From NCBI RefSeq assembly GCF_002025665.1, contig NZ_CP018786.1:744001-808000 (forward strand): 64,000 bases of DNA, read 5' to 3'. A program made the translations under genes and the position numbers. Under the pieces are notes generated by a model. That model made no database searches, was not told the DNA's origin, and worked only from the letters and a program-made list of their open reading frames with translations. This DNA is from Chryseobacterium indologenes (GTDB lineage: Bacteria > Bacteroidota > Bacteroidia > Flavobacteriales > Weeksellaceae). Positions 1 through 64,000 of the stretch are shown piece by piece; position 1 is the first letter of the stretch; each line of letters opens with the position of its first letter.

Positions 1-87
1 CAATTAATGATGAAAATGAAGCTTGAGGATATGAGAAGTATAAACCTAACTAACTTCTAACCTCTAGCTTCTAATTTCTAAAAAATC

Positions 88-630
88 ATGAAAACAGCCA
101 ATGAGATGATAATCATCGATCTGGAAGCTACATGTTGGGAAAACGACAGAATTCCCAATGGACAACAGGTCGATATTATAGAAATAGGAATTTGCAAATT
201 AAACTTAACATCAAAAGCAATTTCCCAAAAACAAAGCATTTATGTAATTCCAGAACGGTCAGAAATCAACAGATTCTGTACACAATTGACCGGAATTACC
301 CCGCAACTGATAGAAGAAAAAGGAATCTATTTCGAAGAAGCCTGTGAAATAATCAGGGAGCAATATCATTCAGAACTGCTTATCTGGGCAGGATATGGAA
401 ACTTCGACGGTGAGCAGATCATAGAACAATGTGATTGGCTCGGGATAGCCAATCCTTTTTCAGAAAACTATATGAATGTGATGCATGAATTTAAAAGGCA
501 TTTCAGACTGCATAAACAAATAGGACTTAAAAGAGCTCTGAACTATCTGAATATGGATTTTGAAGGTACCCATCACAGCGGAGCAGACGATGCTTATAAT
601 ACAGCCAGAATTTTAAGTAAGATTCTGTAA
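88..630 (+). CDS. DEDDh 3'-5' exonuclease (ERI-1/KapD-like)
   Basis: Single-domain exonuclease of the DnaQ-like DEDDh superfamily, 180 aa, which is the usual size for the stand-alone ERI-1/KapD branch. The metal ligands are visible: Asp11 and Glu13 in the 'DLEATCWE' segment, a mid-protein Asp in 'GNFDGEQ', and the C-terminal His and Asp in 'THHSGADDA' (about residues 161-169). The family removes nucleotides from RNA or DNA 3' ends with two metal ions; the substrate here cannot be read from sequence. It is a cytoplasmic protein without signal or membrane segment. A second, broken paralogue follows 106 bp downstream on the same strand, so the pair arose by tandem duplication. The ATG start is directly before the conserved first motif, leaving no room for a later start. 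Confidence 0.85.
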   Translation: MKTANEMIIIDLEATCWENDRIPNGQQVDIIEIGICKLNLTSKAISQKQSIYVIPERSEINRFCTQLTGITPQLIEEKGIYFEEACEIIREQYHSELLIWAGYGNFDGEQIIEQCDWLGIANPFSENYMNVMHEFKRHFRLHKQIGLKRALNYLNMDFEGTHHSGADDAYNTARILSKIL

Positions 631-736
631 ATAGTAATCAGGCCGGAAGACTGAAACTAAAGGCGGGAGGTAAAGTAGATACTATGGAAAACTTCCGTAT
701 CCGTCTTCTATCCTTTAACAATTAAATTTTTAACAA

Positions 737-1287
737 GTGAAAATAACAGAAAATATATTAATAGTAGACCTTGAAGCAACGTGCTGGGAAAACCGGCCGC
801 CAAGAGGTCAGGAAAGTGAGATCATCGAAATCGGAGTATGCATTATGAATGCAAAAACCGGTAAGATCTCTAAAAATGAAGGGATTTTAATAAAACCCCA
901 ACATTCAAAAGTAAGCCCGTTCTGTACGGAACTGACCACGCTTACCCAAAATATGCTGGATCATGAAGGCATTATGCTGGATGATGCTTTCGATATCCTG
1001 AGAGCAGAATATGATTCCGAAGAATTGACATGGGCGAGTTACGAAATTATGATCTGAATATGCTTCAAAACCAGGCAAGAAGATTCTACACAGATTATCC
1101 GATGAGTGATGACCACATCAATGTAAAAACATTATTCGGTGAAATTCACCCTACTATCAGGAAAAGTGTCGGAATGAACAGGGCTTTGGGTGAATTGGGG
1201 ATGACTTTAGAAGGTACCCACCACAGAGGAGTAGATGACGCCAAAAACATTGCAAAGATTCTGCATTGGTGTCTGAAGAATTATTAA
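737..1287 (+). pseudogene. Second DEDDh exonuclease, frameshifted
   Basis: This paralogue of the upstream exonuclease starts at a GTG (737) and keeps the first motif ('DLEATCWE') and the C-terminal 'THHRGVDDA' motif, but the reading frame breaks near 1040. Frame one ends at a stop at 1055-1057 after 'TWASYEIMI'. The rest, from the middle Asp motif onwards, continues in another frame to 1287. Inserting one G (so that 'TAC GAA ATT' becomes 'TAC GGA AAT') restores 'WASYGNYDLN', matching 'WAGYGNFDGE' of the intact copy. It is therefore either a single-base deletion that inactivated the copy or a sequencing error. The otherwise clean coding sequence on both sides argues for a very recent loss or an error. 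Confidence 0.8.
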
Positions 1288-1319
1288 ATCATCTGAAATA
1301 AAGCAGATATTTAAAAAAT

Positions 1320-1353
1320 GAAGACTGTCTCAAATGATGAGGCAGTCTTTTTA
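1320..1353. terminator. Intrinsic terminator between convergent genes
   Basis: AAGACTGTCTC and GAGGCAGTCTT form a stem with a short AAATGAT-like loop, followed by a T-run on the plus strand. It lies between the exonuclease pseudogene and the convergent hydrolase gene and probably serves the plus strand; the stem could also help end the minus transcript. Confidence 0.7.
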
Positions 1354-2235
1354 TTATGCTATATCAGATATCCTGTTACAAATAAAGTTGTGAAGCTCCA
1401 CCGGAATAGAATGTCCCATTCCTTCAATAAGAAGCCATTCAGCACCGGGAATAGAATCCGCAATATCTTTTCCGCAATCAGAATGAAAGATCAGATCGTC
1501 TGTTCCATGAATAATCAAAGTCGGAGCTGATATTTTTTCCAATATCTCAGCATTATACTGATAAGAACCCATCGCTAAAAGCTGACGGATAATTCCATTT
1601 TTTGTTTTTGAACGGGTAAGTTCTTTTTCAAGCAAAGCCATTTCTTGATTCGAATCAAAAATATATCCCGAACCCGATATTTTCTTTGCAAAACGGATCT
1701 TTTCCCTCAAATACTCTTCTTTCTGAAGAACAGGATCAGCAGATACCTGTGTCATCATAGCCATCATTTCAGAATCAGGCTTAGGAAGAGACGGATTCAT
1801 AGAGGTGGACATGATGATCGTTAATGATAAAACTCTTTCAGGATAATAGGAGCCTAAAAGCTGTGCAATAATTCCTCCCATGGAACGTCCCACAATATGC
1901 GCTTTTTCAATCTTTAAATAATCCAGTAAACCAATAACATCATTTGCCATATCCATCAATGAATAAGGTATACCTTCCTTACTCAATGCAGCAAAGATTT
2001 CGTCAATCCCTTTACCAGACGGAAGTTCCCTTTGTATATCGAAAACAGAACTGCCTGAATCTCTATTATCAAAACGGATTACTCTGAAACCTTTTTTTAC
2101 CAAAAGATCACAGAATTCACGATCCCAGCGGATCATCTGACTTCCTAATCCTGAGATCAGGACTATATTTTTGGAATTTCCTTCACCAAAAATTTCGTAA
2201 CATAAGTCTACATCTTTTATAGAAGTTATTTTCAT
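1354..2235 (-). CDS. Alpha/beta hydrolase
   Basis: Alpha/beta-hydrolase fold enzyme of 293 aa. The nucleophile elbow is 'GRSMGG' (Ser near residue 117), the acid lies in 'HGTDDLIF' near the C-terminus and the catalytic His in 'GMGHSIP'. The oxyanion region 'LISGLGSQ' is at residues 27-34. The arrangement resembles the esterase/methylesterase branch (RdmC/EstB-like), but the substrate cannot be read from sequence. There is no signal peptide. It is the last gene of a three-gene minus-strand unit: MarR regulator, GIY-YIG protein, then this gene with only 5 bp between it and its predecessor, so it is likely under control of the MarR protein. Confidence 0.85.
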   Translation of the reverse strand: MKITSIKDVDLCYEIFGEGNSKNIVLISGLGSQMIRWDREFCDLLVKKGFRVIRFDNRDSGSSVFDIQRELPSGKGIDEIFAALSKEGIPYSLMDMANDVIGLLDYLKIEKAHIVGRSMGGIIAQLLGSYYPERVLSLTIIMSTSMNPSLPKPDSEMMAMMTQVSADPVLQKEEYLREKIRFAKKISGSGYIFDSNQEMALLEKELTRSKTKNGIIRQLLAMGSYQYNAEILEKISAPTLIIHGTDDLIFHSDCGKDIADSIPGAEWLLIEGMGHSIPVELHNFICNRISDIA

Positions 2236-2240
2236 AGAGT

Positions 2241-2579
2241 TTAATAGAATTCTGCTTTACTTTCTGATCTTACTTTTTGTTCAGCTTTCTGTATCTCCTG
2301 ACGATAATTGATATATTCATTATTCTGGTCAGGTACAATTGTAGCAAACTCAAATGTAAAAGATTCACTTCCGAGCTCAGTCCATTCCTTTTGTAATTGA
2401 TAATTGGTAAACAATCTGCCATTTAAAAGAAATTTCATCTTGTTCACCAATGCTTCCAGATGTAAAGAAGCCTGAACATATTTTTTCCCGTTTAAAGTAT
2501 TGGTAACAGCAAGTACTCCCATTGTTGTGGTATAGTCTTTTGCCTTTTCTCTTAGCTGTTTCTTTAATGCATTTTTCAT
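2241..2579 (-). CDS. GIY-YIG nuclease family protein
   Basis: Small protein of 112 aa that looks like the compact GIY-YIG family common in Bacteroidetes. The N-terminal beta-strands appear as 'MGVLAVTNTLNGKKYVQAS', where the classical GIY...YIG pair is degenerate (GVL and YVQ). The following helix 'LEALVNKMKFLLNGR' and the 'LQKEWTELGSESFTFEF' segment match the usual layout of this family. Because the catalytic Tyr residues are partly lost, nuclease activity is uncertain. It sits 7 bp after the MarR gene and 5 bp before the hydrolase, in one operon. Confidence 0.65.
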   Translation of the reverse strand: MKNALKKQLREKAKDYTTTMGVLAVTNTLNGKKYVQASLHLEALVNKMKFLLNGRLFTNYQLQKEWTELGSESFTFEFATIVPDQNNEYINYRQEIQKAEQKVRSESKAEFY

Positions 2580-2586
2580 ATTTTCA

Positions 2587-3012
2587 TTATTGTATATTTC
2601 CTCCTAAATCAAATAAAAGCTCATTGACTATGCGTAGAGATTTACCTTTTTTGGATGAAAGAATTTCTTTAGTAATATTTTCGGCGCTTAGCTTAGCTTC
2701 TTCAAATATTTTTTTACCGTTAGAAGTGATGACCACATAACTTACGCGGGCATCTCTTTCATTGGTTTCTCTGGATACCAGTCCGATTTTTTCCAATGGA
2801 TTCAATAAGCGGGTGACTCCTGATGCTGTAAGTCCTATTTTTTCGGCAAGATCTATTCTTCTCATTTTGCTCTCAGAGGAAGAATAGAGCACATAAAGAA
2901 TAACAAAGTCATTGAGTCCCAGACCATGAACGCTCAGAGAATCAAATTTTCTGGCAATTACAGACTGTAATTTATTAATGTTTATTAAAAATAATAATTC
3001 TGTGCTTATCAT
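2587..3012 (-). CDS. MarR family transcriptional regulator
   Basis: Winged-helix repressor of 141 aa with the MarR layout: N-terminal dimerisation helix, HTH in 'RIDLAEKIGLTASGVTRLLNPLEKIGL' region, and the beta-wing 'RETNERDARVSYVVIT' with the conserved Asp-x-Arg. MarR proteins usually repress their own operon and release DNA upon binding a small ligand. As first gene of the unit with the GIY-YIG protein and hydrolase, it likely autoregulates those genes. A -7 element reading TATATTTG on the minus strand lies about 35 bp upstream. Confidence 0.85.
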   Translation of the reverse strand: MISTELLFLININKLQSVIARKFDSLSVHGLGLNDFVILYVLYSSSESKMRRIDLAEKIGLTASGVTRLLNPLEKIGLVSRETNERDARVSYVVITSNGKKIFEEAKLSAENITKEILSSKKGKSLRIVNELLFDLGGNIQ

Positions 3013-3047
3013 TGATATGTATTTGAGTTGTTAAGTATTTTATTTTG

Positions 3048-3055
3048 CAAATATA
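3048..3055 (-). promoter_or_regulatory. -7 promoter element of the MarR operon
   Basis: On the minus strand the sequence reads TATATTTG, a full match to the Bacteroidetes TAnnTTTG element, 35 nt before the MarR start codon. The -33 element is not clear. Confidence 0.5.
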
Positions 3056-3810
3056 TAAAATTTAGAGAATTACAATCCTGTTTTTATTATTTTAAAAAAA
3101 ATTAACGTATTGATAAGCTAACCTGATTTGTTATATGGTATCTCAAATTCTGGAATTAAGACACCAAATGTTGTGTAAATATCATGATATAGTGCTTTTA
3201 ATCACTTTTTTATTAATATATCTTTAAACAGGGAATTGTTTTTATATGACCAAAGGCTTTGATAGCTATTGTTTTAATTAACTTAATATTTGTTAAAAAA
3301 ATCACTTTTATGGGATAATTTACTGTCTGTCAGTCATTTTTTTTTATTTTAGCCGATAAGAATGAGTTTATGCTTATTGATAAAGATTTTCAGGTGAAAA
3401 ATTTAAACTGTTGACGTATTGTAAAACAGGAAACGAGTACAAATAACAGAATTCTGATATGACAAGACGCCTGTTGACATTGTCATATCAGAATTCTTTG
3501 ATCGTTACATTCCTGATAATACTTCTTTTTTAAATACTTCATTCAATTTTATCAAGGTGTTTATGATAATAATCTGATGAGAATTTTACATATGGTATCC
3601 TGTTTTTCAGACTCTGCTTTTACAGGAAAAAAATAGTAAAACTTATTAAGTATTGTATATCAGTGTTTTATTTAAATATATATTATATTTCCGAATGTTT
3701 AGATGAAACAGAATTCGCTTCTCGGAAGAGGCTTTGTTTATTCCTGTTTTTGGGGCTGTTTAATACTGTTAAATGCTCTGTGGTACGGCTTTTGAAGCCT
3801 TATAAACAGG
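3056..3810. other. AT-rich intergenic region with one long inverted repeat
   Basis: About 750 bp without a convincing gene, very AT-rich, with stops in all frames. The only clear structure is a perfect 18-bp inverted repeat at 3448-3497 (listed separately). No promoter with both elements is clear before the next ORF. Confidence 0.6.
3448..3497. repeat. Perfect 18-bp inverted repeat
   Basis: AGAATTCTGATATGACAA (3448-3465) and its exact reverse complement (3480-3497) are separated by a 14-nt loop. The flanks carry no T-run, so it is not a typical terminator. It stands alone in the large gap between the MarR operon and the DUF6493-like gene. Confidence 0.8.
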
Positions 3811-4134
3811 ATGTTTTTGAATAATTTTAAAGAAATGAAGTGGGGAACAATAATTGGTAAAAAGTTAAGTTTTGAATGGAATCAGATAAAAGGATTTATC
3901 AACAAAATTCCAAAACTTATCAATCTGATTATCAGTTATAATGTTGCTTCCGGAAAACTGCTGATACCCATTCTTTCAACAGTTGAAAAGACAGTTTTGA
4001 ATGCTGAAAAGTTCTTTGGGCTTTATCATAAACTGTTAAAATCAAATCAGTCTGGGATGAAAAAAATTTTGTCAGACAACCTAAAGAATGGAAAAAAAAT
4101 GAATAACCTGAAACAAATTTATACATCAAATTAA
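3811..4134 (+). CDS. Hypothetical protein, possibly real
   Basis: Open frame of 107 aa, basic and with a hydrophobic middle segment ('LINLIISYNVASGKLLIPIL', about residues 37-56). No family is recognised. It is listed because it ends only 6 bp before the DUF6493-like gene, on the same strand, which would fit an operon. Its lysine-rich, AT-rich composition also fits chance translation of intergenic DNA, so it may not be a gene. Confidence 0.3.
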   Translation: MFLNNFKEMKWGTIIGKKLSFEWNQIKGFINKIPKLINLIISYNVASGKLLIPILSTVEKTVLNAEKFFGLYHKLLKSNQSGMKKILSDNLKNGKKMNNLKQIYTSN

Positions 4135-4140
4135 AGCACC

Positions 4141-6837
4141 ATGAAAGAAAGACTTTATGAGATCCTTAATGAGGAAAAAATACATGAGATTATTCCCTTT
4201 CTAAAAGAGCTTAGTATTGAAGAAAGGAAAACACTGGTACCGTCTATAAAGAAAATGGACCGTGAGATCAGTAAAATTGTAATGACTAAAAACTCCTACC
4301 ATACGGCAGGATCTGTGAATCAGCATTCCATTATAGATATTGCTTCATTTGTCTGCATGGACAAAAAGAATTTCGGTAAAAATTACTGGAGTCTTTTCCG
4401 CAATGTAGAACAAACTGATCAGATACTGGAATGGGGCTGCCCCGATTGGTTTTCAGACTTTATCAATGAATCAGTAGAAGCTGAATTTACAGCATTTAAT
4501 TATAAGGATATTTTAGGATGGACAGAGAAAGGCTATGTACAACCTAAACCGGAATTACTGGGACATCATCTGAGTAATTATCCGGCAGATCTTGACCGCC
4601 ATCCTGAAACACTCAATACTCATTTTTGGTATTTGTGCGAATTTCCTTCCAAATCTTTACCTTTCCGTAAAGAATGGTTTCCTATTGTTCAAAAGCTTAT
4701 TACGGATAAAAAAATTGAAAGAAAAAGATTTCTGAAAGAGTGTCTTCTGGCTGCCAACAGGAATTTTAATAAAAATGTCACGGGTTGGTTTATGGATGCG
4801 TTTACCTCATTAAAACCCACGGAAGAAGAATTATCTGATTTACAGGATGAACTCCTAGCAGGGCTTGTTTCTTCACAGTCAAAAGCCGTAAATACATTAT
4901 TATCACACTTGAAAAAAATTGTGGGAACTTCAGAATTTAAGAATGAAGAATTTTCACATTATCTTCCGAATCTACTAAGCTCTGAGGTAAAAACAGTAGT
5001 GATTTCCAGTCTGGGACTTACTGAAAAAATATTCCAGAGAAAGAAAATGGATCCGGATATGCTTGGAATGGCTTTAAGTACAGCATTTGTCAGTAAAGAT
5101 GATGGAATACAATCAAAAGCAGCCAAGATCATCCTTAAATACATTCCGGCTTCAGAAAATATGATAGAGGCACTTTCCCATTATTCAGATAATATACTGA
5201 CCAATGTGCGCCCTCTTTTGGTAAAATATATTGAAGGAAAACAACCAGAGCTTGAGGCGATAGCTTCGGAAAAAAGAGTATTGACCTCAGACGAAAATGC
5301 AGTACAGGTACTTCAGAACTTTGAAGATCTCATGTTCTATCTGCCTTTAGCAATGGACGATCCGTATAGCTATCATTGTGATATTGCTTTGACAGCGTTT
5401 ATCAAATTTGCCGGAGACGTGGATGCAGAATCTGTAAAACTGGTGGAACCTGTATTTTTGAAGGCTTGTAAAACCATTGCGAAATGGGAAGTTCCTTATC
5501 TGAATGTTTTACTGTGCAATGCAATCATCAATTATGGTTTGGCTTTGATGGAGCAATATCCTGTTCAGCTAAAGAATCTGGAAAAAATATATCAGAAAAC
5601 CAAAGAAGAGGAAGCTGCTAGAGAGTCTTACTCCAATTATCAGAAAAAACTAGGTCCGATAGAAGATGTTGGGGCAGATTGCCCAGCAAGACAGGCTTTT
5701 AAAGATATTGCTATCTATGCAGTTGAAAAAATAAAATCCGGTGACAAACTTCCTTTGTTGTTTCCTATCACCCATGCACCTTGTTGGATTTCTCCTGTTA
5801 CTTTGGTTGAAAGGCTTGAGAGCTATCAGAACAGCAATACAGAGCCCCATCATCTGGATATTCAGCTTGCTCTGCAACGTTGTGCTTTAGATGATACTTT
5901 AAAAGCTATTGCCGAAGCAGAGAAAAGATTAAAAGGTGAATATAAAGAATTACTGCTTTTCTTCTTTGGAAAAAATGAAAACCCGGAAGGTAATTTTATA
6001 CATCCTTCATGGTGGATGACAGCGGGAATTACCCGTTCACCGGAAACTGTTTTTGAGGAATTTAAAAATTTCGGATATGATAATATTCCCACAGAATTCT
6101 TTTCAGGAGCTTACCAATGGAAAACCATTGACAATAAGAAAAACTCATACTATCCGGTAGAACTGAACATTACGATTCCAAAATATCATCTTGAAAAAAG
6201 AAAAGAACCTTTGTTCATGGAATATTTTGTTGCTGAGCAGAAAGAGCTTAATGAAATTCCTGCACTGATGCTTTGCTTCCCCAATACACCTGCAAACGCG
6301 CTGGCGAAGGTAATTAAATATTGCCTTTTCTATTCAGGAATTGCAGAAGTTTTTGAAAGAAGTCTTGTTCTGAATACTGCCAATACATTATATCAGATCA
6401 AAAAACCTCTCGATGAAATTGGGTATCTGTTTCTGGGGACTATTTTTCTGGACAGTGATAAGGCCATTCGTGGAACAGCTGCTGAAATTTGGCTTGAACA
6501 TGTTTCTTGCCAGATGATGGATAATGCATGGTTGGGAAGAGTAATTGGTTTACACGAAAAATTGGAGTGGGCACCAGTGAAGAGATTGACCGATCTTATG
6601 CAGCACCACATGCTTAATATAAGTAAAAATCATAATGCGGCTCTTGAAGAATTGATTTTCAATATTTTACTTCAAATGGAAGAACCTGTTACCAATCTGA
6701 AAAGAATTCTGGAAATTTACCATGAAGTATTGGCATTGAACCATTCCTCAGTACACCAGGAAGTCGTTGAAAAATTAAACAGCTGGAAAGAAAACTCGAG
6801 TCTTAAAAAAATATGTAATCTTCTTCTGAAAAAATAA
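4141..6837 (+). CDS. DUF6493-like large protein
   Basis: Protein of 898 aa, mostly alpha-helical, with the look of a HEAT/armadillo-type scaffold and no enzymatic motif that I can see. Conserved-looking patches include 'WGCPDWFSDF' (about residues 98-107), 'LLFPITHAPCWISPVTLVERL' region (about 540) and 'HPSWWMT' (about 620). This matches my memory of the DUF6493 family, which in Bacteroidetes is coded beside SWIM zinc-finger proteins and often near MoxR-type ATPases and vWA proteins; no such ATPase is seen here. It is followed after 3 bp by the SWIM gene, so the two are co-transcribed and probably work as one complex. Function unknown. Confidence 0.65.
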   Translation: MKERLYEILNEEKIHEIIPFLKELSIEERKTLVPSIKKMDREISKIVMTKNSYHTAGSVNQHSIIDIASFVCMDKKNFGKNYWSLFRNVEQTDQILEWGCPDWFSDFINESVEAEFTAFNYKDILGWTEKGYVQPKPELLGHHLSNYPADLDRHPETLNTHFWYLCEFPSKSLPFRKEWFPIVQKLITDKKIERKRFLKECLLAANRNFNKNVTGWFMDAFTSLKPTEEELSDLQDELLAGLVSSQSKAVNTLLSHLKKIVGTSEFKNEEFSHYLPNLLSSEVKTVVISSLGLTEKIFQRKKMDPDMLGMALSTAFVSKDDGIQSKAAKIILKYIPASENMIEALSHYSDNILTNVRPLLVKYIEGKQPELEAIASEKRVLTSDENAVQVLQNFEDLMFYLPLAMDDPYSYHCDIALTAFIKFAGDVDAESVKLVEPVFLKACKTIAKWEVPYLNVLLCNAIINYGLALMEQYPVQLKNLEKIYQKTKEEEAARESYSNYQKKLGPIEDVGADCPARQAFKDIAIYAVEKIKSGDKLPLLFPITHAPCWISPVTLVERLESYQNSNTEPHHLDIQLALQRCALDDTLKAIAEAEKRLKGEYKELLLFFFGKNENPEGNFIHPSWWMTAGITRSPETVFEEFKNFGYDNIPTEFFSGAYQWKTIDNKKNSYYPVELNITIPKYHLEKRKEPLFMEYFVAEQKELNEIPALMLCFPNTPANALAKVIKYCLFYSGIAEVFERSLVLNTANTLYQIKKPLDEIGYLFLGTIFLDSDKAIRGTAAEIWLEHVSCQMMDNAWLGRVIGLHEKLEWAPVKRLTDLMQHHMLNISKNHNAALEELIFNILLQMEEPVTNLKRILEIYHEVLALNHSSVHQEVVEKLNSWKENSSLKKICNLLLKK

Positions 6838-6840
6838 AAC

Positions 6841-8184
6841 ATGGAAGATATGCTTATTTATAGCTATTCAGGAGTATCCTCTTTAGCCAGGAGAGGTGCA
6901 CTTGAAGAGTTATTTCTTGCTAAATACTGTGAGATTGACAAAAATACCAATGTTCCCTGTTTTTTCTGGGGAAATGTAGGACAACCCTTTATTTTAGCCC
7001 GATGTCTGATTACACTTTCTAACATTGTAAAATCCAGTTTTAACCTGTCACCTTTTCAGATGGTATTTCTTAAAGATCCCATAGTAACGGCAGGAAATGA
7101 AAGACTAAGGTTTGAAGGTTTTTCTCATTGTGCAGGAGTGTATGCAAGAGTAGATGTGCTACCTGAGGGATTGGATGGAGAGTTTCTTGAAAACGGTACA
7201 ACGAATGTGGATTTCAATCAGCCTATGATAACGGCTTTGGGAAGCATCTGTCCGAATGAAAAAATTATGCTTTCTGTAGGACAAAAAGAAGTTGGGTTAT
7301 ACAAGGAGGGAAGTAAGGTCATAGAAAGAAAAGTACCATTGCCTGCTAAATGGATCAAAGGACTGGGAACTGTTCAGGTGTACTTATCAGAGTCAGAAAA
7401 GCGTCATACCTTCAATAAAATCCAGACACAGCAATTGTTTAAAGGAATGCCTAAAGGAGTGGTGAAGCCAGATTATTATTTAATTGTGAGAGGAAATAAA
7501 CCTATTTTTTCTCCGGTAAAATCTGCAGATTCTGTTTGTATAGGAGGACTTCACAGACTACGTCTAATAGAACCTCTTCTTCCTTATATTGATGGTATGC
7601 TGGTTTTCGCACATGCTAATATGAAGTCTACCACATGGCAACTCAATATGGGAAATATCCGGTTTAGTTTTTCTTTATCGAGAGAATGCTGGAGAGGTTT
7701 TCCAGGTGAAGGTGCGGTGTTGGATAGTCTGATCTCAGATGTTCCTGATGAATGGATTGATGCGTTGGATAAATATGCCTTTGCCAATCAGACTTTTAAT
7801 CCTGGCAGATTTGCTTTGGAAGAGAATATCAGTTTTGACAAAGTTGAAAATATTACTGGCAGACTCGCTGCAATGGGATTACTGGGTTACGATCTTAATG
7901 ACAGAGAATTTTTTTATCGTAGACTTCCCTTTAAATTAAGCCGTATTATCGGACTCAATCCCCGCTTAAAAAATGCAGAAAAACTGATAGAAGACGGAAA
8001 AGTTGAGATTTTAAATAATAATAAAGAAAGGACAGAAGCCAGAGTAAAAGGAACTGGTGTGCATCATACAGTAATTATTCAAGAAGAAAAAGTACGTTGT
8101 ACCTGCGAGTGGTTCAGTAAGTATCAAGGGGAGAGAGGTCCTTGTAAACATGTGTTGGCAGTAAAAAAACTAATCAATGTTTAA
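6841..8184 (+). CDS. SWIM zinc-finger protein
   Basis: Protein of 447 aa with a SWIM-type zinc site at its C-terminus: Cys420-x-Cys422, then 12 residues, Cys435-x-His437, followed by a hydrophobic helix. SWIM domains bind nucleic acid or protein and occur in bacterial SNF2 ATPases and in stand-alone accessory proteins of this type. The remaining 400 residues hold no recognised enzyme motif. It starts 3 bp after the DUF6493-like gene and is its co-transcribed partner. No predicted signal or membrane segment. Confidence 0.8.
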   Translation: MEDMLIYSYSGVSSLARRGALEELFLAKYCEIDKNTNVPCFFWGNVGQPFILARCLITLSNIVKSSFNLSPFQMVFLKDPIVTAGNERLRFEGFSHCAGVYARVDVLPEGLDGEFLENGTTNVDFNQPMITALGSICPNEKIMLSVGQKEVGLYKEGSKVIERKVPLPAKWIKGLGTVQVYLSESEKRHTFNKIQTQQLFKGMPKGVVKPDYYLIVRGNKPIFSPVKSADSVCIGGLHRLRLIEPLLPYIDGMLVFAHANMKSTTWQLNMGNIRFSFSLSRECWRGFPGEGAVLDSLISDVPDEWIDALDKYAFANQTFNPGRFALEENISFDKVENITGRLAAMGLLGYDLNDREFFYRRLPFKLSRIIGLNPRLKNAEKLIEDGKVEILNNNKERTEARVKGTGVHHTVIIQEEKVRCTCEWFSKYQGERGPCKHVLAVKKLINV

Positions 8185-8266
8185 ATACTGCTGATGCTCA
8201 TCTTATCATTTTGTTGACCAGCACAAAACCGCAACATCTTGCGCGACTGTGTTGTATTAACTTTTA

Positions 8267-8719
8267 TTAATTGTCAGTCCACTTCATCCATTCTTCATAG
8301 CTAAGTACTCCCAATTCGGGTTTGCCTTCACCCTCCAGAATAGAAATAAATTCAAGCTGGTTTCCATCTGGATCATTAAAATAAATAGCCAATGCAGGCA
8401 TCCATGCAAATACCATAGGCTCTACAGTTCCGTTTTTCAGAAAATTGTAAGGTTTTAAATCTTTTTTTTCAAGAAACTCCACAGAATAATTCAAAATATC
8501 CTCCTTACTGCTGGAAAAAGCAAAATGTCTGGTCTGAAGATTCTCCTTCTGCTCCCACAGCCCCAGCATAAAATCTTTTCCTTCTCCTGCCCATAAAAAA
8601 GCAATAGGTCTGGTTTCATCTCTATGAGCGAGCTTCAACCCTAATATATCTGTGTAAAATTGTATTGCATTTTCCAGATTGCTCACCTGAATATGAGTCT
8701 CATATATTCCTTTAATCAT
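8267..8719 (-). CDS. VOC family (glyoxalase-like) protein
   Basis: Vicinal-oxygen-chelate protein of 150 aa with two beta-alpha-beta-beta-beta units. The first unit has 'THIQVSNLENAIQFYTDILGLKL' region with a metal-type His near residue 9; the second carries 'AIYFNDPDGNQLEF', where the Glu is the usual metal ligand. Family members include glyoxalase I, dioxygenases and bleomycin/fosfomycin resistance proteins; substrate is not evident. It is monocistronic and convergent with the SWIM gene. Confidence 0.8.
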   Translation of the reverse strand: MIKGIYETHIQVSNLENAIQFYTDILGLKLAHRDETRPIAFLWAGEGKDFMLGLWEQKENLQTRHFAFSSSKEDILNYSVEFLEKKDLKPYNFLKNGTVEPMVFAWMPALAIYFNDPDGNQLEFISILEGEGKPELGVLSYEEWMKWTDN

Positions 8720-8815
8720 AGCTTAATTTTAATAAAAACAAAGCTAGAAAACTCTCATCTGAAAATGCTCTATACGCGATTTCTTTAATAAAAATGAATG
8801 ATAGAAGGATTTTAT

Positions 8816-8856
8816 AATTAGGAATTAGGAATTAGGAATTAGGAATTAGGAATTAG
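8816..8856. repeat. Heptanucleotide tandem repeat (GGAATTA)5
   Basis: Five perfect head-to-tail copies of GGAATTA (8821-8855), with a partial copy before. Such short tandem tracts occur between genes in Chryseobacterium. It is a candidate for copy-number variation between strains. Confidence 0.9.
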
Positions 8857-8902
8857 ATTGTCATTAAATATCAATATCAGTTTTCAACTTTTATTCAATA
8901 GG

Positions 8903-8956
8903 GGTGGGCTTTAGCCCACTCTTTCAAATATAGCCACTTTCATCCGGCTTTAGCCG
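8903..8956. repeat. Pair of REP-like short hairpins
   Basis: Two palindromes 25 nt apart share the core GGCTTTAGCC: GTGGGCTTTAGCCCAC (8904-8919) and CGGCTTTAGCCG (8945-8956). The paired layout with a common core looks like a REP-type intergenic element. No second copy is seen in this window. Confidence 0.55.
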
Positions 8957-9041
8957 AAACCTATCTAATTTAAGCACAAAATATCCAGCATACATTATCA
9001 TTTAATCACATTTTAATAAAAAAAATCTAAGAAAATTTTTA

Positions 9042-9077
9042 TGCGCAAATAGATTGCGCAATACTGTTTTTATTTTG
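9042..9077 (+). promoter_or_regulatory. Promoter with palindromic element, TROVE gene
   Basis: TGCGCAA-ATAGA-TTGCGCA, a perfect 7-bp inverted repeat (9042-9060), begins 28 nt before a -7-like element TTATTTTG (9070-9077). The same element at exactly the same spacing precedes three RNA units downstream (12268, 12485, 13358), so this is the operator or special -33 region of a shared regulon. The right half occupies the place of a normal -33 box. Confidence 0.75.
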
Positions 9078-9135
9078 CATCAGAAATCAGAGAGGAAGTA
9101 TCAACCTTCCCATGTTTAACAAAAAAACAGTAACC

Positions 9136-10653
9136 ATGAAATTTAATTTTTTAAGAAAAGAAAATAAAGTAGTACAGAACTACGAAGGTGCAAAAGCATA
9201 TGCCATGACACCTGCAGAAGAATTGTATAGTGCTGTTGTTACAACAGGACTGTCAGATGCCAATTATGAAAAAGGAAATGACAGATTGAAGAGAATCCAG
9301 TCTCTGATCAAAAAAAATGATCCTGAATTTGTGGCAAAGCTGGCCGTATATGCAAGAAAAGATATGTATCTGAGATCTATCCCATTGGTTTTGACAACTG
9401 AATTGGCAAAGCAGACTTCGGGTACAGATCTTGTAAGCAAAACAGTAGATGGAGTAGTTCAGAGAGCAGATGAAATCACAGAATTGCTGGCGTATTACCA
9501 GCTTGCCAACAAAAGAACAGATACCAAGAAACTGAACAAACTGTCCAAACAGATTCAGAAAGGTCTGGTAAAATCATTCAATAAATTTGATGAATACCAG
9601 TTTGCAAAGTATAACAGAAAAGCAGAAGTAACGCTGAAAGATGCATTATTCCTGGTTCATCCGAAAGCTAAAGATGAAAATCAGCAGGCTGTTTTCAACA
9701 AAATTGCCAATAATACACTGGAAACCCCTTACACTTGGGAAGTAGAACTTTCCGTTTTGGGTCAGAAGAAATTTGCAAACGATGCAGAAAGAAAAATGGC
9801 CTTCAAAAACAAATGGGAAGAATTGATTTTCAGTAATAAATTAGGCTATATGGCAACCATGAGAAACCTGAGAAATATCCTGGAAGCCGGAGTATCACCT
9901 GATGCAATGAATAAAGTTTGCAGATATCTTTCCGATGAAAAAGCAGTATCCAACTCAAAGCAGCTTCCGTTCCGATTCCTGGCAGCCTATAGAGAATTAA
10001 AAACAATAGATTCTCCTTATCTGTCTTCAGTACTGGAAGCCTTGGAAAATGCGGTGGTGGTAAGTGCTGAAAACATCAAAGGTTTTGGCTTTGACACCTC
10101 TGTAGTAATTGCAGCGGACGTGTCAGGCTCTATGCAGAAAGCCGTTTCGAGTAAAAGTAAAATTTTACTGTATGATATCGGTTTGCTGATGTCTATGATC
10201 TTGCAGTCACAGTGTAAAAATGTGGTAACGGGTATCTTCGGTGACCGTTGGTTGAGGGTTTCAATGCCGAAAAACGGTATTTTAAGGAACGTAGATGCAT
10301 TCTACAAACGTGAAGGTGAAGTAGGATATTCCACCAATGGTTACCTGATAATTGAAGATCTCATCAAAAGAAAAGAGCAGGTGGATAAAGTAATGCTTTT
10401 CACCGATACTCAAATGTGGGATAGCACAGGAAACAGAAACTCTTTCGAAGACGTGTGGAAAAAGTACAAAGCCATCGCGCCTCATGCAAAGCTGTATATT
10501 TTTGACCTTGCGGGTTATGGTACACAGCCACTTGATATCAGAAAGGATGATGTATACCTTATTGCTGGTTGGTCCGACAAAATTTTCGATGTACTGAATG
10601 CTCTGGAAGACAAAAAATCTGCCGTAAAAATGATTCAAAAAGTAGTGCTGTAA
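9136..10653 (+). CDS. TROVE-domain Ro60-like RNA-binding protein
   Basis: Ro60/Rsr orthologue of about 505 aa. The N-terminal TROVE/HEAT ring follows the typical 'MTPAEELYSAVVTTGLSD' opening and contains the 'DPEFVAKLAVYARKDMYLRS' segment. The C-terminal vWA domain has an intact MIDAS site, Asp328-x-Ser-x-Ser ('ADVSGSMQ'), and 'LFTDTQMW'. Ro60 rings bind Y RNAs on their outer surface and single-stranded ends of misfolded RNAs in the central cavity; in bacteria they act in RNA processing and decay after stress. Nine Y-RNA-like units lie downstream, which fits. An in-frame ATG at 9112 would add 8 residues; the one at 9136 fits the family start better. No rtcB or rtcA gene, the usual enterobacterial partners, is present. 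Confidence 0.92.
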   Translation: MKFNFLRKENKVVQNYEGAKAYAMTPAEELYSAVVTTGLSDANYEKGNDRLKRIQSLIKKNDPEFVAKLAVYARKDMYLRSIPLVLTTELAKQTSGTDLVSKTVDGVVQRADEITELLAYYQLANKRTDTKKLNKLSKQIQKGLVKSFNKFDEYQFAKYNRKAEVTLKDALFLVHPKAKDENQQAVFNKIANNTLETPYTWEVELSVLGQKKFANDAERKMAFKNKWEELIFSNKLGYMATMRNLRNILEAGVSPDAMNKVCRYLSDEKAVSNSKQLPFRFLAAYRELKTIDSPYLSSVLEALENAVVVSAENIKGFGFDTSVVIAADVSGSMQKAVSSKSKILLYDIGLLMSMILQSQCKNVVTGIFGDRWLRVSMPKNGILRNVDAFYKREGEVGYSTNGYLIIEDLIKRKEQVDKVMLFTDTQMWDSTGNRNSFEDVWKKYKAIAPHAKLYIFDLAGYGTQPLDIRKDDVYLIAGWSDKIFDVLNALEDKKSAVKMIQKVVL

Positions 10654-10667
10654 CAGGCACTGCTTTT
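10642..10667 (+). terminator. Intrinsic terminator of the TROVE gene
   Basis: GTAGTGC (10642-10648) pairs with GCACTGC (10657-10663) across an 8-nt loop and is followed by TTTT. The stem overlaps the TROVE stop codon. Confidence 0.65.
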
Positions 10668-10814
10668 AAATAAAAATAAATATTCACGAACATCCTCAAT
10701 ATATTTAGGAGCTTAATCCCGCTTTCCACTGTATCTTTTTCGCCAAAGCTTTTTGCAAGCCATTAAGAAAAAGGATGCCGTTGCAATCGGGGCTAGAAAA
10801 ACAAACGATACGCT
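10668..10814. other. Intergenic spacer resembling a genus-wide repeat
   Basis: The stretch around 10709-10800 ('GGAGCTTAATCCCGC', 'GGATGCCGTTGCAATCGGGG') resembles an intergenic sequence I recall as recurring in Chryseobacterium genomes. There is only one copy in this window, so this rests on memory. No gene is supported on either strand. Confidence 0.35.
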
Positions 10815-11477
10815 ATGAAACTCATTAATACCATTGAAATTAGTCCACTGAGATATGCTAAAGAAGAATTCGAACTGCCGGAAAGTTCTGATTATCCGGA
10901 TCCTGAAGAGTGGTATACAAAATGGGAAGAAGTTGCTTCTCGATTGAATTTTAATTTTAAAACAATTCAAAAAGGATCTTATCTGGTGAATATTGAAGAT
11001 ATTGATGACGATAATCTAGAGATGATTGTAGAGGCCAAAATGGAAGACATGGAATCAGATGAATCTGAAGAAGATATTTGCATCATGGCTTTTGACGGTG
11101 GAATTGTATTAAAAATAGAAGATGAAATATTGATACAACCTAGCTGTTGTGGTGATATAAGCAATATTGAAGATTGGAGAAATATTTTTAAGATACCATC
11201 TTCAGAATGGAAAAACCTTTGGATAGGCCATCCATGGGTGTTTTACAAAAGGGAAAATGGAAAAGTCTGTTTCTCAGAATATACAGAATCCAATGTTGAA
11301 GACGTTGAAAACATAAAAATTGTTGCAGAAGTAGAAGAATCTGAACTCAAAGCTGAGTTAGAAAAAGTAGTCATGCAACAAATCAATTTAAAAAACAGAA
11401 TAATGTCTGTTCTAAAAACACTGAATTGTAAATATCCAGAGAAAATTTCAAAACAATTGGCGGGAACTAAAGAATGA
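10815..11477 (+). CDS. Hypothetical acidic protein, immunity-like
   Basis: Acidic soluble protein of 220 aa without a recognised catalytic motif. Features are 'EEWYTKWEEVASRLNFNF' near residue 30, a very acidic stretch at 50-95, 'QPSCCGDISNIEDW' near residue 110 and 'WIGHPWVFY' near 140. The size, acidity and Trp-rich pattern recall SMI1/KNR4-like immunity proteins, but I cannot place it in a family. It lies between the TROVE gene and the first RNA units and is followed by the 200-bp repeat copy 1. Confidence 0.65.
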   Translation: MKLINTIEISPLRYAKEEFELPESSDYPDPEEWYTKWEEVASRLNFNFKTIQKGSYLVNIEDIDDDNLEMIVEAKMEDMESDESEEDICIMAFDGGIVLKIEDEILIQPSCCGDISNIEDWRNIFKIPSSEWKNLWIGHPWVFYKRENGKVCFSEYTESNVEDVENIKIVAEVEESELKAELEKVVMQQINLKNRIMSVLKTLNCKYPEKISKQLAGTKE

Positions 11478-11672
11478 CATAGGAAACGGAGGCGTTAAAA
11501 AAATAAACTATGCGAACGTTAAGAAAATTCTATTGTCTGAAGCGCGACAAAGAAATTGAAACGAAGAACTCATATTACATTCGCGCAAGTTTTAGAATTT
11601 TTAGTGAGCGTAGATTATTTTTAGCCGGAGTTTCCAAGTCTTGAACTTTTGGTTCTTTTGCTTCAAGGCAAA
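11476..11672. repeat. 200-bp dispersed repeat, copy 1
   Basis: This segment matches 13138-13335 almost throughout: shared landmarks are GGAGGCGTTAAAAAAATAAA, GCGAACGTTAAGAAAATTCT, ATTCGCGCAAGTTT and the distal TTAGCCGGAGTTTCCAAGTC ... GGTTCTTTTGCTTCAAGGC. The minus strand is open in places, but the two copies differ by small indels that do not respect frame, so I do not call a protein. Long-spaced copies of this sequence look like a genus-typical intergenic repeat. Confidence 0.85.
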
Positions 11673-11729
11673 ACGAACAGAATCAAAAACTCTTATACAT
11701 GGTTACTTGGTTTAATTTAAAATAGTACT

Positions 11730-12257
11730 ATGGGTAATTTAATGTTCAGAATTGAACAGGATCTTAAAGCAGGCAGAAAGAAAAAAGCATGTGACAGGCT
11801 AAGAAATATGATCAATCAGTTTCCCAATGATATTTCCCTGAGAAAAAAATTAGGACAGATTTATTTTGAAGCAGGATTTCTTGATGAAGCAGGTAAATTT
11901 TGGATTCTATGTACTCCAGAGAATAATGAAATGAAAAATGCTGTGGAGATTTACAGAAAATCATTAAGCAAGTCGGGAAGCGCAATTCTAAAAGATATTG
12001 TTTTCAGAGGAGACAAAGATTGTCTTGATGAGTATGCTATAAAAGTAATGGCTGAACTTGAGCAGGATAGTTTCAAAGCCACAAAGCATATTCCTGTTTT
12101 TAAAGCTAAAATAAGAGAAAAGGGAAAATATTCAGAAAGTCAAACAGGTTTTCTAAGTATACTTGGAACTTTTTTATTCGTTGGATCAATTATTTTGATC
12201 CCTATTCTCGGAATATATAAACTGTTTGAATTGATAAAATCATTTTTCTTTCAATAA
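11730..12257 (+). CDS. DUF6584-like TPR-type membrane protein
   Basis: Protein of 175 aa. The N-terminal 130 residues look like a short helical-repeat domain ('RIEQDLKAGRKKKACDRLRN', 'LRKKLGQIYFEAGFLDEAGKFW'), the pattern I associate with DUF6584. One hydrophobic segment at about residues 145-165 ('LSILGTFLFVGSIILIPILG') anchors it in the membrane with the repeat domain on the N-terminal side. Function unknown; relatives are often coded next to toxin/immunity-type genes. It sits directly before RNA units A1 and A2. Confidence 0.65.
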   Translation: MGNLMFRIEQDLKAGRKKKACDRLRNMINQFPNDISLRKKLGQIYFEAGFLDEAGKFWILCTPENNEMKNAVEIYRKSLSKSGSAILKDIVFRGDKDCLDEYAIKVMAELEQDSFKATKHIPVFKAKIREKGKYSESQTGFLSILGTFLFVGSIILIPILGIYKLFELIKSFFFQ

Positions 12258-12267
12258 AAAAATAAAC

Positions 12268-12303
12268 TACGTAAAAAGATTGCGTACATGTAATATAATT
12301 TTG
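12268..12303 (+). promoter_or_regulatory. Promoter with palindromic element, RNA units A1-A2
   Basis: TACGTAA-AAAGA-TTGCGTA (12268-12286) begins 28 nt before the -7 element TAATTTTG (12296-12303). Spacing and central AAAGA/ATAGA block equal those upstream of the TROVE gene. Confidence 0.75.
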
Positions 12304-12314
12304 CAGTGTTAATA

Positions 12315-12386
12315 CTATCGGTGCCGTTAGAAAGACATTCTTCGATTCCAAAAACAGACAGAGTCTTTCACATGATTGCCCGCTAG
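12315..12386 (+). ncRNA. Y-RNA-like unit A1 (short form)
   Basis: A 72-nt unit closed by CTATCGG (12315-12321) with CCGCTAG (12380-12386), one mismatch. An internal loop follows with TGCCGTTA on the 5' side and ACATGATTGC on the 3' side, then a perfect inner stem GAAAGAC/GTCTTTC (12330-12336 with 12363-12369). The conserved 24-nt block runs from 12321 to 12344 and ends TTCTTCG. The apical loop holds TTCGATTCC, like a T-loop, but has no flanking T-stem and no D-arm. By position it starts about 11 nt after the -7 box. Confidence 0.7.
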
Positions 12387-12388
12387 CT

Positions 12389-12470
12389 AACCAATGCCGT
12401 CGATAAGAGTTTCATCGTCAACTTCCAATTGAATATCATTTACTCTTATTATTAATTTGCTTGGTTTTTT
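12389..12470 (+). ncRNA. Y-RNA-like unit A2 (short form) with terminator tail
   Basis: Begins 2 nt after A1. Outer stem AACCAA (12389-12394) with TTGGTT (12461-12466); internal loop TGCCGTCG against TATTAATTTGC; perfect inner stem ATAAGAGT/ACTCTTAT (12403-12410 with 12442-12449). The 24-nt block is 12394-12417. The 31-nt apical loop shows no tRNA-like arms. The outer stem runs into a T-run and can end the A1-A2 transcript. Confidence 0.7.
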
Positions 12471-12484
12471 AATAAAAAAATAAG

Positions 12485-12520
12485 TGTGTAAAAAGAATGC
12501 GGACTAGCCATATAAATTTG
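12485..12520 (+). promoter_or_regulatory. Promoter with palindromic element, small CDS and C1-C2
   Basis: TGTGTAA-AAAGA-ATGCGGA (12485-12503), a weaker palindrome, begins 28 nt before the -7 element TAAATTTG (12513-12520). It drives the 73-aa gene and presumably the two RNA units after it. Confidence 0.72.
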
Positions 12521-12601
12521 CAAAATATAAAACGAATAATTATGATTCATCATAAACCAAATCTAAAAGGAACACTGTATTGAGGTTAATACTCAATACT
12601 T

Positions 12602-12823
12602 ATGAAAAAAATTAAAAAAGTAAGAAAGAAATTCGGATTCAATGAATATGAATTGACTGACTTTCCGAAGAAAATTTCCGGTGTACAGATTTCAAGAATC
12701 TTGTACGGGAATGAAATGGGTTGTTCGTACTGTTTTCCACACGGTTATGAAGTGGTGAATGCAAAGTACACCAAATTCCAGAGAAACTGGAAGAAGTATA
12801 GAAGAACTCAATGGAAAAATTAA
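12602..12823 (+). CDS. Small basic CxxC protein
   Basis: Very basic protein of 73 aa. It has 'GNEMGCSYCFPHG' (Cys-x2-Cys then Pro-His-Gly) in the middle and a C-terminal 'RNWKKYRRTQWKN' patch rich in Arg, Lys and aromatic residues. The pattern looks conserved and functional: the Cys pair plus His could bind zinc, and the basic tail suits RNA binding, but I know no established function. Its stop codon ends 1 nt before RNA unit C1 and it starts 80 nt after a Ro-regulon promoter, so the mRNA leads straight into the RNA units. This is a good candidate for an accessory protein of the Ro60/RNA system. Confidence 0.7.
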   Translation: MKKIKKVRKKFGFNEYELTDFPKKISGVQISRILYGNEMGCSYCFPHGYEVVNAKYTKFQRNWKKYRRTQWKN

Positions 12824-12824
12824 A

Positions 12825-12964
12825 ATCAGGTGTCGTTTTGGAATCATACTTCGGGTTACTCCTTCAGATGCGGGTTCAACTCCGGCCATTCCTGTTGTAA
12901 ACGGAATGTAGCTCAAATGATAGAGCAGAGGGAAAGGAAAAGGTTCCGCCACTTTTACCCTGAT
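12825..12964 (+). ncRNA. Y-RNA-like unit C1 with permuted tRNA-like domain
   Basis: Outer stem ATCAGG/CCTGAT (12825-12830 with 12959-12964); internal loop TGTCGTTTT against GCCACTTTTA; inner stem GGAATC/GGTTCC (12840-12845 with 12942-12947). The 24-nt block is 12830-12853. The apical domain is a circularly permuted tRNA: T-arm GCGGG-TTCAACT-CCGGC (12870-12886, one mismatch), 3' acceptor strand CATTCC (12887-12892), a 10-nt closing loop, 5' acceptor strand GGAATG (12903-12908), TA, then D-arm GCTC-AAATGATA-GAGC (12911-12926). Acceptor pairing is perfect over 6 bp. Confidence 0.82.
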
Positions 12965-12969
12965 CATAT

Positions 12970-13050
12970 AAAAGACTGCCATAGGGAATACTTACTTCGG
13001 TATAAGTTGGTTCGACTCCAGAATGTAAATGATCTTGTATCAGTCTTTTT
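12970..13050 (+). ncRNA. Y-RNA-like unit C2 (T-arm only)
   Basis: Outer stem AAAAGAC/GTCTTTT (12970-12976 with 13043-13049) ends in a T-run. The 24-nt block is 12976-12999 (CTGCCAT ... TACTTCG); a cUUCGg tetraloop hairpin can form at its end. A T-arm TTGG-TTCGACT-CCAG (13007-13021) follows, then a poorly paired AGA...TCT hairpin in place of an acceptor stem. No D-arm. It is a paralogue of D3, which keeps the acceptor-like stem. Confidence 0.68.
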
Positions 13051-13137
13051 GAACCTAACTTCTTTTATTTAAATCACACACATGAAAAAATAATAATAAA
13101 TAGGATGAAATATCCGGCGATGACAGCTATGGAAATG

Positions 13138-13335
13138 TGACATAGTAAACGGAGGCGTTAAAAAAATAAACTCTGCGAACGTTAAGAAAATTCTATTGTT
13201 TGAAGCGCGACACAGTAAAGGAAACGAAGAACTAATGGTAAATTCGCGCAAGTTTAGAATTTTTAGAGAGTAGAGATTATTTTTAGCCGGAGTTTCCAAG
13301 TCTTGAACTTTTGGTTCTTTTGCTTCAAGGCAAAA
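13138..13335. repeat. 200-bp dispersed repeat, copy 2
   Basis: Direct repeat of 11476-11672 in the same orientation. It ends just before the palindromic promoter of units D1-D3. Both copies therefore bracket the block holding the DUF6584-like gene, A1, A2, the small CDS, C1 and C2. Differences are scattered substitutions and short indels. Confidence 0.85.
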
Positions 13336-13357
13336 CAAAATTTAAATAAAAAATAAG

Positions 13358-13393
13358 TGCGTAAATAGAATGCGCAGTGACAATATAATTTTG
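13358..13393 (+). promoter_or_regulatory. Promoter with palindromic element, units D1-D3
   Basis: TGCGTAA-ATAGA-ATGCGCA (13358-13376) begins 28 nt before the -7 element TAATTTTG (13386-13393), the fourth instance of this arrangement. Confidence 0.75.
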
Positions 13394-13429
13394 TAAAAAG
13401 AAAACGAATAACTATGAATAAACATAGAA

Positions 13430-13557
13430 AGTAAGTGTCGTAAAGCAGAGTTACTTCTTTAGGGACGGTAATACAGGTTCGAATCCTGTTCTGCAATCGC
13501 AGATAGTAGAAATGGTAACACCCCGTATAAGTCTCTGTTTGATTTAATTACCTTACT
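13430..13557 (+). ncRNA. Y-RNA-like unit D1 with permuted tRNA-Gly-like domain
   Basis: Outer stem AGTAAG/CTTACT (13430-13435 with 13552-13557); internal loop TGTCGT against GATTTAATTAC; inner 8-bp stem AAGCAGAG/CTCTGTTT (13443-13450 with 13533-13540, one G-U). The 24-nt block is 13435-13458. The permuted tRNA-like domain has T-arm ACAGG-TTCGAAT-CCTGT (13473-13489, perfect), acceptor TCTGC/GCAGA (13490-13494 with 13499-13503) closed by only four nucleotides (AATC), and a D-arm-like GTAGAAATGGTAAC resembling tRNA-Gly. Confidence 0.82.
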
Positions 13558-13565
13558 AAAATAAA

Positions 13566-13710
13566 AATCAGGTGTCGTCTTAGAATCATACTTCGAGATT
13601 GAATAAACATTGGGTCGCAGGTTCGAATCCTGCCTTTTCCCCAGAAAAGGAGAGGTAGCTCAGCAGGTAGAGCAAATGCACGGAAGATTCTGAAAAAAAT
13701 TACCTTGATT
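13566..13710 (+). ncRNA. Y-RNA-like unit D2 with permuted tRNA-like domain
   Basis: Outer stem AATCAGG/CCTTGATT with one bulge (13566-13572 with 13703-13710); internal loop TGTCGTC against AAAAAATTA; inner 8-bp stem TTAGAATC/GATTCTGA (13580-13587 with 13686-13693). The 24-nt block is 13572-13595. T-arm GCAGG-TTCGAAT-CCTGC (13617-13633, perfect), 7-bp acceptor CTTTTCC/GGAGAGG (13634-13640 with 13649-13655, two G-U), 8-nt closing loop CCAGAAAA, TA, D-arm GCTC-AGCAGGTA-GAGC (13658-13673) with the tRNA-like GG in the D-loop. Confidence 0.85.
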
Positions 13711-13715
13711 GATAT

Positions 13716-13800
13716 AAAAGAGTGCCGTAGAAAAGGCCTACTTCGGTTTAATTTGGTTCGACTCCAGAAGGTCATGGAAATGATCTTGTACAAGTCTTTT
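13716..13800 (+). ncRNA. Y-RNA-like unit D3 (T-arm/acceptor minihelix)
   Basis: Outer stem AAAAGA/TCTTTT (13716-13721 with 13795-13800). The 24-nt block is 13722-13745. T-arm TTTGG-TTCGACT-CCAGA (13752-13768, 5 bp with one G-U) is followed without gap by a 7-bp stem AGGTCAT/ATGATCT (13769-13775 with 13780-13786, one G-U) closed by a GGAA tetraloop. Five plus seven base pairs reproduce the 12-bp T-arm/acceptor minihelix of a tRNA. No D-arm is present. A T-rich tail follows. Confidence 0.72.
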
Positions 13801-13837
13801 CGAATCTTGCCTCTTTTTTATTATAAAATTAATAACA

Positions 13838-14677
13838 ATGGATATACCAAGTAATCTGACTGAATTTTTATACTGGATTAAAGAACGCACAGAAAAACTG
13901 TGGTCTGTAGATGATGAAAATTGTCCGAAAGGATTTTATGGTGCCAGATGGCAAGGGCTTTCTGAAGAACAGATTGATCAGGTTGAGCGAAAATATGAGG
14001 TCAGTTTTACTCCTGAACATAGAGCGTTTCTAAAAATTCTTCATGCGATCGACAAAAAAGAAATTGTTGAATATGAAGATGAAGGAGAATTAATTACTGA
14101 AGAACGTGATTTCTTTTATAATTGGCTTGCTGATGAAAAGGAAGTTAAAGAAATAATAAAAGGTTCTTATAATTGGATGAAGTACGATGTGAATGAGAAG
14201 AGCCAGGTGTGGCTTAATTCCTGGGGAATAAAACCTGCATCTTTGGAAAAGAGAATAGAAGTTTTTGAAGAATGGTTTTCTCATGTTCCTGCTCTTTTAC
14301 CATTAACAGGTCTCCGATATGTTATAAGTGATGAGAATCTTAAATGGAAGCCCATTATTTCTATGGGATCTTCCGATATTATTGTCATGGGTTGGGATTT
14401 TAGAACTTATTTATTAAATGAAATAGGTAACCATCTTGATATTCATATTGAGGTCTTTGATGAAGAAGATCAAATGTTTTATCCGGAACTTATTGATGAG
14501 GTAAAGAATATATTTAGTGAGAACTTTAAGTATGATGAAACCAAAGATATTCCTTATCTGAAAGAAAGGATTCTCTATTGGTCTTCCGGATTGAGTAGTT
14601 TTGGTTTAAGCTATCACCCTGAAAATGCCAGAGTTCATCCTATTGTTAAAACATATACAACTGAAGAAGAAAAATAA
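13838..14677 (+). CDS. SMI1/KNR4 (SUKH) family protein
   Basis: Soluble protein of 279 aa with the SMI1/KNR4 signature 'WQGLSEEQIDQVERKYEVSF' (about residues 38-57) and 'TPEHRAFLKILHAID'. SUKH proteins are mostly immunity factors against secreted polymorphic toxins and some serve as adaptor domains; no cognate toxin is seen in this window. It lies between RNA units D3 and E1, starts 37 nt after D3 and its stop codon is 4 nt before E1, so it is probably on the same transcript as the RNA units. Whether it takes part in the Ro60 system or is a passenger is unknown. Confidence 0.75.
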   Translation: MDIPSNLTEFLYWIKERTEKLWSVDDENCPKGFYGARWQGLSEEQIDQVERKYEVSFTPEHRAFLKILHAIDKKEIVEYEDEGELITEERDFFYNWLADEKEVKEIIKGSYNWMKYDVNEKSQVWLNSWGIKPASLEKRIEVFEEWFSHVPALLPLTGLRYVISDENLKWKPIISMGSSDIIVMGWDFRTYLLNEIGNHLDIHIEVFDEEDQMFYPELIDEVKNIFSENFKYDETKDIPYLKERILYWSSGLSSFGLSYHPENARVHPIVKTYTTEEEK

Positions 14678-14681
14678 AAAC

Positions 14682-14834
14682 AAACAAGTGTCGTAGAAAA
14701 ATGTTACTTCGCTCATCACGACGGGGTCACGGGTTCGAGTCCCGTCTCTTCCACAACAAAAAACACAGTCTATAATAGGAAGAGTAGCTCAGTTGGTTAG
14801 AGCACGACTACATTATTCGCGTATTGCCTTGTTT
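14682..14834 (+). ncRNA. Y-RNA-like unit E1 with complete permuted tRNA-like domain
   Basis: Outer stem AAACAAG/CTTGTTT (14682-14688 with 14828-14834); internal loop TGTCGTAG against CGCGTATTGC; inner stem AAAAATG/CATTATT (14697-14703 with 14811-14817, one mismatch). The 24-nt block is 14688-14711. T-arm ACGGG-TTCGAGT-CCCGT (14729-14745, perfect); acceptor CTCTTCC/GGAAGAG (14746-14752 with 14778-14784, perfect 7 bp) closed by a 25-nt A-rich loop; TA; D-arm GCTC-AGTTGGTTA-GAGC (14787-14803). Every arm except the anticodon arm equals a canonical tRNA, in permuted order. Confidence 0.88.
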
Positions 14835-14845
14835 TCATAATATGA

Positions 14846-14950
14846 GAAGCCGGAAGTGGGACGTTGAAAGATTTCTTTGTATCATAATTTTCTATAAAGT
14901 CAGAGAGATTTTCAGGCTTTAACCCCTTTCTTCTGCCCACTTCCAGCTTC
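14846..14950. repeat. Imperfect inverted-repeat insertion between E1 and E2
   Basis: GAAGCCGGAAGTGGG (14846-14860) faces CCCACTTCCAGCTTC (14936-14950), 14 of 15 positions complementary. The 75 nt between are AT-rich. The size and ends look like a small non-autonomous element. The minus strand is open across it, but no protein family is evident. Confidence 0.6.
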
Positions 14951-14963
14951 TTTATATGACCAT

Positions 14964-15099
14964 TTTGAAGTGTCGTTAGGAAAAAATTCATCGTAACACA
15001 ATCATGGGAGGAATAGCGAAGCCGGTCACTCCGGCAAGGTTATCCGGTTCGACTCCGGCATACGTTTAGCCCAGTTTTTTCCTTACTTTTACCTTTAAA
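14964..15099 (+). ncRNA. Y-RNA-like unit E2 (non-permuted arms)
   Basis: Outer stem TTTGAAG/CTTTAAA (14964-14970 with 15093-15099); internal loop TGTCGTT against TACTTTTAC; perfect 9-bp inner stem AGGAAAAAA/TTTTTTCCT (14978-14986 with 15075-15083). The 24-nt block is 14970-14993. Inside, a GCCGG-TCACT-CCGGC hairpin (15021-15035) precedes a T-arm-like CCGG-TTCGACT-CCGG (15044-15058), so the arm order is that of a normal tRNA, unlike the other large units. A possible TGGG/CCCA pairing encloses them. Confidence 0.72.
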
Positions 15100-15113
15100 A
15101 AAATGCCGGTAGA

Positions 15114-15452
15114 TTACTTACTGGCATTTTTCATTGTATTTTCAAGCTCTTCTTCAAACATTCCTTTCCATTTTGAAAGCGTTGTTCGGCTTATTTTATA
15201 TTTTCGTGACATATAACTCGTAGAATGACCATGCTTTTTTTGATACTGAAGCAGTTTTAGCATAGTCTGTCTGTCATAGGTTTTGAGTTTTTGATTTTCT
15301 CTGGACTGTTTGAACAGTTTTTCATTGAACTTAAGAACATCTTCGCTCGTATGAAGCTTTTCAAGAAGGTCTTTAACTTTTGGATCTTTAAGCTTTTCGG
15401 GATATTCCATCCTCAGCATATCCTGGTAAATTTTTTTGTAATTAGGGCGCAT
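15114..15452 (-). CDS. Transposase-type HTH protein, second of pair
   Basis: Protein of 112 aa starting at 'MRPNYKKIYQDMLRMEYPEK'. The C-terminal half is a helix-turn-helix of the Hin/IS-type: 'QKKHGHSTSYMSRKYKISRT' followed by 'TLSKWKGMF'. A longer frame begins upstream, but this ATG follows the end of the partner gene by 10 bp and fits the sequence I recall for this Chryseobacterium family. It forms a pair with the next gene. No DDE catalytic domain is coded nearby, so these are stand-alone HTH proteins or an IS remnant. Confidence 0.7.
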   Translation of the reverse strand: MRPNYKKIYQDMLRMEYPEKLKDPKVKDLLEKLHTSEDVLKFNEKLFKQSRENQKLKTYDRQTMLKLLQYQKKHGHSTSYMSRKYKISRTTLSKWKGMFEEELENTMKNASK

Positions 15453-15462
15453 GTTTATCTGT

Positions 15463-15891
15463 TTATCCGTTTGCGTTATCACTCTTCTGAAGCCATCTGT
15501 GAAGAGTGCTTTTCGGAATAGAATATTCTTTAATAACTTCACTTTGAGTCATTTCACCAGAAAGAATTCTTTTCATAATAAAATCTTTGATTTCCTGTGT
15601 ATAAATATTTTTCCTGAAATAAGGTGTTTTTTCGGATTTCTGCTGATTTTTATTAATGGCGGAAGGAGGAGCGTATAAAATCAAATGTGAACTGTAAAGT
15701 CTGAAAAAATCATATTCCAGCAATTTGCTCCATCTTAAAAGAAGATCCGTATCCATTGATCTGCTGTCATACATCATTTCGACAGCCTCTTCATCTTTAC
15801 TTAAAAATTTACATATTCTCTCTACTGTAATTTCATTTTCATCAACTCTTTCCTTAATGAATTTCCCAATATGGATTTCTTTATATAACAT
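15463..15891 (-). CDS. Transposase-type HTH protein, first of pair
   Basis: Protein of 142 aa. The N-terminal part ('HIGKFIKERVDENEITVERI') looks like a Cro-type region, the middle carries 'RWSKLLEYDFFRLYSSHLIL', and the C-terminus is an IS-type HTH 'MTQSEVIKEYSIPKSTLHRW'. Such pairs recur in Chryseobacterium chromosomes with the same order and no DDE transposase. Function unknown: either a domesticated transposition regulator pair or an IS relic. It is immediately downstream, on the opposite strand, of the RNA array. Confidence 0.7.
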   Translation of the reverse strand: MLYKEIHIGKFIKERVDENEITVERICKFLSKDEEAVEMMYDSRSMDTDLLLRWSKLLEYDFFRLYSSHLILYAPPSAINKNQQKSEKTPYFRKNIYTQEIKDFIMKRILSGEMTQSEVIKEYSIPKSTLHRWLQKSDNANG

Positions 15892-16496
15892 TTTTACTAA
15901 ATATTGTTCTTTTGTTTAAACTTATATATAAAAAAACGAGAATAGGTGATATATATTATCTTAGGTGGTAGGAAATAATTCACAGAAATTTGAAATTGAT
16001 AAAGAATAGAAATTATGATTAAGAATATTAAAATAGCTTTCATAAGACGATTTATCTTATAAAAGTTGATCTTTATTTTGCCAAATATCTTAAAGACAGG
16101 TGGGTAGGGATCACCTTAATGTACTTGGATTATATTCTTTATTTTCAATGGTTTCCTCTTCTTCTCTTTCAAACTTCTTTTCCTGCCATTTGTGTGAAAT
16201 AATATATAACCTATTAAGGTTTTATACAATTCTATGAGTTGAAACTGCGGATAGGTTGATAAACAGCTTTTTACTCGTTGAATTTTTAATTAGTACCAAA
16301 TAATTACTTATTCGCTTTCAAATGTAGACAAAAATAAGAAGCAAAAACAATCATAAATATAAAAATTACACCTTATGTGTTTATTTTAATTAAAATTAAC
16401 ATATTATAAGAACTGATGTGTGAATTATTCAAATTAACAGATTTGTTCATGAGAAAATCATAAAAAGAAAAAATTGTATACCATCGTGACAGTCCA
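15892..16496. other. AT-rich intergenic region
   Basis: About 600 bp with no supported gene. It separates the divergent HTH pair from the SulP gene. Only the SulP promoter at its right end is recognisable. Confidence 0.6.
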
Positions 16497-16504
16497 TACC
16501 TTTG
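16474..16504 (+). promoter_or_regulatory. Promoter of the SulP gene
   Basis: A -33 TTG (16474-16476) and -7 TACCTTTG (16497-16504) are 20 nt apart, a good Bacteroidetes promoter. Transcription would begin about 16510, at the ATG (16512), so the mRNA is leaderless or nearly so. Confidence 0.7.
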
Positions 16505-16511
16505 TCAATCA

Positions 16512-18050
16512 ATGAAAAATACTATAAGCTTTTTCGATTTTTCAAAAAAAATCAATTATAAAAATGAGCTGCTGGCTGGCTTTACGGTAGCGATGACGAT
16601 GATTCCGGAATCTCTTTCATTTGCTATCCTGGCCGGTCTTTCTCCGCTTACAGGTCTTTATGCAGCTTTTATGATGGGACTTGTAACAGCTGTTTTGGGA
16701 GGTCGTCCGGGAATGGTTTCTGGTGGAGCAGGAGCAACCATCGTTGTGTTAATTGCTCTTATACAATCTCATGGGATAGAATATCTTTTTGCAACTGTAG
16801 TACTTGCCGGAATCCTTCAGATGATGGTAGGTATTTTTAAACTGGGAAAATTTGTAAGACTGATTCCGCAACCCGTTATGTACGGATTCCTGAACGGGTT
16901 AGCCATTATTATTTTTATGTCACAAGTAGAACAGTTCAAAGTTACAGACAACAATGGAGCGGTAAGCTGGCTGCAGGGAATGCCTTTGTACATCATGGCG
17001 GGTTTAACTGCCCTCACGATTGCCATCGTCTATATTTTTCCAAAAATAACGAAAATTGTTCCTGCCTCTCTGGTGGCTATTATCATCATATTTGCTGTAG
17101 TTCTTGGGTTTAATATTCCAACAAAAACGGTAGCAGACATTGCCCATATCAGTGGGAATCTTCCTAGTTTCCATATCCCACAGATTCCTTTTTCTCTGGA
17201 AACTTTACAGATTATTTTTCCCTATGCCTTAATCATGGCTGGAGTAGGTTTAATTGAATCTCTTCTGACATTATCTATGGTGGATGAAATTACCAATACC
17301 AAAGGAAGTGCCAATAAAGAATCCGTAGCTCAGGGATTGGCTAATATTACCAATGGTTTCTTTGGCGGTATGGGTGGATGTGCGATGGTAGCACAGACTC
17401 TGGTGAATCTTAATGCAGGTTCCAGAGCAAGATTATCCGGGATAATAGCATCATTGTTAATTTTAATCATTATTCTGTGTGGAGCACCTGTCATAGAGAA
17501 AATTCCTATGGCTGCTTTAGTAGGAGTGATGATGATGGTAGCCATCAGTACTTTCCAGTGGGTATCCATCAGGATTGTGAATAAAATGCCGAAGTCTGAT
17601 ATTTTTGTAGGAGTTACCGTAGCATTGATTACAGTGATTCTGCACAACCTGGCTTTAGCGGTTTTAGTAGGAGTTATCATTTCAGCATTGGTTTTTGCAT
17701 GGGATAATGCTAAAAGAATTAGGGCGAGAAAATATGTTGATGAAAACGGAATAAAGTATTACGAAATATACGGACCTTTGTTTTTTGGTTCAGTAACAGC
17801 GTTTACAGATAAATTTGATCCGATGAACGATCCTGAGCAGGTAGTTGTTGATTTTAAAGAAAGCCGTATTGTAGATATGAGTGCAATAGACGCTCTGGAC
17901 AAGTTATCCAAACGCTATAAACAGGAAAATAAAATAGTACATCTGCGACATCTCAGTGAAGACTGCCGGAAGATCCTTAAAAATGCAGAAGCTGTAGTAG
18001 AGGTGAACATCCAGGAAGATCCAACCTATAAAGTGATGCCGGAAAAATAA
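16512..18050 (+). CDS. SulP family anion transporter with STAS domain
   Basis: Integral membrane protein of 512 aa. The N-terminal 400 residues form the transmembrane domain of the SulP/SLC26 family, opening with 'NELLAGFTVAMTMIPESLSF' and 'LSPLTGLYAAFMMGLVTAVLGG'. The C-terminal 110 residues are a short STAS domain ('VVDFKESRIVDMSAIDALDK'). Family members carry sulfate, bicarbonate or dicarboxylates across the inner membrane; the substrate is not decided by sequence alone. Monocistronic. Confidence 0.9.
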   Translation: MKNTISFFDFSKKINYKNELLAGFTVAMTMIPESLSFAILAGLSPLTGLYAAFMMGLVTAVLGGRPGMVSGGAGATIVVLIALIQSHGIEYLFATVVLAGILQMMVGIFKLGKFVRLIPQPVMYGFLNGLAIIIFMSQVEQFKVTDNNGAVSWLQGMPLYIMAGLTALTIAIVYIFPKITKIVPASLVAIIIIFAVVLGFNIPTKTVADIAHISGNLPSFHIPQIPFSLETLQIIFPYALIMAGVGLIESLLTLSMVDEITNTKGSANKESVAQGLANITNGFFGGMGGCAMVAQTLVNLNAGSRARLSGIIASLLILIIILCGAPVIEKIPMAALVGVMMMVAISTFQWVSIRIVNKMPKSDIFVGVTVALITVILHNLALAVLVGVIISALVFAWDNAKRIRARKYVDENGIKYYEIYGPLFFGSVTAFTDKFDPMNDPEQVVVDFKESRIVDMSAIDALDKLSKRYKQENKIVHLRHLSEDCRKILKNAEAVVEVNIQEDPTYKVMPEK

Positions 18051-18178
18051 AAAAGGGGTCAATAAGTGAATTTTGCTTCGCAAGTGAATAGTGAGCGTAG
18101 CGGATTGACGATTAACAATTCACCAAACATCCATAACCAGACAAGGACTGTAAGAAAAAATCTACAGTCCTTGCTTGT

Positions 18179-20245
18179 TTAGGTTATTAATGTATTGGCG
18201 ATAAAATCAGGCACTAAAGCATAGTGCGACAATTTCATGCTGATGGAAGCCCTTCCGCTTGTCAGCGTTCTCAGATCAGAAATGTACCCGAAAGTGGAGG
18301 CTAACGGAACTTCCGCTGCAAAGATCTTTCTTCCTGATCTTTCATCAATAGAAGTAATTATTCCTCTTCTTCTGTTGATATCGGCAGTGACAGCGCCTGT
18401 GTATTCCTCAATACTTTGGATCTCAACCTGCATGATAGGTTCCAGAAATTTAGGACTGCATCCTTTTGCAGCTGCTTTGAACCCTTCTCTTGCTGCAATT
18501 TCAAAATCAAAAGCTGCAGAATCCTGAGCGTGGAAAGAACCATCCAGAAGAGTGATCTTCATATTTTCAAGAGGATATCCCTTCAATGGTCCGTGTTCCA
18601 TGGCTTCTCTGAATCCTTTTTCAGCAGAAGGAATAAATTCAGTGGGGATAACTCCTCCTTTGATCATGTTGATGAATTCCAATCCATATTCATGATCATC
18701 CCTTGGTCCTATTTCAAAAGTGATATCAGCAAACTGACCGCTTCCTCCGTTTTGTTTGGAAAGCTTTTCTCTGTGAATTCTGGTTTCTGTTAAGACTTCA
18801 CGGTAAGAAACTTTAGGTTTTCCCTGATTAATTTCAATACCATGGTTCAGACGGATTTTCTCCAAAGTAACCTCAAGATGAAGTTCTCCCAATCCACTTA
18901 ATAAAGTTTCTCCGGTCTGTGGGTCTCTTTCAACCACCAAAGAAGGATCTTCTTCCTGAATTTTTGCCAGCACCAAACCGAAAGATTTCTCATCACCATT
19001 CGTTTTCGGCTCGATAGCCACTCTGATCACAGGAGTCGGAATTGTAATGGCTTCCAGTAAAATCGGTTGCTCTGTAGAAGATAAAGAATCTCCGGTTTTG
19101 GCATCCTTTATTCCTGTTAGAGCAACAATATCTCCTGCTTTAGCTTCTTCCATGGATAATGTTTTATCGGACTGCATTTGTAAAATTCTGGAAATCCTGA
19201 AACTTTCACCCGTTCTTACATTCAGTAGGGTGTCTCCGGATTGTATCGCTCCGGAATATACACGAAGCATAGCCAGTCTTCCCATATGTTTATCAATCAC
19301 CACTTTGAAAACAAGGCCTGAAAAAGCTGCCGCTTCATTTCTTTCCAATGTTACCGTTTCTTCCGTATAAGGATCCCTTCCCTGTAGGTCAGCAAGCTGA
19401 TCAGGAGCCGGAAGATAAGTTACGACAGCATCAAGAAGAGGCTGAATCCCTTTGTTTTTAAAGGCAGAACCACAGAGAACAGGTACGGCTGATCCGGATC
19501 TGCAGACTCTTTGTATCGCTTCTGAGATCATTTCATCGGTGATACTTTGTTCATCATCCATAAAGATCTCAAAGAAAGTCTCATCATATTCTGCCAAAGT
19601 TTCCAGTAATATTGTTCTGTATTCCTTTGCTTCAGCAATAGAATGATCGGGGATTTCTTTTTCCACCATGGTTTCTCCATTTTCATCCGTCCAGTATAAT
19701 GCTTTCATTTTGACCAAATCAATGACCCCTTCAAAATGTACTTCAGCTCCAATCGGAATCTGAAGAGCAAGAGGAACGGCATTCAGTTTAGTTCTTATCT
19801 CATGAAGAACGGCGAAGAAATCGGCTCCAATTCTGTCCATTTTATTGATGAAGCAAATTTTGGATGTTCCATGTTTCTCAGCCTGGAACCAAACATTCTC
19901 AGTCTGTGGCTGTACTCCTGAAGAAGCACAGAAAACAGCAACAACGCTATCCAGAACCCTTAGAGAACGTTCCACTTCCACCGCAAAATCAATGTGCCCA
20001 GGAGTATCAATAATGTTGATATTATACACATTATTATCTTTTTTCCATTGAGTAGAAATGGCTGCAGAAGAAATCGTAATTCCTCTGTTTCTTTCCTGAA
20101 TGTCTTTATCCATGGTGGTATTTCCATCATCTACATTCCCAATTTTATGAATGAGCCCTGTGTAATAAAGAATTCGTTCTGATAATGTTGTTTTTCCTGC
20201 ATCTACATGTGCTATAATCCCTATATTTCGTGTGTTGTATTTCAT
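18179..20245 (-). CDS. EF-G paralogue (second elongation factor G type)
   Basis: Translational GTPase of 688 aa with the full EF-G domain order I-V. G-motifs are intact: P-loop 'AHVDAGKTT' (12-20), switch I 'RGITI' (54-58), 'DTPGH' (80-84), 'NKMD' (134-137). The C-terminus has the EF-G ending 'LTSGRASISMKLSHYALVP'. The N-terminus differs from the housekeeping flavobacterial EF-G, and no str operon genes flank it, so it is a paralogue. EF-G paralogues act in ribosome recycling, starvation translation or antibiotic protection. ATG 20245 fits the family; the open frame continues 50 codons upstream but with non-family sequence. It is preceded by a leader-peptide attenuator. Confidence 0.88.
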   Translation of the reverse strand: MKYNTRNIGIIAHVDAGKTTLSERILYYTGLIHKIGNVDDGNTTMDKDIQERNRGITISSAAISTQWKKDNNVYNINIIDTPGHIDFAVEVERSLRVLDSVVAVFCASSGVQPQTENVWFQAEKHGTSKICFINKMDRIGADFFAVLHEIRTKLNAVPLALQIPIGAEVHFEGVIDLVKMKALYWTDENGETMVEKEIPDHSIAEAKEYRTILLETLAEYDETFFEIFMDDEQSITDEMISEAIQRVCRSGSAVPVLCGSAFKNKGIQPLLDAVVTYLPAPDQLADLQGRDPYTEETVTLERNEAAAFSGLVFKVVIDKHMGRLAMLRVYSGAIQSGDTLLNVRTGESFRISRILQMQSDKTLSMEEAKAGDIVALTGIKDAKTGDSLSSTEQPILLEAITIPTPVIRVAIEPKTNGDEKSFGLVLAKIQEEDPSLVVERDPQTGETLLSGLGELHLEVTLEKIRLNHGIEINQGKPKVSYREVLTETRIHREKLSKQNGGSGQFADITFEIGPRDDHEYGLEFINMIKGGVIPTEFIPSAEKGFREAMEHGPLKGYPLENMKITLLDGSFHAQDSAAFDFEIAAREGFKAAAKGCSPKFLEPIMQVEIQSIEEYTGAVTADINRRRGIITSIDERSGRKIFAAEVPLASTFGYISDLRTLTSGRASISMKLSHYALVPDFIANTLIT

Positions 20246-20440
20246 TTTGTTTGATTTAAATTGTTGATTTTTAGATCTGTATTTTGAAAAGGTTCTGAAA
20301 AAAATGAACACAAAATACACTCCGGACTTATGAAGCCGGCAAAACATTTTTGTATTTCGTATCAAAGGAAAATTTTCAGAGATCTTAACAAACAACAGAA
20401 GTTTTTGGATTTGTTAAAGTCTGAAAATAGGGCAGCAAAA

Positions 20441-20466
20441 AAGACCTATCCGAATAGACAGGTCTT
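20441..20466 (-). terminator. Attenuator terminator upstream of the EF-G paralogue
   Basis: On the minus strand AAGACCT and AGGTCTT (20466-20460 and 20447-20441) pair across a 12-nt loop and are followed by TTTT. The loop segment CTATTCGGAT (20457-20448) is fully complementary, with one G-U, to ATCTGAATAG at the end of the leader ORF (20509-20500), giving a competing antiterminator helix. GGCAGC (20526-20521) and GCTGCC (20436-20431) can also pair around the terminator. Confidence 0.8.
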
Positions 20467-20499
20467 CAATATATTTTTGGGTATAAAAGATCTATAGAA

Positions 20500-20586
20500 C
20501 TATTCAGATAAATATTCAGTGCTGCCAAAGAACACAGCTCTGACAGGATTGCTTAACGTTATAATATTTATCATTTTTGTTGACAT
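20500..20586 (-). CDS. 28-residue leader peptide of the EF-G paralogue
   Basis: Short ORF on the minus strand, ATG at 20586 to TAG at 20500. The peptide opens MSTKMINIITLSNPV and continues RAVFFGSTEYLSE. It lies about 20 nt after the likely transcription start and 33 nt before the terminator stem. Its last codons (TTA TCT GAA TAG) overlap the antiterminator strand, so the position of a translating or stalled ribosome would decide which helix forms. It is too short for ordinary gene calling. Confidence 0.65.
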   Translation of the reverse strand: MSTKMINIITLSNPVRAVFFGSTEYLSE

Positions 20587-20606
20587 TGTTGATTTTTAAT
20601 CGGTTG

Positions 20607-20640
20607 CGAAATTATAATTTTTTTTTGATTTCCAAAGAAT
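20607..20640 (-). promoter_or_regulatory. Promoter of the EF-G leader
   Basis: On the minus strand TTTG (-33) is followed after 18 nt by TAATTTCG, one change from TAnnTTTG. Transcription would start about 15-20 nt before the leader ATG. Confidence 0.55.
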
Positions 20641-20773
20641 TTTTCAAATTATTTTTTGTAAACGGATATTAAACACTTCGTAATCCATCTACTTTGAGCC
20701 TCTCAAATTCATAGGATTTCATAAAAATATCTTAAAACAGATAACGAACGTAATGCTTTTATGATAAATATTT

Positions 20774-20781
20774 TATCTTTG
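20774..20781 (+). promoter_or_regulatory. -7 element of the Ter operon
   Basis: TATCTTTG, a perfect TAnnTTTG match, lies 90 nt before the first gene of the tellurium/stress operon, leaving an untranslated leader of about 80 nt. Confidence 0.6.
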
Positions 20782-20870
20782 GGAAGAATAGTATTGTAAA
20801 CACTTTTTGATGATTAAAAAATTTTAAATCTTTTTCAAGAAGCTAATAAAAACTTTTAACTTAAAACCTA

Positions 20871-21539
20871 TTGAAAACAGATATCGACATCCATAACCAC
20901 TGTCACTTTTCCTTTGACCTGTGGCTCACTTTAATCAAATCTCATCCTGAATTTAAGGCAAAAAGAGTTGAGCTGTTCTCCTCATTTTTCAACGTAGAAA
21001 AACCGATAGAGGAGGTTGCGAAAACCGTAAAATATTATGATGATCTTTGTAATACCATTAATGAAGTCACTGGAGGGAATATAGATACTTTTGAAATCTA
21101 TCTGATGATTCTTGGTGTTTTGGATGTAGATGTAAAACAATTGAATAAAGAAAAACTCAATGCGTTTTACAATAAAAGCGAAGATTTGTTTCTGGAATAT
21201 AAGCCCGTTGTAATTTTTGAAAATATCCACGGTTTTTTTGAGGATATCAAAAATCAGGGAAAGACAATTAATATTCTGAGTAATACAGGCTTTATCAAAG
21301 GAAAAACAATGAGGAAATTTCTGATCCATGAAAATCTGGATCAGTACATAGATTTTCATATCTATTCTGATGAGATTAACTGTTCCAAACCGAACCCGCT
21401 TATTTTCCAGGAAGTGAAGAACAAGGTTAAAGATCAGGATTTGCCACTGCATCAGATCCTGCATATCGGAGACAATCCGGTGGCAGATTATCAGGGAGCA
21501 AAAGACTTCGGTTTCAGTGCACATTTACTTAAACACTAA
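20871..21539 (+). CDS. HAD family hydrolase of the Ter operon
   Basis: Haloacid-dehalogenase superfamily phosphatase of 222 aa. Motif I is 'SFDLWLTL' (Asp nucleophile near residue 16; the second acid is replaced by Trp-Leu in this branch), motif II 'LSNTG', the lysine lies in 'CSKPNP', and the acidic motif is 'HIGDNPVADYQGA'. Start is TTG at 20871, at the beginning of the conserved sequence. HAD and PRTase genes of this type form the biosynthetic part of Ter stress modules, thought to make or process a nucleotide-like compound. It is 8 bp ahead of the PRTase gene. Confidence 0.82.
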   Translation: MKTDIDIHNHCHFSFDLWLTLIKSHPEFKAKRVELFSSFFNVEKPIEEVAKTVKYYDDLCNTINEVTGGNIDTFEIYLMILGVLDVDVKQLNKEKLNAFYNKSEDLFLEYKPVVIFENIHGFFEDIKNQGKTINILSNTGFIKGKTMRKFLIHENLDQYIDFHIYSDEINCSKPNPLIFQEVKNKVKDQDLPLHQILHIGDNPVADYQGAKDFGFSAHLLKH

Positions 21540-21547
21540 AAATAAAC

Positions 21548-22372
21548 ATGAATAAAAGATACAGCTTACACCACATTCATTCGGCGGATGAGTTCACTTT
21601 CTCACCTGCGGAATACAGCTATTTCAAGTATGGCGATAAGTCGTATGCTGAAAAATTTGCCAAAGAATTATTCGATGGATTTATTTCTGAAAATGAGGAA
21701 CTTTTAAATACCGATAAAGAGATTGTTGTGCTGCCAAGCCCTTATATGGCGATTCCTACGGCATCCAACTTTTTATGCTTTTACTTTAAAAAACACCTGG
21801 ATTTTTACCTGTTTCAGAAAGGAAAGAAGTCAAGTATTTTATCTAAGATCAATCGTAATCATACCTATATCACAGATTATGGGAATCTTAATTTTGAAGA
21901 TCGTAAAAATCTGATTGCAAATGATACTTATTATATCGATAAAGATTTTTTGAGAGGAAAACTTTGTATTTTTATAGACGATATAAAAATCACTGGAAGT
22001 CATGAATATACGGTCAACAGAATTTTGAATGAATATGATGTGGAGGCGGACTTTATGTTCATGTATTATGCTGAGCTAATGAATTTTGACCTTGACCCTA
22101 AAATTGAAAACTTTTTCAATTACTATGCAGTAAAAAATGTAAAACATGTTGCAGAAGTGATGAATAAAGAAAGTTTTCAGTTCAATACAAGGATTGTAAA
22201 ATATATTTTAGGACTGGATTCAAGTAATTTTGATTATCTTACGTCTAAAGTAAAAAGAGAACAGATGGACCTGCTTTTGGAGCTGGCTATCAGTAACAAT
22301 TATCATTTAATAAAAGAATACGAAAATAACATCAATACTTTAACACAAACGGAATTATATTATGGCTATTAA
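21548..22372 (+). CDS. Phosphoribosyltransferase-like protein of the Ter operon
   Basis: Protein of 274 aa with a PRTase-type PRPP loop 'CIFIDDIKITGSHEYTV' (Asp-Asp pair and Thr-Gly-Ser, about residues 140-156) preceded by a 'VVLPSPYMAIPTAS' strand-loop that can bind pyrophosphate. Ter modules of many bacteria include such a PRTase beside a HAD phosphatase. Its substrate is unknown. The stop overlaps the start of terD by 11 bp, indicating translational coupling. Confidence 0.75.
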   Translation: MNKRYSLHHIHSADEFTFSPAEYSYFKYGDKSYAEKFAKELFDGFISENEELLNTDKEIVVLPSPYMAIPTASNFLCFYFKKHLDFYLFQKGKKSSILSKINRNHTYITDYGNLNFEDRKNLIANDTYYIDKDFLRGKLCIFIDDIKITGSHEYTVNRILNEYDVEADFMFMYYAELMNFDLDPKIENFFNYYAVKNVKHVAEVMNKESFQFNTRIVKYILGLDSSNFDYLTSKVKREQMDLLLELAISNNYHLIKEYENNINTLTQTELYYGY

Positions 22373-22919
22373 CTTACAAAAAGGACAAAGAGAAAATATT
22401 AACGCACCTAAATTCACTGTAGGTTTAGGATGGGATATCAATAATACTTCTACAGGAACAGGGTTTGACCTTGATGCCTCCTTATTTTTGCTTGGGGACG
22501 ACAAAAAATTAGTTTCAGATAATCACTTTATTTTCTATAACAACCTTGAGTCTCCGGACAAATCTGTAATCCACACAGGAGATAACCTTACGGGAGAAGG
22601 TGCGGGAGATGATGAGCAGATCAAAATTGACCTTACAAAAATTGATGATGCCATCAAAGAAATTACAGTAGTAGTAACTATTCACGAAGCAGATTCAAGA
22701 AAACAAAACTTTGGACAGGTAAGAAATTCTTTCATCAGAATTTTCAATACAGATACGAATGAAGAGATCTTAAAATATGAATTAGACGAAGATTTCTCAA
22801 TCGAAACGGCTGTAGAATTCGGAAGAATCTACAACAGAAACGGAGAATGGAAATTTGAGGCTGTAGGTGCAGGACAAAGAGACGGCCTTGAGAAGTTTGT
22901 ATCAATTTATCAGAAGTAA
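22362..22919 (+). CDS. terD: TerD family protein
   Basis: TerD-domain protein of 185 aa. The domain begins at residue 1 ('MAINLQKGQRENINAP') and shows the calcium-binding acidic loops 'FDLDASLFLLGDD' and 'HTGDNLTGEGAGDDE'. TerD/TerE-type proteins bind Ca2+ and form membrane-associated complexes with TerC and TelA under tellurite, phage or chemical stress. The second TerD in the operon (25129) is its paralogue and shares the N-terminal 'MAINLQKGQR'. Confidence 0.92.
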   Translation: MAINLQKGQRENINAPKFTVGLGWDINNTSTGTGFDLDASLFLLGDDKKLVSDNHFIFYNNLESPDKSVIHTGDNLTGEGAGDDEQIKIDLTKIDDAIKEITVVVTIHEADSRKQNFGQVRNSFIRIFNTDTNEEILKYELDEDFSIETAVEFGRIYNRNGEWKFEAVGAGQRDGLEKFVSIYQK

Positions 22920-22921
22920 TC

Positions 22922-24097
22922 ATGGACAATCAGGAAAATCAACCCATAGATCCGCTAGGATCAATAGAACCTCTTAAAACCTTTGAACCTACTCCAATGG
23001 TTCCGCCAACACCGGCTCAGCCTGTTCAAAATGCAGCGCCGGCAGTGCTTGTGGATAGAGAAGGGAATGTAAATCTGACTCAGCTGCAGTCGGAAGAACG
23101 TGAGAAATATGAAGTTCTTGCAAACTCTATTGACGAAGCCAATCCAGGTTCTATCGTGAATTTCGGGGCAGAGCTTCAGAAAACATTAACCAACCAGAGT
23201 GACAGCTTCTTAGGAAATGTAAGAAGATCCAACTCAGGAGAAGTAGGAGGGCTTATCAATGATCTTTTGGTAGAGCTTAACTATGTAGATGTAGAAGAAC
23301 TTAACGGAAATAAAGTGAAAAGTTTCCTGAGCAAATTACCCTTCATGAAAAAGGTAATGACTCAGGTAGAAAATCTGTTTGCTAAATACGATAAGATCAT
23401 CAACAATATCGAGCAGATCTCTTATAAAGTAAATGCAGGAATCATTACTTCTACAAAGGATAATGCTGTCCTTCAGACCATCTTTGAAAGCAATGTGAAT
23501 TCTATCAAACAGATTGAAGGTCTTGTGATTGCAGGAAATATAAGAATGGAAAGAGCTGCTGCAGAATTGGCTCAGATGGAAACGAGTCCTCAGAATTTTC
23601 AGGATTATCAGATTGCTGATAAGAGAGATTTCATTGCAAGATTAGACAGAAGAATGGCTGATCTTAAAGTGGTGCGTGTGATCATGATGCAGTCGCTTCC
23701 ACAGATCAGACTGGTACAGAATAACAACGTTTCTATCGCTGAAAAAGCACAGACTATTCTTACCACTACACTTCCTGTTTGGAAAAACCAGCTTTCACTG
23801 GCTGTAGCAATGTACAGACAACAGCAGAATATTGAGATCCAGCAGAAAGTATCTTCTACTACAGAAGAAATCTTAAGAAAGAATGCAGAGCGTCTTGGTC
23901 AGAATTCAATAAATGTTGCCAGAGCAAACGAACAAACTATTGTATCTGTAGAAACATTGAAAGAAACAACGTCAATGCTTATCAATACACTGAATGAAGT
24001 GAAACAAATCCAGAAACAGGGAGCAGATAACAGAAGAAAACTGGATCAGGATCTTCAGACATTGGAGCATGAACTTAAAGCGAATGTCAGAGGTTAA
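22922..24097 (+). CDS. TelA family toxic-anion resistance protein
   Basis: TelA/KlaA family protein of 391 aa, the normal length. The N-terminal 40 residues are Pro-rich; the rest is a long helical, coiled-coil protein with the family sequence 'LFAKYDKIINNIEQISYKVN' and 'SLPQIRLVQNNNVSIAEKAQ'. TelA works with TerD proteins in resistance to tellurite and in phage or colicin tolerance; its molecular action is unknown. It is 2 bp after terD. Confidence 0.9.
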   Translation: MDNQENQPIDPLGSIEPLKTFEPTPMVPPTPAQPVQNAAPAVLVDREGNVNLTQLQSEEREKYEVLANSIDEANPGSIVNFGAELQKTLTNQSDSFLGNVRRSNSGEVGGLINDLLVELNYVDVEELNGNKVKSFLSKLPFMKKVMTQVENLFAKYDKIINNIEQISYKVNAGIITSTKDNAVLQTIFESNVNSIKQIEGLVIAGNIRMERAAAELAQMETSPQNFQDYQIADKRDFIARLDRRMADLKVVRVIMMQSLPQIRLVQNNNVSIAEKAQTILTTTLPVWKNQLSLAVAMYRQQQNIEIQQKVSSTTEEILRKNAERLGQNSINVARANEQTIVSVETLKETTSMLINTLNEVKQIQKQGADNRRKLDQDLQTLEHELKANVRG

Positions 24098-24113
24098 TTT
24101 ATAGAGTACTAAG

Positions 24114-25061
24114 GTGGGGGATGATGCAGCAACCATATTGTCGCAAAGCAAAAGAAGATTAACAAAGCTTAAGCTTCTCGCTAATTTTTTTGAACATATT
24201 GATATCATATCAATTTATATCAAAACAGATATTATCCACAATCTGTTCCAGGAAAATACGGCTTTGGATTACAATAAACTGGAACTTTTCCACCTGCAGT
24301 ATACGGACAGCCTCATAGAACTTCTGACTAAAATTAAAAAGCAGAAAGAAAATGATATGCTGGCGGTCATTAATGAAATTAACATCAACAGTAAATATAT
24401 TTCAGGTTTTGAAGAAAGACAGGTAGACAGTTTTCAGACCGACAGGAAAATGTACAGCGGTGTATTTTCCCAACATCTGAAAACATTGTATAAAGATCTT
24501 ACGGAAGATAGTTTTACAGCCAATTGGGATAATGTATTATACTTTCATAAAAAATATGCTCAGGAATTTTACAGAGCGGAAGCAGATGAAACGCTGTTGA
24601 AATCCGATTCATTTCCCGCCTATCAGTATAAAGATTACTCTATTGAAAGAAAACTGCTGGGAAGGCTTAATATACAGGGGTTTAAAGTCCGTTTTGTATG
24701 TGGTTACCTCATTGGAATCCACGATTATGAACTTTTCAAAATCTTTCAGTCTGATGATCATTTTATTTTCAGTGTTGACGAAAAGAAATTGTATCTTTTT
24801 GACAAAGAACTGGATAAGCTGGATATTTCTGAAAATCAATCTAATCAGAGTTCCATTATTGATCAGCTGAAAAGTAAAAATGAACTGCTGGAACACAGTA
24901 TGAACGAAAGAAAACGTACGTTGCCGGCAGAAGTGGAAGGGGTTTTGAAAGACTATATCAAAAACCTGGAAAATATGGACATTATGAGCAAAATATTTGA
25001 CTTCGATGAAGAAACAAATATTCTGCGGGCAATGCTTAATTTGAATTTGAATAATAACTAG
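24114..25061 (+). CDS. Ter-operon protein of unknown function
   Basis: Helical protein of 315 aa with GTG start, no signal peptide and no recognised domain. The N-terminal half ('LLANFFEHIDIISIYIKTDI', 'LLTKIKKQKENDMLAVINEI') looks like a coiled coil; the middle has aromatic strand-like segments ('YKDYSIERKLLGRLNIQG', 'GYLIGIHDYELFKIF'). It is placed between telA and the second terD, so it belongs to the Ter complex or response. I do not recognise a family. Confidence 0.72.
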   Translation: MGDDAATILSQSKRRLTKLKLLANFFEHIDIISIYIKTDIIHNLFQENTALDYNKLELFHLQYTDSLIELLTKIKKQKENDMLAVINEININSKYISGFEERQVDSFQTDRKMYSGVFSQHLKTLYKDLTEDSFTANWDNVLYFHKKYAQEFYRAEADETLLKSDSFPAYQYKDYSIERKLLGRLNIQGFKVRFVCGYLIGIHDYELFKIFQSDDHFIFSVDEKKLYLFDKELDKLDISENQSNQSSIIDQLKSKNELLEHSMNERKRTLPAEVEGVLKDYIKNLENMDIMSKIFDFDEETNILRAMLNLNLNNN

Positions 25062-25128
25062 AACGAAATTTGAAAAGCAAAGAAGATTACTTTTTTGCAA
25101 AATGTAAATAACAACTAAACATAAAAAG

Positions 25129-25737
25129 ATGGCTATCAACTTACAAAAAGGTCAGAGAATTAACCTTAAAAAAGAAAATGGTGCTGAACTTTCCCAGGCA
25201 TGTGTAGGAATCAACTGGGGAGCAATTGAAAAGAAAGGATTTTTTGGAACTAAAAAAGAAGCAGTAGACTTAGACGGAAGCTGTATTTTATATGATTCAA
25301 ATAAAAACGTTACTGAAGTAATTTATTTCGGAAATCTTAAATCCAGAAACGGATCTGTAAGACACAGTGGAGATGACCTTACAGGTGACGTAGATGGAGA
25401 TGATGGATTGGATAACGAAGTAATCACAGTAGATTTCAGTCAGCTGGAGCCCAATGTAGAACACGTGGCAATGGTTTTGAACAGCTACAGAGGCCAGGAT
25501 TTCGGAACAATTCCTTTTGCTTCTATCCGTATTTATGAAGGATCACCTACCAATGTAAGAGAGGTTTTTGCAAAATATGATATTGCCAATGATGCCTCTT
25601 TCAGCGGACATGTTGCCATGATAATGGGTGTTTTCTACAAGAGAAACGGAGAATGGAAATTCAACGCTATCGGAGATCCTACAGCAGACAAAAAGCTGGA
25701 GCAGACGATCCAAACGGTTCAGATGAATTATCTATAA
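25129..25737 (+). CDS. TerD family protein, second copy
   Basis: TerD-domain protein of 202 aa with an inserted loop near the N-terminus ('KKGFFGTKKEAVDLDG') and the Ca-binding loops 'VDLDGSCILYDSNK' and 'HSGDDLTGDVDGDDG'. It resembles the TerZ/TerX-type paralogues that accompany TerD. The 67-bp gap to the previous gene is long enough for a separate ribosome entry or weak promoter. Confidence 0.9.
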   Translation: MAINLQKGQRINLKKENGAELSQACVGINWGAIEKKGFFGTKKEAVDLDGSCILYDSNKNVTEVIYFGNLKSRNGSVRHSGDDLTGDVDGDDGLDNEVITVDFSQLEPNVEHVAMVLNSYRGQDFGTIPFASIRIYEGSPTNVREVFAKYDIANDASFSGHVAMIMGVFYKRNGEWKFNAIGDPTADKKLEQTIQTVQMNYL

Positions 25738-25822
25738 TCAATTGACAATCAAAAGATAAATAAAATAGCAATATTTGTACTCTGTGCATCTATTGCTTTT
25801 ATCATATAATAACATAACTCAA

Positions 25823-26866
25823 GTGGAACATCAAAGTATTTTAGAACTGCACCCAGGTCTGGTGTGGGGATTTGCAGTAACAGTCGTTATCATGCTGCTC
25901 CTGGACTTAGGAGTATTTAATAAAAAAAGTCACGAAGTATCTTCCAAAGAAGCTACCATATGGTCTATCGTGTGGATTTCGCTTTCTATGGTCTTTTCAG
26001 GAGTGGTGTATTGGGTATTCAATACCGATGGTACTCCGGCAAGCCATGCTTTGGCAATAGAAAAATTCACACAATATCAGGCTGCCTATTGGATTGAAAA
26101 AGCCTTGTCTGTGGATAATTTATTTGTATTTATCCTCGTTTTCGGATTCTTTAAAGTTCCGAAATACCTTCATCATAAAGTCCTTTTCTGGGGGATTATC
26201 GGGGCCTTGATCTTCAGAGCAATCTTCATTTTTGCAGGAGTAGGATTAATAAATCTGACTTATCTTCCTGAGATGAACATCTTCGGAGAAGCAGTGAAAA
26301 TCAACGTTGTAATGACATTATTCGGGTTGTTCCTTGTTTATGCAGGGATTAAATCCTGGGGTGATGGTGGTGATGACGATGATGAAGATTACAGCAATAC
26401 AGCAGGTGCAAGACTGATCAAAAGTTTCTGGAAAGTTTCTGACAACTATGATGGAGATAAATTCTTCACGATCCAGAACGGTATCAAAATGGCAACTCCT
26501 CTTTTAGTAGTGGTAGGAGTTATCGAATTTACTGACGTTCTTTTCGCAGTAGACTCTATTCCGGCTATTTTTGCGATTTCAAATGATCCATTCATCCTTT
26601 ATACATCAAATATCTTTGCGATTTTAGGATTAAGATCATTATACTTCCTGTTAGCAAACTTTATCCACATGTTCAGCAAACTTCCCTACGGATTGGCCAT
26701 TATCCTTTCCTTCATTGGAGTTAAAATGCTTATTGCACCATGGATTCACATTCCGTCTCCGGTTTCTTTAGGAATTGTAGGAGGAGTATTGGTGATCTCT
26801 GTTCTTTTATCTATCATCTTCCCTGAAAAAGAAGAAGAGAAGAAGGAAGAATTGGATGAAAAATAA
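25823..26866 (+). CDS. TerC family integral membrane protein
   Basis: Inner-membrane protein of about 347 aa with seven to nine hydrophobic segments and the TerC signatures 'EKALSVDNLFVFILVF' and 'FTDVLFAVDSIPAIFAIS', whose Asp residues lie inside membrane helices and probably bind a metal ion. TerC proteins act in tellurite resistance and in manganese export during metal loading of secreted enzymes. I chose GTG 25823 ('VEHQSILELHPGL') because it starts the family sequence; a TTG at 25775 would add 16 residues. Last gene of the Ter group. Confidence 0.88.
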   Translation: MEHQSILELHPGLVWGFAVTVVIMLLLDLGVFNKKSHEVSSKEATIWSIVWISLSMVFSGVVYWVFNTDGTPASHALAIEKFTQYQAAYWIEKALSVDNLFVFILVFGFFKVPKYLHHKVLFWGIIGALIFRAIFIFAGVGLINLTYLPEMNIFGEAVKINVVMTLFGLFLVYAGIKSWGDGGDDDDEDYSNTAGARLIKSFWKVSDNYDGDKFFTIQNGIKMATPLLVVVGVIEFTDVLFAVDSIPAIFAISNDPFILYTSNIFAILGLRSLYFLLANFIHMFSKLPYGLAIILSFIGVKMLIAPWIHIPSPVSLGIVGGVLVISVLLSIIFPEKEEEKKEELDEK

Positions 26867-26886
26867 TCACATTTAAAATAAAATGA

Positions 26887-26921
26887 AGGCCTCCGGATTT
26901 AGTTCTGGAGGCTTTTTTTTG
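26887..26921 (+). terminator. Intrinsic terminator after terC
   Basis: GGCCTCC(G)GA and TC(T)GGAGGC-type arms around an ATTTAGT loop form a strong stem followed by eight T residues. It closes the Ter operon. Confidence 0.85.
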
Positions 26922-26931
26922 ATTTTTTTTT

Positions 26932-27122
26932 GTTGGAGAACGCAAAGGCGCAAAGAAGATAAAAATTATGCTGCTTTTTAAGACGCAAAAAAAATCAAAG
27001 ATTTTCAGCAAGATCATTTCTTAATTTTTCAGTCCTATTTGCGGTATTCAATTTTATCGAAGATAAAATCCTTGCGCCTTAATACATTATTATAAAAACT
27101 TTGGCGGCTTTGCGTTTCCAAC
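26932..27122. repeat. MITE-like element with 24-bp imperfect terminal inverted repeats
   Basis: Left end 26932-26955 and right end 27099-27122 are inverted copies (core GTTGGA-AACGCAAAG against CTTTGCGTTTCCAAC, 21 of 24 positions). The inside is AT-rich and has no gene. 'GCAAAG'-type ends like these recur between genes in Bacteroidetes. It lies between the Ter terminator and the TetR promoter. Confidence 0.6.
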
Positions 27123-27154
27123 AAAGCAAAAAAATATTTTAAAAATAAAAACAG

Positions 27155-27192
27155 ACAGACTGGTCTGTATATTGTTTTTTTTCCTACATTTG
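27155..27192 (+). promoter_or_regulatory. TetR operator and promoter
   Basis: A perfect palindrome ACAGAC-TG-GTCTGT (27155-27168) sits at the -33 position of a promoter with -7 TACATTTG (27185-27192). The placement would let the TetR protein block its own transcription. Confidence 0.7.
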
Positions 27193-27212
27193 TTGCATAA
27201 AAGAAAAGCAAT

Positions 27213-27740
27213 ATGAAATCTCCAAGAGAAAGAATTATAGAAACCACATTTCAATTGTTCGCAAGACAAGGCTATAATTCTACAGGAATCAATCAGATTA
27301 TTTCAGAAGCAGAAGTGGCCAGAGCAAGTTTCTATCAGTATTTTAAATCCAAAGAAGACCTATGCGTGGAATTTCTGAAAGTGAGACACGAATATTGGTT
27401 CAATGAACTCAATAATTTTTTAGCAAAAGAAAAAGATTCAAAATCTAAAGTCACCAAATCTTTCGATTTCTTAGTCTATATGAACGGGAAAGAGAACTTC
27501 AGAGGATGCAGTTTTTTGAATATTCTCTCTGAGATACCCATGGATAATACTAAAATTCTGAGTGTCATTCAATCTCACAAAGCCGATCTCAGAAACTTCT
27601 TTTCAGAATGGGTGAATGATGAGGAACTTTCCGATCATATCTACATGCTTTTTGAAAGCAGCATCATAGAAAGCCAGCTTTTTAAATCCAATGAATTAAT
27701 TGAAAAATCAAAAAAAATAGTCACCAATTTAATACAATAA
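27213..27740 (+). CDS. TetR/AcrR family transcriptional regulator
   Basis: TetR-type repressor of 175 aa. The N-terminal HTH is 'RERIIETTFQLFARQGYNSTGINQI' through 'ARASFYQYFKSKEDLCVEFL' (residues 4-50); the C-terminal ligand domain is of the TetR_C type found in flavin- or quinone-sensing members. A palindromic operator lies in its own promoter. The NTF2-like gene starts 3 bp after it, so both are in one operon and probably share control. Confidence 0.88.
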   Translation: MKSPRERIIETTFQLFARQGYNSTGINQIISEAEVARASFYQYFKSKEDLCVEFLKVRHEYWFNELNNFLAKEKDSKSKVTKSFDFLVYMNGKENFRGCSFLNILSEIPMDNTKILSVIQSHKADLRNFFSEWVNDEELSDHIYMLFESSIIESQLFKSNELIEKSKKIVTNLIQ

Positions 27741-27743
27741 GTT

Positions 27744-28157
27744 ATGGAACAAAAACATCCGCTTCCGCCTTTCACTCTTGAAACGGCACTTGAAAAAATC
27801 CAACTGGCAGAAGATGCCTGGAACAGTCAGAATCCTGAAAAGGTGTCCAAAGCATATACTACCGATAGCGAATGGAGAAACAGAGATACCTTTGTGAATG
27901 GGAGAGAAGAGATTGTAGCATTTCTCCAGAAAAAATGGGAAAGAGAGTTTAATTATAAACTTAAGAAAGAATATTGGGCTCACACAGACAATCGTATTGC
28001 TGTTCGTTTTGAGTATGAATATCAGACCAAAGAGGGAAACTGGTTCAGGGCATACGGAAACGAAAACTGGGAGTTTGATGAGAACGGACTGATGGCGAAA
28101 AGATATGCCAGCATCAATGACCTTGCCATCAAAGAAGAAGACCGAAAGTTCAGATGA
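27744..28157 (+). CDS. SnoaL/NTF2-like protein (DUF1348)
   Basis: NTF2-fold protein of 137 aa matching the DUF1348 branch: '[20 protein letters not shown]', '[20 protein letters not shown]', '[18 protein letters not shown]'. The fold gives a small hydrophobic pocket used by isomerases, dehydratases and binding proteins; members of this branch have no settled function. Co-transcribed with the TetR regulator. Confidence 0.85.
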
Positions 28158-28199
28158 AATAATAAGAAATTATCTCAAAACTCAAATTATTTGGTTTTT

Positions 28200-28280
28200 G
28201 TCATTCTGACGAAGGAAGAATCTTTATGATAAACAATGATATGAGATTCTTCACTACATTTCATTTCGTTCAGAATGACA
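28200..28280. repeat. Small inverted-repeat intergenic element
   Basis: GTCATTCTGACG (28200-28211) and CGTTCAGAATGAC (28267-28279) are inverted ends, with a second inner pair AAGAATCT/AGATTCTT. This 80-bp palindromic element has the sequence I recall as a widespread Bacteroidetes intergenic repeat. Confidence 0.65.
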
Positions 28281-28365
28281 CTTCCAAGAAATGCTCTTTT
28301 TTAGATAAAACCTTTAGATCTGCATGCAAAAATTCATCACTCATCATTTATAATTCATCATTATT

Positions 28366-29373
28366 TTAACTGTTTTTCCCATGCAGCAGTTTATTAATCT
28401 TTCTCCTCGTCTGTACAGACACTTTATAAGCTTCATCACGCAGCTTTTGTATTTTTCCTACAGGCTGAAAAAATATTTTACTTTCAAAAGGATTGAATGA
28501 AAGAAGTTCTGTCGTACAATTATGTGAATCCAGCAATGAATTTTTATTGATTCTGACTTCGCCGATTTTAATAAAAGGAGCATTTTTCCATTCAACATTA
28601 AGTTTGTTGATGGGTTGGTCTTTCAAATCATGGCAAATCTGTATCAAAACATCTGCTGCAAAATCATTCGTTTGCAGATAATTTTTTAAAGAATCCTTGA
28701 CCTTCTGTTTTTTTCCAAAATTTTTATCCACAGATTGAGGAGACAGTTTTATTTTAATGACCTGATCCCCCAGACGGTAAGTTCCTACAGAATGATAATC
28801 AAATGACAGAATAAAATCATTTCTCTTCCCGATAAGTTTTATCATATTGCGGAGCATATCCCCAGTGAATAAAGAAGGAATTATTTTAACCATCTGAATA
28901 CACAAAGGGAATACTTTTCTCCATTGCTTCATATAAAGCTGGTTAATGGCTGTAAACAACTTCAAAAACGTAGAAACAGAATTAATAGGAAACAAAGGAA
29001 AATTGACCAACGGATAATTGGCAAGCAATACTCCGTTTTCATCCTTGATCTGCACAGCAAAGCCATAAGCCGGAATATCTTTCTTTGAGTTTTTGATTTT
29101 CAGCTGAGCATTAGAGAAACGTATGGTAAGGTCAAACTTTTCCTTATCGAAAAAAGATTGCAGCGATTCCGGAATATCGGGTTCTATCCAGAATATACCC
29201 TTTGCTACCGCATAGGTTTTAGCATGGGCATTTCTGGTCGCATAATTGACGTCACTGATGGAAGAGGATTGTTCAACAAAATCTGCAATTGTTTTTTTAT
29301 TGATTTCCAGAAGTTTTTTTTCCTCCTCATTCAGTTCATCAAACTTCTTATTATATTTTAATGGATTTGGCAT
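28366..29373 (-). CDS. Catalase-like heme protein
   Basis: Protein of 335 aa from the catalase-like superfamily, shorter than true catalases (about 480 aa). The distal His is in 'TRNAHAKTY' (His50), an 'IRFSNAQ' strand follows, and the proximal heme-ligand motif Arg-x3-Tyr-x6-Arg is present near the C-terminus (Arg312, Tyr316, Arg323). No signal peptide. Relatives have catalase, peroxidase or hydroperoxide-rearranging activity; which applies here cannot be decided. It is monocistronic. Confidence 0.72.
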   Translation of the reverse strand: MPNPLKYNKKFDELNEEEKKLLEINKKTIADFVEQSSSISDVNYATRNAHAKTYAVAKGIFWIEPDIPESLQSFFDKEKFDLTIRFSNAQLKIKNSKKDIPAYGFAVQIKDENGVLLANYPLVNFPLFPINSVSTFLKLFTAINQLYMKQWRKVFPLCIQMVKIIPSLFTGDMLRNMIKLIGKRNDFILSFDYHSVGTYRLGDQVIKIKLSPQSVDKNFGKKQKVKDSLKNYLQTNDFAADVLIQICHDLKDQPINKLNVEWKNAPFIKIGEVRINKNSLLDSHNCTTELLSFNPFESKIFFQPVGKIQKLRDEAYKVSVQTRRKINKLLHGKNS

Positions 29374-29647
29374 TTAGTTTTTAAAATTCAATTATAACGC
29401 CAAGTTTTGAAATCTGTGTTAAGCAAGTATTACAATTGTTTGAATTTTGTGGAAAAGAAGGTTAGTAATAAAGAATTATAAGTCAATATGATTGTATAAT
29501 TTTAACTGATAATTTATTTAAGTTGTTGATTAATAATGTTTAATTGTTTTTAATAAGAATGAATTAATTAGATCTTGTTGAATGTTGAAAGACTTGATTT
29601 TTGAATTTCCATCCTCGAGCTTCCATCTTCCAAGCTTAAAAAAGCCT

Positions 29648-29655
29648 TATCTTTG
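29648..29655 (+). promoter_or_regulatory. -7 element of the FKBP gene
   Basis: TATCTTTG lies 15 nt before the ATG of the FKBP-type isomerase gene, giving a short leader of about 8 nt. Confidence 0.55.
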
Positions 29656-29669
29656 TAAAAAATTATAAT

Positions 29670-30107
29670 ATGGGAGTAGCAGATATGTTATTTAAACGTA
29701 AAAAAGAATTAGCAGAAAAGAACCTGAAAGATGGTAAAGAATATATGGAAGAGTATGGTAAAAGAGAAAGCGTTGTGCAGTTACCAAGCGGCTTGCAATA
29801 TGAAATCATTACAGAAGGTGACGGTGCAAAACCAGGTCCTAAATCTACTGTAAAGTGCCACTATCACGGAACTACCATTTCCGGGAAAGTATTTGACAGC
29901 TCTGTAAAAAGAGGCACACCAGCATCTTTCCCTTTGAACAGAGTGATTTCAGGATGGACAGAAGCTCTTCAGTTGATGCCTGTCGGAAGCAAGTGGAGAT
30001 TGATTATTCCTCCACACTTAGCATATGGAGATCAGGAAATCAGCAAAGAAATCGGGCCCAACAGTACTCTTGTTTTCGAAGTTGAATTGCTGGATATTAA
30101 AAAATAA
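29670..30107 (+). CDS. FKBP-type peptidyl-prolyl isomerase
   Basis: FKBP protein of 145 aa. The N-terminal 40 residues form a Lys/Glu-rich helix as in Mip/FkpA-like proteins; the FKBP domain (about 45-144) shows 'VKCHYHGTTISGKVFDSS', 'GWTEALQLMPVGSKWRLIIP' and 'LVFEVELLDI'. It catalyses cis-trans isomerisation of prolyl bonds during protein folding. No signal peptide is present, so it acts in the cytoplasm. Monocistronic, with promoter and terminator. Confidence 0.92.
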   Translation: MGVADMLFKRKKELAEKNLKDGKEYMEEYGKRESVVQLPSGLQYEIITEGDGAKPGPKSTVKCHYHGTTISGKVFDSSVKRGTPASFPLNRVISGWTEALQLMPVGSKWRLIIPPHLAYGDQEISKEIGPNSTLVFEVELLDIKK

Positions 30108-30128
30108 TCCTTCTTAAAAATAGATTAA

Positions 30129-30158
30129 AAATTTACCTGATTTCAGGTAAATTTTTTT
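30129..30158 (+). terminator. Intrinsic terminator after the FKBP gene
   Basis: AAATTTACCTGA and TCAGGTAAATTT (30129-30140 and 30143-30154) form a perfect 12-bp stem followed by T residues. Confidence 0.85.
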
Positions 30159-30248
30159 ATTTGTGCTATATTCGTATTGATAATTGTAAAGAAGAAGAGG
30201 AAAATGAATGAAATACAATATATCAATCCTGCACAAAAAAATGACTGA

Positions 30249-31199
30249 ATGAAAAAACTTTTTTACCTTTTGATTGTTTTCGGGCTTCTTACTTCCTGTG
30301 TTTCCAGGAAGAATCAGGCTATTCAGCAGAATATTCTCACGCTGAAAGACAGTTATTGTAAAGCTCCGTTCAAATATAACTACAGCAATAAACTTCCGTC
30401 GTATAATTCTGACTCTATCTTAGCAGCCAATAAAGAATTAAAAGAAGTCTTTTCTGACCAAAGTATCCTCATCTTAAACGCACTGGATAATTTAGATGAG
30501 GTTCATGAGATTATAGATCTTAAAAAAGATTCATCCCTTGCTTCTCAGGTTAAAGTTTTACAGCTGAAGACAAAAATAAACAGTAAAATAACGATTGCTC
30601 TTACAGAATTAGATGCTGTCGCTGCAGAATTTGACTGTGAAGGAGAAAGAGTAGCCCAGATTGGAAATTATGTAGATAATCTCAACTCATCAAGAAATAA
30701 CAAGCTTATTTTATATTCCATAATTGCAGGAGCGGCAGCTTCCATCGCAGGAGGAATTGTACATGATGAAGGCTGGAGTAACGCCATCGATATAGGCGGA
30801 GGGGTTCTGGGAGCAGGTTTTGGATTGGCAACTCTTAATCCAAAAGGAAAAAAAGTTGAGTTTATTCACCAGAGAAACCTTTTGAGGGATATCTGGAGAG
30901 AAAAACTGGAATCACCCAATTTTCCTCCTTTTATCTGGTATATGTACACAGAGAAAAAGTTTTCCAATAGAGAAGAACATTCCATTATCGGAAACATGAA
31001 ACTAAGATGGCTTCACTATCAGTTTGATGACAATAAAGAAGTAGCAGATAAGTCTGTGATTTTCAGTGATGGCGGGCTTTACAGAGCCGATGATCTTCAC
31101 AACCGTGCAGCCATGCTGAATCAAATGCAGTCGGCTACCCGTACCATCAATCAAAACATCAATTATTTGTTGCTTGATCTGGATAAATTAATCCTTTAA
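30249..31199 (+). CDS. Hypothetical lipoprotein
   Basis: Protein of 316 aa with a lipoprotein signal peptide ending in the lipobox 'LLTSC' (Cys17), so it should be anchored in a membrane facing the periplasm. The first half is helical; a Gly/Ala-rich hydrophobic stretch 'LYSIIAGAAASIAGGIVHD' through 'GGGVLGAGFGLATL' (about residues 155-200) could insert into membrane or form a glycine-zipper. No family recognised. Monocistronic. Confidence 0.75.
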   Translation: MKKLFYLLIVFGLLTSCVSRKNQAIQQNILTLKDSYCKAPFKYNYSNKLPSYNSDSILAANKELKEVFSDQSILILNALDNLDEVHEIIDLKKDSSLASQVKVLQLKTKINSKITIALTELDAVAAEFDCEGERVAQIGNYVDNLNSSRNNKLILYSIIAGAAASIAGGIVHDEGWSNAIDIGGGVLGAGFGLATLNPKGKKVEFIHQRNLLRDIWREKLESPNFPPFIWYMYTEKKFSNREEHSIIGNMKLRWLHYQFDDNKEVADKSVIFSDGGLYRADDLHNRAAMLNQMQSATRTINQNINYLLLDLDKLIL

Positions 31200-31211
31200 G
31201 AAAAATTTAAC

Positions 31212-31249
31212 TGTAATAAATTTTGTTACAGTTAAAAAATGTATATCTT
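31212..31249 (+). promoter_or_regulatory. Rrf2 gene promoter with 19-bp operator
   Basis: TGTAATAAATTTTGTTACA (31212-31230), with inverted ends TGTAA/TTACA, lies just before the -7 element TATCTTTG (31242-31249). The identical sequence in reverse orientation is upstream of the next gene (31693-31711). Confidence 0.75.
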
Positions 31250-31264
31250 TGCAACGTAATTACA

Positions 31265-31675
31265 ATGAACAATACAAGATTTGCTACGGCAGTACATATT
31301 ATGACATTATTGGCGAAAAGCCCTCAGGAGTGGCTTACTTCTGACTGGATGGCTGGTAGTATCAATGTGAATCCGGTGATTATCCGAAAGGAGATCAGCG
31401 TATTGAGAGAAGCAGGTCTGATTATCAGCAGACAAGGAAAAGAAGGAGGGAGCCAGCTTGCAAAAAATGCTGAAATGATCACTATTTCTGAGATCTATAA
31501 AGCAGTAAAAAATACAGAAGTATTAGGCAAAAAAAATCAGAATCCCAATCCCGCATGCAGTGTTGGTAAGGAGATTAACAATCATTTAAATACTTTATTT
31601 GAAGAAACAGATCGTTTGGTGGTAAACTTTTTAGGAAACAAGTCATTACAAGAATTCACTGACCAGTTTGAATAA
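31265..31675 (+). CDS. Rrf2 family transcriptional regulator
   Basis: Regulator of 136 aa of the Rrf2 family: 'RFATAVHIMTLLAKSP' with winged HTH 'VNPVIIRKEISVLREAGLI' and wing 'SRQGKEGGSQLAK'. The C-terminal region carries one Cys ('NPACSVGKEI') instead of the three that bind an Fe-S cluster, as in the redox/thiol-sensing YwnA-like branch. ATG 31265 is chosen because it lies 16 nt after the -7 box; a longer frame would start inside the promoter. It probably represses itself and the oxidoreductase gene through the shared operator. Confidence 0.87.
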   Translation: MNNTRFATAVHIMTLLAKSPQEWLTSDWMAGSINVNPVIIRKEISVLREAGLIISRQGKEGGSQLAKNAEMITISEIYKAVKNTEVLGKKNQNPNPACSVGKEINNHLNTLFEETDRLVVNFLGNKSLQEFTDQFE

Positions 31676-31692
31676 AATTTTTTATCCTTAAA

Positions 31693-31711
31693 TGTAACAA
31701 AATTTATTACA
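31693..31711. promoter_or_regulatory. Second copy of the Rrf2 operator
   Basis: TGTAACAAAATTTATTACA is the exact reverse complement of the operator at 31212-31230. It lies 23 bp before the NAD(P)-binding oxidoreductase gene. Confidence 0.8.
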
Positions 31712-31733
31712 ATTTAATTAAAAATAAAACATT

Positions 31734-32387
31734 ATGAAAAAAGTAGCAGTAATCGGTGCAACAGGATTTGTAGGAGCACACGTAGTATCAGAATTAGCAG
31801 ACAGAGGATACGCAGTAGAAGCATTGGTAAGAGATGCATCAAAAGTAAAAACACAGGAGAATGTGACAGCAAAAAGTGTTGATGTAAACAATGTAAATGA
31901 ACTGGCTGAAGCATTGAAAGGAAGTGATGCTGTAATCAGTACATTCAATGCAGGATGGACGAATCCTAATCTTTACAACGATTTTTTAAACGGTTCCGAG
32001 AACATTGAAAAAGCGGTAGAACAGTCAGGAGTAAAAAGACTGATTGTAGTAGGTGGGGCAGGAAGTCTTTACACGCCTGATCATGTACAAATCGTAGATA
32101 CTCCTGATTTCCCGGAAGCTTACAAACCTGGTGCAACAGCAGCAAGAGATTATTTAAACAAAATTAAAGAAAATAATACGTTGGATTGGACATTCTTCAG
32201 CCCAGCTGTAGAAATGAATCAGGCGAAAGTAGGGGAAAGAACAGGAAAATACAGAACCTCATTAGAAACTCCAGTGTTTGATGAAAACGGAAGAAGCCGT
32301 CTTTCTGTAGAAGATGTAGCCGTAGTTTTAGTAGACGAATTAGAGCAGAATAATCACATCCGTGAACGTTTCACAGCAGCTTACTAA
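31734..32387 (+). CDS. NAD(P)H-binding oxidoreductase (atypical SDR)
   Basis: Rossmann-fold protein of 217 aa of the NAD(P)-binding atypical SDR type (BVR-B/NmrA-like). The dinucleotide motif is 'GATGFVGAHV' at residues 8-17; 'LVRDASKVK' supplies the basic residues that favour NADP. The fourth strand reads 'AVISTFNAGW' and 'VVGGAGSLY' follows. It lacks the classical Tyr-x3-Lys pair. Controlled by the Rrf2 protein through the upstream operator, so probably a redox or electrophile-stress reductase. Confidence 0.87.
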   Translation: MKKVAVIGATGFVGAHVVSELADRGYAVEALVRDASKVKTQENVTAKSVDVNNVNELAEALKGSDAVISTFNAGWTNPNLYNDFLNGSENIEKAVEQSGVKRLIVVGGAGSLYTPDHVQIVDTPDFPEAYKPGATAARDYLNKIKENNTLDWTFFSPAVEMNQAKVGERTGKYRTSLETPVFDENGRSRLSVEDVAVVLVDELEQNNHIRERFTAAY

Positions 32388-32404
32388 TCGATAAAAGAAC
32401 AGAA

Positions 32405-33577
32405 ATGATACAAAAAAAATTATGGTCGTTATTAGCACTGTTGGGATTCATCAGCATATTTGCGGGGAATCTCAAAGTGAAAGTTTATAATCCGGGAACC
32501 AAGGCTATTTTTCCTATTACGTCAACTATTATCTATGGAGATAAAGATGCTATATTGGTGGATGCTCAGTTTCAGAAACAATATGCAGAACAGCTGGTTA
32601 AAGAAATAAAAGCAACAGGAAAAAACCTGAAAACGGTTTTTATTTCTCATAGTGATCCTGACTTCTATTTTGGATTGGATGTGATTAAAAAAGCTTTTCC
32701 TAATGCTAAAATTATTTCAACGGCACAGACTGCTTACCTTATATCAGCATCAAAAGATGATAAAATGGGAGTGTGGAAACCACAATTGAAAGCAGATGCA
32801 CCAATAGAAATTATAATTCCTGAAGCTGTTACGTCAATTCCTGATCTTGAAGGAAACAAAATTGAAATCAGACAAAATCCGGAAGATCCTGCACATAGCT
32901 TTCTTTGGATTCCTTCCATCAAAACTATTGCAGGCGGTATTTCAGTTTCCGTTGGTTCACATCTCTGGATGGCAGATACTCAGAATGTAAAAGCAATTGA
33001 TCAATGGATAGAACAGATTGATGCTATGAAAGCACTGAAACCACAGCAAGTAGTTCCTTCTCATTTTGCAGAACTTTCCACATCACCACAATCTCTTGAT
33101 TTTGTGAAAAGCTATCTGGAAAATTATAAACAGGCAGTTACCGAAAACAAAACTACATCTGCTATTGTAGATTTCATGGTAAAAAAATACCCTAATCTGC
33201 CAGGAAAAGAAGAACTTGAAATGGGAGTAAAAGTTTATCTTAAAGAAATGGATTGGGATCTTAAGTCACCATATCCGGCAATCGGACAGAAAGTGGAAGT
33301 GGACTTTGGAGAGGTAAAATTCCTTCTTGATTTTAAAGATAATAAAACCATGACGTTCACAGGAACAGCCGGAAGTTCAAAAAACAGTACAGATACGGTA
33401 GAATATACTGCTGTAGAAGTGGCAAAGAATGTTTTTATGGTTTACTGGCATGAGCCCCATCTTGGTTTCAATGTAACCCATATTCAGGATTATAATAAAA
33501 ATATCATTTATTCAAATATTGCTGGTCCGGACGGTACATTTACCCATCCAAAAGGAACGCTTAAAGTCTTAAAATAA
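32405..33577 (+). CDS. Exported MBL-fold hydrolase with MoaF-like C-terminal domain
   Basis: Two-domain protein of 390 aa with an N-terminal signal-like hydrophobic segment (residues 5-20). Residues 25-290 are a metallo-beta-lactamase fold; the metal motif is degenerate, reading 'SHSDPDFYFG' where His-x-His-x-Asp-His is usual, while 'VPSHF' and 'PAHSFLW' supply later His residues. Residues 295-390 form a beta-barrel domain resembling the MoaF C-terminal region ('VDFGEVKFLLDFKDNKTMTF', 'WHEPHLGFNVTHIQDY'). It starts 17 bp after the oxidoreductase gene and is co-regulated with it. Confidence 0.75.
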   Translation: MIQKKLWSLLALLGFISIFAGNLKVKVYNPGTKAIFPITSTIIYGDKDAILVDAQFQKQYAEQLVKEIKATGKNLKTVFISHSDPDFYFGLDVIKKAFPNAKIISTAQTAYLISASKDDKMGVWKPQLKADAPIEIIIPEAVTSIPDLEGNKIEIRQNPEDPAHSFLWIPSIKTIAGGISVSVGSHLWMADTQNVKAIDQWIEQIDAMKALKPQQVVPSHFAELSTSPQSLDFVKSYLENYKQAVTENKTTSAIVDFMVKKYPNLPGKEELEMGVKVYLKEMDWDLKSPYPAIGQKVEVDFGEVKFLLDFKDNKTMTFTGTAGSSKNSTDTVEYTAVEVAKNVFMVYWHEPHLGFNVTHIQDYNKNIIYSNIAGPDGTFTHPKGTLKVLK

Positions 33578-33578
33578 A

Positions 33579-33608
33579 AAACAGCTGCATGGGCAGCTGT
33601 TTTTTTAT
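33579..33608 (+). terminator. Intrinsic terminator after the MBL gene
   Basis: AACAGCTGC-ATGG-GCAGCTGTT followed by T residues gives a perfect stem with tetraloop-sized gap. Confidence 0.88.
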
Positions 33609-33890
33609 ATCATAAGAATTAACAATCAAAATATCCTTAAAGCTTCGTTAAATCAGCTTGCTGATTCCAACCTTACCTCCTTAAAAGCAAAGAAGGGAAA
33701 TTAAAAACTTTGTGTTAAAATAATCTCTCGCAGATTTTACAGATTCTGCAGATCTATGATCATGAGCATTATATTCGTGATTCGTGACATTCGTGAAACT
33801 ATTCGTGTTCTTCGTGTTTAAAAAAGGCCTTTAAATGAATACTCTATTTTTTAAAACCAAAAAACTGCCTCATAAGAGACAGTTTTCTTT
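33609..33890. other. Intergenic region with ATTCGTG direct repeats
   Basis: No gene. Around 33772-33817 the sequence ATTCGTG occurs several times in tandem-like array, and a 'CTCGCAGATTTTACAGATT' stretch resembles a common Flavobacterium intergenic repeat. A stem near 33863-33890 (AAAACTG with CAGTTTT) can end the minus-strand peptidase gene. Confidence 0.5.
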
Positions 33891-34922
33891 TTATAGATTC
33901 ATAAACAATTTCGGGTTAATCGGAGTATTGTTTTTGTGTACTTCATAATGAAGATGAGGACCTGTAGAGCGTCCGGAATTTCCGGATTTTGCAATTACCT
34001 GACCTACTTTTACTTTTTCGTTTACTTTAGCAACAAGCTGAGATAAATGGCCATATAAAGTAGCCAGTCCGTTTCCATGCGAAACAATTACACAGTTTCC
34101 ATAGCCTCCTTTTTGTCCGGAAAAAATGATTGTTCCGGCAGCGGCGGCTCTTACATCAGAGCCATAGGCAACAGCAATGTCCAGTCCTTTATGGAACTGC
34201 ATCTGATCAGCTTCAGCAGGTGGATTGTTTTTTTCAGCTACAGCAGTTTTAGTTGCAGGCGTTCCGGAAGCAGCTTTGGTTGTCGTTGCAGGAGCAGAAG
34301 TTGCAGCTACAGGAGCCGCTTTTGGGGTAACCATTACTTTTACTTCTCTCTTATTTCCATAGCTGTCTGTAAGTTCTATAATTTTCTCCACAGGTTCAGC
34401 TTTTACTTCAGGCTTAGCTGCTGCCACTACTGTTGGTTTTGCCTCTGTTGCTGCACTTGATCTTACCGAAGCAAAAACAGTTTTGAAAGGAATAGGATTT
34501 TTTCTTATCCCGAAATTAGAGGAAATATAACCATCAGTAGGCATTCCTAATGGAACCTGCATCAGTTTTTTCTGAAGATCCATTAAATACTGGCTGTATC
34601 GGTTGGCCTGTTTGGAAAGATAAATAGAGTTTGAAATACTGTCCTGGTTGAGCATCATTAGTTTTTCATTGGTGATGTCTTTGGACTTCAGGAAGGAGTT
34701 GAGCTGAGCAACGGTTTGATCTACAAGAGTAAGATCAGTTTTCATTTTTAGATAATCTACACTGTCTTTTTCAGTGTTTATTTTTACAAGGTTTACTTCG
34801 TAGGTTTTGTCATCTCTTTCAGAAAAGAGCTTCGCAATGAATACACCTTGTGCAAAAACTACTAGTAAAAGTCCTCCCAGGAGAATGTTTACGTTCTTCT
34901 TGCTGTTTAGAAATTTTTTCAT
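33891..34922 (-). CDS. M23 family metallopeptidase
   Basis: Envelope protein of 343 aa. One N-terminal membrane helix (about 13-33) anchors it in the inner membrane; a coiled-coil region follows (40-120), then a low-complexity Ala/Thr/Pro/Lys linker (about 155-235). The C-terminal LytM domain has the zinc ligands in 'FHKGLDIA' (His-x3-Asp) and 'GPHLHYEV' (His-x-His). M23 enzymes cut peptidoglycan cross-links; anchored forms of this type act in cell-wall remodelling at division or elongation. All catalytic residues are present. Confidence 0.9.
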   Translation of the reverse strand: MKKFLNSKKNVNILLGGLLLVVFAQGVFIAKLFSERDDKTYEVNLVKINTEKDSVDYLKMKTDLTLVDQTVAQLNSFLKSKDITNEKLMMLNQDSISNSIYLSKQANRYSQYLMDLQKKLMQVPLGMPTDGYISSNFGIRKNPIPFKTVFASVRSSAATEAKPTVVAAAKPEVKAEPVEKIIELTDSYGNKREVKVMVTPKAAPVAATSAPATTTKAASGTPATKTAVAEKNNPPAEADQMQFHKGLDIAVAYGSDVRAAAAGTIIFSGQKGGYGNCVIVSHGNGLATLYGHLSQLVAKVNEKVKVGQVIAKSGNSGRSTGPHLHYEVHKNNTPINPKLFMNL

Positions 34923-35121
34923 ATTTCTTCTCTTAGTAAGTTAAAACGGTTTTGAAGCTGCAAATTTAATTAAAAATAAGCTTTGTGAGTTATTTTTAAT
35001 TAAAATTCAGTTTTTTCTGTATTTAACGGCTAATTAGCTATTTAATTGTGTTGTAGTGTTAATTTTTTCAGAAAATGGCTTTTATCATAGTTTCAAAGCC
35101 CGCGTTACGTCTTTGTTTTAA

Positions 35122-35129
35122 TATCTTTG
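35122..35129 (+). promoter_or_regulatory. -7 element of gpsA
   Basis: TATCTTTG lies 18 nt before ATG 35147. It supports the later start and shows that the longer open frame from 35075 would begin upstream of transcription. Confidence 0.6.
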
Positions 35130-35146
35130 CAGTTCACATTCCAATT

Positions 35147-36187
35147 ATGGCTAAAAAGAAAATTATTTCAGAATCTTCGAATCCAAAAAAGAATAAAAAG
35201 GATATTTCTGTAGGAGTTGTAGGAAGCGGAAGTTTTGCAACCGCTATCGTAAAAATGCTTGTTGAAAACTGCAAAGTAGTACACTGGTGTGTAAGAAGTG
35301 AATTTGTAAAAGGAGCTATTGAGCTTCGTGGACACAACCCAACTTATCTTACGGCTGCCCATTTTAATCTTAAAAGTTTAAAACTGACAACAGATATCAA
35401 CGAACTGGTTACTGCCTGTGATGTTATTGTTCTGGCAACACCGTCTATCTATCTGTCTGATACGTTGGATAAAATGACCTGTGAATATTCAGATAAGATC
35501 TTTATTTCAGCAATTAAAGGAATTATTCCTAAAGTAAATGATGTGGTAGCGCATTATCTGCGTGATGAATTTAAAATTGGTTTCAGAAACCAGGCCGTTA
35601 TTGCAGGGCCATGTCATGCCGAAGAGGTGGCTATGGAAAGACTTTCTTATCTTACTATTGCGACCGTAGAAGATGAGACTGCTGAAAAACTTGAAGGAAT
35701 CTTCAGTTCAGATTTTATTAAAGTTCATACAAGCAAAGATATTTTAGGAAATGAATACAGTGCAATCCTTAAAAACATTTTTGCCATAGGAGCGGGAATC
35801 GCAAGTGGATTAGGGTATGGAGACAACTTTACGGCAGTATTTGTTTCCAATGCGATCCGTGAAATGGAAACATTCCTGGAAGCGATTTATGAAGCACCAA
35901 GAGATGTAAATGAAAGTGCCTACCTGGGTGACCTTTTGGTAACGGCATATTCACTTTTCTCAAGAAACAGAAACCTTGGAAACCTGATTGGGAAAGGATA
36001 TACCGTGAAATCTGCCATTCAGTCTATGAACATGGTAGCAGAAGGATATTACGCTGCAGATTCCATTTATAAAACGGCAAAACAGAAAAATCTTAAACTT
36101 CCGATTATTGATACCGTATATGCTATTTTGTATGAAGGGAAAAATGCTGAAAAGCAGTTTAAAAAATTGACCGCAAAATTGAATTAA
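35147..36187 (+). CDS. gpsA: NAD(P)H-dependent glycerol-3-phosphate dehydrogenase
   Basis: Cytoplasmic enzyme of about 346 aa that reduces dihydroxyacetone phosphate to sn-glycerol-3-phosphate for phospholipid synthesis. It has the N-terminal dinucleotide motif 'GVVGSGSFATAI', the conserved 'IAGPCHAEEVAMERLSYLT' stretch and the catalytic Lys in 'SAILKNIFAIGAGIASGLGYGDN'. A 20-residue Lys/Ser-rich extension precedes the Rossmann fold. Start at 35147 is chosen because of the promoter position. Confidence 0.93.
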   Translation: MAKKKIISESSNPKKNKKDISVGVVGSGSFATAIVKMLVENCKVVHWCVRSEFVKGAIELRGHNPTYLTAAHFNLKSLKLTTDINELVTACDVIVLATPSIYLSDTLDKMTCEYSDKIFISAIKGIIPKVNDVVAHYLRDEFKIGFRNQAVIAGPCHAEEVAMERLSYLTIATVEDETAEKLEGIFSSDFIKVHTSKDILGNEYSAILKNIFAIGAGIASGLGYGDNFTAVFVSNAIREMETFLEAIYEAPRDVNESAYLGDLLVTAYSLFSRNRNLGNLIGKGYTVKSAIQSMNMVAEGYYAADSIYKTAKQKNLKLPIIDTVYAILYEGKNAEKQFKKLTAKLN

Positions 36188-36189
36188 AA

Positions 36190-36217
36190 AACAGGACTTT
36201 AAAAATTAAAGTCCTGT
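36190..36217 (+). terminator. Terminator after gpsA
   Basis: ACAGGACTTTAA and TTAAAGTCCTGT form a perfect stem around a short AAA loop, with A/T-rich flanks. It can serve both strands. Confidence 0.75.
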
Positions 36218-36232
36218 TAAACATAAATAATG

Positions 36233-36263
36233 AAACTTAAGCATTTTTCATGCTTAAGTTTTT
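36233..36263. terminator. Bidirectional terminator before the surface-protein cluster
   Basis: AAACTTAAGCAT and ATGCTTAAGTTT pair around TTTTTC and are followed by T residues. It lies at the convergent end of gpsA and the minus-strand exported proteins. Confidence 0.8.
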
Positions 36264-37034
36264 TTATAGACTCATCTTGGTAATGACAAGTGATAATGAT
36301 GATCTGACATTAAGATTACTGGCGGTGAAACCATTTCCTGTATCAAATTCGAACTTCTGACGGATCGTTGTTGGAGCTGCCAATGTTAAAAAATAACTTC
36401 CCTGAAAGAATGTAAAAGAGCTTGATAGCTGGCACATTCTGTTGGTTTCCGTAATCGTTGCTGTAGTAGCGGAGTTAATCAGGTAAGAACGGGTACAGGT
36501 GAAATTCTGGGAAAGATACTGAGTGTTGGCTGTTCCGTTGTTATTATTCGCATTGCTGGAATCCACAGAATACCGTACAATATAAGTTCCGGCAGGCAGG
36601 GTAATCGTGGAATTATCTGCCCCTAGTGAAGCTCCTGTAATTTTATTCGAAGTAACGGCAAAGTTTCCTAACGTATTATTCGTACTTCCAGTAGGGATAA
36701 GTACTCCCGAACTGATGAGGAGAGACATAATCTGAGGTTCAGAACCGGAAACGACAATACGCTGCCATTGATTTCTTACCCAAACATAATATCCTTTCGG
36801 AAAAGTAGATGCTCCTCCGTTATTGTAAATAATAAGTCCGTCCGTAGGATTAGCAATGGGAGTTGAGGTACTATTCAGAACAAGCAGGTCATATTGAGGA
36901 AAAAGAACTCCTTTATTGGAAGAACTAATGTCCAGAACACTGCTCGAATTGGGTGTGTTTGTATTAATACCAACTTGTGCATTTGAGAAAATGCTTAACA
37001 GTATCATACAGATTATGTAAATAGATGTTTTCAT
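36264..37034 (-). CDS. Exported surface protein, tandem copy 3
   Basis: Secreted protein of 256 aa with a cleavable signal peptide ending 'FSNAQ' (residue 20) followed by the flavobacterial opening 'VGINTNTPNSSSVLDI'. The remainder is Ser/Thr/Asn-rich beta-structure with 'KGVLFPQYDLL' and 'PKGYYVWVRNQWQRI', seen in all three neighbours. No type IX sorting domain is visible. Such proteins resemble adhesin or fibre-like surface components; direct function is unknown. It is 11 bp after the preceding gene in the same operon. Confidence 0.78.
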   Translation of the reverse strand: MKTSIYIICMILLSIFSNAQVGINTNTPNSSSVLDISSSNKGVLFPQYDLLVLNSTSTPIANPTDGLIIYNNGGASTFPKGYYVWVRNQWQRIVVSGSEPQIMSLLISSGVLIPTGSTNNTLGNFAVTSNKITGASLGADNSTITLPAGTYIVRYSVDSSNANNNNGTANTQYLSQNFTCTRSYLINSATTATITETNRMCQLSSSFTFFQGSYFLTLAAPTTIRQKFEFDTGNGFTASNLNVRSSLSLVITKMSL

Positions 37035-37045
37035 TGTGCAATTGA

Positions 37046-37867
37046 TTATTGATTAAGCGCTGATCTTTGAATATCAACTTTAGCATTTGTGATGATGATT
37101 TCTCCGTTATTAGGAGTTGTTCCTCCGGATCCATTTTGGTAAGTTCCTCCGGCATCATGAGCAATGGCAGGAACTAAAAGAATAGGAGCTGCTGAAGTAG
37201 TCACAAAAGAGAAACTCATATTCAGGGTATGGGTCTTATTACTGGCAATCGATTGGGCGTTGATACTAATTGTTTTACCATATTGATTTCCGCTGGACGG
37301 ATCAACAAGTTTTACAAGATACTGATGCAAATGAACAGAAGTTCCTCCGATTCCGGCAGTAGTGCTTTCAAGAGCTGTTCTGATATTCAGACATACATTC
37401 ACCAGATAACCACTGTTTCCGGGAAGTGTGATAATTCCTGTAGAAGTATTGTATAAAGCTCCGATATCATTAGATACAACAGTAAATGCAGCATCGTTGA
37501 AATTTTTGTATGTACCGTTGGCAAGACCTCCAAGTATTGAATAATCAGAGGTGCGTTGGAGCATCATATAACTTACAAGGTTATACGTATCAGAAAGCTG
37601 AGTCCACATATTGTTTTTCCAGATATAAAGACCGGGACTAATGGAGTTCCCTTTATTATAAACAACCAGCCCTTCTGCCGGATTATTTACCGGAGAGGTA
37701 TTACTCAAAACATCTACAATATCTACTCTTGGAAGAAGTACTCCTTTATTGGTAGTCTGCGAAACATCCAGAACAGCTGAGCTGTTGACTGAAGTTTTTC
37801 CAATAGCAACCTGTGCATATATGGTCTGGGCTATAATCAATAATAGCAGAATATAACTTTTTTTCAT
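37046..37867 (-). CDS. Exported surface protein, tandem copy 2
   Basis: Secreted protein of 273 aa, signal peptide ending near residue 18 ('IIAQTIYAQ'), then 'VAIGKTSVNSSAVLDVSQTTNKGVLLPRV'-type opening (given in part) and 'GLYIWKNNMWTQLSD'. The C-terminal half is a beta-sandwich-like domain with 'GYLVNVCLNIRTAL'. It is a paralogue of its two neighbours with the same domain order, so the cluster arose by duplication and divergence. Confidence 0.78.
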   Translation of the reverse strand: MKKSYILLLLIIAQTIYAQVAIGKTSVNSSAVLDVSQTTNKGVLLPRVDIVDVLSNTSPVNNPAEGLVVYNKGNSISPGLYIWKNNMWTQLSDTYNLVSYMMLQRTSDYSILGGLANGTYKNFNDAAFTVVSNDIGALYNTSTGIITLPGNSGYLVNVCLNIRTALESTTAGIGGTSVHLHQYLVKLVDPSSGNQYGKTISINAQSIASNKTHTLNMSFSFVTTSAAPILLVPAIAHDAGGTYQNGSGGTTPNNGEIIITNAKVDIQRSALNQ

Positions 37868-37881
37868 ATGTTGATTGTTTT

Positions 37882-38985
37882 TTATAACTGAGATATTTTA
37901 ATATAAGAACCGGTAGGAATTACATTCACGAGATCGTAGAATGTACTGTTTTGCATTCTTCCAAGATTTAATCTTAAGCCTCCTATAATGTTGGCATTCG
38001 CATTAGCAGGAACGGTGTAATAATAGGACCAGGTTGCAAGATGGTTGGTGCTGACTTTAGAAACAATAGGAACTTCTTTCCTTGTAGCGCTTCCTCCGGT
38101 AAATGTATTCGTAGTATTATTATAGGTGTCGTTGATGAAATCTATAAAATATCCCATCAGATAATAAGTACTCCCGGAAAGTGGAGCTGTTCCTCCCTGT
38201 CCGGATGGACTTTCCTGAGGTGAATTTAAATTCAGGTTAACTTCTACCAGATATTTTCCCTGTGGAAGAATCAGCGAATATCCTCCGGAAGTGTTCGGAA
38301 GAACTTTAAATCCACTGATGTTTGATACCCCTGAAACTGCCGGATTATTAACCATAAGCTGAGTGCTGGCACCCGCTATCGCATTGTCAAGAGCTGATAA
38401 TGATCCGGTAAAATCAAGATAGGCAACTTTGGGAGTGTTTTGTGCATCAATTGTGCTTTGCCATGAATTGGTAGTACTATTAAAAAAATGAAGAGCTTTG
38501 TTGTTACTGTTAGTTCCTCCATTGAATCCAATAAGTCCATTGGCAGGAGAGGCAACAGGACTTGTTGTACTGGTCAGGTTAGCAATATTCAGGTTGGGGA
38601 ATAATACTCCTTTATTACCTCCGGAAACGGTTACCGTGGGAGCTGTGGTATAGCCACTACCTCCGTTGTTAATCGTTATACCTGTAAGCTGACCATTGGA
38701 AATAACTGCTGTAGCACGGGCTTTTGAACCTCCGTTCACCACAGATCCTCCTGCATAAAAATTAATTGTTGGTGCGGAAGTATAACCACTACCTCCGTTG
38801 TTGATGGTAATTCCGGTAACAGCACCTCCCGAAATGGTAGCTGTAGCTGTGGCTGGGGTTCCACTGAAGTTCTCAATGTGCAGAATTGCACTGGGGTCCG
38901 GTGTGGACGTGTTGATTCCTACACTTCCGCTCTGGGCAAATCCCATTGTCGCGAACAATGTACTCACGAAGTTAATAATTCTCAT
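37882..38985 (-). CDS. Exported surface protein with internal repeats, tandem copy 1
   Basis: Secreted protein of 367 aa and the longest of the three. After a signal peptide ('FATMGFAQ') and 'SVGINTSTPDPSAILHI', two copies of a Gly-rich beta repeat built around 'GITINNGGSGYT' are inserted (about residues 50-125), a motif seen in adhesins and large surface proteins. The common part 'KGVLFPNLNIANLTSTTSPVA' and a C-terminal beta-domain follow. First gene of the operon with a good promoter 60-90 bp upstream. Confidence 0.78.
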   Translation of the reverse strand: MRIINFVSTLFATMGFAQSGSVGINTSTPDPSAILHIENFSGTPATATATISGGAVTGITINNGGSGYTSAPTINFYAGGSVVNGGSKARATAVISNGQLTGITINNGGSGYTTAPTVTVSGGNKGVLFPNLNIANLTSTTSPVASPANGLIGFNGGTNSNNKALHFFNSTTNSWQSTIDAQNTPKVAYLDFTGSLSALDNAIAGASTQLMVNNPAVSGVSNISGFKVLPNTSGGYSLILPQGKYLVEVNLNLNSPQESPSGQGGTAPLSGSTYYLMGYFIDFINDTYNNTTNTFTGGSATRKEVPIVSKVSTNHLATWSYYYTVPANANANIIGGLRLNLGRMQNSTFYDLVNVIPTGSYIKISQL

Positions 38986-39047
38986 CTTTAGTATGTTTAT
39001 GAAATAATTTTAATTAAATACTTGTTGGAATAGGTATTAAATCAATT

Positions 39048-39077
39048 GAAAGGTACGTAAAAAAAACAGTTATCCAA
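39048..39077 (-). promoter_or_regulatory. Promoter of the surface-protein operon
   Basis: On the minus strand TTG (39077-39075) is followed after 19 nt by TACCTTTC (39055-39048), one base from TAnnTTTG. The leader would be about 55 nt. Confidence 0.6.
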
Positions 39078-39487
39078 TGTGGTATGTATAGAATTACATC
39101 TATAAAATTATTCATTTATCAATAAAAAGTGATATTTTATGTTTTTAATATAATTGTTTATCGCTTATTGTTGATAAAATATAATGACGTAAATAGTTAT
39201 GGTTACAGTATTTAATATGATGAACTTAAATAAACTTAAATTTTTATAAAATTTTATCCTTGAAAAATTTGTCAATTAGTTACCATTCAGTGAAATAAAA
39301 AAAATGAAAAATTAATATTTTTATAAAGAAATATTTTACATTATCAATCATTTCAATGGTGCTTTATTGAAATTTTCCATGGTTTTTTGTTGTGTACTCA
39401 ATAAGTGCTTTGAGCTAAAAAATAACGTGTTAAAATCGTTCCGGTTTTTAAAACTTTTCCCGAAATTTGAAGTAAAATTTTAAAATT
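39078..39487. other. AT-rich divergent intergenic region
   Basis: About 400 bp between the surface-protein operon and mqo, with no supported gene and no clear repeat. The mqo promoter is not obvious. Confidence 0.55.
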
Positions 39488-40993
39488 ATGTCACAATCGC
39501 TTACAAGCAGAACACCGAAACCTAAATACGACGTTGTACTGATAGGCGGCGGAATCATGAGCGCCACTTTAGCAACGCTGCTTCATGAATTTGATCCAAA
39601 TCTTGAAATCGCTATCTTCGAAAGACTCGGAAGATTTGCCAAAGAAAGTACAGCTGCATGGAACAACGCCGGAACAGGACATTCCGCTTTTTGTGAGCTA
39701 AATTATACCCCTGAAAAACCAGACGGATCTATTGATATTTCCAAGGCAGAAAGCATTGCAGAGCAGTTTGAAATTTCCAAACAATTCTGGTCTTATCTGA
39801 TTACCAAAGGATATATTCATGAGCCGAAAGAATTTATCAATTCCTGTGCACATATGAGTCTGGTATTCGGAGAAAAGGATGCTGAATATCTTAGAAAACG
39901 TCATGATAAAATGGCAGAATCTGTCCTTTTTTCAGGAATGGAGTTTTCTACTGATCATGAAAAACTGAAAGAATGGATTCCTTTGGTGATGAGCAAAAGA
40001 AACCAGTCTGAAGTAATGGCTGCAACGAAGATGGATATGGGAACGGATGTGAACTTCGGAACACTGACAAGAAAAATGGGAAGACATCTTCTGGAAGATT
40101 CCAATGTTGAGGTTTTCTTATACCATGAAGTGAAAGACATCAGCCCGAGAGAAAGCGGTAAATGGGAAATGAAAGTGAAAGACAGAATCCATAGCCACAA
40201 ACAGGAAGTAGTAGCAGATTTTGTATTCATCGGGGCAGGAGGCTATGCGCTTCCGCTACTGGACAGTTCAGATATTAAAGAAAGTGAAGGATACGGAGGT
40301 TTTCCGGTTTCTGGTCAGTGGTTGGTCAGCCATAATCAGGAGTTGGTAGAAAAGCACCATGCTAAAGTATATACTCAGGCTACGGTAGATGCTCCGCCAA
40401 TGTCTGTTCCGCACCTTGATCTTAGAATCATTGATGGGAAAAAAGCACTTCTTTTCGGACCTTTTGCAGGATTTTCAACCAAATTTTTAAGAGAAGGAAG
40501 CTATCTTGATCTTCCTGAAAGTGTTAATACGAAAAACTTAAAATCACTTTTCGGAGCATGGTGGCACAATATTCCACTAACGAAATATCTTATTCAACAG
40601 GTTGCCATGACGAAATCTCAGAGAATGCAGCATTTGAGAGAGTTTATCAAGGATGCTAAAGAAGAAGACTGGGAACTGAAAGTAGCAGGACAGAGAGTTC
40701 AGATCATCAAAAAAGATGAAAAAGAAGGAGGTAAGCTGGAATTCGGAACTGAAGTAGTGGTGAACAAGTCTGGAACTATTGCTTCTTTATTGGGAGCTTC
40801 ACCGGGTGCTTCCACTGCAGTCTATGCCATGCTGAACGTGCTGGAAAAATGTTTCCCTGAAAAACTACATGGAGAATGGAAAGGGAAGCTGCTCGAAATG
40901 GTTCCTTCTTACGGACAAAAACTTGCTGAAAACCCTGAGCTGACCCATGAAGTAAGAAATTACACCAAAGAAAAATTAGAACTAGAATATTAA
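39488..40993 (+). CDS. mqo: Malate:quinone oxidoreductase
   Basis: FAD-dependent, membrane-associated TCA-cycle enzyme of 501 aa that oxidises malate to oxaloacetate and passes electrons to quinone. The FAD motif 'DVVLIGGGIMSATLATLL' is at residues 15-32; 'ERLGRFAKESTAAWNNAGTG' and 'HSAFCELNYTP' are family hallmarks, as is 'LLGASPGASTAVYAML' near the C-terminus. Full length. Monocistronic. Confidence 0.95.
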   Translation: MSQSLTSRTPKPKYDVVLIGGGIMSATLATLLHEFDPNLEIAIFERLGRFAKESTAAWNNAGTGHSAFCELNYTPEKPDGSIDISKAESIAEQFEISKQFWSYLITKGYIHEPKEFINSCAHMSLVFGEKDAEYLRKRHDKMAESVLFSGMEFSTDHEKLKEWIPLVMSKRNQSEVMAATKMDMGTDVNFGTLTRKMGRHLLEDSNVEVFLYHEVKDISPRESGKWEMKVKDRIHSHKQEVVADFVFIGAGGYALPLLDSSDIKESEGYGGFPVSGQWLVSHNQELVEKHHAKVYTQATVDAPPMSVPHLDLRIIDGKKALLFGPFAGFSTKFLREGSYLDLPESVNTKNLKSLFGAWWHNIPLTKYLIQQVAMTKSQRMQHLREFIKDAKEEDWELKVAGQRVQIIKKDEKEGGKLEFGTEVVVNKSGTIASLLGASPGASTAVYAMLNVLEKCFPEKLHGEWKGKLLEMVPSYGQKLAENPELTHEVRNYTKEKLELEY

Positions 40994-41001
40994 CATCAAT
41001 A

Positions 41002-41040
41002 ATGAGCAATGAGTAATAGCCTTTATTACTCATCGCTCAT
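41002..41040 (+). terminator. Long hairpin after mqo
   Basis: ATGAGCAATGAGTAAT (41002-41017) pairs with ATTACTCATCGCTCAT (41025-41040) over 16 bp with one G-U and a 7-nt loop. No T-run follows, so it is either a processing hairpin or an intergenic repeat rather than a standard terminator. Confidence 0.55.
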
Positions 41041-41060
41041 TACTTATTACTCATAAAAAG

Positions 41061-41462
41061 GTGGAGGAAGTAATTGTAAAACCAGTCATTGCAAAGGAAA
41101 TCCTGGAATCTCTTCAGGCAAAAACAGAAGAGGAGAGGCAGGTGATTGTACATTGTTGTTTTCCGGCGTCACCGTTTCTGGGAAACCTGATCAGGATCTG
41201 GCATTCGACCTATCTTTTTGACAACCAGTCTGAGCATAGAAGCAAAATGATTCATGCAGAAAATATTTCAATTTCGCCCTATTGGACGCCGGTTCCTTTT
41301 ATGAAAGACTTTTGGTTTACCTTGATATTTTCCGGGCTTCCGAAAGATTGTAAAAGTTTTGATCTGAAAGAAGTGATTCCTGAGGAAGGAGGCTTTTTTG
41401 TAGAATCAATCAAGAGAAATTCTTCTGACGTATATCGTGTGAAAATATCAGAATCTTATTAA
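41061..41462 (+). CDS. Hypothetical protein before the ANT(6)-like gene
   Basis: Soluble protein of 133 aa, GTG start, with no recognised family. Features are 'VHCCFPASPFLGNLIRIWHS' (about residues 31-50), 'SPYWTPVPFMKDFWFTLIFS' and 'VIPEEGGFFVESIKRN'. Codon use looks real and its stop is only 1 bp before the next ATG, so it is co-transcribed with the nucleotidyltransferase. Confidence 0.72.
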   Translation: MEEVIVKPVIAKEILESLQAKTEEERQVIVHCCFPASPFLGNLIRIWHSTYLFDNQSEHRSKMIHAENISISPYWTPVPFMKDFWFTLIFSGLPKDCKSFDLKEVIPEEGGFFVESIKRNSSDVYRVKISESY

Positions 41463-41463
41463 T

Positions 41464-42330
41464 ATGAAAGTAAGGGAAGAAAAGCTGGAACAGATTATTC
41501 AATGGGCTGAAAACAATCCTGATATCCGTGCTGTTCTCCTGACCAGTTCATTGGTAAATCCTTATGCTCCGGTAGATGATTTTAGTGATCTTGATGTAGA
41601 ACTTGTTTTTGAAAACAGAACATCTTATGAATCCGGAAATGAATGGATCAGACTCTTTGGTGAGCCTATTTCCATGATTGAAGAAGATGACGGCGTTTTT
41701 GACGGAAAACATGCCATGAAAATGGTGTTGTACAAAGACCATGTGAAGGTTGACTTTAAACTGTATCAGGCAGCAGAGTTTATTGAAGAAATTAAAGAAG
41801 AAAACCTTCCTGAAGACTGGGACGTAGGATACAAAGTTTTAATAGATAAAGATAAGCTGACTAAGAATTTGAAACCACCAACGTATCAGTCTATCATGAT
41901 TCAGAAGCCAACGGAAAAAGAATTTCAGCAACTGATGAATGATTTCTGGTGGGATACAACCTATGTGGCAAAGTGCTTGAAGCGTGGAGATATTTTTTAC
42001 GCCAAGTTTATGTCTGAAAATATTCTCCGTACAGATTATTTTGTCCCTTTGATTGAATGGCATATTGCCGGAAATCATGACTGGCAAAATACCACAACCA
42101 ATAAACACGGAAGACTTTTCAAAAAATATTTATCACAGGATCTATGGAATAAAGTAGAAAAAACATTCTCTGGAAGCAATATTGAAGAAAACTGGAATGC
42201 ATTGTTTGCTTTTGCAGATCTTGTTCATGAGTTGGGAATTTCACTGGCTGAAAAGCTTCATTTTATCTATCCGGCAAAGCTGGAGGATGATATTCGGAAC
42301 TATCTTAAGGAAGTACAGACAATGCCTTAA
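41464..42330 (+). CDS. ANT(6)-like aminoglycoside adenylyltransferase
   Basis: Nucleotidyltransferase of 288 aa, the length of the streptomycin 6-adenylyltransferase (AadE/ANT(6)) family. The active site 'LLTSSLVNPYAPVDDFSDLD' (about residues 24-43) contains the Ser and Asp-x-Asp pair, and 'VKVDFKLYQ' gives the third acid. The C-terminal helical domain 'DFWWDTTYVAKCLKRGDIFYAK' is typical. This is a chromosomal homologue with no mobile element around, so resistance activity is unproven. Confidence 0.85.
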   Translation: MKVREEKLEQIIQWAENNPDIRAVLLTSSLVNPYAPVDDFSDLDVELVFENRTSYESGNEWIRLFGEPISMIEEDDGVFDGKHAMKMVLYKDHVKVDFKLYQAAEFIEEIKEENLPEDWDVGYKVLIDKDKLTKNLKPPTYQSIMIQKPTEKEFQQLMNDFWWDTTYVAKCLKRGDIFYAKFMSENILRTDYFVPLIEWHIAGNHDWQNTTTNKHGRLFKKYLSQDLWNKVEKTFSGSNIEENWNALFAFADLVHELGISLAEKLHFIYPAKLEDDIRNYLKEVQTMP

Positions 42331-42332
42331 TT

Positions 42333-43913
42333 TCAGGCAAATTCATTCTGCTTAATAAGATTTTCAATACAATATTCTGCAATGGCCGTAATGGTTACAA
42401 ACGGGTTCACACCAATGGTTCCCGGAATTAAAGATCCATCCAGAACATAGAGATTTTCATGATCTTTGAGTTTTCCATATGAGTTGGTTGCTTCTCCTAA
42501 AACACACCCACCAAGCGGATGATAACAAATATCTGCCCCAAAGCCATTATCGAAAAGAAGATGACTTCTGGTACCGCCATTAGCTTTATTCATTTTGCGG
42601 ATAAAATACTGCGCATTTTCTTTCATTTTGATAGTGTTGCTTTCATTCCAGTTTAATGTCAGTGACTTGCTGGCTTTATGGTAAGCAACTTCTCCTTTTT
42701 TATCCACCCTGTTGATCAGCAGATACAAAGCGGTGGCAACATCCATTCCCATTGGCAGAGGGGCAATTTCTGTGAAAAACGGATGCTCAGGATCATCCCA
42801 GTTATCAATTCCTCCTACAGGGATAGTGGATTGCTTAGCTCCGGTGCCACCAGACAAAGGCTTAACCCAGTTTCTTCCTGTCATGAAATTTCCGTTATTT
42901 CCCCAGTTTTTGCCAATCTTTTCATGGATGGGAAACCCGTTTTCTGCATTGGATTGCAGCAGCAGCTGTAAAGTGCCCATAGTTCCTGCAGAAAGAATCA
43001 GTTTTTTACAGTTGAAAACTTTGTTAGTAATCAAAGTCCCGGAAGTATCAGTCTGCTGCACATTTAATGTATAGCTTTTGTCATCATTCAATTGAATAGT
43101 CTGGACACGATGAAGATCAAGAATTTCTAAATTTCCGGTCTCCATTGCTTTTCTGAGATAGGTTTTATCTAAACTGTTTTTCCCGTGATTGTTTCCATAA
43201 ATCACTTCAGTATTAAGAGCTGAACGGGGAACTTCATTCCGGAACTCTTTTTCCATGTATTTAAAATCATACACATTCGGAACCCGAATGGTTTTAAAAC
43301 CGGCTTTATGAGCTTCTTCTTCACCCACCCGCGTAAATTTATAATATGGACAGTCTTTCAGAAACTGTTCGTCAATCACATTTACTTTAAGTTCTTCCCG
43401 TACCAGAGGAAAGTAATGGCCATAAAATTTTTCAGCATCAAGATCAGGGAAAACCTCTTTGAAATAGCTTTCTTTAGGAGTGACAGCCATTCCGCCATTC
43501 ACCAGAGAACCTCCGCCTACACCTCTTCCTACCCAGATTTTAATATGATCAAAATCCAGACGGTCCAGTGTTCCGGTAAAAGGAGTCAGCGAAAAAATAT
43601 TCATAAAAGGAGCAATACTTTTGTTTTTCAGCCATGCAGAACTTTTCCCTGGTTTCAACAGATTGGAATAGGGAATTCCTGCTTTTTCCCAGTTAAGCCC
43701 CATCTCCAGTAGTACTACTTTTTTTCCGGCTTCACACAGACGAAGGGCAGATACAGCACCTCCATATCCACTGCCAATAATAACAATCGGAACATCATGA
43801 TATTCCTTTATCCGATTGTTTCTTCTTTCCGCAGCATGAAATAACTCGGATTGAAGAAAGTAAAATCCTGATATTGCCAAAACACCGGTCTTAATGAAGC
43901 TTTTTCTGTCCAT
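42333..43913 (-). CDS. GMC oxidoreductase, cholesterol-oxidase-like
   Basis: Flavoprotein of 526 aa with an export-type N-terminus ('DRKSFIKTGVLAISGFYFL', Tat-like but with a single Arg). The FAD motif is 'IVIIGSGYGGAVSALRLCEAG' (about residues 44-64, partly quoted) and 'VGRGVGGGSLVNGGM' marks the cholesterol-oxidase branch. The C-terminal 'YHPLGGCVLGEATNSYGK' and 'GTIGVNPFVTITAIAE' complete the GMC fold. The substrate is a sterol-like or other alcohol; unknown here. Convergent with the ANT(6)-like gene, 2 bp apart. Confidence 0.87.
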   Translation of the reverse strand: MDRKSFIKTGVLAISGFYFLQSELFHAAERRNNRIKEYHDVPIVIIGSGYGGAVSALRLCEAGKKVVLLEMGLNWEKAGIPYSNLLKPGKSSAWLKNKSIAPFMNIFSLTPFTGTLDRLDFDHIKIWVGRGVGGGSLVNGGMAVTPKESYFKEVFPDLDAEKFYGHYFPLVREELKVNVIDEQFLKDCPYYKFTRVGEEEAHKAGFKTIRVPNVYDFKYMEKEFRNEVPRSALNTEVIYGNNHGKNSLDKTYLRKAMETGNLEILDLHRVQTIQLNDDKSYTLNVQQTDTSGTLITNKVFNCKKLILSAGTMGTLQLLLQSNAENGFPIHEKIGKNWGNNGNFMTGRNWVKPLSGGTGAKQSTIPVGGIDNWDDPEHPFFTEIAPLPMGMDVATALYLLINRVDKKGEVAYHKASKSLTLNWNESNTIKMKENAQYFIRKMNKANGGTRSHLLFDNGFGADICYHPLGGCVLGEATNSYGKLKDHENLYVLDGSLIPGTIGVNPFVTITAIAEYCIENLIKQNEFA

Positions 43914-44044
43914 GAGCTTTGTTTTTCAAAAAGTATGCTACATATGCAGGTGCTTATTTTATTTATTACAGATTATATCTTTTTATTACAATTTTAACTT
44001 TTATTGTTTCGGAAATTCATAGTTTTACTTATAATTTTAAATTC

Positions 44045-44662
44045 ATGAAAAAATATATCATACTCTTTCTATTGCTTCCACTATGGGTTTTTTCTCAAAA
44101 AAAGATGTCAAAGGAAGAGAAAGAAGTACAGAAATTTCAGAAAGAACTTAATGCCGAATACCTCAATCCAAAAGAAACTCCATTAAGAGGTGATAATTTT
44201 AAAAATTTTAAAAAACATCCTTTCTTTCCTTTTGATGCTAAATACAGAGTTACTGCAGAATTTGTAAAATCAGAAGATACAAAACCCTTTGATCTTCCTA
44301 CGTCTTCAGGAAAAACAAAATCTTATCAGGAATACGGAAAAGCAACATTTACACTGGATGGGAAACCTTATACCGTTACTTTATACCAGAGTCTGGATTT
44401 GATCAAACAGGAAAAATATAAAGATTATCTCTTCCTTCCGTTCCGTGATGCTACCAATGAAAAGGAAACCTACGGAGGAGGGAAATATATGGATCTTAAA
44501 ATCCCGAAAGGAAATACCATTGTGCTTGATTTTAATCAATCCTATCATCCTTTCTGTGCTTACAATGCTTATGATTACAATTGCCCTATTGTTCCTGAGG
44601 AAAATAAACTTCCCGTGGAAATACGTGCTGGGGTAATGTATGAAGATATTTACCATCACTAA
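44045..44662 (+). CDS. DUF1684 protein, exported
   Basis: Protein of 205 aa with a signal peptide (residues 1-18, ending 'WVFSQ'). The DUF1684 domain is recognised by 'YLFLPFRDATNEKETYGGGKYMD' segment (quoted in parts: 'FLPFRDATNEKETYGGG'), 'LDFNQSYHPFCAYNAYDYNC' and 'PVEIRAGV'. Family function is unknown. I chose ATG 44045 because the signal peptide starts there; the open frame begins further upstream at 43919 with non-family sequence. Confidence 0.88.
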   Translation: MKKYIILFLLLPLWVFSQKKMSKEEKEVQKFQKELNAEYLNPKETPLRGDNFKNFKKHPFFPFDAKYRVTAEFVKSEDTKPFDLPTSSGKTKSYQEYGKATFTLDGKPYTVTLYQSLDLIKQEKYKDYLFLPFRDATNEKETYGGGKYMDLKIPKGNTIVLDFNQSYHPFCAYNAYDYNCPIVPEENKLPVEIRAGVMYEDIYHH

Positions 44663-44666
44663 TACT

Positions 44667-45140
44667 ATGATACACTTAGAATTCTTTAAACCAGAAGATC
44701 TTTCCGGAGTCAGTTATGCTTTGGATGAAAATCAGATGAGATTTACAGCAACTGCTCAGCAGGCCTTACAAAGCATCAGCGAACGGGATGATGATGACGC
44801 ATTTCCCGTGACAATCTTTGAAAGTGATCTGCCTGTAGGTTTTTTTGTCCTTGATTTTGGAAAAGATAAATTAGATCTTACGGATAATGAGAATTCGGTT
44901 TTACTGCGTTCCCTTTCTGTGAATCCCCAAATGCAGGGCAAAGGAATTGGAAAAGCGGCGATGCTTGAAGTGGGTACTTTTGTTAGAAACCGTTTCAATA
45001 GCTGTGATGAAATTGTACTTGCTGTCAACCAGAAAAATGAATCTGCTTACCATATTTATCTTCAGGCAGGATACATTTATGATGGTAAAACCAGAATAGG
45101 AAGAAGCGGACCTCAATACCTGATGTACAAAAAACTTTAA
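44667..45140 (+). CDS. GNAT family N-acetyltransferase
   Basis: Acetyltransferase of 157 aa. The acetyl-CoA motif A is 'LSVNPQMQGKGIGKAAML' (about residues 80-97), followed by 'EIVLAVNQKNESAYHIYLQAGY'-type motif B (quoted in part). The substrate amine is unknown. ATG 44667 begins 4 bp after the DUF1684 stop; an in-frame ATG at 44640 would overlap that gene by 23 bp. Probably co-transcribed with it. Confidence 0.85.
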   Translation: MIHLEFFKPEDLSGVSYALDENQMRFTATAQQALQSISERDDDDAFPVTIFESDLPVGFFVLDFGKDKLDLTDNENSVLLRSLSVNPQMQGKGIGKAAMLEVGTFVRNRFNSCDEIVLAVNQKNESAYHIYLQAGYIYDGKTRIGRSGPQYLMYKKL

Positions 45141-45184
45141 TAAAATTTTAAAATCATAATTTTTTATCTGCTGATATCTTTCCC

Positions 45185-45192
45185 TAACTTTG
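45185..45192 (+). promoter_or_regulatory. -7 element of the SDR gene
   Basis: TAACTTTG, matching TAnnTTTG, lies 22 nt before the ATG of the SDR gene. Confidence 0.6.
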
Positions 45193-45213
45193 AGTAACAT
45201 CAAATTATAAAAC

Positions 45214-46023
45214 ATGGAAATATCACTTCAGAATCAGGTAGCTGTAGTCACAGGAGCTTCCAGTGGAATCGGTTCAGGAATTGCAAAATCATTGGCAGCA
45301 GCAGGAGCAACAGTCATTGTTAATCATTCTTCAGAAAGATCTGCAGAAGAAGCTAAAGCTGTTTTAAAAGAAATAACGGATGCGGGAGGTAAAGGAATAA
45401 CCTACCAGTGTGATGTTTCCAAAGAAGATCAGGTAGTGAAGATGTTTCAGGATGTTGTTTCTGAATTACAAACGGTAGATATTCTGATCAATAATGCAGG
45501 TATTCAAAAGGATGAGAAATTCACTGAAATGACTATGGATCAATGGAATGCTGTGATAGGAGTCAACCTGACCGGACAGTTTCTTTGTGCCAGAGAAGCT
45601 ATTAAAGAATTTCTAAGAAGAGGAATTGATCCTTCAAGGTCTGTTGCCTGTGGAAAAATCATTCATATCAGTTCAGTACATGAGATTATTCCATGGGCAG
45701 GACATGCTAATTATGCTTCCAGTAAAGGTGCAGTCAGAATGCTGATGCAGACATTAGCTCAGGAATATGGTGCAGACAAAATTCGTGTCAATTCCATTTG
45801 TCCGGGAGCTATTCAGACACCGATTAACCAGAATGCATGGGGCACTCCGGAAGCCCTCAATTCTCTTCTTACTCTTATTCCCTATAACCGGATCGGTCAG
45901 CCTCAGGATATTGGAAACTTAGCCGTATTTCTTGCGAGTGACCTTGCAGATTATATTACAGGAACCAGCATCTTCGTGGATGGTGGAATGACTACGTTTG
46001 AGAGTTTTTCTACGGGAGGATAG
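45214..46023 (+). CDS. SDR oxidoreductase, glucose 1-dehydrogenase type
   Basis: Classical short-chain dehydrogenase of 269 aa. The cofactor motif 'VVTGASSGIGSGIA' is at residues 11-24, 'NNAG' near 95, catalytic Ser in 'IIHISSVHE', and Tyr-x3-Lys in 'NYASSKGAV'. The sequence fits the glucose 1-dehydrogenase branch that oxidises beta-D-glucose with NAD(P). The GH63-like glucosidase follows 120 bp downstream on the same strand, a pairing that would couple glucose release and oxidation. Confidence 0.88.
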   Translation: MEISLQNQVAVVTGASSGIGSGIAKSLAAAGATVIVNHSSERSAEEAKAVLKEITDAGGKGITYQCDVSKEDQVVKMFQDVVSELQTVDILINNAGIQKDEKFTEMTMDQWNAVIGVNLTGQFLCAREAIKEFLRRGIDPSRSVACGKIIHISSVHEIIPWAGHANYASSKGAVRMLMQTLAQEYGADKIRVNSICPGAIQTPINQNAWGTPEALNSLLTLIPYNRIGQPQDIGNLAVFLASDLADYITGTSIFVDGGMTTFESFSTGG

Positions 46024-46143
46024 GGGAGTTCAGAACTCAAGGATTAAAGTTCAAAGTTTAAGGTTCAAGGTTTAAAGTTTCTGAGGTTGTTCTCAGAGCT
46101 TGAAAAGAAATTAAATATAGCTCATTATTCATAATTATCGCTT

Positions 46144-48816
46144 ATGTCAGAAAAACAGAGAATTTCAGATGTTTCATGGAAAAAATGGGGACCTTATGTC
46201 AGTAACCGTGAATGGGGACTTGTTCGTGAGGACTACAGTGAAAACGGAGATGCATGGAACTATACCAATCATGATACTGCTGAAGCCAAAACCTACCGTT
46301 GGGGTGAAGAAGGAATATGTGGAATCTGTGATGATCTCCAGAAGCTTGTATTTTCTGTAGGATTTTGGAATAAAAAAGATAAAATGGTTAAAGAGCGGTT
46401 CTTTGGACTCACCAATGGCCAGGGAAACCACGGTGAAGATGTTAAAGAATATTTTTACTATCTGGATTCCACCCCTACGCATTCTTACATGAAGATGCTG
46501 TATAAGTATCCTCAAAATGCTTTTCCTTATGAAGATCTCATAAAAACAAATGCTGCAAGAGGAAAAGAGGAAGCTGAATATGAATTGCTTGATACAGGGA
46601 TTTTTGATCACAATGAATACTTTGACATCTTTATTGAATATGCAAAAGAAAGTCAGAATGATATCCTTGTAAGACTAACAGTAGTCAATAAATCCGAAAA
46701 AGAAGCACCTTTGGTAATTCTTCCGACTGTCTGGTTCAGGAATACATGGAATTGGGGATATGATGATTATAGACCACAATTGTCTGCTGAAGATGCAGAT
46801 CATATTAAAATCAATCATCAGGATATCGAGGTTAAAAATGTCTATGCAAAACAATCTTTAAAGACATTGTTTTGTAACAACGAGACCAATAATGAAAGGC
46901 TTTACCAATCTTCCAATGAGTCAAAATACTGTAAAGACGGGATTAATAATTTTGTGATGACGGGAAATTCTCAGTCTGTGAATCCCCAAAATACTGGAAC
47001 CAAAGCTTCTTTCTTTATTGATGAGGATTTTAAAGGCGGAGAATCAAAAACATTTGAATTCAGGCTTTCAGATAAAGATATAAGAGGACCTTTTAAAGAT
47101 TTTGAGATTCTTTTTGAACAAAGACAGAAAGAAGCAAATGAGTTTTATGCAGAAATTCAGAAAGGAATTGCTTCAGAAGATGAAAAACTGGTTCAGAGAC
47201 AGGCTTTTGCCGGAATGCTTTGGAATAAAATGTTTTATCACTACAATGTAGAAAAATGGCTGAAAGGTGATCCTGCAGAAATGCCACCGCCAAAGTCCCG
47301 TGAAACTATAAGAAACTACGACTGGAAGCATCTTAACAATGAACATATCATTTCAATGCCCGATAAATGGGAATATCCATGGTATGCAACATGGGATCTG
47401 GCATTTCATACCATCAGTTTTTCGCTGATAGATCCGGATTTTGCAAAACATCAGCTAAAACTTTTCCTGTTTGAATGGTATATGCATCCCAACGGACAGC
47501 TACCTGCTTACGAGTGGAATTTCAGTGATGTAAATCCTCCGGTACATGCATGGGCAGTTTTCAGGGTATTCAAAATTGATGAATATTTAAAAGATAAACC
47601 CGATCTGGAATTTCTGGAAAGTGCTTTCCAAAAGTTATTGATGAATTTTACATGGTGGGTTAATAAGAAAGACCTTAACGGAAATAATATCTTTGAAGGC
47701 GGATTCCTGGGGCTTGATAATATTGGGGTTTTTGACCGGAATTCTGTTTTACCCAACGGAGAACAGCTGGAGCAGTCGGACGGAACGAGCTGGATGGCGA
47801 TGTTTGCCCTGAATATGATGAGAATTGCTTTGGAACTGGCACTCTATAACAATGTATATGAGGAAATGGCGATGAAGTTTTTCGAACACTTTCTGGCTAT
47901 TGCCCATTCACTGGACAATATGGGTGATGAAAATTTCAGTCTTTGGGATGAACAGGATGAATTTTTCTATGATGCCATAGCTTCCAGCGACGGAACTCAT
48001 ATGTATTTGAAATTGAGAACCATTGTCGGACTAATTCCGATGTTTGCCGTTGAGGTCATCGATGATGAAATGATTGAAAATCTTCCCAATTTCAAGAAAA
48101 GAATGAAATGGGTGCTGGATAATAAACCTGAACTGGCTTCTCTGGTTTCAAGATGGGAAGTGAAAGGACAGGATTCCAAACACCTTTTGTCTCTGCTTCG
48201 GGGGCATCGTTTGAAAAGACTGTTAAACCGAATGTTGAATCCGGATGAATTCCTGAGTGATTACGGAGTAAGAGCTTTATCCAAAGAATATGAAACCAAT
48301 CCTTACACTTTAACATTAAATGATACGAATTACAGCGTGAAATATACACCTGCTGAAAGTGATAGCGGACTTTTTGGTGGAAATAGCAACTGGCGCGGTC
48401 CGGTGTGGTTTCCTATCAATTTCCTTATTATTGACAGCCTTCAGCGTTTTTTCTTTTATTACAGCCCGGATTTTTTAGTGGAATATCCTACAGGAAGCGG
48501 TAATTATTCTAGCCTGGATCAGATTGCAGATTCCTTAAACAAGAGATTAGCCAAGATATTTTTAAAGGATGAAAATGGGAAACGCCCGGTTCATGGACAG
48601 TATGAAAGATTTCAGACCGATCCTGATTTTAAAGATTATATTTTGTTCTATGAATATTTTCACGGCGACAACGGCCGTGGAGTAGGAGCTTCTCATCAGA
48701 CGGGCTGGACAGGACTTATTGCTAAGATTCTTCAACCTAGATTTTCCAAAAAAGAAATGGCAGAATCCGAAACAGAAATGCCGGAAGATATTGGAAAAGC
48801 AACAGGGAAGGAATAA
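46144..48816 (+). CDS. GH63/MGH1-like glucosidase
   Basis: Large cytoplasmic glycoside hydrolase of 890 aa without signal peptide. N-terminal beta-domain with 'YVSNREWGLVREDYSENGDAW' (quoted in part: 'SNREWGLVREDYS') and a C-terminal (alpha/alpha)6 barrel with 'WDLAFHTISFSLIDPDFAKH', 'LPAYEWNFSDVNPPVHAWA' and 'GPVWFPINFLII'. This is the bacterial GH63 type related to processing alpha-glucosidase, mannosylglycerate or trehalose-like hydrolases. Acid residues of both conserved loops are present. Substrate probably an alpha-glucoside. Confidence 0.85.
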   Translation: MSEKQRISDVSWKKWGPYVSNREWGLVREDYSENGDAWNYTNHDTAEAKTYRWGEEGICGICDDLQKLVFSVGFWNKKDKMVKERFFGLTNGQGNHGEDVKEYFYYLDSTPTHSYMKMLYKYPQNAFPYEDLIKTNAARGKEEAEYELLDTGIFDHNEYFDIFIEYAKESQNDILVRLTVVNKSEKEAPLVILPTVWFRNTWNWGYDDYRPQLSAEDADHIKINHQDIEVKNVYAKQSLKTLFCNNETNNERLYQSSNESKYCKDGINNFVMTGNSQSVNPQNTGTKASFFIDEDFKGGESKTFEFRLSDKDIRGPFKDFEILFEQRQKEANEFYAEIQKGIASEDEKLVQRQAFAGMLWNKMFYHYNVEKWLKGDPAEMPPPKSRETIRNYDWKHLNNEHIISMPDKWEYPWYATWDLAFHTISFSLIDPDFAKHQLKLFLFEWYMHPNGQLPAYEWNFSDVNPPVHAWAVFRVFKIDEYLKDKPDLEFLESAFQKLLMNFTWWVNKKDLNGNNIFEGGFLGLDNIGVFDRNSVLPNGEQLEQSDGTSWMAMFALNMMRIALELALYNNVYEEMAMKFFEHFLAIAHSLDNMGDENFSLWDEQDEFFYDAIASSDGTHMYLKLRTIVGLIPMFAVEVIDDEMIENLPNFKKRMKWVLDNKPELASLVSRWEVKGQDSKHLLSLLRGHRLKRLLNRMLNPDEFLSDYGVRALSKEYETNPYTLTLNDTNYSVKYTPAESDSGLFGGNSNWRGPVWFPINFLIIDSLQRFFFYYSPDFLVEYPTGSGNYSSLDQIADSLNKRLAKIFLKDENGKRPVHGQYERFQTDPDFKDYILFYEYFHGDNGRGVGASHQTGWTGLIAKILQPRFSKKEMAESETEMPEDIGKATGKE

Positions 48817-48822
48817 TATTAT

Positions 48823-49509
48823 CTATTCAAATATCTGCTGTATAATTTCCAAGGAGGCAGGAGTTTTGAAATCCGTGATATGATAATGATAGTATACTAA
48901 AAGACTGTCAAGGAAATCTTTTCTTAAGGAGGAATGGATTTTTGTGGCGTAAAAATCTTCTGCACAAAGTGCTTCTTTCCACAGCATGGAAATTTCTTCA
49001 TTGAAAAGCTGGTGGCTTATTCCCAGTGAAAAAGTGCCTGTTTCCGGATCTAAAAACCTGCCTTCGCTCAATAAGGGTGCAACACCCTGAATTTTTAAAA
49101 AAGCAAGCAAAAACAGAAGATGTGCCTGATAATTTTTATTGGTCAGCTCACTGATAAGATGATCAATACAAGAATAGATCGGAATATTTTTATTCTCATG
49201 TTTAAGAATATGACTCAGAAAATCTGAGATAAAGAAAATGACGGTATTGACCTTGATGTCTGTATAAATATCATTGTTTTTTACCAGTTCAAACTTTGAA
49301 ACAGACGGAATACCGTTGCCTCGTGATGGATTTACAGAAAAATTGAGCTGGCTCAACGGTTGAAGCAAGGCTTTCTTTTTATTCTTTTTGGAATAAATTC
49401 CCTTCAGAAAATAGCTCTGGAAACCTTCTTCTTCTGTAAAACAATGCAATACAGCATCATTTTCCCCATATTTGATAAATGAAAGTAAAAAACCGTTTTG
49501 TGAATTCAT
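48823..49509 (-). CDS. recO: DNA repair protein RecO
   Basis: RecO of 228 aa: N-terminal OB fold ('GFLLSFIKYGENDAVLHCFT' at residues 6-25, 'YFLKGIYSKKNKKKALLQPL') and a C-terminal helical domain. RecO, with RecR, loads RecA onto SSB-coated single-stranded DNA in gap repair. The zinc-binding Cys cluster of some RecO proteins is absent, as common in Bacteroidetes. It overlaps the end of porZ by one base, so the two are translationally coupled. Confidence 0.9.
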   Translation of the reverse strand: MNSQNGFLLSFIKYGENDAVLHCFTEEEGFQSYFLKGIYSKKNKKKALLQPLSQLNFSVNPSRGNGIPSVSKFELVKNNDIYTDIKVNTVIFFISDFLSHILKHENKNIPIYSCIDHLISELTNKNYQAHLLFLLAFLKIQGVAPLLSEGRFLDPETGTFSLGISHQLFNEEISMLWKEALCAEDFYATKIHSSLRKDFLDSLLVYYHYHITDFKTPASLEIIQQIFE

Positions 49510-51773
49510 TAATTAACTACTCCTATTTTGGCGGTAGCTTTATCAGATCCGTCTTCATTCGTCATCAGGACAAAATAAATTCCTGAGGCTACTCTTGTTC
49601 CTTTCTGATTATTCAGATCCCATTCATAATATCCTCCTCTTGCTACAGCTGAGTGAACTACATTTCCTGCAGCATCTACAATTCTTATATTGGTCTTTTC
49701 TGCAAGGCCTTTTATCGTTACTTTTCCTTTGAAATTAGAATAAACAACAGGATTAGGATATACTACCACATCACCAAAATTAGATGTCACATCTGCAACA
49801 TCTCCCTGATACGTTACAATACCATTATACGTCACAAAATATACCTTACCTGTTTTCTTATCAACTTTTATATCAGTAACACTATTCGTAGGGAGTGGTG
49901 AATTTTCTTTTGTAAAATGTTTTATGGTTCTCTGACCGTCTGAAGACAGGTAATAAACACCACCACCATCAACAGATACCCATTTATAATCACCTGCATC
50001 CACAGCGACCTGAAGAATTGCGGATTCTCGGAAAAGTTCTTCACCTAAACCATTCTGCTCTATAACTATAGGCTCCACTTTTGGCTGGGCGCTTTTTATT
50101 TCTGTTGCTGCATTAGGCATAATCCTTAAGCCTCCGTCCGTACCGATCCATGCATCTCCGGACTTATCAAATGCTACCGATAAAATTCCTCCCGAACTGT
50201 TAAATCCATTAGATGTTCCCAGGATATAATCATTATCATCAGAAAGATTAGTGGCATTTTTATAGTCATATACCCAGAAATTATTAGATCTTGGCAGAGG
50301 AGTCCATAGCATGTTTTCATGGTAAATAGTCTTTTGTATTCCATCACTGGCAAGAACTATTTTCTTGATAAGAAAATCATCAGCTGCTTTATCGTAGATT
50401 CCTATAGAAGGGTTTCCATCATTGAACCCAAAAGAAACAAACAGATTATTTTGCGGGTCTACAGCAAAACCTACCGGACGTCTGAGGTAAGGCTGTGCTC
50501 CCAGATTATAATATTTTACCAGTTCAAAATCTTTGCTTGTAGGATTATATTTCATTTTATATACCCCGTTATCCAACATTGTATAATTGGTAAAGAGTAC
50601 TTCATTACTGTTATAAGGACTTATAATAGCATCCAATACGTTGATAAAGATGGGACGATTGGGATTACTTTTATTGAAAAATGAAGGATAAATCCACTCT
50701 GTACCATTGAAATAATAAAATCCTGGTTCTTGTGGCTGAATAAACGGATGGTTGTAGTTATTGGCTCTGGCACCAGAGGAAACCAGAAGCTGATTATTAT
50801 CAAAAAGATTGATATTATAAGCAAAATTGAAGTAAGGTCCGGAAGGTTTAAAAGTATTGTTCCCTTCATCCTTAATTCCCGATAATACTGTTCCGCCTAA
50901 AATCTTTCCACCAGCTGTTAAAGCAGTATTACATTCTTCACCAAGGCTTACCGCATTTTGCGATACTCCGTTGATTCCATAAGTGTATACTCTGTTATCT
51001 GTAACCACAATACTATTTGAAGTCATAACAACATCCCTGATTTTTTCAAAAGTAGTCGGAAGCTGTGTTGGAGTACCGTTGTTATAAATATAAGCTGCTG
51101 TAGCCGTTGAATAAACCAATTCTGATTCTGAATCTATGTGTTTGAAAGCTCCCGGAGCTTCCGTTGTCCAGGTAGAATATACAGGAAATGTAGTATTCAT
51201 TTGATGACTTTTCAATCCTGTATCTGTTACAGAATATACTTTATTCCCGAATATCGTAGCTTCATTACTTGCCTGATAAACACCACCGGACAGGAAAAAT
51301 GCAGAATCACCAAACTCTTTATTCTGAAGGTTAAATATGGAAACTCCATATCCAACAGAAATGACAGCCTGATTTCCGGTGATAGAAATGTGGTTAATCT
51401 TTTTATCTCCATTATATCCTGTAGCAATAGGAATATCAACAATATATTTGATCTCCTGCGGGGTAATCACATCCATAGATCCGTTTTCATAACCAATAAG
51501 CCCTGTTTTAGTCTGAGGATTATAATCGAAAGCGGTAATTCCGATGTTGTGCAGACCATTGGCTTTGGATAACTTCGTAATTTCTCCTGTTGATATTGTA
51601 TAATAGAATATTCCGTTTTGAGTGGCTGCAATGATTTTTCCATTGTCTTCTTTCATTGCTAAGACATTATTGTAGGAAAAAAGATCTGCCCACTTTTTGG
51701 ATGAAATTACCTGCGCTTTTGTCAGTTGCAGGGATGCTAAAATACCAAGAGAAATTATAGAGAGTTTTTTCAT
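49509..51773 (-). CDS. porZ: PorZ-like T9SS beta-propeller protein
   Basis: Exported protein of 754 aa with signal peptide (residues 1-20, 'LGILASLQLTKAQ'), two seven-bladed beta-propellers of the two-component-regulator-propeller type ('NNVLAMKEDNGKIIAATQNGIF' in parts) and a C-terminal type A sorting domain starting 'VVVYPNPV' and ending 'TAKIGVVN'. PorZ is part of the surface attachment complex of the type IX secretion system that links cargo to lipopolysaccharide. Next to recO, the usual gene order in this phylum. Confidence 0.87.
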   Translation of the reverse strand: MKKLSIISLGILASLQLTKAQVISSKKWADLFSYNNVLAMKEDNGKIIAATQNGIFYYTISTGEITKLSKANGLHNIGITAFDYNPQTKTGLIGYENGSMDVITPQEIKYIVDIPIATGYNGDKKINHISITGNQAVISVGYGVSIFNLQNKEFGDSAFFLSGGVYQASNEATIFGNKVYSVTDTGLKSHQMNTTFPVYSTWTTEAPGAFKHIDSESELVYSTATAAYIYNNGTPTQLPTTFEKIRDVVMTSNSIVVTDNRVYTYGINGVSQNAVSLGEECNTALTAGGKILGGTVLSGIKDEGNNTFKPSGPYFNFAYNINLFDNNQLLVSSGARANNYNHPFIQPQEPGFYYFNGTEWIYPSFFNKSNPNRPIFINVLDAIISPYNSNEVLFTNYTMLDNGVYKMKYNPTSKDFELVKYYNLGAQPYLRRPVGFAVDPQNNLFVSFGFNDGNPSIGIYDKAADDFLIKKIVLASDGIQKTIYHENMLWTPLPRSNNFWVYDYKNATNLSDDNDYILGTSNGFNSSGGILSVAFDKSGDAWIGTDGGLRIMPNAATEIKSAQPKVEPIVIEQNGLGEELFRESAILQVAVDAGDYKWVSVDGGGVYYLSSDGQRTIKHFTKENSPLPTNSVTDIKVDKKTGKVYFVTYNGIVTYQGDVADVTSNFGDVVVYPNPVVYSNFKGKVTIKGLAEKTNIRIVDAAGNVVHSAVARGGYYEWDLNNQKGTRVASGIYFVLMTNEDGSDKATAKIGVVN

Positions 51774-51774
51774 A

Positions 51775-52725
51775 TTATGCGGTTATGCTGCTATCTATCA
51801 CCTGATTGTTCCAGGAAATATGCTGTACGTTTTTGTTTGTATCAAAATAAAAATCTATTCTACCTAAAAGAAGACCTGCCCATCCCACCTGGTTAACAAG
51901 GACATTTTTGCCCTGTCTGTTGGTAAAGGTCTGAGGTTCCGGTAAGAATGTATGAGTATGGCCTCCTAAGATAATATCAATATTTTCTGTATTGACCGCT
52001 AAAATTTTATCACTTATTTTATTAGGTTCGTCCCTGTAGTCGTAACCGATGTGTGAAAGACAAATCACAAGATCACATTTCTTCTCTTTCTTCAGGAAGT
52101 TTGAATAATGCTGTGCTACATCAATCGGGTTGGAATAAACGGTTTCTCCGTACTGTTTTTTGCCTACAAGTCCATCCAGCTGGATTCCCACTCCAAAAAT
52201 TCCTACTTTGATTCCATTCTTATTGAATATCTGGTAGGGAAAAGTTTTCCCGTCAAGAACAGTGTTTTTAAAATCATAATTGGAACAGATAAAAGGAAAC
52301 TTCGCATTAGGAAGCACTTTTAAAAATCCATCAAGTCCATTGTCGAAATCATGATTTCCCATGGTAGAGGCGTCATATTTCATCATAGACATTAATTTGA
52401 ACTCCAGTTCTCCTCCGAAGAAATTAAAATAAGGAGTTCCCTGGAAAATATCTCCGGAATCAAGAAGAAGAACATTGCTTTCCTGACTTCTGATCTGTTG
52501 GATTAAGTTTGCCCTTCTTGCAAAACCTCCCTGATTAGGATTTTTGGTATAGCTTGCATCAAAAGGCTCTATTCTGCTATGTTGGTCATTGGTATGTAGA
52601 ATAGTCAGTTTATTTGCAGATTTTAAATTAAGAATTTTTAATTCCTCTGCCATCATCATATTGGGAGCTAAAGCCATTGCTAAAGATCCTCCGCCTATTG
52701 CTTTTAAAAAACTTTTTCTATCCAT
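51775..52725 (-). CDS. Metallophosphatase, N-terminal half of a 5'-nucleotidase
   Basis: Exported calcineurin-like phosphoesterase of 316 aa with a Tat-like N-terminus ('DRKSFLKAIGGGSLAMALAP'). Metal ligands are in 'LHTNDQHSRI', 'LLDSGDIFQGTPYFN', 'MGNHDFDNG' and 'LGGHTHTF'. This is the catalytic domain of UshA/5'-nucleotidase, coded here as a protein of its own. The matching C-terminal domain is the next upstream gene, 2 bp away in the same operon. Confidence 0.9.
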   Translation of the reverse strand: MDRKSFLKAIGGGSLAMALAPNMMMAEELKILNLKSANKLTILHTNDQHSRIEPFDASYTKNPNQGGFARRANLIQQIRSQESNVLLLDSGDIFQGTPYFNFFGGELEFKLMSMMKYDASTMGNHDFDNGLDGFLKVLPNAKFPFICSNYDFKNTVLDGKTFPYQIFNKNGIKVGIFGVGIQLDGLVGKKQYGETVYSNPIDVAQHYSNFLKKEKKCDLVICLSHIGYDYRDEPNKISDKILAVNTENIDIILGGHTHTFLPEPQTFTNRQGKNVLVNQVGWAGLLLGRIDFYFDTNKNVQHISWNNQVIDSSITA

Positions 52726-52727
52726 TA

Positions 52728-53483
52728 TTACTTCCCAATAAAATTTAAACGAACATCCGAATTAGCCACCACTTCAGGTGATTTTTTAAAATAATCGATA
52801 AATAAATCTCTCATTTTAATTCCTGTTGCAATGGATTCTCCTTTGGCAAAGAATTTCATATTGTCTCCTCCCAGTGCAAGATAGTCTGAAGTAGCAATAT
52901 AATAATCTTTAGAAGGATCTACTGTATTACCATTGATTAAGGATTTGATTACCTGTCCGTTTTTTGTTTCAATATATAAATGAGAAACAGGATTGTTGAC
53001 CTGCGTTTTTGCATAATACTCAAAAAGCCCCTGTAAATCTGCTCCTTTCATTTTTACAATGACCACTTCATTTTCGAAAGGCATTACTTCAAATACATTT
53101 TTAAGTAAAATATCTCCTTTTCCAATAGTGGTTCGAATTCCTCCGATATTGATTAGTGCAGCGTCTACGTTTTGCTTAAGATGAGTTTTAATCCATTCAT
53201 TACCTCCTTCAAACGTATAGTCAGCTAAAAGATTACCCAGATTGCTGTTATCGCCCTGCTTGGTAAGATCCACATTGGTATGCGAGATCTTCTGGTTCAT
53301 TTCTTTGTCCAGTTTCAGCTTATAAGGTTCGATAAATTTTACAAACTCCTCATCATTCTTTAGCTCATTATTAATAGAAATATTTTTCTGGGTCTTTACA
53401 CTCACAAGCTGCGGCACAGAAGCCGTTTTGCATGCAGTAAGCGACACCAGAGCAATTCCTAGTAATAAGAATTTATTTTTCAT
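52728..53483 (-). CDS. 5'-nucleotidase C-terminal domain lipoprotein
   Basis: Lipoprotein of 251 aa: signal peptide with lipobox 'LTAC' (Cys18) after 'MKNKFLLLGIALVS'. The rest is a 5_nucleotid_C domain ('ALINIGGIRTTIGKGDILL', 'PFENEVVIVKMKG', 'DYLALGGDNMKFF'), which in the usual enzyme binds the nucleobase. It should reach the active site of the separate phosphatase gene that follows by 2 bp, so substrate binding and catalysis are split between two polypeptides. ATG 53483 is chosen since the signal peptide begins there. Confidence 0.87.
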   Translation of the reverse strand: MKNKFLLLGIALVSLTACKTASVPQLVSVKTQKNISINNELKNDEEFVKFIEPYKLKLDKEMNQKISHTNVDLTKQGDNSNLGNLLADYTFEGGNEWIKTHLKQNVDAALINIGGIRTTIGKGDILLKNVFEVMPFENEVVIVKMKGADLQGLFEYYAKTQVNNPVSHLYIETKNGQVIKSLINGNTVDPSKDYYIATSDYLALGGDNMKFFAKGESIATGIKMRDLFIDYFKKSPEVVANSDVRLNFIGK

Positions 53484-53563
53484 AATCTCTTTTAGTATAT
53501 GCAAATATAACTATATGTATAATAAAACATTATTATTTATTATAAATTCTTACTGTAAATTAT

Positions 53564-53571
53564 TAAATTTG
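53564..53571 (+). promoter_or_regulatory. -7 element of dapA
   Basis: TAAATTTG lies 20 nt before the dapA ATG. Confidence 0.5.
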
Positions 53572-53590
53572 ACAAAAATAATTCTAACAG

Positions 53591-54463
53591 ATGAGCATTT
53601 TAAAAGGAGTAGGAGTTGCATTGGTAACGCCCTTTAATGAAGATTTATCCGTTGACTTCGACAGTTTAACAAAACTGGTAGAGTACAATATCGAAAACGG
53701 AACCAATTATTTAGTTGTATTGGGAACAACGGCAGAAGCCGCAACGCTTTCTGCAGAGGAGAAAAAACAGGTAATTGAGCATATCATTAAGGTGAATAAT
53801 AAACGTCTTCCTTTAGTTTTGGGAATTGGCGGTAACGATACTCTTGACGTCAAGAAACAGATTGAAGAAGCAGATCTTTCTGCATTTGAAGCCGTACTTT
53901 CAGTATCTCCATACTATAATAAACCTAACCAGGAAGGTCTTTATCAACATTATAAAGCTTTAGCTTCCACAGGGAAAAATATTATTATTTATAATGTTCC
54001 GTCAAGAACGGGGCAAAATGTAGAAGCAGATACTACGCTTCGTCTTGCAAAGGAATTTCCGAACTTATTCCTGATTAAGGAAGCTTCTCCTAACATTCTT
54101 CAGTATTTTGATATTCTGAGAAAGAAACCTGAAGGATTTTCTTTAGTTTCCGGAGATGATGAATATACATTACCGGTAACATTAGCAGGTGGAGATGGAG
54201 TGATTTCAGTAATCGGGCAGGCATATCCTAAAGAATTTTCTACGATGGTACAGCTGGCTTTCGAAGGTAAAGTAAAGGAAGCTTATGAAATTCATAACAA
54301 ACTGGTAGATATTACCCGTCTGATTTTTGCTGAAGGTAACCCTTGTGGTATTAAAGTAATACTAACAGAAAAAGGAATCATCAAAAATTATCTGAGACTT
54401 CCTTTGGTAAAAGCTTCAGAAGGACTTCATGCAAAAATTAAAGCTGAAATGGCTAAGATTTAA
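53591..54463 (+). CDS. dapA: 4-hydroxy-tetrahydrodipicolinate synthase
   Basis: TIM-barrel enzyme of 290 aa that condenses pyruvate with aspartate semialdehyde in the lysine and meso-diaminopimelate pathway. The Schiff-base Lys is in 'LFLIKEASPN', the catalytic Tyr/Arg in 'IIYNVPSRTG' and the first motif 'GTTAEAATLSAEEK' binds pyruvate. Full length. Monocistronic. Confidence 0.95.
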   Translation: MSILKGVGVALVTPFNEDLSVDFDSLTKLVEYNIENGTNYLVVLGTTAEAATLSAEEKKQVIEHIIKVNNKRLPLVLGIGGNDTLDVKKQIEEADLSAFEAVLSVSPYYNKPNQEGLYQHYKALASTGKNIIIYNVPSRTGQNVEADTTLRLAKEFPNLFLIKEASPNILQYFDILRKKPEGFSLVSGDDEYTLPVTLAGGDGVISVIGQAYPKEFSTMVQLAFEGKVKEAYEIHNKLVDITRLIFAEGNPCGIKVILTEKGIIKNYLRLPLVKASEGLHAKIKAEMAKI

Positions 54464-54587
54464 TTTAATAATGAACCGACAAAATGGTTTTTAATAATGT
54501 TAAAAACTCATCAGTCATCATTGAACAATATAAAGGGTGAAAAGTTTAGGCTTTTCACTTTTTTTAATCATCATAATATAACCAATC

Positions 54588-55091
54588 ATGAAATTACAAC
54601 AGGCAACAGCAGCAGATATCCCTTTGATTCAGGATCTTGCAAGACGATCATGGGAAAATGCTTATGCAGACATTCTTTCGAAAGAACAAATGGAGTTTAT
54701 GCTCGCAGAAATGTATTCTGAAAAGGAAATTTTACATCATTTCCAAAATCCGAATTATCATTATTATCTTATTCAGGATGAAAATAATGATACCAGTGAA
54801 GGCTTTATCGGATACGAGTATAACTATGAAGAGAAAACCACCAAATTACACAGGATTTATCTGGTTCCTGAGAGTAAAGGAAAAGGATTTGGGAAAGGAG
54901 CACTTCAGTTTCTGAATGAGAAAGTTTCTGAAAACGGAAACAACAGAATTATCCTGAATGTCAACAAAAACAATGCTGCCAGAAACTTCTACGAATCCCA
55001 GGGATACAAAGTGTATGACGAGGGTGTTTTTGATATTGGTAACGGTTTTGTGATGGATGATTTTCTTATGGAATATCTAATTCACAGATAA
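54588..55091 (+). CDS. GNAT family N-acetyltransferase
   Basis: Acetyltransferase of 167 aa with motif A 'LHRIYLVPESKGKGFGKGAL' (about residues 85-104) and motif B 'ILNVNKNNAARNFYESQGYK'. The N-terminal 'MKLQQATAADIPLIQDLARR' is typical for the family. Substrate unknown. A hairpin-forming GTGAAAAGTTT / CTTTTCAC segment in the 124-bp gap after dapA lies just before it and probably ends the dapA transcript. Confidence 0.87.
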   Translation: MKLQQATAADIPLIQDLARRSWENAYADILSKEQMEFMLAEMYSEKEILHHFQNPNYHYYLIQDENNDTSEGFIGYEYNYEEKTTKLHRIYLVPESKGKGFGKGALQFLNEKVSENGNNRIILNVNKNNAARNFYESQGYKVYDEGVFDIGNGFVMDDFLMEYLIHR

Positions 55092-55385
55092 ATGACTTAA
55101 AATTTTGTAACTTTATCCTGTAATTCTATAACAAGTGATTTCTTTTTTTAATTCATCTTTGCTTCAGAACCAAATCACTTATACAATACATTCATATGCT
55201 TGGTTTTGAGCTGAAAAGCTTTTTATCAGTATATTTTTTTCATCCTTAGTGTTTAAATTCCTGTATTCTAAAATACAGGAGTTTTTTCGTATATATAGTA
55301 AAATATTAAAAATATACATCTATTTCACATTTACTTGAAATAAATTATTATATTTACTAAATAATATTGGCTTATATATACTAGG

Positions 55386-55967
55386 ATGAAAATGTATGTT
55401 AAATTTGATTTCAATGCCCTTTGTAAAAAGGTATTGGACGAGAAACTTAAAGAACACGGGCTGAAGTACAGATTACTGAACTTCGGTGAAGTGGAATTCT
55501 ATGAGCCCCTTACACAAGAACAGCACAATCTTTTTAAGAAAAATCTTGAAGATTATGGGATCGAGATCATAGAAAGCCAAAAAAGTGCGCTGGTACAGAA
55601 AATAAAAGATGCTATTGTAGAGCTTGTCTTTTCTGATGAAATTATACCGGTAAAAGCGTCCATATATATTTCTGAAAAGCTGAATCACAGCTATGGATAT
55701 CTTTCCAATCTTTTTTCAGAAGTTGCTTATACCTCTATTGAGAATTTTATTATTCTGCAAAAAATTGAGCATGCAAAGGCTCTGATCATAAGAAATAAAC
55801 AAAGTCTTACAGAAATTGCCCATAAGCTGAACTATTCCAGCGTGGCGCATTTAAGTACCCAGTTCAAAAATACAACAGGAATTACACCATCCCAGTTTCA
55901 AAAAATTATTGGCAAACGAAGAAGAGCACAAAGCACTGTAATAAACCATAAAATGCAGTATGAATAA
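55386..55967 (+). CDS. AraC family transcriptional regulator
   Basis: Protein of 193 aa with an 80-residue N-terminal domain of the type found in Chryseobacterium AraC regulators ('YRLLNFGEVEFYEPLTQEQ') and a C-terminal pair of HTH motifs: 'KASIYISEKLNHSYGYLSNL' and 'LTEIAHKLNYSSVAHLSTQF'. The second HTH is followed by the AraC signature 'FKNTTGITPSQF'. Its stop overlaps the start of the receiver gene by 8 bp, so the two are translationally coupled and likely cooperate. Confidence 0.88.
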   Translation: MKMYVKFDFNALCKKVLDEKLKEHGLKYRLLNFGEVEFYEPLTQEQHNLFKKNLEDYGIEIIESQKSALVQKIKDAIVELVFSDEIIPVKASIYISEKLNHSYGYLSNLFSEVAYTSIENFIILQKIEHAKALIIRNKQSLTEIAHKLNYSSVAHLSTQFKNTTGITPSQFQKIIGKRRRAQSTVINHKMQYE

Positions 55968-56409
55968 AGAATTTCTGAACGTAATTGTAGCAGATAACGA
56001 TGAAAACACTTTGATTTTTTTTAAAAATATTCTGAAAGAGTTGAAAATCTCTATAAAAGTTCAATGTTTCAGTAACGGAAACAATCTGATGGAATACCTG
56101 AATAATGATGATGCAGTAGTTCCGGAACTTGTTTTTATCAATTATATGATTCCCGGAAAAGAAAGCATGGAATGCCTGGAAGATATCGGTTCGAATTCAA
56201 AATTCAACAATATGGTAACGGCTATTTTTTCTGACCCCATTCCGGAAAATGAAATAGAAGACATTTTTGTAAAAGGAGCTCATATTTTTATGAAAAAACC
56301 TGAGTGTTTTGAGAAGCTTAAAAAGGTACTTACGGAAGTGATTACCATCAATTGGCAGTATCATACTTCTGGATTGAATAAAGATAATTTCATCTTGAAA
56401 ATAGGATGA
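55960..56409 (+). CDS. Pseudo-receiver domain protein (response-regulator-like)
   Basis: CheY-like domain of 149 aa without an output domain. The acidic pocket 'VADNDENT' (Asp12, Asp14) and the conserved Lys in 'IFMKKP' are present, but the phospho-acceptor position in 'LVFINYMIPG' is Asn61 instead of Asp. Such pseudo-receivers act without phosphorylation, through partner binding. The overlap with the AraC gene suggests it modulates that regulator. Confidence 0.82.
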   Translation: MNKEFLNVIVADNDENTLIFFKNILKELKISIKVQCFSNGNNLMEYLNNDDAVVPELVFINYMIPGKESMECLEDIGSNSKFNNMVTAIFSDPIPENEIEDIFVKGAHIFMKKPECFEKLKKVLTEVITINWQYHTSGLNKDNFILKIG

Positions 56410-56991
56410 ATAAAGGATTTGTTAATTAAATATTAATAATTTTTAAATCATATTTATAGCATACTATTCACAAATAGGTGAAAATTTTATAACTAATGAT
56501 TAAAATAATATAAAAGGCAACTGAATTAATATACAGACATTTGTAAAAGTAAACTAAGACACAAATTTCATAATATAGTAGAAGATACAGATGAATGAAA
56601 GTAATTGTTTCTAAAGAACAAAATTATATAAATCACGATGTTAGTTAAACAAAATGGATTATACTAATTTTCCAATTATAAAGCACAGAAGATCTTTAAA
56701 CAAAACGGTACAATCATGAAAACTCAATAAGTAGTTGGAGATATTTTTATTCGTTTCATTCCCTCATCTCCACCGAAACACAGTTAGTTTTTATAATAAG
56801 CAAGTTGGAAAAAAATAATTCATTTTGTTTTTTATAATTTATTTTAATAGTTATGGTTTTAGCTCATTATTATATTGTTATATAAATATTTTCACACCAC
56901 ATCACAAAATATTAAGCCTGAACTATTAAAATAAATTTTTTTTGGACATACCAAAAAGTAATTTCTTCTAAATAACAGTTTTATAAGGGGG
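56410..56991. other. Long intergenic region ending in an orphan terminator
   Basis: About 580 bp without a supported ORF. AT-rich, with no obvious promoter. It ends in a plus-strand terminator (next feature), which suggests that a transcript runs through at least part of it. Confidence 0.5.
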
Positions 56992-57021
56992 CCGCAGGAA
57001 GTTTTTTCTGCGGTTTTTTTT
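56992..57021 (+). terminator. Strong plus-strand intrinsic terminator
   Basis: CCGCAG (56992-56997) pairs with CTGCGG (57008-57013), loop GAAGTTTTTT, followed by eight T residues. On the minus strand no T-run follows. The nearest plus-strand gene ends 580 bp upstream. Confidence 0.8.
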
Positions 57022-59107
57022 ATGATATTTTACTCCACTTATTTTTTCCTTTGTAGTATCTGATATAATAATTTTTGATGATCAGATTGTCAGGTCTTGA
57101 AAGCATAGGATCTGCTTCAAGTATTCTTTCTACCGTATTTTTTGTTGTTTTGATGATCACCGAATCATTAATAAGATCCAGTCTTTTAAAATCTACCACA
57201 CCACTTTGCTGAGTACCCAATATATCTCCGGGGCCGCGAAGTTGCATATCCACCTCGGAAATTTTAAAACCGTCATTGGTTTCTGTCATTGTTTTAATAC
57301 GTGTTCTGCTTTCTTTTGACAACTTATCGGAAGTCATCAGGATACAGTAACTCTGTTCAGCTCCTCTTCCCACACGGCCTCTGAGCTGGTGAAGCTGTGA
57401 TAGTCCGAACCTTTCTGAGCTTTCAATCACCATTACCGAAGCATTCGGAACGTTTACCCCAACTTCAATTACCGTTGTTGCAACCATTATTTCAGCTTTT
57501 CCTGAAGCAAAATAAGCCATGGCAGCATCTTTTTCATCTGGTTTCATTTTTCCGTGAAGCATGGTCACATTGTATTCTGAGAAATAATCCATTACATGCT
57601 CCAAACCTTCCATCAGATTTTTATAATCCAGCGTTTCTGATTCTTCAATGAGAGGATATACGAAATAAATCTGCCTGCCTTTTTTGATTTCATCTTTACA
57701 GAAATTATACACATACAATCTGTCTTTTTCCCTGCGGTGGGCTGTAATAATAGACTTTCTTCCTACAGGCATCTCATCTATCACGGAAACATCCAGATCG
57801 GAATAAAAACTCATGGCCAGAGTTCTTGGGATAGGAGTGGCGGTCATCACCAGAATATGGGGCGGGATTTTATTTTTAGCCCACAATTTAGCCCTTTGAG
57901 CAACTCCGAATCTATGCTGTTCATCAATAATGGCTAATCCCAGGTTTTTAAATTTAACCTTGTCTTCTAAAACGGCATGAGTTCCTACCAAAATAGAAAG
58001 TGTACCATTTTCCAGTTCTTCATGAATAATTCTTCTTTCTGCTGCTTTGGTAGAACCTGTGAGAAGTCGGATATTAATTCCTGTTTTTTCCAACAGCTCT
58101 TTGATACCATTGTAATGTTGTTGGGCAAGAATTTCCGTGGGAGCCATCAGACAGCTTTGAAAGCCGTTGTCCATTGCGATAAGCATGGTAAGAAGGGCAA
58201 CCATCGTTTTCCCAGAACCTACATCACCCTGCAAAAGCCTGTTCATCTGAATCGGCCTTTTCATGTCCATTCTTATTTCTTTCAAAACCCTTTTCTGCGC
58301 ATTGGTAAGCTCAAAAGGAAGGTGTTTTTCATAAAAATCATTGAAGTGATCTCCAATAATCGGGAAAGGATTACCATGGGACTGTGTTTTATGATGGAGT
58401 TTCTTTAAGCCATATCCTAACTGAAAGAAAAATGATTCTTCAAATTTCAGTCTGTAATCTGCTTTATCAAAATGTTCCTGATCTTTTGGAAAGTGAACAT
58501 TCAGAAAAGCATGTTGTCTTGACATGAACTTGAATGTCTTCATCAGATATTCCGGAAAATTTTCTTCAATAAGACTCGGTATCTCTTTGCAGATATTTCT
58601 TAAAGCATTTTGGAAAAATCTTTGATTTAATCCTCTTTTGGTCAGTTTTTCAGAACTCGGATAAATCGGTTTAAGACGGGTGTCGCCTTCCTTTTTTTCT
58701 TCTGCTTCAATCTCAGGATGCGGCATAGAAAACTGGCGGTTGAAAACATTAATCTTCCCAAAAATATAAACCTCTTTATTGATTGGAAGCTGTTCTTTCA
58801 ACCACTTGGAGTATTGAAACCAAACCAGATCTATACTACCTGTTTCATCATTGAACTTTGCAGATAATCGCTTGGTTTTACCAGTCTGAATTTCCTGTAC
58901 CTGAGTAATTCTTCCCTTCAATTGTATTTCCTGACTGGTTTCTTCTTTGAGCTGAGAAACGGTATAGATTTTACTTTTGTCCAGATAACGGATAGGGTAG
59001 AAATTCAACATGTCTTCTACAGTAGATAACCCCAACACACTTTTGATGAGTTTGGCTCTTTCCGGACCTATTCCTTTTACATATTCTATGGAGGTTTCGA
59101 GATTCAT
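57020..59107 (-). CDS. recG: ATP-dependent DNA helicase RecG
   Basis: RecG of 695 aa. The N-terminal wedge/OB domain ('LKGRITQVQEIQTGKTKRLS') binds branched DNA; helicase motifs follow: Walker A 'LLQGDVGSGKTMVALLT', motif II 'AIIDEQHRFG' (DEQH), motif III 'MTATPIPRT', and 'LHQLRGRVGRGAEQSYCIL' as motif VI. RecG remodels stalled replication forks and Holliday junctions. Full length; monocistronic. Confidence 0.95.
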   Translation of the reverse strand: MNLETSIEYVKGIGPERAKLIKSVLGLSTVEDMLNFYPIRYLDKSKIYTVSQLKEETSQEIQLKGRITQVQEIQTGKTKRLSAKFNDETGSIDLVWFQYSKWLKEQLPINKEVYIFGKINVFNRQFSMPHPEIEAEEKKEGDTRLKPIYPSSEKLTKRGLNQRFFQNALRNICKEIPSLIEENFPEYLMKTFKFMSRQHAFLNVHFPKDQEHFDKADYRLKFEESFFFQLGYGLKKLHHKTQSHGNPFPIIGDHFNDFYEKHLPFELTNAQKRVLKEIRMDMKRPIQMNRLLQGDVGSGKTMVALLTMLIAMDNGFQSCLMAPTEILAQQHYNGIKELLEKTGINIRLLTGSTKAAERRIIHEELENGTLSILVGTHAVLEDKVKFKNLGLAIIDEQHRFGVAQRAKLWAKNKIPPHILVMTATPIPRTLAMSFYSDLDVSVIDEMPVGRKSIITAHRREKDRLYVYNFCKDEIKKGRQIYFVYPLIEESETLDYKNLMEGLEHVMDYFSEYNVTMLHGKMKPDEKDAAMAYFASGKAEIMVATTVIEVGVNVPNASVMVIESSERFGLSQLHQLRGRVGRGAEQSYCILMTSDKLSKESRTRIKTMTETNDGFKISEVDMQLRGPGDILGTQQSGVVDFKRLDLINDSVIIKTTKNTVERILEADPMLSRPDNLIIKNYYIRYYKGKNKWSKIS

Positions 59108-59270
59108 TTTCAGGTTTCAGGATACTAATTTTCGAATTTTTTGATCCTTATTTCGGATAATAGAAATAAAGGTTCGAATTTCGGTAAAATAAAAAAGACT
59201 TCCAAAAAATTGGAAGCCTCTATAGTGAATTTTTAGAATTGAAACAGAAAATCCGTTTCAGAGTTCTCAA

Positions 59271-59804
59271 TTAATCTTTTATTTTAGATTTGAATTTTTT
59301 CTGGTAATCCTCCCATTGTTCTCTGGTCTTAATCTTTTTAAATAAATCTTTTGAGATAAGTTCCAGATAAGGTTCCAGTTCTTTGGCAGACAATTCTCCC
59401 TGAAGAATGGTAATGGGATCGCCATGTTCATCCAGAAATACGGTACTTGGAACAGCTCCTACATTCATATACTGTGTAAACTCATGCAGAGAATTCTTTC
59501 CCTTTTTATGTTCAGAATTAGGATTTGAAAATGTTCTTCCAAAGATTTCAATGCTCTTTTTTTCTTCTGCATTGAACTTTACAGGATAATAATTCTCATT
59601 TAAAATCTGAGCAATTACAGGGTGACCATAGGTTTTTTTATCCATGATTTTGCATGGACCACACCAGTCTGCGTAGAAATCAATTAATATTTTTTTGGGA
59701 CTTTCCTTTTGGGCTTTTAAAGCTTCTTCAATGGTCATCCACTTTACCTGGGCAAAACTAAAATTTAATAAAAATAAGAGTAGTATGCTTAAAATTTTCT
59801 TCAT
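59271..59804 (-). CDS. Exported thioredoxin-fold protein
   Basis: Periplasmic thioredoxin-like protein of 177 aa with signal peptide ending 'FSFAQ' (residue 19). The active site is 'FYADWCGPCKIMDK' (Cys-Gly-Pro-Cys) and the cis-Pro lies in 'VGAVPSTVFLD'. The pattern fits DsbD-gamma/thioredoxin_7-like reductases that keep periplasmic or outer-membrane proteins reduced. It stands alone between recG and the POT transporter. Confidence 0.9.
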   Translation of the reverse strand: MKKILSILLLFLLNFSFAQVKWMTIEEALKAQKESPKKILIDFYADWCGPCKIMDKKTYGHPVIAQILNENYYPVKFNAEEKKSIEIFGRTFSNPNSEHKKGKNSLHEFTQYMNVGAVPSTVFLDEHGDPITILQGELSAKELEPYLELISKDLFKKIKTREQWEDYQKKFKSKIKD

Positions 59805-59845
59805 ATTGTGATATTTGGATAAAAATAAGCATAATTACTTATTTT

Positions 59846-61357
59846 TTATTTTACATCTTGCATTAATTTTTTCACGTACGGAGATATCAAAATTAATACC
59901 ACTCCGGCAATTACCGCATATAAACCCAATTGTTTATATCCATCAGTATAAGTGATCAATTCATCATAGTTCGTAGAACCTTCTTTGGCTGTGGCAAGAC
60001 TTGCACCAATAATTCCGGCAACATACTGTCCATAAGCAGAAGCAAGGAACCACATTCCCATCATCATTCCCTGAAGATTCTTGGTAGAAAGCTTGGTCAT
60101 GATGGATAATCCGATAGGAGAAAGGCATAATTCTCCAAGTGTAATGATTAGCAGTGCCAGCGTGAAGAAGTTCAGTGAAGTGATGCCCTGAAGATCAGCA
60201 AACAGACGGGTTGCAAACAAAACATAATATCCTAGTCCTAAGAAAATGAATCCTAATCCGAATTTGATAATCGTGTTGGGTTCAATTTTTCTTTTGTTCA
60301 GCCAGATCCAAAGAAGACCGATTAATGGAGCAAGGAAAATAATGAAGAATGCTCCTCCAGAGTTGTTTACACCATTTGGGTCTAATCCCAGAAGGTCTTT
60401 ATTCAGGTTTTTAGCTGCGAAAATACTTAAAGAACCTCCACTTTGCTCATAGATTCCCCAGAATATGATGGAAAATATAATGAATACTAAAGCTGCCCAA
60501 AGTTTTTTGCGTTCAGAAGCGGTTACTTTAGACATTTCATAAAATAAATAGATTAAGGTTAATGGCCCGATTGTCCACATGAAATAATCTGTATATTCTG
60601 TCTTGGCTACCATGGTCATGATGATAGGAACGAAAATTAAAGACAAAACATATACTCCATACTCTTTCCATTTTGGTATTGGAGCGTTTTTTTCTTCTGC
60701 TAAAGGGTGTCCCGGTTGTAAACCAATAGTACCCAATGTTCTTTGTGTGAATACAAAATTAATTAAGCTCACCACCATTACTATTGAAGCAAGTCCGAAA
60801 GCAATATGCCATCTCATCTCTTCTGCAATGACATTGCCCAGGAATTCTCCTTTACCAATAGCGATACACAAATAACCTCCCAATAATGCACCAAGGTTAA
60901 TTCCGGCATAGAAAAGTGAGAATCCTGCATCTGCTCTTGAATCATTAGGTTTATAAAGCTGTCCCACCATAGATGAAATATTAGGTTTAAAGAAACCTGT
61001 CCCTACTACGGTGAATGCTATTCCTAAGAAAAAGAATTTGTGGGGATCGGTTGCAAGAATTAAACTTCCTACAATCATCAGAAGGCCGCCCCAGAACAAG
61101 GATTTTCGGAATCCTAAAATTTTATCAGCAAAAAGACCTCCTACAAAAGTAAAGGCATAAACGAAAGCCTGGGTGGCTCCATATTGAAGGTTGGCTTCTT
61201 TTTCATGGAAATTTAGCTGGGAGATCATAAAGAAAACCAGCATTCCGCGCATTCCGTAGAAACAGAAACGTTCCCACATTTCAGAGAAAAACAGGCTCCA
61301 GATTTGTCTGGGATACTTTCCTTTGAAATTTTGTATTTCATCTAAAGTTAAGCTCAT
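59846..61357 (-). CDS. POT family peptide transporter (1)
   Basis: Proton-coupled oligopeptide transporter of 503 aa with about 12-14 membrane segments. The POT signatures are present: 'SEMWERFCFYGMRGMLVFF' (the ExxERFxYY motif, residues about 25-43), 'GGLFADKILGFRKSLFWGG' and 'FKPNISSMVGQLY'. It moves di- and tripeptides inward with protons. A close paralogue lies 1 kb upstream on the same strand, separated by a DUF1016 nuclease gene. Confidence 0.93.
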   Translation of the reverse strand: MSLTLDEIQNFKGKYPRQIWSLFFSEMWERFCFYGMRGMLVFFMISQLNFHEKEANLQYGATQAFVYAFTFVGGLFADKILGFRKSLFWGGLLMIVGSLILATDPHKFFFLGIAFTVVGTGFFKPNISSMVGQLYKPNDSRADAGFSLFYAGINLGALLGGYLCIAIGKGEFLGNVIAEEMRWHIAFGLASIVMVVSLINFVFTQRTLGTIGLQPGHPLAEEKNAPIPKWKEYGVYVLSLIFVPIIMTMVAKTEYTDYFMWTIGPLTLIYLFYEMSKVTASERKKLWAALVFIIFSIIFWGIYEQSGGSLSIFAAKNLNKDLLGLDPNGVNNSGGAFFIIFLAPLIGLLWIWLNKRKIEPNTIIKFGLGFIFLGLGYYVLFATRLFADLQGITSLNFFTLALLIITLGELCLSPIGLSIMTKLSTKNLQGMMMGMWFLASAYGQYVAGIIGASLATAKEGSTNYDELITYTDGYKQLGLYAVIAGVVLILISPYVKKLMQDVK

Positions 61358-61380
61358 AATGGTATATGATTAAGTTCTAA

Positions 61381-62373
61381 TTAAGGGTTTTTATCTTTCT
61401 GATCCAGTTCAAAACGGATTCTGTCCTGGTCAATAATTTGTTTTAGTTCTTCTTCTTTTGGGAGGTACAGCAGGTATTTGCTGGCAAATAAATTGTTTTT
61501 ATCATTCAAAACGGAATATTTTACGATAGTCTCATCCTTTTCTGAACATAATAAAATTCCGATGGTTGGGTTATCTCCTTCACCGCGTTTCAGATCATCA
61601 TACATTCTTACATACATATCAATCTGTCCGATATCCTGATGGGAAAGTTCTCCGGTTTTTAGATCGATGATGACAAAACACTTCAAAATGTAATTATAGA
61701 AAACAAGATCAATGTAGAAGTCCGATGTATCCGTAGAAATATGTTGTTGTCTGGCTACGAAGGCAAAACCTTTCCCGAATTCCAGTAAAAACTTTTGAAT
61801 ATGGTCAATAATGGCTGTTTCAATTTCTTTTTCTGAAAATTGTTCATCAGCTTTAAGACCGAGAAACTCAAAAATATAAGGATCTTTTAAAACACTGTGA
61901 ATAGTTTCCGGAGAAGATTTTTTATGTTCTAAAACTCTTTCGTAAGCAAGCGAATTGATTTGTCTTTTAAGATCCCTGTAATTCCAGTTATTTTGAACGG
62001 ATTCATTGACATAGTAATTTATTTTATCAGCATTATCCAGCCTTATCAGTAATCTGTAATGGGTCCAGCTCAATTCGTGACGCAATGCGTCAACAATTGG
62101 AAATGCGGTGTAAAATTTCCGCATATTGGATAGATTGGTATAATCAAACCCTTTTCCAAATTCCAAAGTGAGTTTTTCAGAAAGTTTTTTCAGCGTATAT
62201 TTTCCGTATTCTGCACGTTCTTTTCCCTGTTGTTCATCTTCAACAATTAATTTTCCAATCTGCCAGTATGTAAGCAGTAGTGTAGAATTCGCGATCCGAA
62301 AAACTTTTTCGCGCGACTGTCTAATGATTTCCTGTACGGATTGGAATAAAGAATCTTCGGAAATTTCCATCAT
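61381..62373 (-). CDS. DUF1016 family PD-(D/E)XK nuclease (YhcG-like)
   Basis: Protein of 330 aa. N-terminal DUF1016_N domain: 'IIRQSREKVFRIANSTLLLT', 'YWQIGKLIVEDEQQGKERAEYG' in parts. C-terminal nuclease domain with 'DFYIDLVFYNYILKCFVIID' and 'LKTGEL' (Asp...Asp-x-Lys core). Relatives occur alone, near restriction or defence genes, and some act on DNA processing. Its place between two peptide transporters has no metabolic logic and suggests insertion as a single gene. Confidence 0.88.
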   Translation of the reverse strand: MMEISEDSLFQSVQEIIRQSREKVFRIANSTLLLTYWQIGKLIVEDEQQGKERAEYGKYTLKKLSEKLTLEFGKGFDYTNLSNMRKFYTAFPIVDALRHELSWTHYRLLIRLDNADKINYYVNESVQNNWNYRDLKRQINSLAYERVLEHKKSSPETIHSVLKDPYIFEFLGLKADEQFSEKEIETAIIDHIQKFLLEFGKGFAFVARQQHISTDTSDFYIDLVFYNYILKCFVIIDLKTGELSHQDIGQIDMYVRMYDDLKRGEGDNPTIGILLCSEKDETIVKYSVLNDKNNLFASKYLLYLPKEEELKQIIDQDRIRFELDQKDKNP

Positions 62374-62431
62374 ACGAAAATAAAAAAAACCTCTGACTTT
62401 GCAGAGGTTTTATTATATTTTGTTGACACAA

Positions 62432-64000
62432 TTAGTTTACACCATGCATCATTTTCTTTAAGATAGGTGAAATTAAACCTAAAATTACAGAAGCAATACC
62501 GCAAAGTACTACGAATACCATGAAGAATTCGAATAGATTGTGAATTTCAAATCCTACAAACGTAGGGTTGTGTAATGGAAGCTGAGCCTTATCAAAAGCT
62601 GCTACCTGATCAGCTGTCAGTGTTACTTTTTTATCCAAAACATCCTGTAGATTAACTCCCATTTCTTGAGCTTTTTTGAATTTATCACCTGTTGCAGGGA
62701 TAAGTGCTCCTAATGAACCTGCTAATGCATAACCAGCAGCGTTAGAAATGAAGAAAACACCATATAATAATGAAGCAAATCTTTTCGGAGCTAGTTTACC
62801 AACCAATGATAAACCAATTGGAGAAAGACAAAGCTCACCACAAGTTTGGATGAAATATAGTAACATTAACCATTTGATAGCTAGCAGACCTGAGTTTCCA
62901 AGATCTTTTACATTGTGTGCAATGATGAAATAAGAAAGTGCGATCAATGCTAATCCCATCGCTTGTTTGAACGGAGATACCGGCTCTTTTCCTTTAGCCC
63001 TTAACTTGTCCCAGCATAAACTGAAAGGAACAGCTAAAAGAACTACGAAAATACCGTTGAAGATCTGTACCATTGAAGGAGGCATATTCCATCCGAAAAT
63101 GTTTCTGTCAGTCTGGTTGTCTGCAATAAATGTTAATGAAGATCCTGCCTGTTCAAATGCTGCCCAGAAGAAAATAATAAAGAATGATACGATATAAATT
63201 ACCCAGATTCTCTGTCTTTCAACTTTATTTTCTGCAGAAGACATAATTAAGAATGCAAGAGCAATACCAGCCGAATAGATGAATGGATAAATGATCCCTT
63301 TAATCAACTGTCCCATTTCTACGGAGTTGAATCCAAACTCACCTACAAGAAGGTATCTGAAAACGAAGAATAAAACAACAAATATTCCTCCGGTGATTCC
63401 TAAAGCCTGACCTGAGAATTTAGCAGTTTGAGTTTCTCCTTCCTCGAAGTCAGCACTTGTATTATTTTTTGGTAACCCTCCGATAGGTCTTCCTTCAGGA
63501 GTTACTACGTATTTGTTTTTAAGGATAAAGAATGTAATTGTTCCGATTACCATGGCAATAGAAGCAGCTAAGAATCCCCATTTGAAAGCGAAGATATCTC
63601 TTACTCCAGTTGCAGCATCTTTTACATCACCTACATATGGACAGATAAATTGACCTAAGAACGCCCCAATATTGATCCCCATATAGAAAATGGTGAAAGC
63701 AGAATCCAGTTTGGATTTTTCCTGCTTTGGATAAAGGCTTCCTACCATTGAGGAAATATTCGGTTTGAAGAATCCGTTACCGAAAATAATAACGAATAAC
63801 GCCAGCCACATGATAAGTTTAGCACTTCCAATATCCGCTGAGAAAGTAGAGGCACTGATGAATAATAAGAACTGGCCGATAGCCATTAACGATCCTCCGA
63901 TGATGATCGCATATCTGTTTCCGATATATTTATCAGCAATAAATCCTCCTAAAAGAGGGGTTAAATAACATAAAGCTAGAAATCCACCATAGATGATCGC
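62432..64000 (-). CDS. POT family peptide transporter (2), 5' part beyond window
   Basis: Paralogue of the transporter at 59846, partial: the frame is open to the window edge and the start lies outside. At the edge it reads 'YGGFLALCYLTPLLGGFIAD' and 'KYIGNRYAIIIGG', the POT region after the first helices; 'FKPNISSMVGSLY' and 'GELCLSPIGLSLVGKL' follow. It lacks only the first 50 or so residues. Two POT genes in a row are usual in peptide-feeding flavobacteria. Confidence 0.9.
   Translation of the reverse strand, partial: AIIYGGFLALCYLTPLLGGFIADKYIGNRYAIIIGGSLMAIGQFLLFISASTFSADIGSAKLIMWLALFVIIFGNGFFKPNISSMVGSLYPKQEKSKLDSAFTIFYMGINIGAFLGQFICPYVGDVKDAATGVRDIFAFKWGFLAASIAMVIGTITFFILKNKYVVTPEGRPIGGLPKNNTSADFEEGETQTAKFSGQALGITGGIFVVLFFVFRYLLVGEFGFNSVEMGQLIKGIIYPFIYSAGIALAFLIMSSAENKVERQRIWVIYIVSFFIIFFWAAFEQAGSSLTFIADNQTDRNIFGWNMPPSMVQIFNGIFVVLLAVPFSLCWDKLRAKGKEPVSPFKQAMGLALIALSYFIIAHNVKDLGNSGLLAIKWLMLLYFIQTCGELCLSPIGLSLVGKLAPKRFASLLYGVFFISNAAGYALAGSLGALIPATGDKFKKAQEMGVNLQDVLDKKVTLTADQVAAFDKAQLPLHNPTFVGFEIHNLFEFFMVFVVLCGIASVILGLISPILKKMMHGVN

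What the first reader, a model, noticed from the sequence alone, without database searches (positions are those of the whole stretch)
12315..15099. Nine Y-RNA-like units share an invariant 24-nt block beside a Ro60 gene
Seen: nine units (A1 12315, A2 12389, C1 12825, C2 12970, D1 13430, D2 13566, D3 13716, E1 14682, E2 14964) each carry a block of exactly 24 nt beginning TGYCGT-like and ending TACTTCG-like. In seven (A1, A2, C1, D1, D2, E1, E2) the unit's ends pair as an outer stem, then an asymmetric internal loop (TGYCGT on the 5' side, AATTACC/TTTTACC/ATTGCC-like on the 3' side), then an inner stem of 6-9 bp; C2 and D3 keep the outer stem. Outer and inner stems differ in sequence but keep pairing, which is covariation. 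Known: Y RNAs pair their two ends and bind Ro60 via a conserved site in that stem; bacterial Y RNAs can mimic tRNAs. Inference: the internal loop is the Ro60 site. A family of up to nine Y RNAs in one locus would be unusually large.
Basis: partly seen in the sequence, partly recalled or inferred. Interest (0 to 1): 0.95.

Follow-up and report, generated by a model that had tools for sequence, protein, structure and literature searches.

The report
Ro60's kit of Y RNA adaptors
Beside a bacterial Ro60 gene lie nine repeated sequence units that share one conserved stem-forming handle but carry different inserts, three of them a rearranged tRNA; they are likely Y RNA genes, predicted to let one Ro60 protein hold many different partners.

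Summary
Nine units (12313-15101) share a fixed 23-nt block (not 24) and one stem: outer helix, bulged U, a G-C and a covarying Y-R pair, internal loop, inner helix. The window and 80 related Ro60 loci hold 468 blocks downstream of Ro60 on its strand (at most 4 on the other). The Y-R pair is C-G, U-A or U-G in 424 of 429 units. A covariance model of these RNAs hits exactly the 14 of 295 class genomes that encode Ro60. So Y RNAs are the right reading, by inference; transcription and Ro60 binding were not tested.

New: the inserts are modular. C1, D2 and E1 carry a circularly permuted tRNA (YrlA-like, below Rfam's threshold), others a T-loop or a bare hairpin; in 14 relatives one unit carries 25-33 nt of 23S rRNA. 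Arrays of 2-11 units are usual. Ro60 and three of the four unit clusters share a palindromic operator that is rare elsewhere in the genome. Likely mechanism: one Ro60, many interchangeable RNA adaptors. Unit C2 looks decayed here.

The parts
9136..10653 (+). Ro60 / Rsr gene (TROVE + vWA); ORF listed from 9112, likely true start 9136
   Evidence: Pfam TROVE 104 bits (cut-off 23), vWA_Ro60 29.4 (cut-off 27.7); only TROVE gene found in the genome
9042..9077 (+). palindromic operator + TATTTTG (-7-like) upstream of Ro60
   Evidence: exact motif match, one of 3 exact in 5.3 Mb; operator upstream of Ro60 in 70 of 75 loci
12268..12303 (+). operator + TATAATTTTG before cluster A
   Evidence: exact motif match
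12313..12388 (+). Y RNA unit A1 (class G6), short hairpin, no distal module
   Evidence: R1 E 2.7e-6; fold z -2.68; class G6 in 22 loci
12386..12469 (+). Y RNA unit A2 (class G5), short hairpin; outer stem followed by a T run
   Evidence: R1 E 0.008; fold z -2.22; class G5 in 30 loci
12485..12520 (+). operator (2 mismatches) + TATAAATTTG before ORF 12602 and cluster C
12602..12823 (+). 73-aa conserved ORF inside the array, under the C promoter
   Evidence: 104 homologues; in 37 of 80 named loci
12822..12967 (+). Y RNA unit C1 (class G0), permuted-tRNA module
   Evidence: Rfam YrlA E 5.3e-4, below gathering; R1 training member; G0 in 64 loci
12968..13068 (+). Y RNA unit C2 (class G4), apparently decayed copy: TGCCAT, C.A at the Y-R pair
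   Evidence: R1 E 0.057
13358..13393 (+). operator + TATAATTTTG before cluster D
   Evidence: exact motif match
13427..13560 (+). Y RNA unit D1 (class G3), T-arm, acceptor-like hairpin, weak D-arm-like part
   Evidence: R1 E 2.5e-12, not a training member; G3 D-part 12.0 vs 9.3 shuffled
13564..13712 (+). Y RNA unit D2 (class G0), permuted-tRNA module
   Evidence: Rfam YrlA E 1.1e-4, below gathering; predicted fold shows T, acceptor and D stems as in the model
13714..13819 (+). Y RNA unit D3 (class G4), T-loop hairpin plus second hairpin
   Evidence: R1 E 1.7e-10, not a training member
14680..14836 (+). Y RNA unit E1 (class G1), permuted-tRNA module
   Evidence: Rfam YrlA E 8.9e-6, below gathering; 77.5% over 40 nt and 88% over 25 nt to the tRNA genes of the rrn operon
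14962..15101 (+). Y RNA unit E2 (class G2), T-loop-bearing module, no permuted tRNA detected
   Evidence: R1 E 3.6e-7, not a training member; class G2 in 57 loci
15099..15131 (+). intrinsic-terminator-like hairpin closing the array (14 pairs)

Best explanation
The nine units share one stem whose pairs covary across related Ro60 loci, and they are most likely Y RNAs: each is predicted to be held by the neighbouring Ro60 through that shared stem, while its differing insert (a circularly permuted tRNA in three, T-loop or bare hairpins in the rest) would tether or gate a different partner. Shown here: the stem, its covariation, the modular inserts, the permuted-tRNA order, the co-occurrence with Ro60, and the palindromic motif before Ro60 and three clusters. 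Inferred: that the units are transcribed; that the motif is an operator; that Ro60 binds the bulged-U / GY-RC / internal-loop element; that tRNA-shaped inserts dock tRNA-binding enzymes (PNPase, or tRNA modification or repair enzymes); that the bare hairpins A1 and A2 only occupy or gate Ro60; that Ro60 and the RNAs are induced together, perhaps on RNA damage.
For: Block: 468 + strand hits in 79 of 81 sequences, 4 on the - strand (score 9). Pairing: Y-R 201 C-G, 198 U-A, 25 U-G against 5 others of 429; outer pairs 1-5 paired in 423-428 of 429; inner stem >=14 in 368 of 429 vs 81 of 429 swapped. 51-sequence alignment: 94.2% of cells paired vs 80.1% shuffled, 24 of 33 pairs changed on both sides vs 17.3 shuffled, 0 of 500 shuffles as high. 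Co-occurrence: the same 14 of 295 class genomes have model R1 (E <= 1e-9) and TROVE (P 3e-24); in the genus 102 of 102 genomes with a Ro60 match at E < 1e-100 have R1 at E <= 2e-20, and of 39 without Ro60 the best is 4.7e-8. Permuted tRNA: circular reading of 387 unit bodies gives 67 tRNA calls (one of them holds true tRNAs), linear reading 1, shuffled 0. Operator: 209 sites on the + strand, 0 on the - strand of 79 sequences; upstream of Ro60 in 70 of 75; in the own genome 3 exact sites, all in this locus.
Against: No transcript or binding data. Rfam's YrlA gathering score (69 bits) was reached by no unit tested (best 36.9 here, 42.2 in a relative). C2 departs from the stem. Folded alone, only A1 and A2 have z below -2; C1 is no better than shuffles (z -0.28), and the best folds of C2 and D3 are not the model. 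D-arm and T-arm parts point to different tRNA species, so no specific tRNA partner is suggested. Nothing identifies a partner protein, so 'different partners' rests on the inserts differing. E1/E2 have no operator of their own. 39 of 468 blocks found no outer stem of score 9.
Confidence: 0.72

Rival explanations
1. Decoys rather than tethers: Ro60-stabilised RNAs that imitate tRNA and rRNA targets so that tRNA- or rRNA-attacking enzymes (toxins, phage or host nucleases) are titrated, as part of an RNA damage island.
For: Inserts imitate tRNA and, in relatives, a 23S stretch; tRNA arrays lie near Ro60 in some loci and an RNA ligase lies upstream here. PMC7790460 (passages) itself raises a competitive-inhibitor role for YrlA.
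Against: The G0/G1 units lack an anticodon arm, the usual target of anticodon nucleases; bare hairpins imitate nothing I could name; one common Ro60 handle is not needed for a decoy.
Confidence: 0.15
2. Permuted tRNA genes that mature into working tRNAs, or a graveyard of broken tRNA genes.
For: Strong D-arm and T-arm matches to real tRNAs; real tRNA genes stand near units in some relatives.
Against: No anticodon arm in G0/G1; conserved stem and order of units; acceptor end closed by a loop; dependence on Ro60; bare hairpin units have no tRNA part.
Confidence: 0.03
3. A DNA-level element (recombination or attachment sites of a cassette array, or transcription-factor sites) that only looks like RNA.
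For: ORFs of varying content sit between units; the block has fixed spacing; two ORFs with weak HTH/transposase-like matches lie just downstream (15114-15891).
Against: Covariation of pairs up to about 150 nt apart; strict strand bias; no integrase among the nine neighbours scanned; the palindromic operator is a separate element.
Confidence: 0.03

Closest known systems
YrlA (Rfam RF02553), bacterial Y RNA with tRNA-like domain
   Same: End-pairing stem, internal loop, inner stem, then T-arm, acceptor closed by a loop, D-arm: a circularly permuted tRNA (Rfam alignments; circular permutation of the solved Y RNA 6CU1 described in PMC11472068, passages).
   Different: Below Rfam's gathering score; GYCGU / UURCC in place of the YrlA loop letters; several units per locus; a 23-nt block kept even where the tRNA module is absent.
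Deinococcus radiodurans Ro60-Y RNA-PNPase complex (RYPER)
   Same: One Ro60 ring protein, Y RNA as tether and gate (PMC4726728 and PMC8394870, passages).
   Different: Two Y RNAs there (from recall) against nine here; partner here unknown.
Salmonella rsr-yrlBA-rtcBA RNA repair operon
   Same: Ro60 with Y RNAs in an RNA-repair setting (PMC7790460, passages).
   Different: Here a T4 Rnl2-type RNA ligase and a 17-tRNA array lie upstream; RtcB was not looked for.
Vertebrate Y RNAs
   Same: Lower stem with a single bulged base and an opposite bulge as the Ro60 site (PMC4726728, passage).
   Different: Bulged U instead of C, different upper module, no sequence homology claimed.

Membership tests
bacterial Y RNA | 5' and 3' ends pair in a long stem | tested here: met
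   outer stem score >=9 in 429 of 468 units, all nine in the window at >=13
bacterial Y RNA | encoded near a Ro60 gene and present only with it | tested here: met
   same 14 of 295 class genomes; genus 102 of 102 vs 0 of 39; exceptions G039 and G124 have only partial Ro60 matches, in fragmented assemblies
bacterial Y RNA | conserved Ro60-site letters in the stem (GNCGAA / CNUUGNC, recalled) | tested here: inconclusive
   GYCGU and UURCC: partial match only; the reference letters come from recall
bacterial Y RNA | bound by Ro60 | not testable with these tools
   needs pull-down or gel shift
YrlA (RF02553) | reaches Rfam gathering score 69 | tested here: not met
   36.9, 33.1, 30.8 bits in the window; 42.2 in L046; none at gathering in the window or in six loci
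YrlA (RF02553) | circularly permuted tRNA module: T-arm, acceptor, D-arm | tested here: met
   C1, D2, E1; 67 of 387 bodies circular vs 1 linear vs 0 shuffled. Not seen in A1, A2, C2, D3, E2; weak in D1
YrlA (RF02553) | T-loop and D-loop modified by TruB and DusA | not testable with these tools
   T-loop GGTTCRANTCC exact in 78 of 86 G0 and 54 of 60 G1 units; modification unknown
Ro60 / Rsr protein | TROVE domain plus vWA domain | tested here: met
   both over Pfam cut-off; solved TROVE proteins 9l5y, 9kop at E 6e-28
RYPER | Y RNA tethers Ro60 to PNPase | not tested
   no interaction data

The most novel reading that the evidence does not exclude
Ro60 in Bacteroidia is a programmable ring: one protein loaded by an inherited library of 2-11 RNA adaptors with a common handle and exchangeable heads that imitate different parts of the translation machinery (permuted tRNAs, T-loops, and in some species a piece of 23S rRNA), induced together with Ro60 by one operator, so that each adaptor sends the ring to a different enzyme or damaged RNA.
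Probability: 0.42. Interest if true: 0.93.

Novelty: new variant of a known kind. Interest (0 to 1): 0.84.

Why it matters
What Y RNAs are for, and why a cell has more than one, is an open question. Here the same Ro60 comes with a conserved, ordered set of Y-RNA-like units with one handle and different heads, in dozens of sequenced species. That makes the tether model directly testable: swap heads, delete single units, ask which partner is lost. An rRNA-imitating Y RNA would be a new kind of head, and would fit the reported role of a Ro60 ortholog in 23S rRNA maturation in Deinococcus (title in the reference list of PMC8394870; that paper itself was not seen).

Tried and rejected
Rejected: isotype-specific tRNA mimicry (D-part and T-part of a class best match different tRNAs); E2 and the C2/D3 class as permuted tRNAs (their D-part scores about as shuffles: 9.9 vs 9.0 and 7.5 vs 8.9; no shuffle control was run for the T-part); the rest of the ~230-nt class as rRNA (of five stretches of L046 only the first beats shuffles); cassette attachment sites and tRNA pseudogenes (see rivals). 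Sigma-70-type promoter scan: 9 found against 20.8 in shuffles, no support; Bacteroidetes promoters differ (recalled). Folding units alone: eight of nine folded (E1 exceeds the 150-base limit); C1, C2 and D3 do not support the model on their own. Literature: ten searches, of which I saw listings, and passages of seven papers; no listed title deals with Y RNAs of Chryseobacterium or an rRNA-like Y RNA. Four papers hold both 'Y RNA' and 'Chryseobacterium'; I opened one of them (passages). The main papers on bacterial Y RNAs are not held, so absence from print is not shown.

Rows set aside: 39 of 468 blocks without an outer-stem score of 9 were left out of pair counts; two blocks (L065, L100; cluster G16) look like coding sequence (not translated) and are still in the 468; L035 and L066 gave no units, probably because their contigs end soon after Ro60. 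Alignment A1 uses 51 of the 159 units of clusters G0, G1, G10 and G23, chosen for length, intact stem and diversity. C1, D2 and E1 are training members of R1, and R1's training loci come from species that overlap the genus sample; as far as unnamed handles tell, most class genomes are not training members. 19 of the 39 genomes without Ro60 are not printed and were named by elimination. One search printed 40 of its 67 calls.
Full report
OBSERVATION. The window is G000:C1:744001-808000 of a complete 5.3 Mb genome. Ro60 lies at 9112-10653; many relatives have one stop inside the match to the listed ORF with an open frame of about 506-516 residues, so the likely start is 9136. Pfam gives TROVE and vWA_Ro60 over cut-off. 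Downstream lie the nine units as reported. The fixed block is 23 nt.

STRUCTURE. Each unit reads: outer helix of 6-8 pairs; bulged U; G-C; a Y-R pair; CGU against a U-rich 3' loop; inner helix of about 8 pairs; the conserved TNCNTCG; insert; and back. In 429 of 468 units with an outer stem the Y-R pair is C-G 201, U-A 198, U-G 25, other 5; among 276 distinct combinations 121, 125, 25 and 5. In 64 of 67 units of distant class genomes it is C-G 44, U-A 14, U-G 4, other 2. The 3' position was chosen by best score and had to be RC, so the fair controls are the borrowed strands, which use the same search: outer score >=14 in 352 of 468 own against 140 of 2340 borrowed; inner >=14 in 368 of 429 own against 81 of 429 swapped. 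That Y picks its own R (4 C.A against 201 C-G) was not built into the search.

MODULES. Clustering gives 24 groups. Window: A1=G6, A2=G5, C1=G0, C2=G4, D1=G3, D2=G0, D3=G4, E1=G1, E2=G2; the order G6 G5 - G0 G4 - [G3] G0 G4 - G1 G2 recurs, with losses and duplications, in L033, L034, L038 and L093 (which printed 12 of 79), so the array seems to have grown by block duplication. G0 and G1 (and G10 of Flavobacterium) hold a T-arm, an acceptor stem closed by a loop and a D-arm, in that order: a tRNA opened at the anticodon side and closed at the acceptor end, with the inner stem in the place of the anticodon stem. Read circularly, 67 of 387 bodies are called tRNAs (one holds true tRNAs), against 1 linearly and 0 shuffled. 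Rfam YrlA matches C1, D2, E1 at E 5e-4 to 9e-6, all below gathering; at gathering none of the nine is found, nor any unit in L033, L034, L046, L098, L184 or L187. G2 and G4 have a T-loop but no detected D-arm; G5-G7 and G13 are bare hairpins. A unit of at most 90 nt occurs in 57 of 79 unit-bearing near loci and 10 of 13 class loci.

rRNA-LIKE MODULE. In 14 of 79 unit-bearing loci (not the window) a ~230-nt unit (G9) begins with 25-33 nt that match the own genome's 23S rRNA at 88-100% (L046: 33 of 33, E 1.5e-9). Searching 95 whole sequences, these 14 places are the only matches to that 23S site; 8 further weak matches hit other parts of the rrn stretch outside this class. That the site is helix 69/70 is from recall of 23S numbering. 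The rest of the unit matches no rRNA above shuffles.

DISTRIBUTION. In 148 genus genomes 109 have a Ro60 match. Reading together (handles counted): 102 of 102 with E < 1e-100 have R1 at E <= 2e-20; so do G039 (a Ro60 fragment) and G124 (only a diverged 37% piece), both fragmented assemblies of 87% and 73% completeness; of 39 without Ro60 the best R1 hit is 4.7e-8 (probably true tRNAs). Of the five others, G134 (diverged Ro60 only) has R1 at 2e-10; G017, G034, G063 (diverged Ro60) and G046 (a 60-residue Ro60 remnant with stops) have nothing better than 2.7e-7. In 295 class genomes the same 14, the own one included, have both; in the 13 others 3-8 blocks each lie on the Ro60 strand and none on the other, in G224 about 26 kb from Ro60. 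Both samples are drawn from larger groups, and were scored with stricter filters.

REGULATION. A palindrome TRCGYAAAWAGAWTGCGYA followed by TAnnTTTG occurs 104 times on the + strand and never on the - strand of 79 sequences: 23 stand within 19 nt and 30 within 20-60 nt of the next unit, 24 at 300-315 nt (in the window the 73-aa ORF lies between), 8 lie before the end of Ro60 and 19 elsewhere; 15 of 79 loci, mostly Flavobacterium, have none with this spacing. The palindrome alone, with up to 2 mismatches, occurs 209 times on the + strand and never on the - strand, and lies within 350 nt upstream of Ro60 in 70 of 75 loci, with a slightly different centre in Flavobacterium. In the own genome, up to 2 mismatches, six sites exist: Ro60, A and D exact, C with 2, one before a TatD nuclease gene with 1, one more with 2. 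E1 starts directly after an ORF and probably rides on a longer transcript (inference). The array ends in a 14-pair terminator-like hairpin (11 such found in the region against 3.5 in shuffles).

SETTING. Upstream of the window lie 17 tRNA genes, a T4 Rnl2-type RNA ligase, and nuclease- and phosphoesterase-like genes. tRNAs recur near Ro60: 32 of 94 loci have at least one within the fetched stretch (62 have none), 20 of 80 near loci have at least 4, and 14 class stretches hold 55 tRNAs in 145.5 kb against 2.4 expected at own-genome density, 44 of them in three stretches. This suggests, but does not show, a role in RNA damage. Rnl2 and DUF6493/SWIM were not found in the class stretches, but these are mostly downstream of Ro60.

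VERDICT. The units are very likely Y RNAs (about 0.93); that they serve as adaptors with different partners is the best mechanism (about 0.7 for the whole). By Rfam's own threshold they are not members of YrlA; three of them are built like it. The novelty lies in the multi-headed array with a common operator and in the rRNA-like head of relatives.

Noticed in passing
G000:C1:737168-739665 (L170:2669-5166), about 13.4 kb upstream of Ro60: Array of 17 tRNA genes followed by an Rnl2-type RNA ligase, MBL-fold, metallophosphoesterase-like and RNase_T genes; tRNA arrays recur near Ro60 in relatives (L053, L054, L060, L195, L196, L197).
   Followed up: partly
L046:13628-13857 and 13 other named loci: Y-RNA-like unit with a 25-33 nt copy of a 23S rRNA stretch (helix 69/70 by recall).
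   Followed up: partly
L186, L188, L195 (class genomes): Some units look like tRNAs permuted at the D-loop with an anticodon arm kept, a second permutation topology; judged by eye only.
   Followed up: no
window 12602-12823: 73-aa ORF in the array, conserved mainly in Chryseobacterium, named phosphate ABC transporter substrate-binding protein in databases, which looks wrong for its size; contains GCSYCFPHGYE.
   Followed up: partly
window 10711-10798, - strand: Flavo-1 RNA (RF01705), 64.5 bits, directly after Ro60.
   Followed up: no
window 11475-11677 and 13138-13339: Two copies of a ~200-nt repeat (88-94% identical) before the A cluster and before the D cluster.
   Followed up: no
window 14841-14958: Long imperfect inverted repeat between E1 and E2 (chance matches to plant miRNA families); nearly the same E1-E2 spacing occurs in close relatives such as L033.
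   Followed up: no
window 15114-15891, - strand: Two overlapping 142-aa ORFs with weak HTH or transposase-like Pfam matches just downstream of the array.
   Followed up: no
G000:C1:723314-723332 (L169:2815-2833): Operator copy with 1 mismatch before a TatD nuclease gene: possible further member of the regulon.
   Followed up: no
L046, L049, L057, L060, L064, L065, L067, L100: Operator plus -7 box also 3.9-10.2 kb before the end of Ro60, in front of genes not examined.
   Followed up: no
G046, G134 (genus sample): G046 keeps a Ro60 remnant with stops and no strong R1 hit (co-loss); G134 has only a diverged Ro60 and an intermediate R1 hit.
   Followed up: no
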